Shown: positions 1 to 34,033 of the stretch, one piece after another
Numbering within the stretch: position 1 is the first letter of the stretch
How the letters are laid out: each line of letters begins with the position of its first letter
Source of the DNA: a virus
IMG/VR virus record: IMGVR_UViG_3300036668_000293
Span: 1 to 34,033 of that record
DNA length: 34,033 bases
Direction: 5' to 3' (one strand)
Notes under the pieces: model-generated
What the model was told of the DNA's origin: nothing
The model's input: only the letters and a program-made list of their open reading frames with translations
Database searches by the model: none
Made by a program: the position numbers and the translations under genes

Positions 1-127
1 AACTAGGCGTTTGATAGTCGATATTTATTCCGTTGTTATGAATATTTTTACCTCCGTAATCGGCAATAAGGTATTTATAATATTCGTTGCTCCAACTTGA
101 TATTACATTATCAAAAGTTTTTAGGTG
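1..127. repeat. Terminal direct repeat, left copy (circular junction)
   Basis: These 127 bases recur exactly at 33907-34033. A reading frame of 644 codons runs without interruption from position 508 through base 1 into base 33906 and down to 32480, so the two ends are the same place on a circle or on a circularly permuted molecule. An overlap of exactly 127 bases equals a k-mer length often used by de Bruijn assemblers, so it probably marks assembly of a circle and not a physical terminal repeat. Confidence 0.95.
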
Positions 128-508
128 TTCAAAATTAGATAAGTCCAAATCATTACCCATTGTTTTATTTTCAATTGCTTTGAAAAAATCAACCATTCCA
201 CTAATAACTGACCCTTTGTAATTTCCATCTGTATCGCTGACATTGTACCAACCTTTTGATATTAAATCAAAACCATCAACTTTTAAGACTGCATTATTTT
301 TTTGATATGGTAAATTAGAACTATCGCCAATTATTCCTAATTGGTTCATAGCTTGAGTATTAGCGGGTGTTTTTTCAAACTCAAAAGAATTTGTATGTGA
401 TACTGCTACGCTTGCGATATCAAATATATCCGAAATTTGTTTAGTATATTTTATATTTGAGTTTTTAGGCAACTCAATATTGTTTCCGTTAATTATTAAT
501 TCGACCAT
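1..508 (-). CDS. Tail-tip / baseplate-hub-like protein, N-terminal part (gene crosses the window ends)
   Basis: This is the first 169 codons of a 644-residue protein whose remainder lies at 32480-33906. The start is the ATG at 508, which overlaps the end of the upstream gene by 13 bases; the N-terminus reads MVELIINGNNIELPKN. The N-terminal region, with an FEFEKTPANTQAMNQLG stretch followed by a short beta-rich domain, resembles what I recall of large tail-tip or hub proteins next to tape-measure genes in Bacteroidota phages. It has no signal peptide and no membrane segment. Together with the tape-measure gene directly downstream this suggests a part of the tail tip. Distal-tail or tail-associated lysin roles are alternatives; no peptidase motif was seen. 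Confidence 0.8.
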   Translation of the reverse strand, partial: MVELIINGNNIELPKNSNIKYTKQISDIFDIASVAVSHTNSFEFEKTPANTQAMNQLGIIGDSSNLPYQKNNAVLKVDGFDLISKGWYNVSDTDGNYKGSVISGMVDFFKAIENKTMGNDLDLSNFEHLKTFDNVISSWSNEYYKYLIADYGGKNIHNNGINIDYQTPS

Positions 509-1356
509 AATAAACTTGGATTAAATCTATATTTTAAATCTAAATTAAAATTAACGGTATAGACTTTTTTAATATTGTCAATTTCAATATTATTATTTTT
601 CGTAAATACCTTTTTCCACACTGCATTTTGCCATACATAAACGTCAGGACTTACAATAAAATCCTTTGCATAATTTTTATATTCTTTAGGTATTTTTGAA
701 AAAACCTGTAAATCTGAATTACTAATATTACCTAAATCAATTAATTCATTTCCACCCGAAATGATAGAACCTACATTAGTTCCCGTTTCTTTTTCGCCGT
801 AGCTTTCAAATACCCAATAAGAATAACCTCCCAATTGGTTTAAGAACTTAAAATAAATATTATTACATCCTTTTGTTCTTTTATAATCTACATCCGTAAT
901 ATTCGCAAGCGGAGTTGTTGAAATTGTATAATCAGGATTTAGAAAACTTTCAGTTACAGGAAAACCTAACCAAATAGGAATGTTATTTGAAAGTCTTAAT
1001 CTTTTATTTGGCGATGTATTTTGGTTAACATCATTTGATCTAATTCCTCCACGAATGAAGGTTTTGTTAAAATTTATTGAAGTACCTAAAGAAGATTGGA
1101 TGTTAATTTTAAATAATTGAGAGTTATTGTCAGTCCCATTTGGAACACTAAAAAGTGATTTTATAATTGGCTGTAAATTTACTCTTGAATTATTGTTTTG
1201 ATCTACATACGAAATAAAAACAGTGCTTTGTTTTCCGTTAGATAAATTTTGAAGGTAAATTTTAAAATAAACAATGGGAATATCCTCGGTTATATTAAAC
1301 CAAATTTCGTTGTTAATATAGTAACCGTTTAGATTTAAATCATTTGAAATTATCAT
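496..1356 (-). CDS. Putative minor tail / tail-tip structural protein
   Basis: This 286-residue protein has no recognisable catalytic motif. It is rich in Asn, Ser and aromatic residues with alternating beta-type patterns (for example GGYSYWVFESYG), as is common in virion proteins of this group. It has no signal peptide or membrane segment. It overlaps the HK97 gp10-like gene upstream by 17 bases and the hub-like gene downstream by 13 bases, so it is translated as part of the tail block. A distal-tail or minor tail role is inferred from position only; a carbohydrate-binding accessory protein is also possible. Confidence 0.65.
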   Translation of the reverse strand: MIISNDLNLNGYYINNEIWFNITEDIPIVYFKIYLQNLSNGKQSTVFISYVDQNNNSRVNLQPIIKSLFSVPNGTDNNSQLFKINIQSSLGTSINFNKTFIRGGIRSNDVNQNTSPNKRLRLSNNIPIWLGFPVTESFLNPDYTISTTPLANITDVDYKRTKGCNNIYFKFLNQLGGYSYWVFESYGEKETGTNVGSIISGGNELIDLGNISNSDLQVFSKIPKEYKNYAKDFIVSPDVYVWQNAVWKKVFTKNNNIEIDNIKKVYTVNFNLDLKYRFNPSLLWSN

Positions 1357-1798
1357 TTATAATTCTTTTAAATTGTTTTTCAATTTGAATATTAAAACCG
1401 ACTCCGACCTCTTTGTAAATGTACTCAATTACTTCTTTACTTTCTAAAACATCTAATAGGTCTGTGCCATTTGGATAATAATTTGTTCCTTCTTTTGCTA
1501 TCTTTTTTGAAATTGCAAATGCTATTCCAATTCCTTTTTTTCCGCTTATTCCAAGTTTAGCCTGCACCCAAGGAACTAATGCAGATACTGGCGGTGCTTT
1601 TCCTGGTTTACGTCCATTTACTAAATAAAAAGTATAATCGTTACCCCAAATTTCTCCATTACCATCATTTGACCTTGCTTCCAAAGATTCGAGCCAACTG
1701 CCTGTTGCATTCATTCCTAACGATATGAATTTAGGCTTTAAGAAGTTGTCGATAACTCCTTCCATTATTTTGATTATATCTTCGTTAGATAGTCTCAC
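1340..1798 (-). CDS. HK97 gp10-like neck / tail-completion protein
   Basis: A 152-residue protein with the pattern seen in HK97 gp10-like neck proteins: an N-terminal helical part, then YTFYLVNGRKPGKAPPV, a WVQAKLGI segment, and a helix ending in KKIAKEGTNYYPNGT (roughly residues 55-115). Proteins of this family sit at the head-tail interface and help join the tail to the filled capsid. It overlaps its neighbours on both sides by 14-17 bases. The family call rests on the spacing of the NGRxPGKxPP and W..xK elements read by eye, so it is good but not certain. Confidence 0.65.
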   Translation of the reverse strand: MRLSNEDIIKIMEGVIDNFLKPKFISLGMNATGSWLESLEARSNDGNGEIWGNDYTFYLVNGRKPGKAPPVSALVPWVQAKLGISGKKGIGIAFAISKKIAKEGTNYYPNGTDLLDVLESKEVIEYIYKEVGVGFNIQIEKQFKRIINDNFK

Positions 1799-2276
1799 TA
1801 AAAGAATAATTTATTTTCCAACCGTTGTAATTTGAGTCTAAATAGTTGTGAATTAATTGCGCATCTCCTAATTGCCTAACATCTAATTTTTTACCTAAAA
1901 TATCGCAAAAATGTAAAATGTTATCACAAGCTAAACATTGAGCCAAAGGTAAAAATATAGTATTCCATTTGCTTTCTTCTATTGCGTGGTTTTTAATTTC
2001 GTTGTAATTATTTACACCTAAAGGCGAATCTATTAATGCGTGGACTGAAAAAGTCCAAATACATTTTTTACTATTTACAAATCCACTAGGTGCGAAAGTC
2101 TCATCCGTTCTAAATTTAATATCTGTTAAAAATATATTAACACAGCAACTCTCCGACTGCACAATATTAATTTGCGAGTTTACAAGTGGTGCAGAAAATT
2201 CAAAACACAAGCCGCATTTATTATCTTCATTCCATTTATCGGTCTGCTGTTTCCAAAAGTTTACTATGTTTATCAT
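1785..2276 (-). CDS. Unknown neck/tail-region protein, Cys-rich
   Basis: A 163-residue protein of unknown family. It has nine cysteines, including pairs at CGLC and CC near the N-terminus and CLAC at about residue 115, which could bind metal or form disulfides, but no standard zinc-finger spacing was recognised. The start ATG overlaps the stop of the upstream 174-residue gene (ATGA). Its place between the terminase and the gp10-like gene is where tail-terminator or head-closure proteins often lie; that assignment is inference from position. Confidence 0.6.
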   Translation of the reverse strand: MINIVNFWKQQTDKWNEDNKCGLCFEFSAPLVNSQINIVQSESCCVNIFLTDIKFRTDETFAPSGFVNSKKCIWTFSVHALIDSPLGVNNYNEIKNHAIEESKWNTIFLPLAQCLACDNILHFCDILGKKLDVRQLGDAQLIHNYLDSNYNGWKINYSFSETI

Positions 2277-2797
2277 TTTATTTTAGCTAATTTTGCTTGA
2301 ATTTCATTTGTAATCACTTCCCTATATTGTTTGTCAAAGATAACGTTATATTTTTGCTTTTTAATAAATTCGTATTTTAAAATATCTCCGCCTGATAAAT
2401 TGTCAATAGTATTCATAATTCCAAATTGATCTAACTTATTAATTCCAGCCTGAAACATTTTAGCCGAAGGGTCTGAACTTAAATAAGTTTTTTCTAAATC
2501 TTTAATAGTTTCCAACTCGTCTTTAATCCAAAGTATAAACTCAATCGCTTTATTTATTGGTTGTTTTTGAATATCGTTTAAAAAAACATTAACGTTTCTA
2601 TCTTTTAGCAACAGAAATAAAAGTTGTTCAAAGTTTCCCGAAGCAAACAAATCAGGTAAATCAAATTTTAACAATCCCCATTCGGAATAAATCAAACTTT
2701 CAAAATCGTAGCGCATAAAAACCGACGTTCGTTTCCCATTTTTTGAAAGAAAATCAAAATCTTCATTCGTAATTTGTGCAAGTTGACTATTGAGCAT
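2273..2797 (-). CDS. Conserved phage protein of unknown function downstream of terminase
   Basis: A mostly helical 174-residue protein with no catalytic motif. The central and C-terminal parts (FILWIKDELETIKDLEK, then YLSSDPSAKMFQAGINKLDQFG) look like a protein I recall as commonly accompanying structural genes in Bacteroidota prophages. The start overlaps the end of the terminase gene by 11 bases, so the two are probably translationally coupled. A tail-assembly chaperone or a packaging accessory factor are both possible; I cannot choose between them. Confidence 0.65.
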   Translation of the reverse strand: MLNSQLAQITNEDFDFLSKNGKRTSVFMRYDFESLIYSEWGLLKFDLPDLFASGNFEQLLFLLLKDRNVNVFLNDIQKQPINKAIEFILWIKDELETIKDLEKTYLSSDPSAKMFQAGINKLDQFGIMNTIDNLSGGDILKYEFIKKQKYNVIFDKQYREVITNEIQAKLAKIK

Positions 2798-3959
2798 AAC
2801 CAGATGATTTTACTTTTACTTTAGGCTTTAATGTTTCAGACTCTTCAATATACCTAATCGGGTCAATGCAATGGTTGAACGCATCAATAGGCACATTTAT
2901 ATTACTTCCATCTTTTACTTTTGTCCATCTGTATTTACGTAATTCATCAATCAAATTTAAACTATTTGAAGTTACCATAAAATCTTTCTTTTGCAAGTTT
3001 TGAATACCGAAATTAACACTATCACGTCCTTTTTCCGCTCCTATAATATTAATTCCGTATTGCTTAATCTCAAATATACTTTTCGGTTCTGAACTATCAG
3101 CAACTACTATTCTTTTAAAATCTGCTTTTAAAAACTTCGCTATTTCTGAATTGGTTAACCCTTTTTGATAAAGTACTTCGTTATAAATTGCCACGCCTTC
3201 AAATTCGTATTTATCGATTATAGTAGTCGGATCATTTGTAAATCCAAAATCAACACCAGTTTTAATATATTTTGCATCAGTTGGTATTTTATCGATCGTT
3301 TTCCAATTATTAAAAATAACACCTTCTAAATTCCCAATTAAACCCATTCCGTAAACATTCCACCAGTTCTCCCAATAAGTAGAAGTTTTTGCTTTTTCTC
3401 TTGCTTTTTCAATTTCTTTGACTATTGCCAAGTCGAGAGCTTCATTGTCTTTATAAGTTAAAATTATAAAATCTGAATTACTATCGTCTTTCAATTCAGA
3501 ATGTACCCAAAAATTATTAGTTGGGTTGTAATCCAAATAAATAAATTTCTTAGTTCTAATCGCTAACTGTTGGTAACTTTCAAAATCTACATTGTTACAC
3601 TCGTTTATAAAAAGAATATCACGCCTTGCGCCTCGTAATTTGTCGGGTTGGTCTGCAGAAAAGAATTCAATGTAACTTCCGTTAGTGAATTTATAAGTTA
3701 AGTTTGAACGATTAAAATTATTATCATTAAAATTATTACTCCAACGCATTATCTTAATAAAATCCTTCATTGCACCACGTTTTAAATGCGGTATTGATTC
3801 TGATACGACCGATATCTCACTATTCGGAGTTTGAATTGCGTACTGGATTAAAAGCGGAAGGATTGTAAAGGTTTTTGAACTCGAAGTCCCACCCTGTACA
3901 ATCCTAACACGTTTTTTTAGTTTAGCTATTTTAGTCTGTGCAGTCGTCTGTTGTAACAT
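2787..3959 (-). CDS. terL: Terminase large subunit (TerL)
   Basis: The DNA-packaging motor, 390 residues. The ATPase domain has Walker A QGGTSSSKT (residues 22-30) and Walker B DILFINEC (114-121). The C-terminal RNase H-like nuclease domain has the three expected acidic positions in GVDFGFTND (Asp237), VVADSSEP (Asp288) and IDAFNHCIDPIRY (Asp359/Asp366). Length and layout fit complete TerL proteins. It cuts concatemeric DNA and pumps it into the prohead through the portal, whose gene lies about 21 kb away on the map. The first 29 bases overlap the putative small subunit gene. Confidence 0.93.
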   Translation of the reverse strand: MLQQTTAQTKIAKLKKRVRIVQGGTSSSKTFTILPLLIQYAIQTPNSEISVVSESIPHLKRGAMKDFIKIMRWSNNFNDNNFNRSNLTYKFTNGSYIEFFSADQPDKLRGARRDILFINECNNVDFESYQQLAIRTKKFIYLDYNPTNNFWVHSELKDDSNSDFIILTYKDNEALDLAIVKEIEKAREKAKTSTYWENWWNVYGMGLIGNLEGVIFNNWKTIDKIPTDAKYIKTGVDFGFTNDPTTIIDKYEFEGVAIYNEVLYQKGLTNSEIAKFLKADFKRIVVADSSEPKSIFEIKQYGINIIGAEKGRDSVNFGIQNLQKKDFMVTSNSLNLIDELRKYRWTKVKDGSNINVPIDAFNHCIDPIRYIEESETLKPKVKVKSSGYAQ

Positions 3960-4254
3960 CTAAATCAATTTGTTTAAATATTGGTTTCTCAACTTCCTCA
4001 ATTATATTGTGTTGCACCGATTTCCCAGCGTATCTATCCAACACTTCCTTAATAGCTTTCATGTCGCCTTTAACGGCCATTGTAGTAAGTTTGTTTATAA
4101 TAGCCGTTAGCTTATCTATACCGTTGCTTTCGGTCTGTAATTCAGCCGTTAAAACATCTTTTAAAAGTTTTGTTTTTGGTGCGCCTTTTGGGTTTCCGCT
4201 CACTCCTTTTGGGAATGGAACAAGATTATCTTTATGTTTTGGATTATTTGCCAT
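3931..4254 (-). CDS. Putative terminase small subunit / DUF5681-like protein
   Basis: A 107-residue basic protein with an N-terminal FPKGVSGNPKGAPK motif, typical of DUF5681-type phage proteins, followed by a helical part ending MAVKGDMKAIKEVLDRYAGK. In many phages such a protein lies directly before TerL and is taken to be the small subunit that recognises the packaging site. Here it overlaps terL by 29 bases. No helix-turn-helix was clear by eye, so the DNA-binding role is inferred from context. A frame on the opposite strand over the same bases was judged a shadow. Confidence 0.65.
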   Translation of the reverse strand: MANNPKHKDNLVPFPKGVSGNPKGAPKTKLLKDVLTAELQTESNGIDKLTAIINKLTTMAVKGDMKAIKEVLDRYAGKSVQHNIIEEVEKPIFKQIDLDVTTDDCTD

Positions 4255-4274
4255 CTATCACTGTATTATCGTTG

Positions 4275-5444
4275 TTAATCAATTACGACTCCATTTCGCT
4301 TAATTATCAATGTAGGGTCTAGTTTTCGCATTCTGTTTACAATTACATCGCAGTACTTTGGGTCGTATTCAATAATATATGCTTTTCTTTTGAGTTGTTC
4401 ACAAGCCACCATTGTTGTCCCGCTGCCTCCAAACGCATCAATAATAATATCGCCTAATTTAGATGAGTTTTCTATTTGATACCCAAAAAGACCGATTGGC
4501 TTCATTGTAGGATGCTCTGCGTTTCTATGTGGCTTATCCCAATTAATTACTGTTGTTTGTTTCCTATCTGAATACCATTTGTGACTATCTCCAGCAAGCC
4601 AACCATAAAGACAAGGCTCATGTTTCCATTGATAGTCTTGCCTTCCCATTACCATTGTGTTTTTAACCCATATCAACTGTTGTTTTAAAAGCCATCCTGC
4701 ATCGACCATTGCCTTTCCAAAGTTTATAATTTCACTTGATGCATGCCATACATAAATAGCCCCACCCTTTTTTACTGATGTTGTTAAAGCTGTATAGAAA
4801 TCATAAAGAAACTTATAAAAATCATCATTACCCATTGAGTCGTTATCAATGGTTAATGCATCTTTTGTTTTACCTTCATAAGCTACATTGTAAGGAGGGT
4901 CTGTGACACACATATCCGCAAGCTTCCCATCCATTATTTTATCAAATGTGTCGGTTTGAGTACTATCTCCACAAATTAGCCTATGCTCTCCAATTTCGTA
5001 AAGGTCGCCTAAAACGGTTATCGGTATTTCGGGAGGTGTTATATCAAAGTCATCCTCTTCTGCTTCTAAAACTTCATTAGTATCAAATTCTGGAACATCC
5101 AAACCCCACTCGGTTAACTCTTCTGCTTCCCATTCGTTGTTTAATTGCTCCCAATCCCATTCGCCAAAACCTACATTATCTTTTATGATAAATTCCTTTT
5201 GTTGTTGCTCTGTAAGGTTGCTTGCTTTGATAATAGGAACTTCTTTTAATCCAGCTTCTTTGCAGGCTTTTAATCGCATATTTCCACCTAATACAATCAT
5301 GTCATCGTTTACAACAATAGGCCGTAATTTAAGCATTTCGGGAAACTCTTTAATAGACTTTACCAACTTTGCAAACTTATCATCTTTGATGGTTCTTGGA
5401 TTATTTGCGTTCGGTTTAATTTCTGATATTTTTATTACTTCCAT
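4275..5444 (-). CDS. ParB-like domain fused to beta-class DNA methyltransferase
   Basis: A 389-residue fusion. Residues 1-75 form a ParB/sulfiredoxin-like domain (VLGGNMRLKACKEAG at 51-65). The rest is an amino-methyltransferase with DPPYN (182-186), the HPTMKP element (311-316) and the AdoMet motif FGGSGTT (338-344). The order catalytic motif then AdoMet motif marks the beta class, which methylates N6-adenine or N4-cytosine. The start is placed at MEVIKISEIK because the domain begins there; an in-frame start 51 bases upstream would add an unrelated hydrophobic stretch. No restriction enzyme lies nearby, so it is an orphan. It sits just before the terminase genes and may protect DNA from host restriction. 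Confidence 0.88.
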   Translation of the reverse strand: MEVIKISEIKPNANNPRTIKDDKFAKLVKSIKEFPEMLKLRPIVVNDDMIVLGGNMRLKACKEAGLKEVPIIKASNLTEQQQKEFIIKDNVGFGEWDWEQLNNEWEAEELTEWGLDVPEFDTNEVLEAEEDDFDITPPEIPITVLGDLYEIGEHRLICGDSTQTDTFDKIMDGKLADMCVTDPPYNVAYEGKTKDALTIDNDSMGNDDFYKFLYDFYTALTTSVKKGGAIYVWHASSEIINFGKAMVDAGWLLKQQLIWVKNTMVMGRQDYQWKHEPCLYGWLAGDSHKWYSDRKQTTVINWDKPHRNAEHPTMKPIGLFGYQIENSSKLGDIIIDAFGGSGTTMVACEQLKRKAYIIEYDPKYCDVIVNRMRKLDPTLIIKRNGVVID

Positions 5445-5516
5445 AAATTCAAAAGTAATAAAATATAAGTTACAAAGCAAATTCCCATAACCCAAGCAAA
5501 TTTTTTAATTTTCTCA

Positions 5517-6239
5517 TTACTTTATTTTTTTAATATATTCAACACTTATCGCATTTTCGTTTTTAGTAAAACAGATATAATGACCTCTTACGTGTTTACA
5601 TCCAAATAAAACTTTATCAGAATTAGTAAAATCTTCGTCATCACTTGCCTCAACTTCTTCTAAATATTCAAAAGTTTCAGACCATTTACCATTGCTAAAT
5701 ACAGCGTCTAATCCAGTCCACAAAGTATTGCAAAAAGGCGTGTAATTAAACTTACCTTTATAACCCCTTTTAATAGCTTCATTTTTTAAAACTTCGTACA
5801 CTTCTTCTTCTGTTGCAAGTATTGAATCAGCACTTACAGTATAGTGCATTAAACGCAAAAAGTGGCCATAATTATTAAATCCATAAGTTAAGTTTCCATT
5901 ATTCCAAACAAGTAATTTGTTATCTCTTTTATACCATTTCCCTTGTTGCATTTCTTCCGCAAAAGCTTCTGGGAACATTTCTTTTACTTTAGGATCAGTT
6001 AAGCTTATAAGTTGCTCTTTTGTAATTTCGTACACGTTTTTATAAGATATTATTTCAGCGAATTTATCCCCGTTAGTTAATTGTATTTCACTAAATTCAT
6101 AATCAATCCAAAAATTACCACGCCATTCTTGAATTCCTCTAGTAATTTTTATTTTAGTTAAATCATGCATAAGCCCATCAGCTATGCATCTTACTTCTTT
6201 AGCATTTTTAAAATACTCTTGCGCTTCTTTTAGTTCCAT
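5517..6239 (-). CDS. Unknown phage protein, 240 residues
   Basis: A soluble protein with no signal peptide. It has aromatic-rich motifs (GKWYKRDNKLLVWNNG, FNNYGHFLRLMHYTV) and an acidic linker before a short C-terminal region (FGCKHVRGHYICFTKNENAISVEYIKKIK). I do not recognise the family. The start is put at MELKEAQEYF (position 6239), where the ATG overlaps the stop of the upstream gene as TAATG; a frame extension 13 codons upstream lies inside that gene. It is transcribed with the nuclease and methyltransferase genes. Confidence 0.65.
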   Translation of the reverse strand: MELKEAQEYFKNAKEVRCIADGLMHDLTKIKITRGIQEWRGNFWIDYEFSEIQLTNGDKFAEIISYKNVYEITKEQLISLTDPKVKEMFPEAFAEEMQQGKWYKRDNKLLVWNNGNLTYGFNNYGHFLRLMHYTVSADSILATEEEVYEVLKNEAIKRGYKGKFNYTPFCNTLWTGLDAVFSNGKWSETFEYLEEVEASDDEDFTNSDKVLFGCKHVRGHYICFTKNENAISVEYIKKIK

Positions 6240-6499
6240 TATTTTATATTTAAAGTTAAATTTATTTCTTCTATGCAATACCCTTTTGCTTGCAATCTAT
6301 GTACTTTTTGCGTTATCGTCATCCAACTTAAACCTTGAATAGTGTCTATTTGACTTATAAGCTTCAATACAGGCATATTTAAAGCAATAGAAAGTTCTTT
6401 AGCGTCGTATGTATCATATTCATTTAAAAAGTCCTTTAAAAGGTCTATTTTGCTCTTTGCTTTTTTACGTGTAATTCCGTAGTGTGATATATCTTTCAT
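6239..6499 (-). CDS. Small helical, possibly HTH-containing protein
   Basis: An 86-residue basic protein, predicted mostly helical. The segment DAKELSIALNMPVLKLISQIDTIQGLSWMTITQKVHRLQAKG (about residues 33-74) has the feel of a winged or simple helix-turn-helix, so a regulatory role before the packaging genes is possible. Its stop overlaps the next start as TAATG. A 39-base gap separates it from the VRR-NUC gene; I see no promoter there. Function is not established. Confidence 0.6.
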   Translation of the reverse strand: MKDISHYGITRKKAKSKIDLLKDFLNEYDTYDAKELSIALNMPVLKLISQIDTIQGLSWMTITQKVHRLQAKGYCIEEINLTLNIK

Positions 6500-6538
6500 T
6501 TTGTAAATTTAGTTATTAATAATTTATGTTTTTATTAT

Positions 6539-6886
6539 TTAACTTTTTTTTAAGATTATTGTTTTAAACTGATCTAAAGACCTGCAAATAAAATATTTAT
6601 GTCCTAGTTTTTCAATTTTTAACTGAAATTTTATTTGATCGGGTTTTTGCGTACCTCGATAATCTTTTAGTTCAACGTAAATTGTAGATCCAAAAAGACA
6701 AACAATTAAATCAGAACAGCCTTTTTCTATTTTTACACTTTTATTATTTCTAGCTAATTCGTTTGGTACTACAATAGATAATACGTCATTTGCTCGAGAC
6801 CAGTCAATTATTTGATTTTGTATTTCGTTCTCGCTTAATTCCGTTAGTTGTTTTAAGCTCTTTTTTATAATATTTTCTAATTTCAT
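6539..6886 (-). CDS. VRR-NUC family nuclease
   Basis: A 115-residue stand-alone VRR-NUC domain, the small PD-(D/E)XK-type nuclease found in many phages. The family signature is visible: the N-terminal Glu and Gln in SENEIQNQIIDW, Asp59 in KGCSDLIV, Glu72 and Lys74 in YVELKDYRGTQKPDQIKFQ, and a C-terminal GHKYFICRSLDQF strand and helix. These proteins probably resolve branched DNA during replication or before packaging. The start overlaps the upstream stop (ATGA), so it is coupled to the 111-residue gene. Confidence 0.82.
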   Translation of the reverse strand: MKLENIIKKSLKQLTELSENEIQNQIIDWSRANDVLSIVVPNELARNNKSVKIEKGCSDLIVCLFGSTIYVELKDYRGTQKPDQIKFQLKIEKLGHKYFICRSLDQFKTIILKKS

Positions 6887-7218
6887 ATAAAATCTAATTT
6901 ATCTAAATAAAATCTACCATTTGCCTCTGTTATTATTTTATCAACTCCATTTATTTCAATTACATAAAAAAAAGTCCTTTTTAATAAATCATAATATTTT
7001 AACTTAAAAGTAAAATATTCTCCTTTTTGCGAAGTAAATATCCTATCATCATCTATATAAGTTTTATATCCATAAATAAATTGCGTATCGTTATCTTCCG
7101 ATCCGCCTAGTTTTTTTGTCAATTTTTGATAATTAATATGAAACACATCAGCTACTATTTTAGCTTTAAGGTAAGATTTCCATGTTTTCGTGTCCAATAC
7201 GGTTAAATTTTTTGCCAT
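6883..7218 (-). CDS. Unknown protein, first gene of the 7.2-kb operon
   Basis: A 111-residue basic protein with no family recognised. It begins MAKNLTVLDTKTWKSYLKAKIVADVF and continues with a charged, beta-rich half (YGYKTYIDDDRIFTSQKGEYFTFKL kept short here as separate parts). It is the first gene after the operator-like promoter at 7228-7295 and is coupled to the nuclease gene by an ATGA overlap. As the lead gene of a regulated operon it could be a regulator, perhaps of its own promoter; this is inference only. Confidence 0.6.
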   Translation of the reverse strand: MAKNLTVLDTKTWKSYLKAKIVADVFHINYQKLTKKLGGSEDNDTQFIYGYKTYIDDDRIFTSQKGEYFTFKLKYYDLLKRTFFYVIEINGVDKIITEANGRFYLDKLDFI

Positions 7219-7227
7219 TTTTTTATG

Positions 7228-7295
7228 TTTAAACGTTATTTAAAGTACAAATATAGTATTGATTAAATATTAAATCAATATTTAAACGTTATTTA
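7228..7295 (-). promoter_or_regulatory. Regulated promoter with operator-like repeats
   Basis: On the minus strand the -7 element TATATTTG (7248-7255) is preceded by TTG (7276-7278) after 20 bases, the Bacteroidota promoter form. An inverted repeat ATTGATT/AATCAAT (7258-7264 and 7273-7279) fills the spacer. A 15-bp direct repeat TTTAAACGTTATTTA lies on either side (7228-7242 and 7281-7295). A protein bound at these sites would block or modulate polymerase. The promoter drives the gene starting at 7218 and probably the nuclease, methyltransferase and terminase genes beyond it. Confidence 0.65.
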
Positions 7296-7320
7296 TTTTT
7301 AAATACTTGATAATCAACAT

Positions 7321-7540
7321 TGTTACTTTGTTACCTTTTTTTAAGTTCAAAAAAAACAAAATCTAAAATATATAATAATGTGTCATAATGTATAATGTGT
7401 GATATAATAGTGTTTCTATAATAGTTTTAGTAATTTATTTAGGTAACAAGGTAACATTTGCTTTAATGTATTGATTAATAAGACTTTAAGTGTTACCTTT
7501 TGTTACCTTTTGTTACCTTTTAATCTGTTTTGTTACCTTT
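7321..7540. other. Candidate replication origin: iterons beside an AT-rich tract
   Basis: The decamer TGTTACCTTT occurs three times head to tail at 7491-7520, once more in phase at 7531-7540, and once at 7329-7338 next to a variant at 7321-7330. Two inverted copies of the core, GGTAAC, lie 8 bp apart at 7442-7447 and 7450-7455. Between the clusters is a very AT-rich stretch with a repeated ATAATGTGT (about 7376-7400). The array starts just past the stop of the primase-helicase gene. The 10-bp period places the sites on one face of the helix. No gene was found in the 7219-7546 gap on either strand. Confidence 0.6.
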
Positions 7541-7546
7541 TTATTT

Positions 7547-9739
7547 TTACATAAAATGCTGATTTGAATCTATTTTTTCTACTAATTCCCTGTATAACAG
7601 ATAACCTTTTTTTAATTTTCCGCTTATTCTTATTGGTTTTAATTCCATTTTATGTTTTAGGCAAATCCTCTTTATATCGTATTTTGTTATTTTATATGCA
7701 AAGTAGGTATTCATATAATTGCAAATTTCACCTTGATTTAAAACAGTTTCATCTTGATGCTCGTCTGTTCTTTGTAATGAAAATTTAGTAAAAAATAAAT
7801 CTTCAGACGCTTCAATTTCTACATTTTGCGATGTGTTTTTATTTAAGTATTCTATTTCTTCTTTAGAAAATATTCTAAATTCAAATCCAGAATTATATAA
7901 ATTTTCCGCGCATTTTAATAATTTGTCTTTGTCAAAACTTACTGCTTCATTATATTTTACGCTTTCAAAATCTATAGGCAAGATCCTTCTATTTCCCGTT
8001 TCGTCTTTTAAAACGGAATTATCATTGGTTGTACCGCAAAGCATAGTTCTACGCTTTAAATCAACGTCTAAACGACCATAAGGAAGTCTAACTGTTATTT
8101 TATTTTTTTCGGTAATCTTTTTAAAATTCTTTACGTCTTTATGTGCCATACCTCCAAATTCATCATTAAGCATAATCATTGATGTTGCCATACGTTTAAG
8201 AACGTCCTTTCCTCCTTCTTCCATGCTTTCGTCAATAAAATAACGCCTTAATTCTTTTGGCAACATATTTCTAAAAAATGAAGTCTTGCCACTGGCTTGT
8301 TTGCCGCATAAAACTAAAACTAAAGGCGAAACTTCTTCATGATCGTACGAACTTGTCCAATTGTGAATCGCTCCTACAAGCCACTTTTTTAATACCCAGC
8401 GATTAAATTCATTATAAGGCAAAATTAAGTCCGCATATCTATCTATTTCGTCGCCTATCGGCTGGCTGTCATTGTTTTTAAAATAATTATAAATAGGATC
8501 AAAAGATTTAGATTTAGAATTAAATATTAATTGTGAAACATCTGTAGCTGTTACTTTAAAATCAAAGTATTTTTTAGCATGGACCACTATACTATTAATG
8601 ATTTCATCGTTTACAGGATTACCTTCAAACTCATAAATCTGATTAAATTCATTTTTTGAAATAGGATAGTTTTCTTTTATAAAATTGTCTAAAATTACGG
8701 TTTCGTTTTCCTCGTTTTCTATGCGTTTAACAAAGTTTTCTTTGCAATCAATTAATTGTTTTATAAAAGCTTCGTCGTCGGTTTTAACTCCTAATATTGC
8801 CAAAGTATCAATAACTCCTTTAGGCGTCATTATTTGATCGTTTGCCTTGCCAACTGCAACCCTTTTTATTATTTGCTTTGAAGTTTCTGAATATAACTCA
8901 CATCCAGCTTCTTTGGCGTGGTAGTAGAAAGTAGAAATAGAAACGCCCCCAGTTTTTAAAAATTTCTTGTATTGGCTTTCAATTCTAATAGGATCATACT
9001 TTGATCCATTTTGGCAAATAGTTTTAAAATATTTAAGGCCAGCATCTCCAAAATGTGAACCAATAGAAAACCCAATTTCGCAAAAAGTTTTGTAATCTTC
9101 TTTACATAAATCAATACCTTTATTTTGTATTTGGTCCATAATAAAGCCAAAGTCATCTTTAGCAAAAAAGAACGTTTCTTTTTTTACTTTTTTAGCGGGT
9201 GCTTTTTTTGCTTTAAAAGTTTCAGATTTTTCATTTACGAAAATATCTATGTCATAGCTAATATACCTTAATCGAGAAACGTCCTTACAAGACTGATCTA
9301 TATCTACATCAAAATTATCTGAGTAATATTGAGCTAATCCGTGAAAAGATTCAAGGAATAAATCGGAATTTATTTTTACAAATACAACAAGTCCTGTTCC
9401 AGATACCGAACGATTAGAGCAAAATGTATATTTGTCTGCATCAATTCTTTTGCGAAGTTCCGTGTTGACATCGCAATCAATATCTATCAAAATAAGTCCG
9501 TTCATTTCTGAAATATTTGCTACTGAACGGCTATTTTGTTTCATAGTGCAGCTTCCGGTAATTGCGGGCAGTTTGCTTTTTATTTCTGTGTACTTTTTTT
9601 TGTCGGTTTTGTTTGCTCTGGCTTCAAAAATTATACTTTGATGTTCGCCATTTTTTACGAGTTCTACATATTTTGCAAAATCAATAGTAATATTATCTTT
9701 GTCGTGGTGGGTGCGGTATTTTGAGAATTTTAATTCCAT
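7547..9739 (-). CDS. Primase-helicase (BT4734-like / PriCT / VirE-type ATPase)
   Basis: A 730-residue replication protein. Residues 1-170 form a BT4734-like primase domain with acidic LILIDIDCD (82-90). A PriCT-like helical domain follows (about 185-285). The C-terminal superfamily 3-like ATPase of the VirE/VapE type has Walker A CGKQASGKTS (478-487), Walker B MIMLNDEFGG (521-530) and the sensor-like TNDNSVLKDETGNRR (571-585). It should prime and unwind DNA at the origin; the iteron array begins 6 bases beyond its stop codon. The gene starts 2 bases after the homing endonuclease stop. Fusions like this are usual in Bacteroidota phages. Confidence 0.85.
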   Translation of the reverse strand: MELKFSKYRTHHDKDNITIDFAKYVELVKNGEHQSIIFEARANKTDKKKYTEIKSKLPAITGSCTMKQNSRSVANISEMNGLILIDIDCDVNTELRKRIDADKYTFCSNRSVSGTGLVVFVKINSDLFLESFHGLAQYYSDNFDVDIDQSCKDVSRLRYISYDIDIFVNEKSETFKAKKAPAKKVKKETFFFAKDDFGFIMDQIQNKGIDLCKEDYKTFCEIGFSIGSHFGDAGLKYFKTICQNGSKYDPIRIESQYKKFLKTGGVSISTFYYHAKEAGCELYSETSKQIIKRVAVGKANDQIMTPKGVIDTLAILGVKTDDEAFIKQLIDCKENFVKRIENEENETVILDNFIKENYPISKNEFNQIYEFEGNPVNDEIINSIVVHAKKYFDFKVTATDVSQLIFNSKSKSFDPIYNYFKNNDSQPIGDEIDRYADLILPYNEFNRWVLKKWLVGAIHNWTSSYDHEEVSPLVLVLCGKQASGKTSFFRNMLPKELRRYFIDESMEEGGKDVLKRMATSMIMLNDEFGGMAHKDVKNFKKITEKNKITVRLPYGRLDVDLKRRTMLCGTTNDNSVLKDETGNRRILPIDFESVKYNEAVSFDKDKLLKCAENLYNSGFEFRIFSKEEIEYLNKNTSQNVEIEASEDLFFTKFSLQRTDEHQDETVLNQGEICNYMNTYFAYKITKYDIKRICLKHKMELKPIRISGKLKKGYLLYRELVEKIDSNQHFM

Positions 9740-9741
9740 AG

Positions 9742-10413
9742 TTAAGCGTATTTAAATTGAGTTTTATTTTTTCTCTTACCTGACATTTTTTGTCTAAAAG
9801 AACCTAAATTAAATCCATAAAGAATACATATTTCTTTTGAGTTGTTGTAAAAAACTCCTGTATGAAAATCTAATATTATTTTTTGTTTTGACATAGATGA
9901 TTTAAGAGCATGATCTTTTGATTTTTTTTTGCCTTTAGATGCAATACTCATTTTAAATCTTGTTTCAGGACTTACTAATTTTGATTTTTGAGCTATTGAC
10001 ATTTTTAATCTTGTTTCGTTTGAAATATTTTTTCTAATAAACGATAATTTTGCCCTTGTTTCTTCTGTTACAATTCTATTTCTGTTTGCAATTGATAATT
10101 TACGCCTTGTTTCTTCTGACAATCTACCATTTTTATCTTCTGTATTTGTTAGTAATAAATTTAGCCCGTTTTTGCCAATGCACTGATATAAATCTTGGTA
10201 ATATCTTTCTAATTCATTTAATTCAGAAACAGTGCACTCTATTATAACTTCAAATTTATGATTTGCAGCACCATATTTTTTTAATGAATTATATATTTTA
10301 GGTTGCCTGATACAGTGCGTTTTTTTGTAGAATTTAAATCTTCTTTCTATGTCAACGCTTTGAGCAATATAAACTCTTTTTTTAGGGTTTGTGATTTTGT
10401 AAATTCCTATCAT
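9742..10413 (-). CDS. GIY-YIG homing endonuclease with NUMOD3 repeats
   Basis: A 223-residue free-standing homing endonuclease. The N-terminal GIY-YIG nuclease has GIY at 3-5, YIA at 15-17 in place of YIG, Arg24/Arg25 and the metal-binding Glu69 (LNELERYYQDLY). Four NUMOD3-type DNA-binding repeats follow (SEETRRKLS, TEETRAKLS, SNETRLKMS, SPETRFKMS; residues 99-156), then a NUMOD1-like C-terminal module (FYNNSKEICILYGFNLGSF). It probably cuts phages lacking it and so spreads into this site between helicase and primase. It has its own promoter and structured leader (10414-10529). The Ala for Gly change in the second motif may lower activity. Confidence 0.88.
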   Translation of the reverse strand: MIGIYKITNPKKRVYIAQSVDIERRFKFYKKTHCIRQPKIYNSLKKYGAANHKFEVIIECTVSELNELERYYQDLYQCIGKNGLNLLLTNTEDKNGRLSEETRRKLSIANRNRIVTEETRAKLSFIRKNISNETRLKMSIAQKSKLVSPETRFKMSIASKGKKKSKDHALKSSMSKQKIILDFHTGVFYNNSKEICILYGFNLGSFRQKMSGKRKNKTQFKYA

Positions 10414-10529
10414 GATATTTTAAATAAAAATAGCCCACAATTTCGGGAGTGCAGTCCCTACTTTTGTGAGCTTTTTAAAAATTTCTTTAATAATATTGAA
10501 CCTGCACGAACAATATTAAAGCAAATATA
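10414..10529 (-). promoter_or_regulatory. Kissing-loop leader RNA, copy B (before the GIY-YIG gene)
   Basis: On the minus strand TATATTTG (10522-10529) is followed after 4 nt by hairpin 1, stem AATATTG/CAATATT (10511-10517 with 10492-10498), whose 12-nt loop contains GTGCAG. After a 19-nt linker comes hairpin 2 (10432-10472), whose 6-nt apical loop is CTGCAC, the exact complement. The ATG follows 18 nt after hairpin 2. The outer stem of hairpin 1 can extend with CTTT/AAAG past a 3-nt bulge. The same layout is seen at 12118-12221 and 28255-28385. Confidence 0.7.
10422..10472 (-). terminator. Intrinsic-terminator-like hairpin in the GIY-YIG leader
   Basis: Minus-strand stem AGCTCACAA/TTGTGGGCT (one G-U pair), internal loop, inner stem GGGA/TCCC closed by the hexaloop CTGCAC, then ATTTTTATTT. 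It lies between a promoter and the gene that promoter should serve, so it may attenuate that gene; it could also end transcripts coming from the helicase gene. Confidence 0.7.
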
Positions 10530-10539
10530 CAACTAAATA

Positions 10540-12117
10540 TCATAGTTTATATTTTTTTTCTAGTTTTTTAATCAATATTTCTTTTTGTCTTTTTAAAGTT
10601 CTATTCGCTGAACTTGGCAAATCTGAGTTTATAATTTTAAAGTAGTTTAGTTTTAAGTGAGTATTTAAAACTCGTTCAACTCCTGTATTTCTATTTGATA
10701 AAAATTGCTCTTTAGGCACTTTTTTAAACATCTGGTAGATTTGCGAATTTAGAATCTTTAATGCAAATATTTTATCTTTATTTATTTTTTGGCAATACTT
10801 GATTATTTTTTTACCGTCTGGAGGTACTATATTTTGTTGAACAGCTAACCCTTCATCGATTTTTATTTCTTTTATCTTGCAATTATTATAATCGCATGCA
10901 GGGCAAATACAGGTTCTTTCTTTCATAAGCTCCCCGCAATTATCACACTCGGTAACTTCTTCATCTGTTGGCTCTTTTTTGGCTTTATAATCGTTATTAC
11001 CCCAAAATATTTTTTCCCAGTCAAAAGTATCGCTCCAACGTCCGAACCTTGCAATATTCCCTCCACCGTCAATGTGAATAAATCTATCTTTGAATATTTT
11101 GTTTGTAGTTCTTGATGCACGGCCTAAAATCTGAATATACAGATTTAAAGATGAAATTCTACGAGATGCGATAATGGCTTGCACATCCGTCACGTCAAAA
11201 CCTTTAGTAAAAACACCAACGTTAAATAAAATTGCCCCATCTGTATTTCTAAATTTTTCAACTACTTCGCTTCTACTGTAATCGGTTTCATTCACACTAT
11301 CATACATCAAACAATTAGGCACGCCCGCCTCAATAAATAAATCGTAAATAAATTTATTTAAAGTTGTGTTTTGGGTGAATATCATAGTTTTTTTACCTTT
11401 GCAATATTCGTTGTAATTTGCTAAAACATCCATTTGGTATTTTTCGTTAAAAACTTGTTCGCTATTGGAAACTTCGCCAAAGGCATCAAATTTAAAATCT
11501 TCCTCTTCTATTGGTATTGCATAATTTTCATCTACTACTAAAAATCCGTCTGTAATAAGATCAGCTATTGGAATACCAACGATAATATCTTGAAACAAAT
11601 CAGCAAGAACAAAATCTTTTGTAAATTCTATTTTTTCGCAGCAATCACATTGTATTTTATTCATTACTTTATGATTAAAACAAAAGAAATAATTATCTTT
11701 TCTATTGCTTACTGGTGTTGCCGTAAAACCTATAACTTTGCAATTTGCAATCTCTAGTATTTTCTCGTAAATAATTACATGGCACTCGTCAATTATAATT
11801 AAATCAAAATCATAAATTAAATCAGGATCTTTTTTTAATCTACTTTTTAAAGTTTGCACCATTGAAACAACAATTTTTGTTTTAGGAAATATTTTGTCTT
11901 TTGCTTCAAAAGTAGATGCGTCTGTAAAATGTTTTGCAGTTTGTCCTACAAGCTCACGGCTATCTACAAGTATCAATACACGTCCAGCATATTGCTTTGC
12001 GAGGGTTGTGAAAATTACCGTTTTTCCTCCTCCAGTAGCTAATTGAACACAAATTCTTTGATTTGTATTGCTGGTTATTTTGTTTAATAAATCTTCTTGG
12101 TATGGTCTTAATTCCAT
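10540..12117 (-). CDS. DEAD/DEAH-box superfamily 2 helicase
   Basis: A 525-residue helicase. Motif I ATGGGKT (27-33), motif II DECH (110-113), motif III FTATP (131-135), motif V TKGFDVTDV (304-312) and motif VI QILGRASR (329-336) are all present, so both RecA-like lobes look intact. Two zinc-binding patches are visible: CDCC near residue 157 and a C-terminal ribbon CDNCG...CICPAC (391-408). The start is placed at MELRPYQEDL; an upstream ATG in frame falls inside the terminator-like hairpin of the leader. It probably remodels DNA during replication or recombination with the nearby annealing protein and SSB. Confidence 0.88.
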   Translation of the reverse strand: MELRPYQEDLLNKITSNTNQRICVQLATGGGKTVIFTTLAKQYAGRVLILVDSRELVGQTAKHFTDASTFEAKDKIFPKTKIVVSMVQTLKSRLKKDPDLIYDFDLIIIDECHVIIYEKILEIANCKVIGFTATPVSNRKDNYFFCFNHKVMNKIQCDCCEKIEFTKDFVLADLFQDIIVGIPIADLITDGFLVVDENYAIPIEEEDFKFDAFGEVSNSEQVFNEKYQMDVLANYNEYCKGKKTMIFTQNTTLNKFIYDLFIEAGVPNCLMYDSVNETDYSRSEVVEKFRNTDGAILFNVGVFTKGFDVTDVQAIIASRRISSLNLYIQILGRASRTTNKIFKDRFIHIDGGGNIARFGRWSDTFDWEKIFWGNNDYKAKKEPTDEEVTECDNCGELMKERTCICPACDYNNCKIKEIKIDEGLAVQQNIVPPDGKKIIKYCQKINKDKIFALKILNSQIYQMFKKVPKEQFLSNRNTGVERVLNTHLKLNYFKIINSDLPSSANRTLKRQKEILIKKLEKKYKL

Positions 12118-12221
12118 ATTTTTTAAATAAAAAAAGACCCAATAAATGTGAGTCGGCACATCTAAAGAGTCTTAATAATATTTTCATTTACTGACTTCCG
12201 ACTTTCAGTTAAGCAAATATA
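12118..12221 (-). promoter_or_regulatory. Kissing-loop leader RNA, copy C (before the helicase gene)
   Basis: On the minus strand TATATTTG (12214-12221) is followed after 4 nt by hairpin 1, stem ACTGA/TCAGT (12205-12209 with 12190-12194), with a 10-nt loop containing AGTCGG. After a 17-nt linker comes hairpin 2 (12135-12172) with the 6-nt apical loop CCGACT, the exact complement of AGTCGG. The helicase ATG follows 17 nt after hairpin 2. Stem and loop sequences differ from the other two copies while the layout is the same. Confidence 0.7.
12128..12172 (-). terminator. Intrinsic-terminator-like hairpin in the helicase leader
   Basis: Minus-strand outer stem AGACTC/GGGTCT (one G-U pair) and inner stem GATGTG/CACATT around the hexaloop CCGACT, followed directly by a run of T residues (plus-strand A run 12128-12135). 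The tract is a good intrinsic-terminator tail. Its place between promoter and start codon suggests attenuation. Confidence 0.75.
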
Positions 12222-12353
12222 CTACTTTTTTTTAATCCCCCAATATATCCAATCTAAATAATCTTGAATTTCTTTGCGTCTTTCTGGACTTGCTGAAATT
12301 TTCTCTTTTTCTAGGTCAGATAATGTGGGCTGTTTAATAACTTGCTTTTTCAA
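12222..12353 (-). CDS. Possible 43-residue protein with TTG start
   Basis: Directly after the SSB stop codon a TTG opens a 43-codon frame reading LKKQVIKQPTLSDLEKEK and ending DYLDWIYWGIKKK, closed by TAG. The composition looks protein-like (helical, then aromatic) and the frame fills the space up to the next promoter. There is no ATG, and TTG starts are uncommon, so it may instead be translated only by coupling to SSB or not at all. Function unknown. Confidence 0.4.
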   Translation of the reverse strand: MKKQVIKQPTLSDLEKEKISASPERRKEIQDYLDWIYWGIKKK

Positions 12354-12728
12354 TTAAAAAGGCAAATCATTATCATCAGCAATAGAATTATCGGGTTTTA
12401 CATCGCTACGAGCTGGATAAGTTGGTTGTGGCGCTTGTGCTGGATGTTTATCGTTTATTACTTTCTCTATTCTCCATCCTTGTATATCGTTAAAATATTT
12501 TACTTCACCCTGTGGACTAGTCCATTCTCTTCCTCTAATGTTTATTGATACTTTAACATTTTCTCCTACCTTTACATTATGCAATAGGTCGCATTTGTCT
12601 TGAATAAAGTTTATTAAAATGTGTTGCGGATATTGGTCGTCAGTTGACACTACTAATTCACATTTTGTAAACGTACTGCTTACTTCTACTGGCTGCCCTA
12701 CTACTTTTATTTTTCCGATTACTTCCAT
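12354..12728 (-). CDS. ssb: Single-stranded DNA-binding protein, DUF3127-like
   Basis: A 124-residue protein with an OB-fold-like N-terminal 80 residues (MEVIGKIKVVGQPVEVSS, ELVVSTDDQYPQHILINF, GEWTSPQGEVKYFNDIQGW-type strands) matching the DUF3127 SSB-like family of Bacteroidota. It has a disordered linker and the acidic tip DDNDLPF, the form by which SSB proteins recruit partner enzymes. It coats single strands during replication and recombination. The start overlaps the stop of the RecT-like gene (TAATG), which fits a shared role. Confidence 0.82.
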   Translation of the reverse strand: MEVIGKIKVVGQPVEVSSTFTKCELVVSTDDQYPQHILINFIQDKCDLLHNVKVGENVKVSINIRGREWTSPQGEVKYFNDIQGWRIEKVINDKHPAQAPQPTYPARSDVKPDNSIADDNDLPF

Positions 12729-13393
12729 TATAATGTTTTTAATTTGTTTTCTAATTGCAATACTTGCACTTGTGTTGCAATTAATTTCCCTTCTTCAATT
12801 GCGTTTAAACACGCTGTTATTTTCTCCGATGATAAAGTAAGGTATTTTTCAAACTGCTTATCGGTTAATGAAGGAGTGATTACTTCTTCTACAACTTCGT
12901 GTTGCACGTCTTGAGTTACTTCTGGCATTTCTTCTGGCACGTATACTGGACCACTAAAAACATCAGGACAATACCATTTTACACCATTTGAAATTGCACG
13001 TGCAAATAACATATTTTTCGGGAACTTGTCAATGTTTTTTGTTAATGCTTTTTTAGCTTCTTCAATTGTGAAACTTGAGTTTCCTATTATTTCCGTGCCC
13101 TGGTAAAAATCAATAGAGCAAATTTTATCGCTCATCTCTTTTACTTTATAATCATACTTCCCCGAACCTTTAACTGTTGAGGCTATTAATCCTGCCCCTA
13201 AAGTTGGTTTGCCTTGAATAATGTGTATTCCTGACATTGCAGCAAATGGAGGCACTCCAATTTCTTGACCCGCTTGTATTTTAACAAACGCTTGTCCCAT
13301 TGCTTTTGCATCTGTAAACATTCCGCTTTCTGCGAAAACTTTAGCCATAGACATGATGTCGTTTACTGGCATAATTGTAATTTCATTTTTCAT
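12728..13393 (-). CDS. RecT-like single-strand annealing protein (probable)
   Basis: A 221-residue protein of a phage family recognised by AKVFAESGMFTDAKAMGQAFVKIQAGQEIG, GIHIIQGKPTLGAGLIAS, and NMLFARAISNGVKWYCPDVFSGPVY (read as separate motifs, about residues 17-150). Such proteins lie beside SSB and helicase genes and are often classed with RecT-type annealing proteins. The C-terminal 70 residues are variable and acidic. No exonuclease partner was recognised nearby, although the VRR-NUC gene at 6.5 kb could serve. The exact family should be treated as probable and not proven. Confidence 0.6.
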   Translation of the reverse strand: MKNEITIMPVNDIMSMAKVFAESGMFTDAKAMGQAFVKIQAGQEIGVPPFAAMSGIHIIQGKPTLGAGLIASTVKGSGKYDYKVKEMSDKICSIDFYQGTEIIGNSSFTIEEAKKALTKNIDKFPKNMLFARAISNGVKWYCPDVFSGPVYVPEEMPEVTQDVQHEVVEEVITPSLTDKQFEKYLTLSSEKITACLNAIEEGKLIATQVQVLQLENKLKTL

Positions 13394-13398
13394 AATAT

Positions 13399-13842
13399 TT
13401 AATAATTAATAGTTAAACTTGATTTTCTTGGAGTTGATGAAACTTTTGGAACTAATACACCTCCTTCATCATAGATTTCATTACTTGACTTATAAGCAAC
13501 TTTTAAAAGTTCTTCACGTTCTTTTAACTCTTTTTGAATATCTAAGTAAATAGGATCTTCTTTGTAGTTTAAAGTGTCGCCACCATTGCGATAAGTTCCT
13601 TTAATTCCAAACGCTTCAAAATTTTCTAAAGGCATCATATTTTTTAACGATTCTGTAACAATTGCTAAGGCTTCATTAATCCTAACGGCTTGTGTAAATA
13701 ATTCCGTTTTATCCACATTTCCACTTTCTAAAATTTCGCTAACGAACTTTTTAGCGTTTATTTGTATTTCTTTTTTTGAAGGAAAAGCGTTTGAAAGTTC
13801 TTGTTCCTGCATTAACATTAATAGATTTTTTGATGCTCCCAT
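13399..13842 (-). CDS. Conserved phage protein of unknown function in the recombination operon
   Basis: A 147-residue charged, mainly helical protein. Its C-terminal part, LKEREELLKVAYKSSNEIYDEGG then VLVPKVSSTP, fits a pattern I recall in phage proteins encoded just before RecT-like genes. No catalytic motif is visible. It lies 5 bases before the annealing-protein gene and 3 bases after the ribbon-helix-helix gene, so it is part of the same transcript. A helper of recombination is a reasonable guess from position only. Confidence 0.6.
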   Translation of the reverse strand: MGASKNLLMLMQEQELSNAFPSKKEIQINAKKFVSEILESGNVDKTELFTQAVRINEALAIVTESLKNMMPLENFEAFGIKGTYRNGGDTLNYKEDPIYLDIQKELKEREELLKVAYKSSNEIYDEGGVLVPKVSSTPRKSSLTINY

Positions 13843-13845
13843 AAC

Positions 13846-13968
13846 TTATTTTTCTTTATTTATTAATACTGCAATCATATTCGATTGGCTTCTTTTTTCT
13901 CGCTTAGCTAATTCTTTTAGCTTTTTAATTTCTGATTCCTCTAGGGAATAGGTTACGTTTTTTTTCAT
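13846..13968 (-). CDS. Ribbon-helix-helix (Arc/CopG-type) regulator, 40 residues
   Basis: A very short frame, MKKNVTYSLEESEIKKLKEL continuing to IAVLINKEK, with the ribbon-helix-helix layout: a beta-strand (NVTYSL), helix A (EESEIKKLKELAKREK) and helix B after RSQSN. Proteins of this kind bind DNA as dimers and repress promoters. It sits 6 bases after the 84-residue gene and 3 bases before the next one, inside the operon driven from 14264, so it could autoregulate that operon or act on the paired early promoters. Confidence 0.65.
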   Translation of the reverse strand: MKKNVTYSLEESEIKKLKELAKREKRSQSNMIAVLINKEK

Positions 13969-13973
13969 TTTGC

Positions 13974-14228
13974 TTATTTATTTTCAATTAGTTTATTTTT
14001 TAAATCTTCTACAATTCCCTCTATATTTTTAAACAGTAATTTTTCACACACGTAGTTTTTATTACCGTAAAAATCATCTGAATAACCTTCCCTTATTTTT
14101 TCAACAGCTATCCCGTCGTAATAGGATTGTGTAGTTACCGATATTGCTTGTATTGTAAAATACTGTATAATGTTATCTTTCATAAAGTACACTTTGTCCC
14201 CTATTGAGTATCTAGTTTCAATTTTCAT
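13974..14228 (-). CDS. Small protein of unknown function, first gene of the recombination operon
   Basis: An 84-residue protein starting MKIETRYSIGDKVYFMKDN, a small beta-barrel-like opening common in phage proteins of unknown role, followed by a Tyr-rich middle and an acidic helix at the C-terminus. It is the first gene after the promoter at 14264-14300 and precedes the ribbon-helix-helix gene by 5 bases. No family is assigned. Confidence 0.6.
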   Translation of the reverse strand: MKIETRYSIGDKVYFMKDNIIQYFTIQAISVTTQSYYDGIAVEKIREGYSDDFYGNKNYVCEKLLFKNIEGIVEDLKNKLIENK

Positions 14229-14245
14229 AATTCCTATATTTTGTT

Positions 14246-14300
14246 TTAGCTTTATTGCTTGTGCAAATATACAATACTTTTACATTAGTTTGCAAATATA
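14246..14300 (-). promoter_or_regulatory. Early promoter with shared 14-bp start-site box
   Basis: On the minus strand TATATTTG (14264-14271) follows TTTG (14293-14296) after 21 bases. Just downstream, at the expected transcript start, is AGCAATAAAGCTAA (14246-14259). The same 14 bases occur at the same place after the promoter at 15614. A second TATATTTG at 14293-14300 may give another start. The promoter drives the operon beginning at 14228. Confidence 0.7.
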
Positions 14301-14317
14301 TTAACAATAATTTAATA

Positions 14318-14347
14318 AATAAAAAAACCACTTGTTTAGAGTGGTTT
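14318..14347 (-). terminator. Intrinsic terminator of the small-gene operon
   Basis: Minus-strand stem AAACCACT/AGTGGTTT (14340-14347 with 14325-14332) with a 7-nt loop, followed by TTTTATTTATT. The stop codon of the 48-residue gene lies in the loop. It separates the 15576-14336 operon from the operon starting at 14228. Confidence 0.8.
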
Positions 14348-14482
14348 ATATTTCTTCCAACTTTTTTTTGCTTTTTTTTCTGCTATTTCCAGCATGTGTA
14401 AATATTTAAATCCGTATTCCAAACCGTGCTTATTCATGTATCCATCCATGTAAGCGCCAATGTATTTTTGTCTTTTCGTCAT
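14336..14482 (-). CDS. Small basic protein, 48 residues
   Basis: A short frame beginning MTKRQKYIGAYMDGYMNKHG and ending in a lysine-rich tail (KKAKKSWKKYKPL). It starts inside the stop of the upstream gene (ATGA) and ends within the operon terminator, which supports it being a real coupled gene. The family is not recognised; a nucleic-acid-binding role is possible from its charge. Confidence 0.55.
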   Translation of the reverse strand: MTKRQKYIGAYMDGYMNKHGLEYGFKYLHMLEIAEKKAKKSWKKYKPL

Positions 14483-14622
14483 TTTAATAAATACTTTATA
14501 GGTTTTTGTAAATGTGGTAAATCTTTACAATCTGCTACGATTTTTTTTGCATCTGGTAAAAGTGCACTATTTATTTCCGCTAGTGTAAATCTTTTTTCAA
14601 GTGTGTTATAGGTTTTTTTCAT
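14479..14622 (-). CDS. Small protein, 47 residues
   Basis: The frame reads MKKTYNTLEKRFTLAEINSA and ends HLQKPIKYLLK. It overlaps the 79-residue gene upstream by 17 bases and the next gene by 4 (ATGA), a spacing typical of coupled phage genes. It is probably helical and cytoplasmic. No family is recognised. Confidence 0.55.
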   Translation of the reverse strand: MKKTYNTLEKRFTLAEINSALLPDAKKIVADCKDLPHLQKPIKYLLK

Positions 14623-14845
14623 CTCTTTTTTTTTGGTCGATTTGTCTCTGACGTTCTAAAATGTAGGATCTATTTTTTAGGTAGTAATTTCGGGAATGTA
14701 TTTTTTGCTGCTCAGGCGTTTTTTTTAAGCCTCTTTTAGCTCTTGGTATGACTTCTTTTTCTATTTCCTTAGTTTCCGTTGTGCAGCATCTTTTTGCGCT
14801 GGATTCGGTAACGTATTTCTCGCCACAATTACAATAATGCATCAT
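14606..14845 (-). CDS. Small zinc-finger-like protein
   Basis: A 79-residue basic protein. The first 21 residues hold Cys and His ligands (MMHYCNCGEKYV then RCC) that could bind zinc, and the rest is a highly charged helix (NYYLKNRSYILERQRQIDQ). The NYYLKNR segment resembles the YYLKNRE repeats in the zinc-ribbon protein at 28386, which suggests a shared origin of the helical part. Two ATG codons in a row open the frame. Function unknown; DNA or RNA binding is likely. Confidence 0.6.
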   Translation of the reverse strand: MMHYCNCGEKYVTESSAKRCCTTETKEIEKEVIPRAKRGLKKTPEQQKIHSRNYYLKNRSYILERQRQIDQKKRDEKNL

Positions 14846-14999
14846 AGTTTAATTTAGATTCGATTACATAAAAACAGCCTTCAATATCTACTTTTATTGG
14901 AAAGTTTTTTTTTAATTTTATTTCTTTTAATACATCTGAAAAGTGTAAATCTTTTTTTTGCCTTATTACTTTAAATCTTTGCTCTTGTGTGTATTTCAT
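14829..14999 (-). CDS. Small protein, 56 residues
   Basis: The frame starts MKYTQEQRFKVIRQKKDLHF and ends ESKLNYDALL. It is linked by ATGA to the gene upstream and overlaps the zinc-finger-like gene by 17 bases. It looks like an alpha/beta cytoplasmic protein; no family is recognised. Coupled overlaps on both sides are the main evidence that it is real. Confidence 0.55.
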   Translation of the reverse strand: MKYTQEQRFKVIRQKKDLHFSDVLKEIKLKKNFPIKVDIEGCFYVIESKLNYDALL

Positions 15000-15166
15000 T
15001 TAAATTCTGACTTATATATTATTAAATTATTATGCATAATTGGAAAAGGCATCATTTTAAGCGAGTGATAAGGAAGAGCAAACTCTATACAGAGCTTTTT
15101 AAAATTTCCTCTGCAAATAGGCTCTTTATCGGGTTGGAATAGTATTATTACGTTTTTTCTTTGCAT
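14996..15166 (-). CDS. Small protein, 56 residues
   Basis: The frame starts MQRKNVIILFQPDKEPICRG and ends MHNNLIIYKSEFK. It overlaps the coiled-coil gene upstream by 19 bases and the next gene by ATGA. The beta-strand-like NVIILFQP start and two cysteines are the only features. No function can be given. Confidence 0.55.
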   Translation of the reverse strand: MQRKNVIILFQPDKEPICRGNFKKLCIEFALPYHSLKMMPFPIMHNNLIIYKSEFK

Positions 15167-15330
15167 AGTGATAATCTTTTACTTTTTAAAATTTCAATTG
15201 TTTTCTTTAAATCTTTAAGCTTTTCATTGCGTTGGTTTCTAGCATCTGGATATTTTTTTTCATCCCATTCTGAAAGGCATTTTTCTAAAATAACCTTTTC
15301 TTTTTCTAAAACTTCAATTGCGTAATTCAT
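15148..15330 (-). CDS. Small coiled-coil protein, 60 residues
   Basis: Almost wholly helical and charged, with heptad-like spacing (MNYAIEVLEKEKVILEKCLS and LKDLKKTIEILKSKRL), so it probably forms a coiled-coil dimer. It starts 3 bases after the 80-residue gene. The family is not recognised; many phages carry such short helical proteins among early genes. Confidence 0.55.
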   Translation of the reverse strand: MNYAIEVLEKEKVILEKCLSEWDEKKYPDARNQRNEKLKDLKKTIEILKSKRLSLCKEKT

Positions 15331-15333
15331 ATT

Positions 15334-15576
15334 TTACTGTATAGGTTTGAAAGTGAAACATTCAGCGTTTATATCTCCGCTTTTTATAAGCGATGCAAAC
15401 GCTTGATTTCTACCAGCAGGATAATAAGGCGCTCCCTCGTAGTTTAAAACCTCTCCGCAAGAGTTAAACAAGCCAACAACATAGGTACAAGTACCACCGA
15501 AAGCCCCTTTAAATTCAGCAGAATCAATTCTTTTAGAATTAAATCCGTTTCCTTTTATTATTTGTGCATTTGTCAT
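15334..15576 (-). CDS. Small early protein, first gene of its operon
   Basis: An 80-residue protein with Gly-rich, Cys-containing segments (GAFGGTCTYVVGLFNSCGEV, then APYYPAGRNQAFASLIKSGD). I do not recognise the family. It is the first gene after a good Bacteroidota promoter (15614-15643) that carries the same start-site box as the promoter of the recombination operon. It is therefore probably expressed early, together with the six small genes that follow. Confidence 0.6.
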   Translation of the reverse strand: MTNAQIIKGNGFNSKRIDSAEFKGAFGGTCTYVVGLFNSCGEVLNYEGAPYYPAGRNQAFASLIKSGDINAECFTFKPIQ

Positions 15577-15595
15577 AATTTCTATTTTTTAATTA

Positions 15596-15643
15596 TTAGC
15601 TTTATTGCTGGTGTAAAGATACAACTAATATTTACATAAACAA
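15596..15643 (-). promoter_or_regulatory. Early promoter sharing the 14-bp start-site box
   Basis: On the minus strand TTG (15641-15643), a 19-base spacer and TATCTTTA (15614-15621) form a near-consensus promoter. AGCAATAAAGCTAA at 15596-15609 is identical to the box after the promoter at 14264, in the same position. The box contains AGC/GCT half sites and may be an operator or a conserved 5' leader. Confidence 0.7.
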
Positions 15644-15670
15644 TACTTTTTTATAATTATTTTTATTTAT

Positions 15671-15727
15671 GCCATAGCCAGTAGATTTCCCCAAACCAAA
15701 AATATTACTTTTTTAGCTGACTATGGC
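15671..15727. repeat. Inverted repeat between regulator gene and early promoter
   Basis: GCCATAGCCAG (15671-15681) and CTGACTATGGC (15717-15727) are inverted copies of 11 bp with one mismatch, 35 bases apart. They lie between the stop of the helix-turn-helix gene and the early promoter at 15614-15643. No T-run follows on either strand, so a protein-binding site or RNA element is more likely than a terminator. Confidence 0.5.
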
Positions 15728-15737
15728 TGGTTAATAT

Positions 15738-15989
15738 TTATTTTGTGAATCTAAAATTATTATCAAAGTTTTTATATAAAAAATCAAAAGGAAAGTCTAA
15801 ATACTTCATTATTTCTTTTAGTTTTTCTTCTGAAATAGTTGCGTAATATCTTTTTAAGAATTTAGACAAATTAGGCTGTGACAAACCTTTAATATCTCTA
15901 CATAATTTAGTTTGAGAAACTCCACGATAACCCATTGCAACTTCTAATGCATTAGGGTTTATGTCAGATTTTAATTTTATAACAATCAT
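15738..15989 (-). CDS. XRE-like helix-turn-helix regulator
   Basis: An 83-residue protein with a helix-turn-helix core, GYRGVSQTKLCRDIKGLSQPNLSKFLKR (about residues 20-47), in which GLSQPNLSKFLKR is the recognition helix region. The C-terminus (LDFPFDFLYKNF) matches the end of XRE regulators that normally continue into a protease or ligand domain, so this may be a DNA-binding half on its own. It overlaps the DUF3310 gene by 4 bases (ATGA). It may act on the nearby inverted repeat or on the divergent promoters at 16.7-16.8 kb. Confidence 0.7.
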   Translation of the reverse strand: MIVIKLKSDINPNALEVAMGYRGVSQTKLCRDIKGLSQPNLSKFLKRYYATISEEKLKEIMKYLDFPFDFLYKNFDNNFRFTK

Positions 15990-16348
15990 CTCTCTAATCT
16001 TTTAATCTCCCTTTGTAAAAAGTCAATTGCTTTTTTTAGATCTTCGATTTCATCTTCTTTTTTGCCCGCCCGTGCAATATACTTAACTGCTGAACCTTTA
16101 CAAAAATTAAGACTATACTCATGGCAAAAATCTATAACATCCTTATCAGTACCATTTTCGTAGTGCGCGGGTTTGTTGTTGTCGATGAATATAGCAAGGT
16201 TTAGGCTTTTCCAGTAATTTTCTCCTTCTGACGTATCTCTCCACCAAAAAGAACAGATAGAATCTTTATTTTTTTTTTCAGTCGGATACAACTTTTGATA
16301 CTCTAACGCCCTTTTTTTATTCTCTGGATCTAATTGTGATATTAACAT
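15986..16348 (-). CDS. DUF3310 family phage protein
   Basis: A 120-residue protein whose C-terminal half carries the DUF3310 signature: HYENGTDKDVIDFC (62-75), LNFCKGSAVKYIARAGKK (80-97) and EDLKKAIDFLQREI (102-115). The family is widespread in tailed phages and sometimes annotated as a nucleotide-kinase-like or SaV protein, but its role is not settled. The N-terminal half is variable. It overlaps the 51-residue gene upstream by 7 bases. Confidence 0.78.
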   Translation of the reverse strand: MLISQLDPENKKRALEYQKLYPTEKKNKDSICSFWWRDTSEGENYWKSLNLAIFIDNNKPAHYENGTDKDVIDFCHEYSLNFCKGSAVKYIARAGKKEDEIEDLKKAIDFLQREIKRLER

Positions 16349-16497
16349 ATTTTTTTAATTATTACGGTTTGTATTGCCTTGCCTTTAAAATCAATTCCTG
16401 TAACCTCGTTTCCTTTAACTTTGTAGCTAATTGCGCCTAAGATCATTAATTGTTTGTAGGCTAGTGATTCAGTTTCGAATATTAATTTTGGTTTCAT
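16342..16497 (-). CDS. Small protein, 51 residues
   Basis: The frame starts MKPKLIFETESLAYKQLMIL and ends IQTVIIKKIC. It overlaps the gene upstream by 4 bases (ATGA) and the DUF3310 gene by 7, in keeping with a coupled early operon. It appears to be a small alpha/beta fold. No family recognised. Confidence 0.58.
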   Translation of the reverse strand: MKPKLIFETESLAYKQLMILGAISYKVKGNEVTGIDFKGKAIQTVIIKKIC

Positions 16498-16709
16498 AGT
16501 AGTTTATTTAGTTGCTTTTTAATATTGTACATTTTTAAAAGTTCTTCATTTGTTTTGTCTATTGGAAAATTGAAAATCTTAAAATACTCTTTAGTAAGTT
16601 TTGCTATTTCGATTAGATCATTATGATAGTAAGCATCTACTGTTACTTGCTCTATTTCTCCTTGTTTTTGCAAGTAAGGAGCTTTATTAGTGCAGTCTGT
16701 TGTGTCCAT
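16494..16709 (-). CDS. Small protein, first gene of the leftward early operon
   Basis: A 71-residue protein beginning MDTTDCTNKAPYLQKQGEIE and containing a helical C-terminus (LLKMYNIKKQLNKLL). The ATG at 16709 is chosen; a TTG five codons upstream is in frame but lies only a few bases past the -7 element TATCTTTG (16722-16729). The 5' untranslated part is then very short, roughly 7-10 nt. Family not recognised. Confidence 0.58.
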   Translation of the reverse strand: MDTTDCTNKAPYLQKQGEIEQVTVDAYYHNDLIEIAKLTKEYFKIFNFPIDKTNEELLKMYNIKKQLNKLL

Positions 16710-16721
16710 AGTTTTTTTTGA

Positions 16722-16814
16722 CAAAGATAAATTATAAGTAGATATGTAATAGTTAATAAAATGTTAAATTTTACATTAGTGTTATTTTATTAATCATAAA
16801 TGTTCCTATATTTG
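16722..16814. promoter_or_regulatory. Divergent promoter / operator region
   Basis: A minus-strand -7 element TATCTTTG (16722-16729) and a plus-strand TATATTTG (16807-16814) face away from each other. Between them lie a perfect 10-bp inverted repeat, TTAATAAAAT (16753-16762) with ATTTTATTAA (16784-16793), and a near-palindrome ATGTTAAATTTTACAT (16761-16776). The arms are about three helical turns apart. This looks like a switch controlling both transcription directions. Confidence 0.6.
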
Positions 16815-16828
16815 TAAAAAAAAATATT

Positions 16829-16963
16829 ATGAAAGATTTTTTATTGGCTCGCATTGAAGCCCTGGAGAAAAAAGTAAAACAGTTAGAAGATGAAATACAC
16901 ACTAACGCACTTAAAATTATTGTCAACGATCCGATTTTTGAAAACCCTATACAAAATGAATAA
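16829..16963 (+). CDS. Small coiled-coil protein, 44 residues (plus-strand island)
   Basis: The frame starts MKDFLLARIEALEKKVKQLE and ends PIFENPIQNE. The first half is a coiled coil. The ATG lies 14 bases after a TATATTTG promoter element, so the leader is very short. It is the first of three small genes that run against the strand of the rest of the genome. Family not recognised. Confidence 0.6.
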   Translation: MKDFLLARIEALEKKVKQLEDEIHTNALKIIVNDPIFENPIQNE

Positions 16964-17057
16964 AATACAACAACTTCAAAGTAAAATTCACTTAATCACA
17001 GGCAATGGAGAAGTGATGGGATTCTTTAATGAAATGTTGGGTATTTCGGCTGGGTAA
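16956..17057 (+). CDS. Possible 33-residue protein
   Basis: A short frame, MNKIQQLQSKIHLITGNGEV continuing to EMLGISAG, overlaps the end of the 44-residue gene by 8 bases and stops right before the attC-like hairpin. Overlap and spacing favour a real coupled gene, but at this length chance cannot be excluded. No function recognised. Confidence 0.4.
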   Translation: MNKIQQLQSKIHLITGNGEVMGFFNEMLGISAG

Positions 17058-17058
17058 G

Positions 17059-17140
17059 CTTGCTCCTAACGTTTCGCAGCCTTGTACTGCCGCCTATGCG
17101 GTTGCGTATATTCGGCGGTAGTTCAAGACTGCTGTTAGTG
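17059..17140 (+). repeat. attC-like imperfect hairpin 1
   Basis: It begins with CTTGCTCCTAAC (17059-17070). CTAAC (17066-17070) pairs with GTTAG (17134-17138), followed by an uneven unpaired spacer. An inner stem pairs 17076-17084 with 17124-17132 (one mismatch), and a further stem pairs 17086-17094 with 17114-17122 (one G-T). AAC/GTT end boxes, an unpaired spacer and an imperfect stem are the layout of integron attC sites. The base composition is more GC-rich than the surroundings. Confidence 0.5.
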
Positions 17141-17187
17141 ACTGGACGGATTTTTACACTAAATATTAATTAAAAAATTAAATAAAA

Positions 17188-17364
17188 ATGGCAAAAATAA
17201 AAATGTCAAAATACGATTTACTTGATAAATTTCAAGCGTATGAAAGTGAAGCTACTTACACAACTGGTAATAAATCAACGCATCAAATGATTGCAATGGA
17301 AGATGTCGAAAAGGTTATTGATGAATTAATTGAGCATTTAGGCAAATGGCAGAAAATTTATTAG
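17188..17364 (+). CDS. Small protein, 58 residues, inside a possible cassette
   Basis: The frame starts MAKIKMSKYDLLDKFQAYES and ends IEHLGKWQKIY; MSKYD at codon 6 is another possible start. It is an acidic, helical protein with no family recognised. It lies between two hairpins that share the 12-bp box CTTGCTCCTAAC, so it may be a mobile gene cassette. No promoter was seen within the cassette; it probably relies on readthrough from 16807. Confidence 0.6.
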   Translation: MAKIKMSKYDLLDKFQAYESEATYTTGNKSTHQMIAMEDVEKVIDELIEHLGKWQKIY

Positions 17365-17380
17365 TAGCAATTAACGTAGT

Positions 17381-17435
17381 CTTGCTCCTAACACGCGTAT
17401 AGGCGCAGTTTTAATTGCGCCTATACCTTGTTAAT
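17381..17435 (+). repeat. attC-like hairpin 2 / convergent-gene stem-loop
   Basis: It begins with a second copy of CTTGCTCCTAAC (17381-17392). TAAC (17389-17392) pairs with GTTA (17430-17433), spacers of 4 and 3 nt follow, then a perfect 11-bp stem GTATAGGCGCA/TGCGCCTATAC (17397-17407 with 17416-17426) and an 8-nt loop. The last codons and the stop of the spanin gene on the other strand lie in this hairpin. It may also act as a terminator between convergent genes, though no strong T-run follows. Confidence 0.55.
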
Positions 17436-17872
17436 ATTTTCTTAAAATTCAAAATTATAGCAAATACAAAAACTAAAAACAATCCAACAATCCAAACCCA
17501 AATTGATACTCCATTACTTTGGGTTTTTTTATCTTTGATAGTTTTGTAAGTTGCAACTGTCTTGTAAATTATAGCCGTAATATATCGCACCGAATCAATT
17601 ATTTTTACGCTACCAGTACTTTTGTTATTTTGCACAAAAGTTTCTTTTAAACCGTCTTTTTCTCTTGTGTAAATGAAGCTATTATCGTAAGTGTTGTTTA
17701 CGTACAATTCTTCAGACATAGAAAAGTCAGCAGACGTATTTATTTCTGCTGACTTTATTTTTTCTACCTCTTTTATCTGATCTGTTTTTCTAGTACCGCA
17801 TCCAGCCTGAATGACCACCAAAAAGATAATTACTAATTTTTTGGAATAATTTTTCCATGATATTTTTTTCAT
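17411..17872 (-). CDS. Putative unimolecular spanin (u-spanin)
   Basis: A 153-residue protein with a membrane anchor at each end. The N-terminus has a positively charged start, a hydrophobic core and the lipobox-like IQAGC with Cys25, so it is probably a lipoprotein sent to the outer membrane. The C-terminus has a single transmembrane segment, GVSIWVWIVGLFLVFVFAII, and a short basic tail, placing it in the inner membrane. This is the topology of one-gene spanins such as T1 gp11, which fuse the two membranes at lysis. It follows the endolysin gene by 31 bases. Gln at the -3 position of the lipobox is unusual. Confidence 0.7.
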   Translation of the reverse strand: MKKISWKNYSKKLVIIFLVVIQAGCGTRKTDQIKEVEKIKSAEINTSADFSMSEELYVNNTYDNSFIYTREKDGLKETFVQNNKSTGSVKIIDSVRYITAIIYKTVATYKTIKDKKTQSNGVSIWVWIVGLFLVFVFAIILNFKKILTRYRRN

Positions 17873-17903
17873 AAGTGATTACAAATTACGTGCCAAAGTA
17901 TTG

Positions 17904-18476
17904 TCATTTGGTTTTAAATAATAAATAAGCTGATCTTAGTTTTCCTGCATAATTATTACGAACATGTAATGGTCCGTTATAACCACGTGCAAATCCCGTA
18001 AAATCTCTTTCGATTAATTCGTCATCTAAATTTACATTTATAATGTAGTTTGCGAATAAATATAATTGTGCCACTTCGCTCTCGTGATTTTTATTAATAA
18101 ATTCTTGAATAGTTTTACAGCCACAAGCTTTAAAGTTAAAACCCATTATTTGAAACCTGCCCCAGGACGCTGACATTAAAGCAATATCCCTATTTATTTT
18201 AATTGCTAATTGTAAACGTCCGTGTTGCTCGCTAGTTTTTCCATAAGGTTCCGTTTTCCAAACTGGATAACATATTTCTGATCTTACAGGCGTAATTCCC
18301 GCACGCCTCAAATACTTCCAAAATATATGAGGTTCAAATAATATTTTAACCTCGCCCGTTGGTAAAAATCCTGAACCTTTACTTTCTATTTTATCAACTG
18401 CTTTAATCATAGCAAGTTCACATTCTATTTTTTTAGCAACGTTTGCAAATTGGGCGTCATTTATTCCTATCTTCAT
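17904..18476 (-). CDS. Endolysin, N-acetylmuramidase (DUF3380-like)
   Basis: A 190-residue single-domain lysin that should hydrolyse peptidoglycan glycan strands. Family marks are AVDKIESKGSGFLPTG with the probable catalytic Glu31, KILFEPHIFWKYL (44-56), SASWGRFQIMGFN (102-114) and FARGYNGP (162-169). There is no signal peptide, so it needs a holin to reach the wall. It lies within the lysis block, after the membrane-protein genes and before the spanin, and overlaps the upstream gene by 20 bases. Confidence 0.88.
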   Translation of the reverse strand: MKIGINDAQFANVAKKIECELAMIKAVDKIESKGSGFLPTGEVKILFEPHIFWKYLRRAGITPVRSEICYPVWKTEPYGKTSEQHGRLQLAIKINRDIALMSASWGRFQIMGFNFKACGCKTIQEFINKNHESEVAQLYLFANYIINVNLDDELIERDFTGFARGYNGPLHVRNNYAGKLRSAYLLFKTK

Positions 18477-18825
18477 CTTCTTTATATTTAAATGGATCTA
18501 TAAATTCTCTACCAAATTTTGTAAACATTAATTCAGTCTCCTTAATATCTTTTGCATTTCTTTTAAAAAATAATTCAATTTCTTTATTTTCTGCCTCTTG
18601 TTCTAACATCCTGCTTTTAGTAGCAGAATCTCGTCTATAAGTTAGTAGCTTATAATAAGCAAAAACAACACCTATAATTGTCAAAATTAACTGAAAAAAA
18701 TTAGTTATGTTGCCTAAATAAAAATCGTTGTATATTACTTTTTGTGCAACGTCAATAAGTGTAAACCCAAAAAAGCAATAAAATAAATAATTAATTGCGT
18801 TTAAAGTGTGCTTTATTATTAACAT
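18457..18825 (-). CDS. Membrane protein of the lysis block, 122 residues
   Basis: Two N-terminal hydrophobic segments (INYLFYCFFGFTLIDVA, about 11-27, and FFQLILTIIGVVFAYYKLL, about 43-61) are followed by a charged helical cytoplasmic tail (residues 63-122). This could be a holin, an antiholin or another lysis regulator. The gene overlaps the endolysin by 20 bases and the preceding membrane-protein gene by 35. Its tail is longer than in most small holins, so an accessory role is quite possible. Confidence 0.65.
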   Translation of the reverse strand: MLIIKHTLNAINYLFYCFFGFTLIDVAQKVIYNDFYLGNITNFFQLILTIIGVVFAYYKLLTYRRDSATKSRMLEQEAENKEIELFFKRNAKDIKETELMFTKFGREFIDPFKYKEDEDRNK

Positions 18826-19147
18826 AAATGTAGGTTAATGCTGTTATGGGAAGTTTAATTAAATAATATTCATTGTCAAATAAACCCAAAAATACTAAAT
18901 CTAAAGCATTTAAAATGAATAATAACAATAAAATTTGCCTTGTAAATAAATCAAATTTTACAAAAATAGAATAGTATAAGACTATTCCAATAATTAATAT
19001 ATTGGAATAATCTTCAATAACATTGCATAAATACTTTTTATTGTCAGAAAACAAATACCAACTTACACGTAAATCACTACGATAAAAAATGGCCTTAATC
19101 TCTGATAATGGCACAAGTAAAAGCAATATTAAATTTTTACTTTTCAT
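18791..19147 (-). CDS. Polytopic membrane protein, 118 residues
   Basis: A hydrophobic protein with about four membrane segments (LILLLLVPL, ILIIGIVLYYSIFVKF, ILLLLFILNALDLVFLGLF and LPITALTYIYV). The start is taken at MKSKNLILLL (19147) because it leaves only an 11-base overlap with the holin gene; an ATG 16 codons further up would overlap by 59. It sits between two other membrane-protein genes just before the endolysin. Its role is unknown. Confidence 0.6.
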   Translation of the reverse strand: MKSKNLILLLLVPLSEIKAIFYRSDLRVSWYLFSDNKKYLCNVIEDYSNILIIGIVLYYSIFVKFDLFTRQILLLLFILNALDLVFLGLFDNEYYLIKLPITALTYIYVNNKAHFKRN

Positions 19148-19340
19148 CCTTTTTTGGTGGTGGGGTTGATCCTCCAATAATGCTTTGTTTTGCATCTGCG
19201 TCCTTAGAAACTATTAACCCAAGCGATACGGCTATAGTTGTTATTGCTCCCGCTACTTCTGTAGTTATGTATCCCATTGATACTGCTACACCTAAAATTG
19301 CCACGGCTATTCCCGCAAGCGTTGTTTTCCAGTTCTTCAT
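19137..19340 (-). CDS. Small holin-like protein
   Basis: A 67-residue protein with two transmembrane segments (TLAGIAVAILGVAVSMGY and VAGAITTIAVSLGLIVS) joined by a short turn, and a charged tail ending PPPKKDEK. Size, topology and place before the endolysin fit a small phage holin that opens the inner membrane to release the lysin. A frame on the opposite strand across this region was judged a shadow. Confidence 0.7.
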   Translation of the reverse strand: MKNWKTTLAGIAVAILGVAVSMGYITTEVAGAITTIAVSLGLIVSKDADAKQSIIGGSTPPPKKDEK

Positions 19341-19364
19341 TTTTATTATTTATTGGTTAAATTA

Positions 19365-20183
19365 TTATTGTGGTATATTATTGCAATCAAACAAATCTGT
19401 TATCACGCCACTTGCATTTATTTTCACTAAGTATCTTTCCCCTTGCCTAACAAATAAAAATCCGCTTTCTGATCCATTAAAAGCATCGGTTAAATCGATG
19501 TTATTATAAACCTTCATTCCTATACTTAAATATGAACCGTTGGGACTGTATCTTCCAACGTAAATATTTGCGCCAATTGGATAGTTAACATTACAGTTCA
19601 TTTCGCTATATATTTGTGCGTTACTTCTCTCCCACAATTGAGCATATTCCACTATTGGAGACGAACAATCCACAATCTCTACTATTCTGCATTGCGTTAA
19701 GGTACTACCTGAATAAGTAGGACTTAATCGATAAGAAAAAGTAGTGGATTTAATCCAAAAATCTCTTGTCGTGTCGTTTCCAAAAGGATTAAAAGGAAAC
19801 CCTAAAGGAGAATCCGCAAATAAATTTACGTTAATTGCTAAAGAAGTACTACTACTATACAAAGTTTGTCCTGTATTTGCATTGTCGCAAGATAAAACGC
19901 GATCTTTAAAAGTATTATTCGAAAAAATAAATGAATTACTTGTATTTTCATTAGTCCACACGCTTCGAGGAACTAATTGATTATCTATATATTCGCTCAT
20001 AAAACTAGCGTTTAAGTTGTATTTAGCTAGCGCAGCACTCTTAGTCATGCATTGATTGCTAGTAACGTGAGCTTGACCGCTATTAAGTGTAAGCCCTAAA
20101 GTTGATGCTTGTGTGAAAGTTACCATTTGGTTTGATGCTTGCCCAAAAGTAAATACCGTAAATAAGATTAATAAGTACTTCAT
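19365..20183 (-). CDS. Secreted-type protein beside the tail fibre gene
   Basis: A 272-residue protein starting with a signal peptide, MKYLLILFTVFTFGQA, with cleavage expected near residue 16. The mature part is Ser/Thr/Asn-rich with several cysteines (CMTK, CDNAN, CRIVEIVDC, CNVNY, CNNIP), as in exported or surface proteins. The start overlaps the fibre gene stop (TAATG), so the two are coupled. It could be an exported receptor-masking protein or a fibre partner. A signal peptide is unusual for a virion protein. Confidence 0.65.
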   Translation of the reverse strand: MKYLLILFTVFTFGQASNQMVTFTQASTLGLTLNSGQAHVTSNQCMTKSAALAKYNLNASFMSEYIDNQLVPRSVWTNENTSNSFIFSNNTFKDRVLSCDNANTGQTLYSSSTSLAINVNLFADSPLGFPFNPFGNDTTRDFWIKSTTFSYRLSPTYSGSTLTQCRIVEIVDCSSPIVEYAQLWERSNAQIYSEMNCNVNYPIGANIYVGRYSPNGSYLSIGMKVYNNIDLTDAFNGSESGFLFVRQGERYLVKINASGVITDLFDCNNIPQ

Positions 20184-22156
20184 TATTTAGCTTTTAATAG
20201 TTCAATTTCTTTCTCTAAATTCCTGATTTTCTCAACTAAAATTTCTATGTAGTTAACGCTTAAATACCCCTTATCGTCTTTATTAACTTGATCTGGATTT
20301 TTTGCTCTTACTCTTTGAGCGATGTAGCCTATGTGAATTTTATTGTCTCGTTTGTCTTTCCAAGTGTAATAAATTACATCTCCATCACGTTTAATGATGT
20401 TTTTTAAACGCCTGTCTGATGATTGGAAAAATGATGTTGCCGTTACTGTGCCACTAAACTTCCCATTACCTACTACGTCAAGGTTTGCTGTTGCGTTTGG
20501 TTGGTTTATGCCTACGAAGCCGTTTGATAATATTGAAAATTTCTCGGTAAATGCCCCACTGTCTCCCGTAAAAAATTGAATAGCACCACTATTAACATTA
20601 GCATTGCCTTGTTTAACTTGTATTCTAGCTAGTTCAAAACCAGACCCGTTATTATTATTGAACTTAATAGATGTAGCTATATCATTGTTATTTGTTGTAG
20701 TTCCACTAAACTTTCCATTACCTACTACGTCAAGTCTTTCTGTTGGTTCTAGTTGGTTTATGCCTACGTTGCCGTTTCTAGTAAATCTAAATAGTTCAGC
20801 TGTATCATTTCTAATCACTAAATCATCCCCATTATTATTTCCTCCAAAATACATATCTGAAAAAAACCTACCCCTAAATGTAACACCATTAAAATTTGAT
20901 ATTACTGACCCATAATCCATAAATAAACCATTATTTTGTTGCGTGCTATTTAAAGACGTAGAATTAAACCTGCCTGTGCCGTCAAATATTGGATTAGTTA
21001 CATTTGCTTTTGATGACGCTAACCCGCTATATTGTGTATTGGTAGCGTTGTCTCCTGTATTCGTATTTATTGCTGAACCTGTGCCAGTTGCGTATTGAGC
21101 GTTACTTGCACTCGTAATTAAACCTTTACCATTTACAACTACATTATTAAATGTTCCTATATTAGCGTTAACCGTTGCTAGAGTCAAAGTTGTTGCCCCC
21201 GTAGCGTCTCCTATGTGAGTGGCGTTTGTTGTTTTAGCCGTATTAGCCACAATCGCATTAGATTGCGCTGTGGTTATTCCAATTTTAGCAGTGTTTAAAT
21301 TAACTGCGCTTGTAAAATCAGTATTTGGAACATTTCCAAGTCCCACATCCCCGCTATTTAAAACAACCGCACCCACTTTTCCTGCTACACTTGTAACTGA
21401 GGATGCTGGCGTTAGTAATTCACTCCAATTTCCTAAAACAGATGAAGGCGTTTGTCTTAATATAAACGCCCTACTGACATCTGATCTAATAGCAATATCC
21501 CCCTGCTCCGCTAAACTTAATGCTAACATTTCAACTTGAGAGGTAACTGGGAATGTTTCTGAAATTGCTAAAGCTGGTATCTGACTATTTGGAATTTTCC
21601 CGTCAGCTCCAAGAGTAGCTACCCCATTAGCTACTGCCTTTTCAGAATTGTTTATTTTTGTATTTAGTCCATTAGTTACCATTGTATTTGTAGCAAAATC
21701 CCCTGACGCTTGCTTAGCATCTAAAGCCGTTTGCAGTCCTGTTACCGTTGCAATTGCCTGTACGCCTGTATGCGTGGTCCTATCTCTTAACTGTGCATCG
21801 GTGCTGTTTACAGTTCCTGTCGCTATTGTAATATTACCACTTAACGCCTGACCGTTAACAGTAGTTGTTTTATCAACTTTAGCATTAAGCAAATTATTAG
21901 CTATTGCAACCGTGTAAACTTCTGGATTAGTTTCAGCCGTTGTAGTCCTAACCGTTCCGCTTGTTGTGGCGTTGGCTTGTGGTACTAAACTAGATTTTAA
22001 AACCCATTTTAATTCTCCTGTAACTGGATCTTGTACCACAACTCGATTTGCTAAATTATCCTCAATATTTTGAGTAATTCTTAACTTGTTAAACGCCGTA
22101 GGATTTGTTTGCGCAAATCCTGTAACCGCTAATAATAATAATAAATACTTTTTCAT
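20183..22156 (-). CDS. Tail fibre / spike with S74 intramolecular chaperone
   Basis: A 657-residue protein. It starts with a signal-peptide-like MKKYLLLLLAVTGFAQ. The long middle is low in charge and repetitive, with VDAK-, NTAK- and TGT-type motifs, and two copies of a GINQ...LDVVGNGKFSGT unit around residues 465-575. The C-terminal 79 residues are a peptidase S74 chaperone domain: SSDRRLKN, HIGYIAQRV and a final helix (EILVEKIRNLEKEIELLK). Such domains fold trimeric fibres and then cut themselves off. It probably binds the host surface. Flavobacteria also export proteins of this type, so capture from a host is possible. Confidence 0.8.
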   Translation of the reverse strand: MKKYLLLLLAVTGFAQTNPTAFNKLRITQNIEDNLANRVVVQDPVTGELKWVLKSSLVPQANATTSGTVRTTTAETNPEVYTVAIANNLLNAKVDKTTTVNGQALSGNITIATGTVNSTDAQLRDRTTHTGVQAIATVTGLQTALDAKQASGDFATNTMVTNGLNTKINNSEKAVANGVATLGADGKIPNSQIPALAISETFPVTSQVEMLALSLAEQGDIAIRSDVSRAFILRQTPSSVLGNWSELLTPASSVTSVAGKVGAVVLNSGDVGLGNVPNTDFTSAVNLNTAKIGITTAQSNAIVANTAKTTNATHIGDATGATTLTLATVNANIGTFNNVVVNGKGLITSASNAQYATGTGSAINTNTGDNATNTQYSGLASSKANVTNPIFDGTGRFNSTSLNSTQQNNGLFMDYGSVISNFNGVTFRGRFFSDMYFGGNNNGDDLVIRNDTAELFRFTRNGNVGINQLEPTERLDVVGNGKFSGTTTNNNDIATSIKFNNNNGSGFELARIQVKQGNANVNSGAIQFFTGDSGAFTEKFSILSNGFVGINQPNATANLDVVGNGKFSGTVTATSFFQSSDRRLKNIIKRDGDVIYYTWKDKRDNKIHIGYIAQRVRAKNPDQVNKDDKGYLSVNYIEILVEKIRNLEKEIELLKAK

Positions 22157-22162
22157 TTTTGT

Positions 22163-22738
22163 TTAATTTGTTATATAAATTTCGTCTAGGTTAATAAGAT
22201 TATTTGTGATTGTTAAAATATTAGATGATTGATTCCATTCAGAAATATTATATAAAAACGCTTTATTTAGCAATACGCTTTTGACTATAAATCCAATTGG
22301 CAAAATTACATCATTAGTAGTCCCATCGCTTATAACTAAAATAGGGTTAAAAACATCTGAATTACTTTGTGCGTTTGTAATCCAATCAAAACCGTTCCAT
22401 TGCCATAACTCTACTGGTAAGTTGTCAATAAACGACAATTCCATATAAAAATCACCATAATTAAAACTAGCAGGAGGAGTGTTAATTGGCTTGTCGTTTC
22501 CAGTAAATAATTGAATATTGTTATTTTCTGAACTGGTAATTAATGAATTAATAGCGCCAACTAAATTATTGTTTTCAGCGGTTGTAAGATTGCTTAAATT
22601 ACCTATTGAATTATTTACAAAATCGGTTATTATTTTTAAAATTGGATTTAAAACATTTGCAGTAATTTCATTGTTACCATTAGCAACTATGTAAGTGTTT
22701 ATTTGCTGAATTGCATCGCTATAACTTGGTGTAGTCAT
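22163..22738 (-). CDS. Fibre-associated structural protein, 191 residues
   Basis: The N-terminus (residues 5-70: IQQINTYIVANGNNEITANV, then LNPILKIITDFVNNSIGNLS) has the helical pattern often found at the head of tail-fibre proteins, where it attaches to the tail. The rest is beta-rich with a WQWNGFDW motif. It has no signal peptide. The gene lies 6 bases before the fibre gene and 2 bases after the paralogue of the 25.5-kb virion protein. A fibre adaptor is a reasonable inference. Confidence 0.6.
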   Translation of the reverse strand: MTTPSYSDAIQQINTYIVANGNNEITANVLNPILKIITDFVNNSIGNLSNLTTAENNNLVGAINSLITSSENNNIQLFTGNDKPINTPPASFNYGDFYMELSFIDNLPVELWQWNGFDWITNAQSNSDVFNPILVISDGTTNDVILPIGFIVKSVLLNKAFLYNISEWNQSSNILTITNNLINLDEIYITN

Positions 22739-22740
22739 TA

Positions 22741-23346
22741 TTAGTAATTATTAAAATCGTTGTTGAAATCATTGTTAAAATCTCCGCTTGGAACGAATGG
22801 TAAATCTAAAAATAAATTATCAAAATCAATAGAATCTCCTAAATAAATAAAAGGAAGTTCGTCTTCTAAAGCATCGCTATTTGATGTTAATTTTAATATC
22901 GCTCCGCCATCTGCATTTTGCGGATCGTAATTATAATTGTCGTTTATCAAACCAAATTCAAATCCATAAATTTCAATAGCTCCATCTTTCAATCTTAATG
23001 CAGCAAAATAATCTGAACTATCTATTTGCTTTAAAATGCATTTTATTTCTTGTGAAATCCCGACTATTGGTAAAATTACTGAATGCTTATATTGAGGAAT
23101 GTTTTCTTTTCTTAACATTTCGCTACTTCCAAAAATAACGCTAGAGTTTTCAGTAATGGAATATGAAAAACCTTTTAAGTTTGGTTTTAAATTAAAAATA
23201 ATTCCATGCCTACATTCGCTATCTGTAGAGGTTAAAATTTGCTTATTTAAAACATCCTCACGATTAATTAAAATAACATTTTGCTCGTAATTCTTTACTA
23301 CGGAATCACAAAATTTTAAACCTTTTTTTAGTTTTTCGCAGCTCAT
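22741..23346 (-). CDS. Virion protein, divergent paralogue of the 25513-26100 product
   Basis: A 201-residue protein that aligns over its last 120 residues with the 195-residue product of 25513-26100. Shared elements include QYKH, KC.L, Y.AA, DG..EIYG...GL, YD.Q...GG....L.S, and a C-terminal P.IY and FD..F. The two genes flank the portal and connector genes. It ends in a short repeat, FNNDFNNDFNNY. Both are probably virion proteins (a tail-tube, decoration or fibre-base role is possible). Overlap with the connector gene is 4 bases (ATGA). Confidence 0.65.
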   Translation of the reverse strand: MSCEKLKKGLKFCDSVVKNYEQNVILINREDVLNKQILTSTDSECRHGIIFNLKPNLKGFSYSITENSSVIFGSSEMLRKENIPQYKHSVILPIVGISQEIKCILKQIDSSDYFAALRLKDGAIEIYGFEFGLINDNYNYDPQNADGGAILKLTSNSDALEDELPFIYLGDSIDFDNLFLDLPFVPSGDFNNDFNNDFNNY

Positions 23347-23933
23347 TGTTTATTAATGTTTGAACTTTTAAAACCAAATCCTTTTGCCTTTGTTTTTCCA
23401 CAATCTTCAAGTCCACAACTGCAATTATTAGCGCAATTGTTATAATCGAAAATTTCTTTATTTGAACATAAAAAATAACCGATTTTATTAAAAGTGATTA
23501 ATCCCATATTTCGGTATTTTTCAGAAAATTGATTTAACGCTTTCATATCCTGTGGAATTGAAAATTCATTAGTCTTTTGAACTAATCCGTTTGGCGTGTC
23601 TGAAAATCCATTTAATACAATGTATCTAGCATAAGAATAATAAGCTGTTAAATTATAAATACCTTGGAACGCTCTTTGCTTACCTTTACAGTCAGTATAA
23701 AATCCACCGTTTAAAAGTTCTAATTTTTTAGCGTAATTTAAAGGAATTGGTAGATTGTTATTAAAAATATACGCTTCCACTTCTGCGATTATTAAAGTAA
23801 TATCAGTCCAATAACCACAAAATAATTCCTGCAAATCAAAATTAATTGCTTCATTTTCTGCAACTGCTAGTTTTGATAAATCACAATGTTTTGCGATTAT
23901 TCCAATTCCTTTATATTGTTGTTGGTTCAGCAT
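23343..23933 (-). CDS. Head-tail connector-like protein (DUF6712 type)
   Basis: A 196-residue protein with the pattern of DUF6712-type head-tail connectors: NFDLQELFCGYWTDI, LLNGGFYTDCKGKQRAFQGI (as two parts), YYSYARYIVLNGFSDTPNGLVQK and KYRNMG. These helical proteins stack under the portal and link the capsid to the tail. The start overlaps the portal gene by 23 bases, which supports the joint role. The Cys-rich end (CANNCSCGLEDCGK) is unusual and may bind metal. Confidence 0.68.
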   Translation of the reverse strand: MLNQQQYKGIGIIAKHCDLSKLAVAENEAINFDLQELFCGYWTDITLIIAEVEAYIFNNNLPIPLNYAKKLELLNGGFYTDCKGKQRAFQGIYNLTAYYSYARYIVLNGFSDTPNGLVQKTNEFSIPQDMKALNQFSEKYRNMGLITFNKIGYFLCSNKEIFDYNNCANNCSCGLEDCGKTKAKGFGFKSSNINKQ

Positions 23934-25068
23934 AAGTGATATTTTTAATAATGCAAGGAAAACCTAAATAAGTAATTGTTTGCTCTAATTTTGAACGTTC
24001 TTCTTCGGTCTGCTCATCATAGAATTTCTTTTGTTCTAAATAAGTTTGAGAGTTTGCGCCAAACAAACTATCGTCTGATTTTATTAATTGCTTTGGAGCA
24101 TTATTTGCCGCACCAATTATATTATCTCTCAAATCCTTAACAGTTTCTGTGAACATTTTTTCGTCAAACTCGGCTTTTACTTGCCCGACTTTAAAAATTT
24201 TGTCAATATCCTCTGTTGCTCCAACGCTTAAATGATAAACGCCTCCTATATTTTCAGAACCTAGCCACTTTTGAACGTCAGATTTTACAATTTCCTCATC
24301 CTCTTCGTCTAAACCCGAAGTTATAACGTATGTTTTTCCTAAAAATCCAGTTCTAAATTGACGGTTTACATACATTCCTTTGCGAAATTCGGTGTCCATG
24401 TCGTTATAAACTGAATCAAAAGGCGATAAAGCATACTTAAATTCAGGCGTTAAGTTCATATAGTACACTTGGCCACGATAAGATGGCATCATTACGCTTA
24501 AATCGTCTGTTTCTTCACCTTTATAATCAGCTTTTATTTGCGCTATGATTACATTTTCATCTTTTGAAAATGGATAAAACCATTTTTCTTTTGATTTTTT
24601 AGCAAACATATATTTAACTTCGGTAAAATCTTTATAGTAAAATTTACCTTCGTTACCGTCGCTATCTTCTTTAGCTTTTCTGCATTTTACGTAATCTAAA
24701 ACATCCAATACTGGTTTCAATTTTAAACTTTCGTCTATATTATACCCAATATGGAAGTAAACCCCATTTTGTTTTGAAATATTATATGAAGATAATTTTA
24801 CAATATCAGTTAATTTATAATTCTTAAATGAGTTTACAATATCATTATTACCAATCACACCTTTTCCTGAAATAAATTTAGCCATTAACTTTGAAGCTAA
24901 AGAAGCGGTCGGACTATTTAAAATAGCAAGCTCGATTTCGTTTGGGTACAAATTGTTTTCGCCGTTCCAATATACCGCATTGTCTTTATTCTCGTCTATT
25001 TTTATTAAACGAGAATAAAGTTCAATGAATTTTGCCCTTGCCTTTGATAAAATTAGATTATTTTGCAT
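23911..25068 (-). CDS. Portal protein (probable)
   Basis: A 385-residue protein with portal-like order: an N-terminal region ELYSRLIKIDENKDNAVYW, then NLYPNEIELAILNSPTAS, a long alpha/beta middle, and a C-terminal helical part IGAANNAPKQLIKSDDSLFG followed by TYLEQKKFYDEQTEEE. This resembles Bacteroidota phage portals, which form the dodecameric ring through which DNA passes. It is shorter than many portals. It lies between the capsid and connector genes. The call rests on motif pattern and context and not on any diagnostic residue. Confidence 0.7.
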   Translation of the reverse strand: MQNNLILSKARAKFIELYSRLIKIDENKDNAVYWNGENNLYPNEIELAILNSPTASLASKLMAKFISGKGVIGNNDIVNSFKNYKLTDIVKLSSYNISKQNGVYFHIGYNIDESLKLKPVLDVLDYVKCRKAKEDSDGNEGKFYYKDFTEVKYMFAKKSKEKWFYPFSKDENVIIAQIKADYKGEETDDLSVMMPSYRGQVYYMNLTPEFKYALSPFDSVYNDMDTEFRKGMYVNRQFRTGFLGKTYVITSGLDEEDEEIVKSDVQKWLGSENIGGVYHLSVGATEDIDKIFKVGQVKAEFDEKMFTETVKDLRDNIIGAANNAPKQLIKSDDSLFGANSQTYLEQKKFYDEQTEEERSKLEQTITYLGFPCIIKNITYAEPTTI

Positions 25069-25077
25069 TTATTAAAT

Positions 25078-25512
25078 TTATTCTTTTAATTTAGAATTTT
25101 TATGTGTTTTACCCTTTGTTTCTACTTCTACATTTTCGGGAAAATTAAATAATTTTTTACGTTCTTTAATTTCTTCTGCTGTACCGTTTTTTAAAAAACC
25201 ATCAATAAATTCAGGTGTTAAAATGTTGTCGTATTTCCGGTGAATAACGTCATCTTTTCTGTAAGACAAAATATTTCCCTCAATTCTTTTAATTGTAATT
25301 CCTTCCATAATTTCTATTATTTTACTTTGTAAAGTTAATGTATTTTTTGAATAAAAAGAAACAAATGTGTTCCAATCAGAATTGAAAGAACAACCCGCAC
25401 AACTTGGCGAATACCCATAAGCTTCTTTAAAAAATTTTAAGTATAACAACATAAGGTTAGAATCTCTTCTAACCTTATCTTTATTTTGCAATATTAATTC
25501 GTCTACTTTCAT
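25078..25512 (-). CDS. Unknown head-region protein with CAGC motif
   Basis: A 144-residue, charged protein with a CAGCSFNSDW element at about residues 38-47 and a basic, Lys-rich C-terminus. Family not recognised. It starts on the base after the stop of the 195-residue virion protein and ends 9 bases before the portal gene, so it is a late head gene by position. A scaffold or assembly factor is possible. Confidence 0.58.
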   Translation of the reverse strand: MKVDELILQNKDKVRRDSNLMLLYLKFFKEAYGYSPSCAGCSFNSDWNTFVSFYSKNTLTLQSKIIEIMEGITIKRIEGNILSYRKDDVIHRKYDNILTPEFIDGFLKNGTAEEIKERKKLFNFPENVEVETKGKTHKNSKLKE

Positions 25513-26100
25513 TTACGCTTGTAGGAATGCAGAATCGAAATCCTCATTTTCCTGACCGACAACTAAAGATTTGTAAATCAATGGAACAAGTCCTTCAGGC
25601 GCAGTGTCTCTACTAGATAAAACTATTGGAGTTCCGCCTCCACCCTCTTGAACATCATAGGTAAAATCACCAGCTACCAATCCATTTTGGATTCCGTAAA
25701 TTTCAACAACTCCGTCCGAAAACTGAAAAGCTACCGCATAATTTCCTTTTCCTAAAGCATCTAAAACACATTTAGAAGCCTCGTCTGCTCCAATAACTAA
25801 TATTTGAGCGTTGTGCTTGTATTGAACAAATCCCAAATCAGAAACCGATTTATCGAAATAACCTTTATAAGTGCTTCCGTTTTCTGAACCTGCAAAACGA
25901 TAACCCGTTTTGCCAGTCTTTAAAGCAAATTGCACATTATAGCTACACAACAATCCCGACGGAGTTGTAATTACTAAAGTCGCTGGGTTAATATCGTTTA
26001 GATTAATAACCACCGCTTGCTGGTAATATCTACGAACGGGCGCAATACAAGACGCATCTTGCCCGTTTTTCAATGTAACACATATACTCGCTACTGCCAT
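25513..26100 (-). CDS. Virion protein, paralogue of the 22741-23346 product
   Basis: A 195-residue protein just after the major capsid gene. Beta-rich segments (YQQAVVINLNDINPA, GDFTYDVQEGGGGTPIVLSS) suggest a tail-tube, decoration or head-tail joining role. The portion from FVQYKH to the end aligns with the 201-residue protein encoded past the portal gene, including the DGVVEIYGIQNGL stretch. Because it follows the capsid gene it may be abundant in the particle. No signal peptide or membrane segment. Confidence 0.65.
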   Translation of the reverse strand: MAVASICVTLKNGQDASCIAPVRRYYQQAVVINLNDINPATLVITTPSGLLCSYNVQFALKTGKTGYRFAGSENGSTYKGYFDKSVSDLGFVQYKHNAQILVIGADEASKCVLDALGKGNYAVAFQFSDGVVEIYGIQNGLVAGDFTYDVQEGGGGTPIVLSSRDTAPEGLVPLIYKSLVVGQENEDFDSAFLQA

Positions 26101-26119
26101 ATTTTTATATTTTTAAAGA

Positions 26120-27193
26120 TTAAACAGTTGCTGCACCAAGGTACACATACTCATTTGTTACAAGTGCTGCTCCAATAGTTGCACCACCTTCAATATAGAC
26201 TTGGTTGTCATCTTGAGAATACCAAACTCTAAAAGCTGGCAATTGGTCAAGTTCAGATGTTCCAATTACAATGTTTGTAGCTGATGTTAAAATCGCTCTG
26301 TAAGGACTTCCCAAACCTAATTGAGAAATAACTCCGTCCAATTCTCTATGAATGTGAACAGGGATTCCAAAAATGCTAATAGCATTGTTTACAGAAAAAG
26401 TTCTTTGAGCAGTCAAACCGTCAGGCGAGTAACACTCACAGTTATACATACTTCTATCTGCTAAACTGTTTAGCCAAGAAATTAAAACACTTGCCATTGC
26501 TTGTGTCATTTCAAATCTTACAGTCGTTGGGTCAAACCAAGGTGCAACCGATGCAACTTGATAAGCTTGATCTAAATAAGCATACACTTCTGGACCAGTT
26601 AAACCTGTTCCTAAAGCGTTTTCAGAAATTACGATTTTCGTTCCGTCCATCGCTTCCGCTTGTGTGAATATACCATCAATTGCTCTTAACAATGGGTAGT
26701 TTGCATTATCAGAAGCAGTAGCTGTATCGCCAAAAAAAGCAGTACGCCACATTGCAGCTTCAAGGTTAGCTGTAAACTTGCCAATGATGTATTGCATCAA
26801 TGCGCTGTTTTCGTCAAGGTCTCCAAAAAGTCTTTTTTGTTGAGAGAAAAATCTCAAAAAGTCTTCCGAAAAACTGTTAACACAAACAGGAATACGACAA
26901 GCAATCATTCCAATTTTCCAAGGTTTAGCCGAAAACCCTAAATCTAAATCGCAAACAGGAACATCACAATCAGCTGGATTTTTATAAGGAAATGATGCAT
27001 AACTAGGAGAATTTGACATAATAGGAATAATATTTCCATTACGAACTCCAGTAATTACTGTATGATTTTCTGCTAACTTTGAAACCTCAAAATTACTTTG
27101 AAAAACCACATTTGCAAGTTCAAGTTTTTCAGCAGCTGTTAAAGAAGTTACTAAACTTGTGATTGCCGAAGCAAAGTTTGTTGTTATTGCCAT
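26120..27193 (-). CDS. Major capsid protein
   Basis: A 357-residue protein with the general pattern of HK97-fold capsid proteins of Bacteroidota phages: an N-terminal helical arm, then KFTANLEAAMWRTAFFGDTAT, a long E-loop and P-domain region, and a C-terminal YIEGGATIGAALVTNEYVYLG end. It lies directly after the protease/scaffold gene with a 3-base gap, the usual partner. Codon composition is somewhat richer in GC than the neighbouring genes, as expected for a highly expressed product. Cysteines are frequent (CDVPVCDLD, CRIPVC, CEC), which may allow disulfides in the shell. Confidence 0.85.
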   Translation of the reverse strand: MAITTNFASAITSLVTSLTAAEKLELANVVFQSNFEVSKLAENHTVITGVRNGNIIPIMSNSPSYASFPYKNPADCDVPVCDLDLGFSAKPWKIGMIACRIPVCVNSFSEDFLRFFSQQKRLFGDLDENSALMQYIIGKFTANLEAAMWRTAFFGDTATASDNANYPLLRAIDGIFTQAEAMDGTKIVISENALGTGLTGPEVYAYLDQAYQVASVAPWFDPTTVRFEMTQAMASVLISWLNSLADRSMYNCECYSPDGLTAQRTFSVNNAISIFGIPVHIHRELDGVISQLGLGSPYRAILTSATNIVIGTSELDQLPAFRVWYSQDDNQVYIEGGATIGAALVTNEYVYLGAATV

Positions 27194-27196
27194 TTT

Positions 27197-28210
27197 TTAT
27201 TTTTTTAAATTGTTTCTTAAACTGGCAATTGCCGAAGCGTTATTGCTTTTTGTTTCTTCTTTTTTAGCGGGTGTTTTTTCAACCGTTGGAGCTGTTTTTG
27301 ATTTCGCTTGGAAATTTAAAATAACACCTGCTTTTGCTTTTACCTCGTTTGACAAATCAACTGCCTTTGCTGTCATAGCGAAAAGTTGCTCTTCTAAAGC
27401 GGCAATAATTGCGTCTTTGTCTTCTAAATCTACAATCTCCTCAACTGGTTTAATTTCTGTAAGTTCCCCAGCTACAAAAACATAAGTTTCGCCTGTTGCC
27501 ATTACAAATTCTCCTTCTGCGTCAGCGCCATCAAAGAATGCCTTTGCACCCACTTTGATAACCGCGCCTTCTTCTAACTCGTAAAAATCGAGTTCCATTT
27601 GGTCCGCTGTAAAAACAATTAGATTTTTAAAACCTAAAAAGTTTTTTGCCGCATTAATTAATTTTTGCGTTTTTGCATTCATATTTAAAAAATTAGTATT
27701 AGTACTCTTGTATTTAGCCACCGCTCTATATGGCTGGATTGTCAAACCGAATTTTACTACTTCTTCGCTTGTCATCATTCTATCCTCGCGCATTAAAGCG
27801 ATAGCCTCGTCATAAGTGAAATTGGTTTCGGATTCGTAAATTTTAGCGAGTTTTATTTCTTCTTTTTCAAGTTCTATTGAAATTGCTTTGAAATCCGAAG
27901 AATTGCCCTCAATTTCCACGCTTGGTAAATGAATCAAAATGCTATTTTCTGAATAGACTTTTTTATTTTTTCCAGCCAACATAATGATTGAAGCAATAGA
28001 CGCAACCATTCCAGTTGCGAAAGTATCGCATCCTTGAGGCAGTGATTTTAAATAGTTGTAAATAGCTTTACCCTCATAAACTGACCCACCCTCCGAATGT
28101 ATGTGAACGTTCAATGTTTTTGAAGTATCAGTAGTCGCCACTAAGTCAATCACTTTTTTTAAAGTAATTTCTGTACCAACTTCGCCAATTAAATAAATAT
28201 CGTTATTCAT
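27197..28210 (-). CDS. ClpP-like prohead protease with C-terminal scaffold-like region
   Basis: A 337-residue protein. Residues 1-175 are a ClpP/S14-type serine protease with the triad Ser71 (TGMVASIAS), His94 (ILIHLPS) and Asp143 (REDRMMTSEE), plus the HSEGGSVYEG loop. The remaining 160 residues contain a beta-rich part and a coiled coil (EDKDAIIAALEEQLFAMTAK) with a basic disordered end, typical of a fused scaffold. It would cleave capsid and scaffold during prohead maturation. The gene opens the head block; no clear promoter was seen for it, although the plus-strand island starts just upstream. Confidence 0.85.
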   Translation of the reverse strand: MNNDIYLIGEVGTEITLKKVIDLVATTDTSKTLNVHIHSEGGSVYEGKAIYNYLKSLPQGCDTFATGMVASIASIIMLAGKNKKVYSENSILIHLPSVEIEGNSSDFKAISIELEKEEIKLAKIYESETNFTYDEAIALMREDRMMTSEEVVKFGLTIQPYRAVAKYKSTNTNFLNMNAKTQKLINAAKNFLGFKNLIVFTADQMELDFYELEEGAVIKVGAKAFFDGADAEGEFVMATGETYVFVAGELTEIKPVEEIVDLEDKDAIIAALEEQLFAMTAKAVDLSNEVKAKAGVILNFQAKSKTAPTVEKTPAKKEETKSNNASAIASLRNNLKK

Positions 28211-28254
28211 ATCGGTAAAATTAAGAAGTATAAAAGTTTTATGTTAAAATAATA

Positions 28255-28385
28255 TTGTTATTAATTTTAAACACTATATTTGCAAAGCAATCTACTACTT
28301 GCGTTAAAATATTAGTCAATAGACTAACCGAAACCCTTAACGATGTGTAGTAGCTCGTTAGGGGTTTTACTTTATAAATAAGATT
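28255..28385 (+). promoter_or_regulatory. Kissing-loop leader RNA, copy A (plus strand)
   Basis: TTG (28255-28257), 17 bases and TATATTTG (28275-28282) form the promoter. Hairpin 1 begins 4 nt later: GCAA/TTGC (28287-28290 with 28299-28302), loop TCTACTAC. A small hairpin TTAGTC/GACTAA (28312-28327) follows. Hairpin 2 (28331-28367) carries GTAGTAG in its loop, the complement of CTACTAC. A competing helix is possible: CTACTAC plus CGTTAA with TTAACG plus GTAGTAG, which would break hairpin 2. The ATG is 18 nt after hairpin 2. Confidence 0.7.
28331..28374 (+). terminator. Intrinsic-terminator-like hairpin in the plus-strand leader
   Basis: A 13-bp stem, AAACCCTTAACGA/TCGTTAGGGGTTT, with one G-U pair and an 11-nt loop, followed by TACTTTAT. 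No plus-strand gene lies upstream, so its only evident role is to attenuate the gene at 28386 or to define the 3' end of a short RNA of about 85 nt. Confidence 0.65.
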
Positions 28386-28856
28386 ATGGAAAAAACATGT
28401 AAAAAATGTGGAGAAACAAAAGATGTAAGTTTGTTTGTAAAAGATAAAAGAAAATCAATAGGCATAATACTTACTTGCAAAGATTGCTCTAAAAATAGAG
28501 TTAAAGAATTAAAAGAATTAAATCCACATAAAAGTATTTTATACAATAAAGATTACTACCAAAAAAACAAAAAAATAATAGATTTAAATAATAAAGAATA
28601 TTATTTAAAAAACAGAGAAGTTATTATTAAATATAAAAAAGAATTCGGTTTAAAAAATAATTACGCTATAAATAAATCTAAAGAATATAGAAACAATAAT
28701 AAACTTAAAATAAAATCATACAAAAATAATATGTACGAAACAATTACAGATGTTTACGCTAAAGCAATATTAAGAAGTAAAGGCTTTACAAAAGAACAAA
28801 TAACAACTGAACTAATAGAAGTACAAAGAATAATAATTAAAACAAAAAGATTATGA
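28386..28856 (+). CDS. Zinc-ribbon protein related to HNH-endonuclease N-termini
   Basis: A 156-residue basic protein. A four-Cys zinc ribbon (C5, C8, C31, C34: CKKCGETKD and CKDCSK) is followed by repeated DYYQKNKKII/EYYLKNREVI-type helical units (about 57-83). This is the N-terminal layout of many phage HNH endonucleases, but no HNH motif follows. The end (AKAILRSKGFTKEQITTELIEVQR) is a module seen at the C-terminus of small phage proteins. It may be a DNA-binding remnant or a regulator. It overlaps the next gene by ATGA and is preceded by the structured leader. Confidence 0.68.
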   Translation: MEKTCKKCGETKDVSLFVKDKRKSIGIILTCKDCSKNRVKELKELNPHKSILYNKDYYQKNKKIIDLNNKEYYLKNREVIIKYKKEFGLKNNYAINKSKEYRNNNKLKIKSYKNNMYETITDVYAKAILRSKGFTKEQITTELIEVQRIIIKTKRL

Positions 28857-29050
28857 AAAACATCACAGATTTAAGAAACAGTTTACTAGACAATTACGAA
28901 AAAATGAAGTCTAAAGAAATGGAATTGAAAGACGGTAAAGAATTAGCCAACACCGCTGGAAAGATTTTAAACTCATTGAAAATTGAGTTGGAATATAATA
29001 CTTTAGTAGGTAATAAGAACAAGATTGATTTTATTGAGGTAACTAAATAA
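28853..29050 (+). CDS. Small conserved-type phage protein, 65 residues
   Basis: A helical protein, MKNITDLRNSLLDNYEKMKS, then KELANTAGKILNSLKIELEYNTLVG. This pattern, with an ELANTAGKI core, recurs in short phage proteins that accompany HNH or zinc-ribbon genes; its function is unknown. It is coupled to the upstream gene (ATGA). Both genes run opposite to the late genes around them and end at a two-way terminator. Confidence 0.65.
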   Translation: MKNITDLRNSLLDNYEKMKSKEMELKDGKELANTAGKILNSLKIELEYNTLVGNKNKIDFIEVTK

Positions 29051-29105
29051 ATCACTATATTTTCAATAACGAAAGTATAAAGATGTATTTATCAATTCAA
29101 AATAT

Positions 29106-29136
29106 AAAACACCTATTTAATTATAGGTGCTTTTTT
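29106..29136. terminator. Bidirectional intrinsic terminator
   Basis: CACCTAT (29110-29116) pairs with ATAGGTG (29123-29129) around TTAATT. On the plus strand CTTTTTT follows; on the minus strand TTTTATA follows. It separates the plus-strand island from the end of the tail block and can stop transcripts from both sides. Confidence 0.8.
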
Positions 29137-29141
29137 AATCT

Positions 29142-29372
29142 TTAAACTTCCTTCTGCATATCTCGAACGGCTTTTCTTACAGTTTCTACTGATACCCTAA
29201 AATTCAACGCTACTCTTTTGTAGCGTTTCATTTTTGCAGGCTCATCAACCATTGCCATATAAAATCGATAAATATCATAATCATTTAAAATTGACAATGA
29301 AGCACGGCCAATCTTAACCAGCTTATTTATAACTAAAATATTTTCGTCAATTACGTTTATTACTTTTGCCAT
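29142..29372 (-). CDS. Small HTH-like protein at the end of the tail block
   Basis: A 76-residue protein whose C-terminal part, YKRVALNFRVSVETVRKAVRDM, has the spacing of a helix-turn-helix with VSVETVRKAVRDM as the second helix. It overlaps the zinc-ribbon gene by 13 bases. A DNA-binding regulator among late genes, perhaps acting on packaging or late transcription, is possible. The fold call is by eye only. Confidence 0.6.
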   Translation of the reverse strand: MAKVINVIDENILVINKLVKIGRASLSILNDYDIYRFYMAMVDEPAKMKRYKRVALNFRVSVETVRKAVRDMQKEV

Positions 29373-29650
29373 TTATCACATTTAGAAATTGATTGTCTTA
29401 ATTTATAACTTAAAATGCATCCGCATTCGTCGCACATTTTACCGCTTAATTCCGGAATACGATTGTCCGTTATCTTTAAAAATTTAATTGGTTCGTCAAC
29501 AAAACTATCACAATTCACGCAATCAAATAACCTTTTATTTGCCGAATTTTCCGCTTCTTGATCATAACTTTTAAAGTTTTTCAATCCCTCTTCTAAAGAA
29601 TTAATCCCGACTTTTAAAAGTGTTTTTATTTTTTTACTAAAACTTTGCAT
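29360..29650 (-). CDS. Small zinc-ribbon protein after the tape measure gene
   Basis: A 96-residue protein with cysteines C44 and C47 (CVNC), C73, C76 and C78 (CDECGC), and C91. The first four or five form a likely zinc ribbon. The N-terminal 40 residues are helical and basic. It overlaps the tape measure gene by 14 bases. A tail-assembly or regulatory role is possible; no family recognised. Confidence 0.62.
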   Translation of the reverse strand: MQSFSKKIKTLLKVGINSLEEGLKNFKSYDQEAENSANKRLFDCVNCDSFVDEPIKFLKITDNRIPELSGKMCDECGCILSYKLRQSISKCDKWQK

Positions 29651-32480
29651 CTGCCATTACTTTACGATTATCACTCAAAGATACTAAACCTTTTTGACTT
29701 CCTGAACTCGTTCCTCTTTCCGCCCCAATTCTAACGGCATTCGCTATTGTTTCGGCCATTTGCGAGCTATCTGAACGGCTTTGTATATCGTTTTGAATAC
29801 CGATATTTGAAGCACCGTTTAATCCTACACCTCCGCCAGCTTGGTTAATAGCTGATAATTGATTGGCAAACATAGCAGTTGAACGTGCATTAATAATGCT
29901 TTCACCAGCCGATAGATTAGCACTTATATTGTCGCTTGTTCCAGATCCAATCCCACGTAATCCAATAACTCCGCCAGCGTAGCTTGGTTTTTTAAATTCA
30001 GGTGACTTTGTTGCTGTTATTTTTTTAACCGCTGCGAAACCAGTAGCTGCTACTAATGCTACATTTGCTATTTTTAAACCTATCTCAAAGGGAGTAATTG
30101 TTTTTGTTGACAATTCAGCAGTAATACCTTGATAAGTGTTTATTAATGAAGCCGCAACTGCTGCTGCCTTTCCCGCTTTTGAGTTTTCACCTAAAAGTCC
30201 TGCAACTTTTGAAAAATAATTACCAACAGATGAGAGTTTGTAATCTAAAACTTGCTTTTCAATGTCTTTATTAAATTGTGCGTACTTCGCATTTATCAAA
30301 GCAATTTGCGCTCCGTTGTCCTCTGCACTTGCAATTTCTTGAGCCTTTTTAATATCTAGTTGTTGCTTTTCTAATTCCATTTGAGCAATGAAATCATCTT
30401 GTGCAAGTACTTTTTTGTTTTCAATATCGATTAAATCCGCTTCTTGTTTAGTGGCTAATCTATCAGCATCTAATTGCTCTTGTGCTAACTTACTTTCCTC
30501 TTTATTTGAGGCTATTGCTAAATCATACGCTTGTTGATTAATAACTCCATTTTCTAATTGCGTTAACGCAAATTCATTATCTGCAATTAATTGATTTGCT
30601 AATGCTTCTTTTTTTATTCTTAATTGCTCATCTGATAAAAATTGTGAGTTTTCTAAAATTAAGTTATTCTTATTAGTTTCCGCATCAATTTCAAGTTGTG
30701 CGTTTGCGATAACTAAATCAACATTTTTCTTCGCAAATTCATTTGTGATATTATTTTTTTCTGTTTCAAATTGCGATTGCGATATTTTATTTTTATCGAA
30801 TTGAAGTTTTAAATCTGCAATCTGCTTTTCTTCTAATGCCTTATTAAAATCAAATTCTTCTTGCGAACTTTTCTTTTTAAAACCTTGTTGAGAAATAAAT
30901 AAATCAATTTCTTCTTTTGATTTTGCTAATAAGGCATCTACTTCTTTTTGTCTTTGTGCAATATTCGCATCACTTATTTCTTTTTGTTTGGCTGCTGCAT
31001 CTCTGCGTAATGAGTTTAAATTTGAAAGTTGTTCAGATTCTTGGCCTGAAATTCGCTCTTGAATATCTGATATTCTGGTTCTTGCTTCTGCATTTTGTTC
31101 GAGTGCCTCGGTTGTTTTTCCATCTGCTTTAATCCTTAAATTTGAAACAGTTAATGCTTGGTTTGCGATAGATAATTCGCTTGCACTTTGTTGTTGCAAA
31201 ACCCTTCCCAATTTTTCATTTATTGCAATTCTTTGAGCCACACTATTAGTTTCGTCATCTCTTTGTTGTCTTAGTTTTTCAGCTTGTTTTTGATAATCTA
31301 ATTGTATTTTAGTCGCTTCTCTTTGCTTAACCGCCAAACGACCTTCTGCAAGTGCCAAATCCGCTGATGCCTTACTTGATTTTTTTACGCTTGTTGTAAA
31401 ATTATCAATTCCAGTGGCTGCACTATCTGCTCCAATCAAACGTAATCCAGCCGACAAAAGCCCCAAAGCTTTTTCCGCTACTTTACCAACGTTTTCAAAA
31501 GTTTTAATAAATACGTCTGCAAAAAATAATCCTAAAGGTTTTACTATTTGAAACAATCCTTTAAATATTCCAGTTATTGCGCCAGTTACAACGGCTAATT
31601 TTTGCGTACCTTGTTCAGTACTGTTTAGCGATGCCGTGGCTAGCTTGAACGCACCTACAACCGCACCAACAGCTATTGCTAAAGCAGCTATAACCGCACC
31701 AATCGGAGTTGCAATAAATGCTAAACCAGCTTTTAAGGCTCCTAAAATACCAACCTTAACGGTATTAAATGCACCACCTAATAAATTCCCTGCACCACCT
31801 GCTTCTTTTGATTGTGAAACAAATCCACCAATACCTTGGTTAAAGGGATTTATAGATACCAAAGCTTCTTTTATGCTTTCGGTATAATTGCCAATATTCA
31901 ACGCTTGCTTCCCAGATGCGCTTGAATTTTCTTTAATAAAATCGGTATTTAAATCCATTTGGGAATTTAAAGATTCAATGGCTTTTTTCTCAGCTTCAAT
32001 ATTTGGATTCAGTTGATTAACTATATTATTCAAAGCAATATTAGCGGCTCTTGCATCATTTTTATTATTGATTTGCCTTTGTATCGCTTCGTTCCCTAAA
32101 TCAATTAATGAGGTAGTTTTATTTTCTGCATCCTGATAAGTTTTTAATTGATTTGTGGTTTGAGTTATTTCTTTTCTAGTAGTTCCCATTTGAACGCCTA
32201 AAGTTTGCTCGCTCTTGAAAAGTTCTTTTTGCTTATTTGTCAATGCAGTTATTTCTGATTGATTTTTTGCCATTGCATCCGTATTGTCTCCAGCGGATTT
32301 AGATAATAAGTCTTGTGCTTTTTTTAAATTATCAATTTTTTTCTGAGTGTTCCTACCCTCATCCGAATATTCTTTTTGAGCTTTTTTTAAATCAAAAAAT
32401 TTATCTTGCAAAGAATCTAAAGACTTTTCTAATCTAGTTGTATCTAAATTGAAATTCGCTAATGTTATAGTTTCTGCCAT
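29637..32480 (-). CDS. Tail tape measure protein
   Basis: The longest gene, 947 residues. Long coiled-coil stretches fill residues 1-180 and about 380-780, and hydrophobic segments lie at about 242-281 and 300-326 (GLAFIATPIGAVIAALAIA), as in tape measure proteins that set tail length and later insert into the host membrane. By the usual rule of about 0.15 nm per residue the tail would be near 140 nm. The start shares a base with the stop of the hub-like gene (TAATG). It suggests a siphovirus-like long tail; no contractile sheath gene was seen. Confidence 0.88.
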   Translation of the reverse strand: MAETITLANFNLDTTRLEKSLDSLQDKFFDLKKAQKEYSDEGRNTQKKIDNLKKAQDLLSKSAGDNTDAMAKNQSEITALTNKQKELFKSEQTLGVQMGTTRKEITQTTNQLKTYQDAENKTTSLIDLGNEAIQRQINNKNDARAANIALNNIVNQLNPNIEAEKKAIESLNSQMDLNTDFIKENSSASGKQALNIGNYTESIKEALVSINPFNQGIGGFVSQSKEAGGAGNLLGGAFNTVKVGILGALKAGLAFIATPIGAVIAALAIAVGAVVGAFKLATASLNSTEQGTQKLAVVTGAITGIFKGLFQIVKPLGLFFADVFIKTFENVGKVAEKALGLLSAGLRLIGADSAATGIDNFTTSVKKSSKASADLALAEGRLAVKQREATKIQLDYQKQAEKLRQQRDDETNSVAQRIAINEKLGRVLQQQSASELSIANQALTVSNLRIKADGKTTEALEQNAEARTRISDIQERISGQESEQLSNLNSLRRDAAAKQKEISDANIAQRQKEVDALLAKSKEEIDLFISQQGFKKKSSQEEFDFNKALEEKQIADLKLQFDKNKISQSQFETEKNNITNEFAKKNVDLVIANAQLEIDAETNKNNLILENSQFLSDEQLRIKKEALANQLIADNEFALTQLENGVINQQAYDLAIASNKEESKLAQEQLDADRLATKQEADLIDIENKKVLAQDDFIAQMELEKQQLDIKKAQEIASAEDNGAQIALINAKYAQFNKDIEKQVLDYKLSSVGNYFSKVAGLLGENSKAGKAAAVAASLINTYQGITAELSTKTITPFEIGLKIANVALVAATGFAAVKKITATKSPEFKKPSYAGGVIGLRGIGSGTSDNISANLSAGESIINARSTAMFANQLSAINQAGGGVGLNGASNIGIQNDIQSRSDSSQMAETIANAVRIGAERGTSSGSQKGLVSLSDNRKVMADAKF

Positions 32481-34033
32481 TATAATTTGTTTATTTTAAC
32501 ATATTCGTTTACCGTTTCTTTTCCTTCTTCATATGAAATTTTATTGCAAATGTAGTATGCATTTTCTTGTTTAAAAAATACTGGATTTGTTAAATCTAAA
32601 GCCATAAAATCATTGATGGTTAATATTTGTTTAATATTATGAACCCTAAAATTATTAAAAATCTTTTGATATTCCTGATAATTTTTAAAAATAGCTTCTT
32701 CAAATAATGTATCAGTATTTATGGCAAAAGGAATGGAATTGACAATTTGACTGTCGTTTAATTTTTCGCTCGTTACATTGTAATTTGAAACACTTTCTTG
32801 TGATCTAACAAAATAAAATCTTCCAGACAAACTTTTGTAATTTACCTCTATTTCATTAAGGTTATTTTTTTTAACTTCCGTTTCCCATATTTTGTATTGG
32901 TTTGTTTGGTATCCAAAAAAATCTGTAAATATATTTTTATCGGGAGCGTAAATTCTCGACTGAACCAAAGTTTTAATGTCTGGCAAATTAACATTTGGAA
33001 CGTAAATATACCCATCTCCAGTTTTGTCAAACTCATTATTTTTTTTTAATGCAAATGTGTTTTTTTGAGCGTATCCGTTAGTATAAGTTTCGCCTATTCT
33101 TTCTATAAACGTATTTGATAAATCAACTGCATTTGCAAAATTAATTCTATTATCTAATGTTCTAAAACTAACTGTATTATTTTCGTAATTATAAACAGGA
33201 GTAAGTCCAGTTCGCCACACAATTTCTTTTATAAAGTCTTTAATAGAAAAATCTTTTAATTCATTTTTTAAAACAGTTGTACCTAAATCGCTTTTTGTAA
33301 TGTTCAACTCTAAAAGTGCGTTCTTCCAATACACAAAAGCATAAGATTTAGTAGGAGGCTTATCATCGATAGGCCTTCTATTGATGGATTTAGGAGCTAC
33401 GTGTTTAACAGTAATTATATCACCAACATCACAAGATACTGTAAATGTTTTTTCTCTTAAAAGACCTTCGGTATCTTGATACGTGCTAATTATTGAATCA
33501 ATAATAACCCCGTTTTTTAAAATATAAATAGAAGGATCTACATATCTTTCTGCTCTATTTCGACGATCATAAGCAACATAACCTTGAGTTTTAATCGTGA
33601 AAGTATAAGAGCTGTTCGTGGCTATTATGTAACTAAATCCATCTGAATTTAAACTTCCTTCCTCTAATTTTGAAACACTCCATTTTTTATCTAAATCTAT
33701 AAGCTGTATATTTCCACCTACAACTATAGCTTTATTGCTAATATATGGTAATTTATTAAAATTAGCTATTTGAGTCTGAACAATTCCTTGATCTAAAATA
33801 TCTTTTGGATATGTTATAAAAAGATTATTTATATAATCTAAATTTGCATAATCGCAATTAAAACCAAATGTAGAAAAAATAAGTTCCCATAATTTACGTA
33901 CCGAAAAACTAGGCGTTTGATAGTCGATATTTATTCCGTTGTTATGAATATTTTTACCTCCGTAATCGGCAATAAGGTATTTATAATATTCGTTGCTCCA
34001 ACTTGATATTACATTATCAAAAGTTTTTAGGTG
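32480..34033 (-). CDS. Tail-tip / baseplate-hub-like protein, C-terminal part (gene crosses the window ends)
   Basis: This is the 3' part of the 644-residue gene that begins at 508 and passes base 1 into base 33906; bases 33907-34033 only repeat 1-127. The frame is open to the window end. The part encoded here carries the segments VRKLWELIFSTFGFNCDYAN, YWKNALLELNITKSD and FIKEIVWRTGLTPVYNYEN, typical of hub-like tail proteins next to the tape measure. An internal GTG at 33334 is not the true start. The gene ends where the tape measure gene begins. Confidence 0.85.
   Translation of the reverse strand, partial: HLKTFDNVISSWSNEYYKYLIADYGGKNIHNNGINIDYQTPSFSVRKLWELIFSTFGFNCDYANLDYINNLFITYPKDILDQGIVQTQIANFNKLPYISNKAIVVGGNIQLIDLDKKWSVSKLEEGSLNSDGFSYIIATNSSYTFTIKTQGYVAYDRRNRAERYVDPSIYILKNGVIIDSIISTYQDTEGLLREKTFTVSCDVGDIITVKHVAPKSINRRPIDDKPPTKSYAFVYWKNALLELNITKSDLGTTVLKNELKDFSIKDFIKEIVWRTGLTPVYNYENNTVSFRTLDNRINFANAVDLSNTFIERIGETYTNGYAQKNTFALKKNNEFDKTGDGYIYVPNVNLPDIKTLVQSRIYAPDKNIFTDFFGYQTNQYKIWETEVKKNNLNEIEVNYKSLSGRFYFVRSQESVSNYNVTSEKLNDSQIVNSIPFAINTDTLFEEAIFKNYQEYQKIFNNFRVHNIKQILTINDFMALDLTNPVFFKQENAYYICNKISYEEGKETVNEYVKINKL
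33907..34033. repeat. Terminal direct repeat, right copy
   Basis: These bases are identical to 1-127. Removing this copy gives a circle of 33,906 bp. Confidence 0.95.

Follow-up and report, generated by a model that had tools for sequence, protein, structure and literature searches.

Leaders with covarying kissing hairpins and a predicted terminator upstream of replication and endonuclease genes in Bacteroidota phages: candidate transcription attenuators

The guanidine-IV riboswitch (GGAM-1/mepA; PMC7736828, PMC11611296) and its variant Gd4v (PMC9788692) consist of two hairpins linked by a kissing contact. The element is an ON switch, guanidine binding raising read-through, and it has been proposed that the rigid pair of kissing hairpins stretches the linker such that the outer pairs of the terminator do not form (PMC7736828). 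Kissing is treated as the antiterminated state in single-molecule work (PMC11611296), and formation of the complete terminator stem is noted to leave a shorter linker and possibly to prevent the helices from forming (PMC9788692). The conserved loop nucleotides of guanidine-IV form the ligand pocket (in the second loop, the positions with 97% identity include G66, U67 and G72 of the L. lactis RNA), and the element is found upstream of transporter genes (sugE/mepA-type exporters) and guanidine-related genes.

The phage leaders described here share with guanidine-IV the two kissing hairpins, a 3′ hairpin that has the features of an intrinsic (Rho-independent) terminator upstream of the start codon, a proposed role of kissing in stopping terminator closure, and a location before several gene families. 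Their loops, however, vary freely as complementary pairs and lack the conserved nucleotides of guanidine-IV, which sets them apart on the published loop description. Furthermore, the genes downstream encode helicases, endonucleases, methylases and replication proteins, so that the gene association of guanidine-IV fails, and Rfam gave no match for the whole window, nor for one of its leaders (copy A) at a permissive threshold. Given the absence of the conserved loop nucleotides, the different gene context and the lack of an Rfam model match, we do not assign these leaders to guanidine-IV.

Two other known systems are relevant. In plasmid antisense-RNA attenuators of the pT181 and pIP501 type, kissing contacts of leader hairpins decide on early termination and the loop addresses give specificity, but the partner is a separate counter-transcribed RNA, whereas in the phage leaders, which are alike in having kissing hairpins, the apparent partner lies within the same leader; no counter-transcript was inferred for them, and a terminated leader might itself take that role. 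The put RNA of phage HK022 is an early phage leader with two hairpins that affects termination; it acts on RNA polymerase and on distant terminators, unlike the present leaders, in which the terminator is part of the element and the loop sequences are not conserved.

The window, i.e., the whole stretch of DNA that was analyzed, is a 34 kb virus record (34,033 nt). It reads as a Bacteroidota tailed phage, judging from its TATATTTG promoters and from the helicase, the VapE-type primase and the DUF3127 protein, whose gene order matches that of Flavobacterium Muminvirus phages. The published promoter consensus is TTTG/TAnnTTTG (PMC6847099). As described in the initial annotation, three leaders (copies A, B and C) are present in which the promoter TATATTTG is followed by a 5′ hairpin, a terminator-like hairpin and an ATG. 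All three follow a common plan whereby hairpin 1 starts 3-4 nt after TATATTTG and is separated by a linker from a GC-closed hairpin with T-rich sequence, after which comes the ATG; the promoters and the terminators are features predicted from the sequence.

Copy A is on the plus strand. Its promoter, of the Bacteroidota -33/-7 type, spans 28255-28282 (TTG at 28255-28257, 17 nt, and TATATTTG at 28275-28282). Hairpin 1, GCAA[TCTACTAC]TTGC (28287-28302), carries the kissing segment CTACTAC (28292-28298) and is followed by a linker hairpin, TTAGTC-AATA-GACTAA (28312-28327), which A-type relatives also have, with other sequences. The terminator-like hairpin with its U-tract (28330-28373) has the stem 28330-28343/28355-28368 and the loop TGTGTAGTAGC, in which GTAGTAG (28347-28353) is the second kissing segment. 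The GC-rich part of this stem is about 10-11 bp, the remainder being A-U pairing with the U-tract (TTTTACTTT), which is mediocre. The ATG at 28386 opens a gene for an endonuclease VII/HNH-like protein of 156 aa (28386-28856, plus strand; phrog_2340, phrog_1035).

Copies B and C are on the minus strand. Copy B, running from 10529 to 10414, has its promoter TATATTTG at 10522-10529 and hairpin 1, TAATATTG[TTCGTGCAGGTT]CAATATTA, at 10491-10518 with the kissing segment GTGCAG (10507-10502); its predicted terminator (10421-10472) comprises the outer stem 10472-10464/10440-10432, the inner stem GGGA/TCCC, the loop CTGCAC (10454-10449) and a U-tract, and the gene behind it encodes a GIY-YIG homing endonuclease with NUMOD3 (9742-10413, minus strand). 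Copy C, from 12221 to 12118, has TATATTTG at 12214-12221 and hairpin 1, ACTGA[AAGTCGGAAG]TCAGT, at 12190-12209 with the kissing segment AGTCGG (12203-12198); its predicted terminator (12131-12173) is built of the outer stem AAGACTC/GGGTCTT, the inner stem TAGATGTG/CACATTTA, the loop CCGACT (12156-12151) and a U-tract, and precedes a ResIII/DEAD helicase gene (10540-12117, minus strand). A generic terminator scan, which permits loops of up to 8 nt and no internal loops, did not call copies A and B.

Elsewhere in the window, two genes on the minus strand have a common 5′ leader (14229-14300 and 15577-15660), AGCAATAAAGCTAA followed by ATAGAAATTATG or ATAGGAATTATG, without kissing hairpins. A region free of ORFs of annotated size (about 16725-17410, minus strand) contains strong hairpins (GGTATAGGCGCA...TGCGCCTATAC) and a repeated GTTAGGAGCAA.

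The loop of hairpin 1 and the terminator loop are complementary over 7, 6 and 6 nt in copies A, B and C, respectively, as initially reported, and the loops of different copies can pair over 3 nt at most. The original estimate of 1 in 4096 per match applies to a fixed position; with the loop sizes taken into account by loop shuffling, each match is less extreme (p = 0.0014, 0.0022 and 0.0032 for A, B and C), whereas the product, ~1e-8, still makes chance a poor explanation of all three. The idea that the folds are mutually exclusive has fared less well. The proposed antiterminator of copy A, CTACTAC+CGTTAA, does exist there and in some near relatives, without compensatory changes; the CGTTAA/TTAACG pairing is partially retained in the relatives L156 (TTAAG/CTTAA) and L218 and absent from L221 as well as from copies B and C, so that exclusivity of the two folds can at best be a trait of the A family. 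It does not hold generally, given that complementarity extends beyond the matched loop segment in few of 69 distinct leaders (10 on the 5′ side and 7 on the 3′ side, by 1-2 nt). This confinement to the loops implies that kissing takes no bases away from the terminator stem.

The initial annotation called for covarying examples in related phages, and many were found in IMG/VR. An alignment-based search for the helicase, which is blind to the leader, yielded 80 loci; among the 78 with enough upstream DNA, 50 carry a leader with complementary loops, representing 21 loop sequences, compared with 4, 5 and 17 in same-sense, reversed and complemented controls. Several more leaders with larger loops, e.g., L176 (GTGAGAAG) and L177 (GTGAGACG), also qualify by eye. 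Helicase homologues have this leader with other loops: that of a 94% identical helicase (L003) has GTGGAG/CTCCAC, that of a 43% identical one (L006) GTGGTCG/CGACCAC, and two further homologues have GTAGAG/CTCTAC (L004) and GGGCAG/CTGCCC (L039).

Furthermore, two DNA patterns were searched in IMG/VR in which hairpin 1 was fixed, its loop left free and the partner loop ignored. For GTATTACAGTTAT-N7-ATAACT, all 48 copies in the loci analyzed, with four loop types, contain an exact 7-nt loop partner. For the copy A type, TATATTTG-N4-GCAA-N8-TTGC, the 7-nt partner is present in 27 of the 45 matches, in six types (CTACTAC, CCACTAC, CCATCAC, CTATCAC, CTCTCAT and GTGGAGA), and the other 18 matches resemble unrelated sequence. 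When 2.1 Mb of phage loci were scanned with a descriptor, 143 matches were obtained at TAT.TTYG promoters against 5-26 in three controls, and 118 against 2-9 at a score of at least 15. At the same score, 0.8 Mb of Bacteroidota chromosomal DNA (loci with chromosomal helicases, judged by titles, from the helicase-alignment contig search) showed no clear excess, with 4 matches against 0-3 in controls. A loose descriptor (any TA..TTTG, loop match of at least 6 nt) was dropped, having produced as many control matches as true ones. The filtered set comprises 69 distinct leaders with 43 loop sequences, and a few of the weakest may be chance matches.

Covariation was counted within families, because a joint MAFFT alignment of all leader classes misaligns the hairpins. 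Among 15 relatives of copy B (set A3), pairing is 100% in hairpin 1, in the outer stem of the terminator and in the kissing helix, with compensatory changes in 15 of 20 pairs and a covariation score of 0.617, compared with at most 0.10 for slid partners. Among eight relatives of copy A (set A4), the kissing helix has double changes at three positions and no broken cells, with a score of 0.344 against a maximum of 0.17. Since most members of both sets were picked for complementary loops, the pattern searches, including the 27 copy-A-type loci, are the cleaner test. Across the relatives, about 40 loop sequences retain complementarity without any common loop nucleotides. That the loops differ between phages yet always change together points to a real gene switch, and we regard the existence of the kissing-hairpin structure, judged by sequence comparison, as practically certain. 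A chance origin of the loop matches in AT-rich intergenic DNA, to which the commonness of isolated 6-nt matches and the outcome of the loose descriptor might lend some credit, is refuted by the compensatory changes and the pattern searches; together with the helicase-upstream and phage-wide counts against controls and the loop shuffling, these leave it a negligible probability.

The suggestion of a portable element in front of unrelated genes, with kissing loops in an attenuator layout, is borne out by the comparison. The genes directly behind the leaders encode helicases, GIY-YIG, HNH and NUMOD4 endonucleases, BT4734-type primases, probable DNA methylases, helix-turn-helix replication-type proteins and proteins without a family. 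The leaders themselves are not simply unrelated in sequence, as had been assumed, given that copies A and B are members of larger sequence families found ahead of the helicase in other phages: the copy A type is found before the helicase in L156-L167 and before an HNH-like gene in the window and in L166, and the copy B type before GIY-YIG in the window and before the helicase in L039. We consider that the hairpins, the loop-loop helix, the position before genes and the portability are established at the level of comparative sequence analysis. The isolate Flavobacterium phage snusmum6-1 has three leaders, at 9708 (GCTTCGAC), 13649 (GTCGTCG) and 14684 (GTGGAACG/CGTTCCAC), which makes bench work possible. 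No convincing leader was seen in Cellulophaga phages phi46:1 and phi12:1, Flavobacterium phages lotta8-1 and Fpv5 or Bacteroides phage BU183P1, three of which were examined in part. A B-family model, which does match phage records, had no match in 4 plus 296 bacterial genomes, with few candidates scored per genome and weak power for other loop families.

Several other features of the related loci deserve mention. Homologues of the gene behind copy B in L011, L012 and L013 have a different leader about 60 nt upstream of GIY-YIG (4036, 3992 and 3639); it could form an H-type pseudoknot, GTTGG[AAGGATTTC]CCAAC with GAAATCC in L013 and GATGC[loop]GCATC with CACTCC in L011 and L012, and is followed by CCATAAATAAATAAA before the ATG. 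In L125, L088, L120, L109 and their relatives, GCAAATATA or GCAAAGATA lies about 15-25 nt upstream of the TATATTTG of the leader; being the reverse of a TATATTTGC/TATCTTTGC box, it suggests back-to-back promoters. The Muminvirus phages L312 (17424-17686) and L311 (18789-19049) contain intergenic regions with many copies of GGTAACC/GGTTACC, which may be an origin or a protein-binding array.

The geometry of the leaders is constrained. The spacing of the kissing segments is tight (median 43 nt, IQR 40.5-46), and none of the loops is palindromic, i.e., the pairs are non-palindromic hetero-pairs. In leaders selected by their loops only, with the stem end located without asking for T, the 8 nt after the stem are 62% T compared with 24-35% elsewhere, as expected of a terminator; the stem ends about 10-25 nt before the AUG. 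By sequence, the region ahead of the start codon is laid out as in an attenuator, with promoter, leader and a predicted intrinsic terminator, but most leaders lack two mutually exclusive pairings, a partial competing helix being found in the A family only. In a geometric estimate that treats hairpin 1, the kissing helix and the terminator as stacked in a straight rod and ignores bending, the linker has to bridge a median of 5.2 A per nt, and in 29% of the loop classes more than 6 A per nt, about the contour limit. With the linker stretched in this manner, kissing and a fully closed terminator would be mechanically opposed.

We hypothesize that these leaders are cis-acting transcription attenuators of Bacteroidota phages in which kissing causes antitermination, a reading to which we give a probability of roughly 0.55. 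Under this scenario, RNA would be started by the host-type promoter TATATTTG and its 5′ end would fold at once into hairpin 1. The predicted intrinsic terminator follows about 43 nt on, its apical loop carrying the exact Watson-Crick complement of loop 1. Hairpin 1 would catch this loop as it emerges, and the two hairpins would stack into one stiff rod, which would stretch the linker (typically 13-19 nt) almost fully and keep the basal terminator pairs beside the U-tract open, letting RNA polymerase continue into the gene. If the kiss does not form or is outcompeted, closure of the terminator would release a short RNA of about 90-100 nt. The kissing helix would thus stand where guanidine-IV has ligand-stabilized kissing. 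We infer the transcript start, termination, the direction of the effect and an input signal, which might be transcription speed, a protein or RNA in trans, as steps of this scheme; if kissing were constitutive and responded to no input, the terminator would serve no purpose. Transcription attenuation as such appears likely and antitermination is its more probable direction, whereas for the tether step we see even odds. The preference for kissing-dependent antitermination stems from the straight-rod linker estimate and the ON-switch precedent of guanidine-IV. Against it speak the poor U-tracts of copy A, L176 and L198, as well as leaders such as L166 and L202, whose linkers are long enough for both states; besides, the strain estimate presumes a straight stack, and a bend would relieve the strain.

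These same long linkers, which can hold both helices together, would fit an attenuator of the opposite sign, in which kissing guides or stabilizes the terminator and so promotes termination and a compact, nuclease-resistant short RNA, with read-through when kissing is prevented. The terminator stem does not need the kissing bases, and, as Lenkeit et al. point out, one might expect ligand binding to stabilize the stem. Nevertheless, guanidine-IV, the precedent of closely similar topology, is an ON switch, a linker of more than 5 A per nt would be needed to accommodate both helices in about half of the loop classes, and no kissing helix is required for the evolution of a stronger terminator; we consider this sign of the effect unlikely. 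Translation control or mRNA stability, with structure near the AUG blocking initiation or protecting the 5′ end and the U-tract being incidental, might be invoked because the stem ends just about 10-25 nt ahead of the AUG and start-near structure tunes initiation in Flavobacterium (PMC6847099). In L319, L339, L357 and L360, the kissing segment CCACTAC occurs a third time, directly before the AUG of a replication-type gene, so that either hairpin 1 or the start region could be the partner of the terminator loop, a hint of additional translational control in these four leaders. However, the sequence behind the stem is rich in T, whereas translation in this phylum is favored by adenines upstream of the start (PMC6847099), and a GC-rich stem base with a T-run behind it is what a terminator typically looks like, so that control of this kind is improbable as a general explanation.

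The predicted terminated leader could also act in trans on nascent leaders with the same address, through contact of loop 2 of the free RNA with loop 1 of the nascent one or the reverse, as a self-made dosage sensor or as a means of inter-phage exclusion. The hetero-pair character of the loops and their fast change between phages are compatible with this possibility, and closure of the terminator would put the kiss in cis under strain and set the loops free. Moreover, leaders of one genome differ in their loops: copies A, B and C do not cross-pair, and none of 16 pairs shares 5 nt, which does not prove orthogonality within genomes, because about 1-1.7 sharing pairs of 16 are expected by chance. 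The tight cis spacing points instead to an interaction within one molecule, and we rate action in trans, including either loop contact, as doubtful. A class of self-addressed switches, in which the terminated leader with its freed loops acts on matching nascent leaders, is accordingly a speculative proposal; if true, each phage gene would have an orthogonal RNA dosage sensor to itself, and the diversification of the loops would determine which phages cross-regulate or exclude each other.

Returning to kissing-dependent antitermination in cis, the leader would be a kissing-loop attenuator that has no recognizable ligand pocket and whose loop addresses vary freely as pairs, a switch that probably decides whether transcription stops or runs on. 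A literature search, whose coverage excluded most subscription papers and preprints, found no description of such attenuators in phages. The leaders appear to be an undescribed and widespread kind of RNA element that regulates replication and endonuclease genes in Bacteroidota phages, about whose gene control little is known. They would separate kissing-loop antitermination from ligand binding. With dozens of natural loop pairs on one scaffold, the guanidine-IV-type mechanism, by tether strain or not, becomes directly testable, and the leaders offer ready-made orthogonal parts for Bacteroidota genetics.
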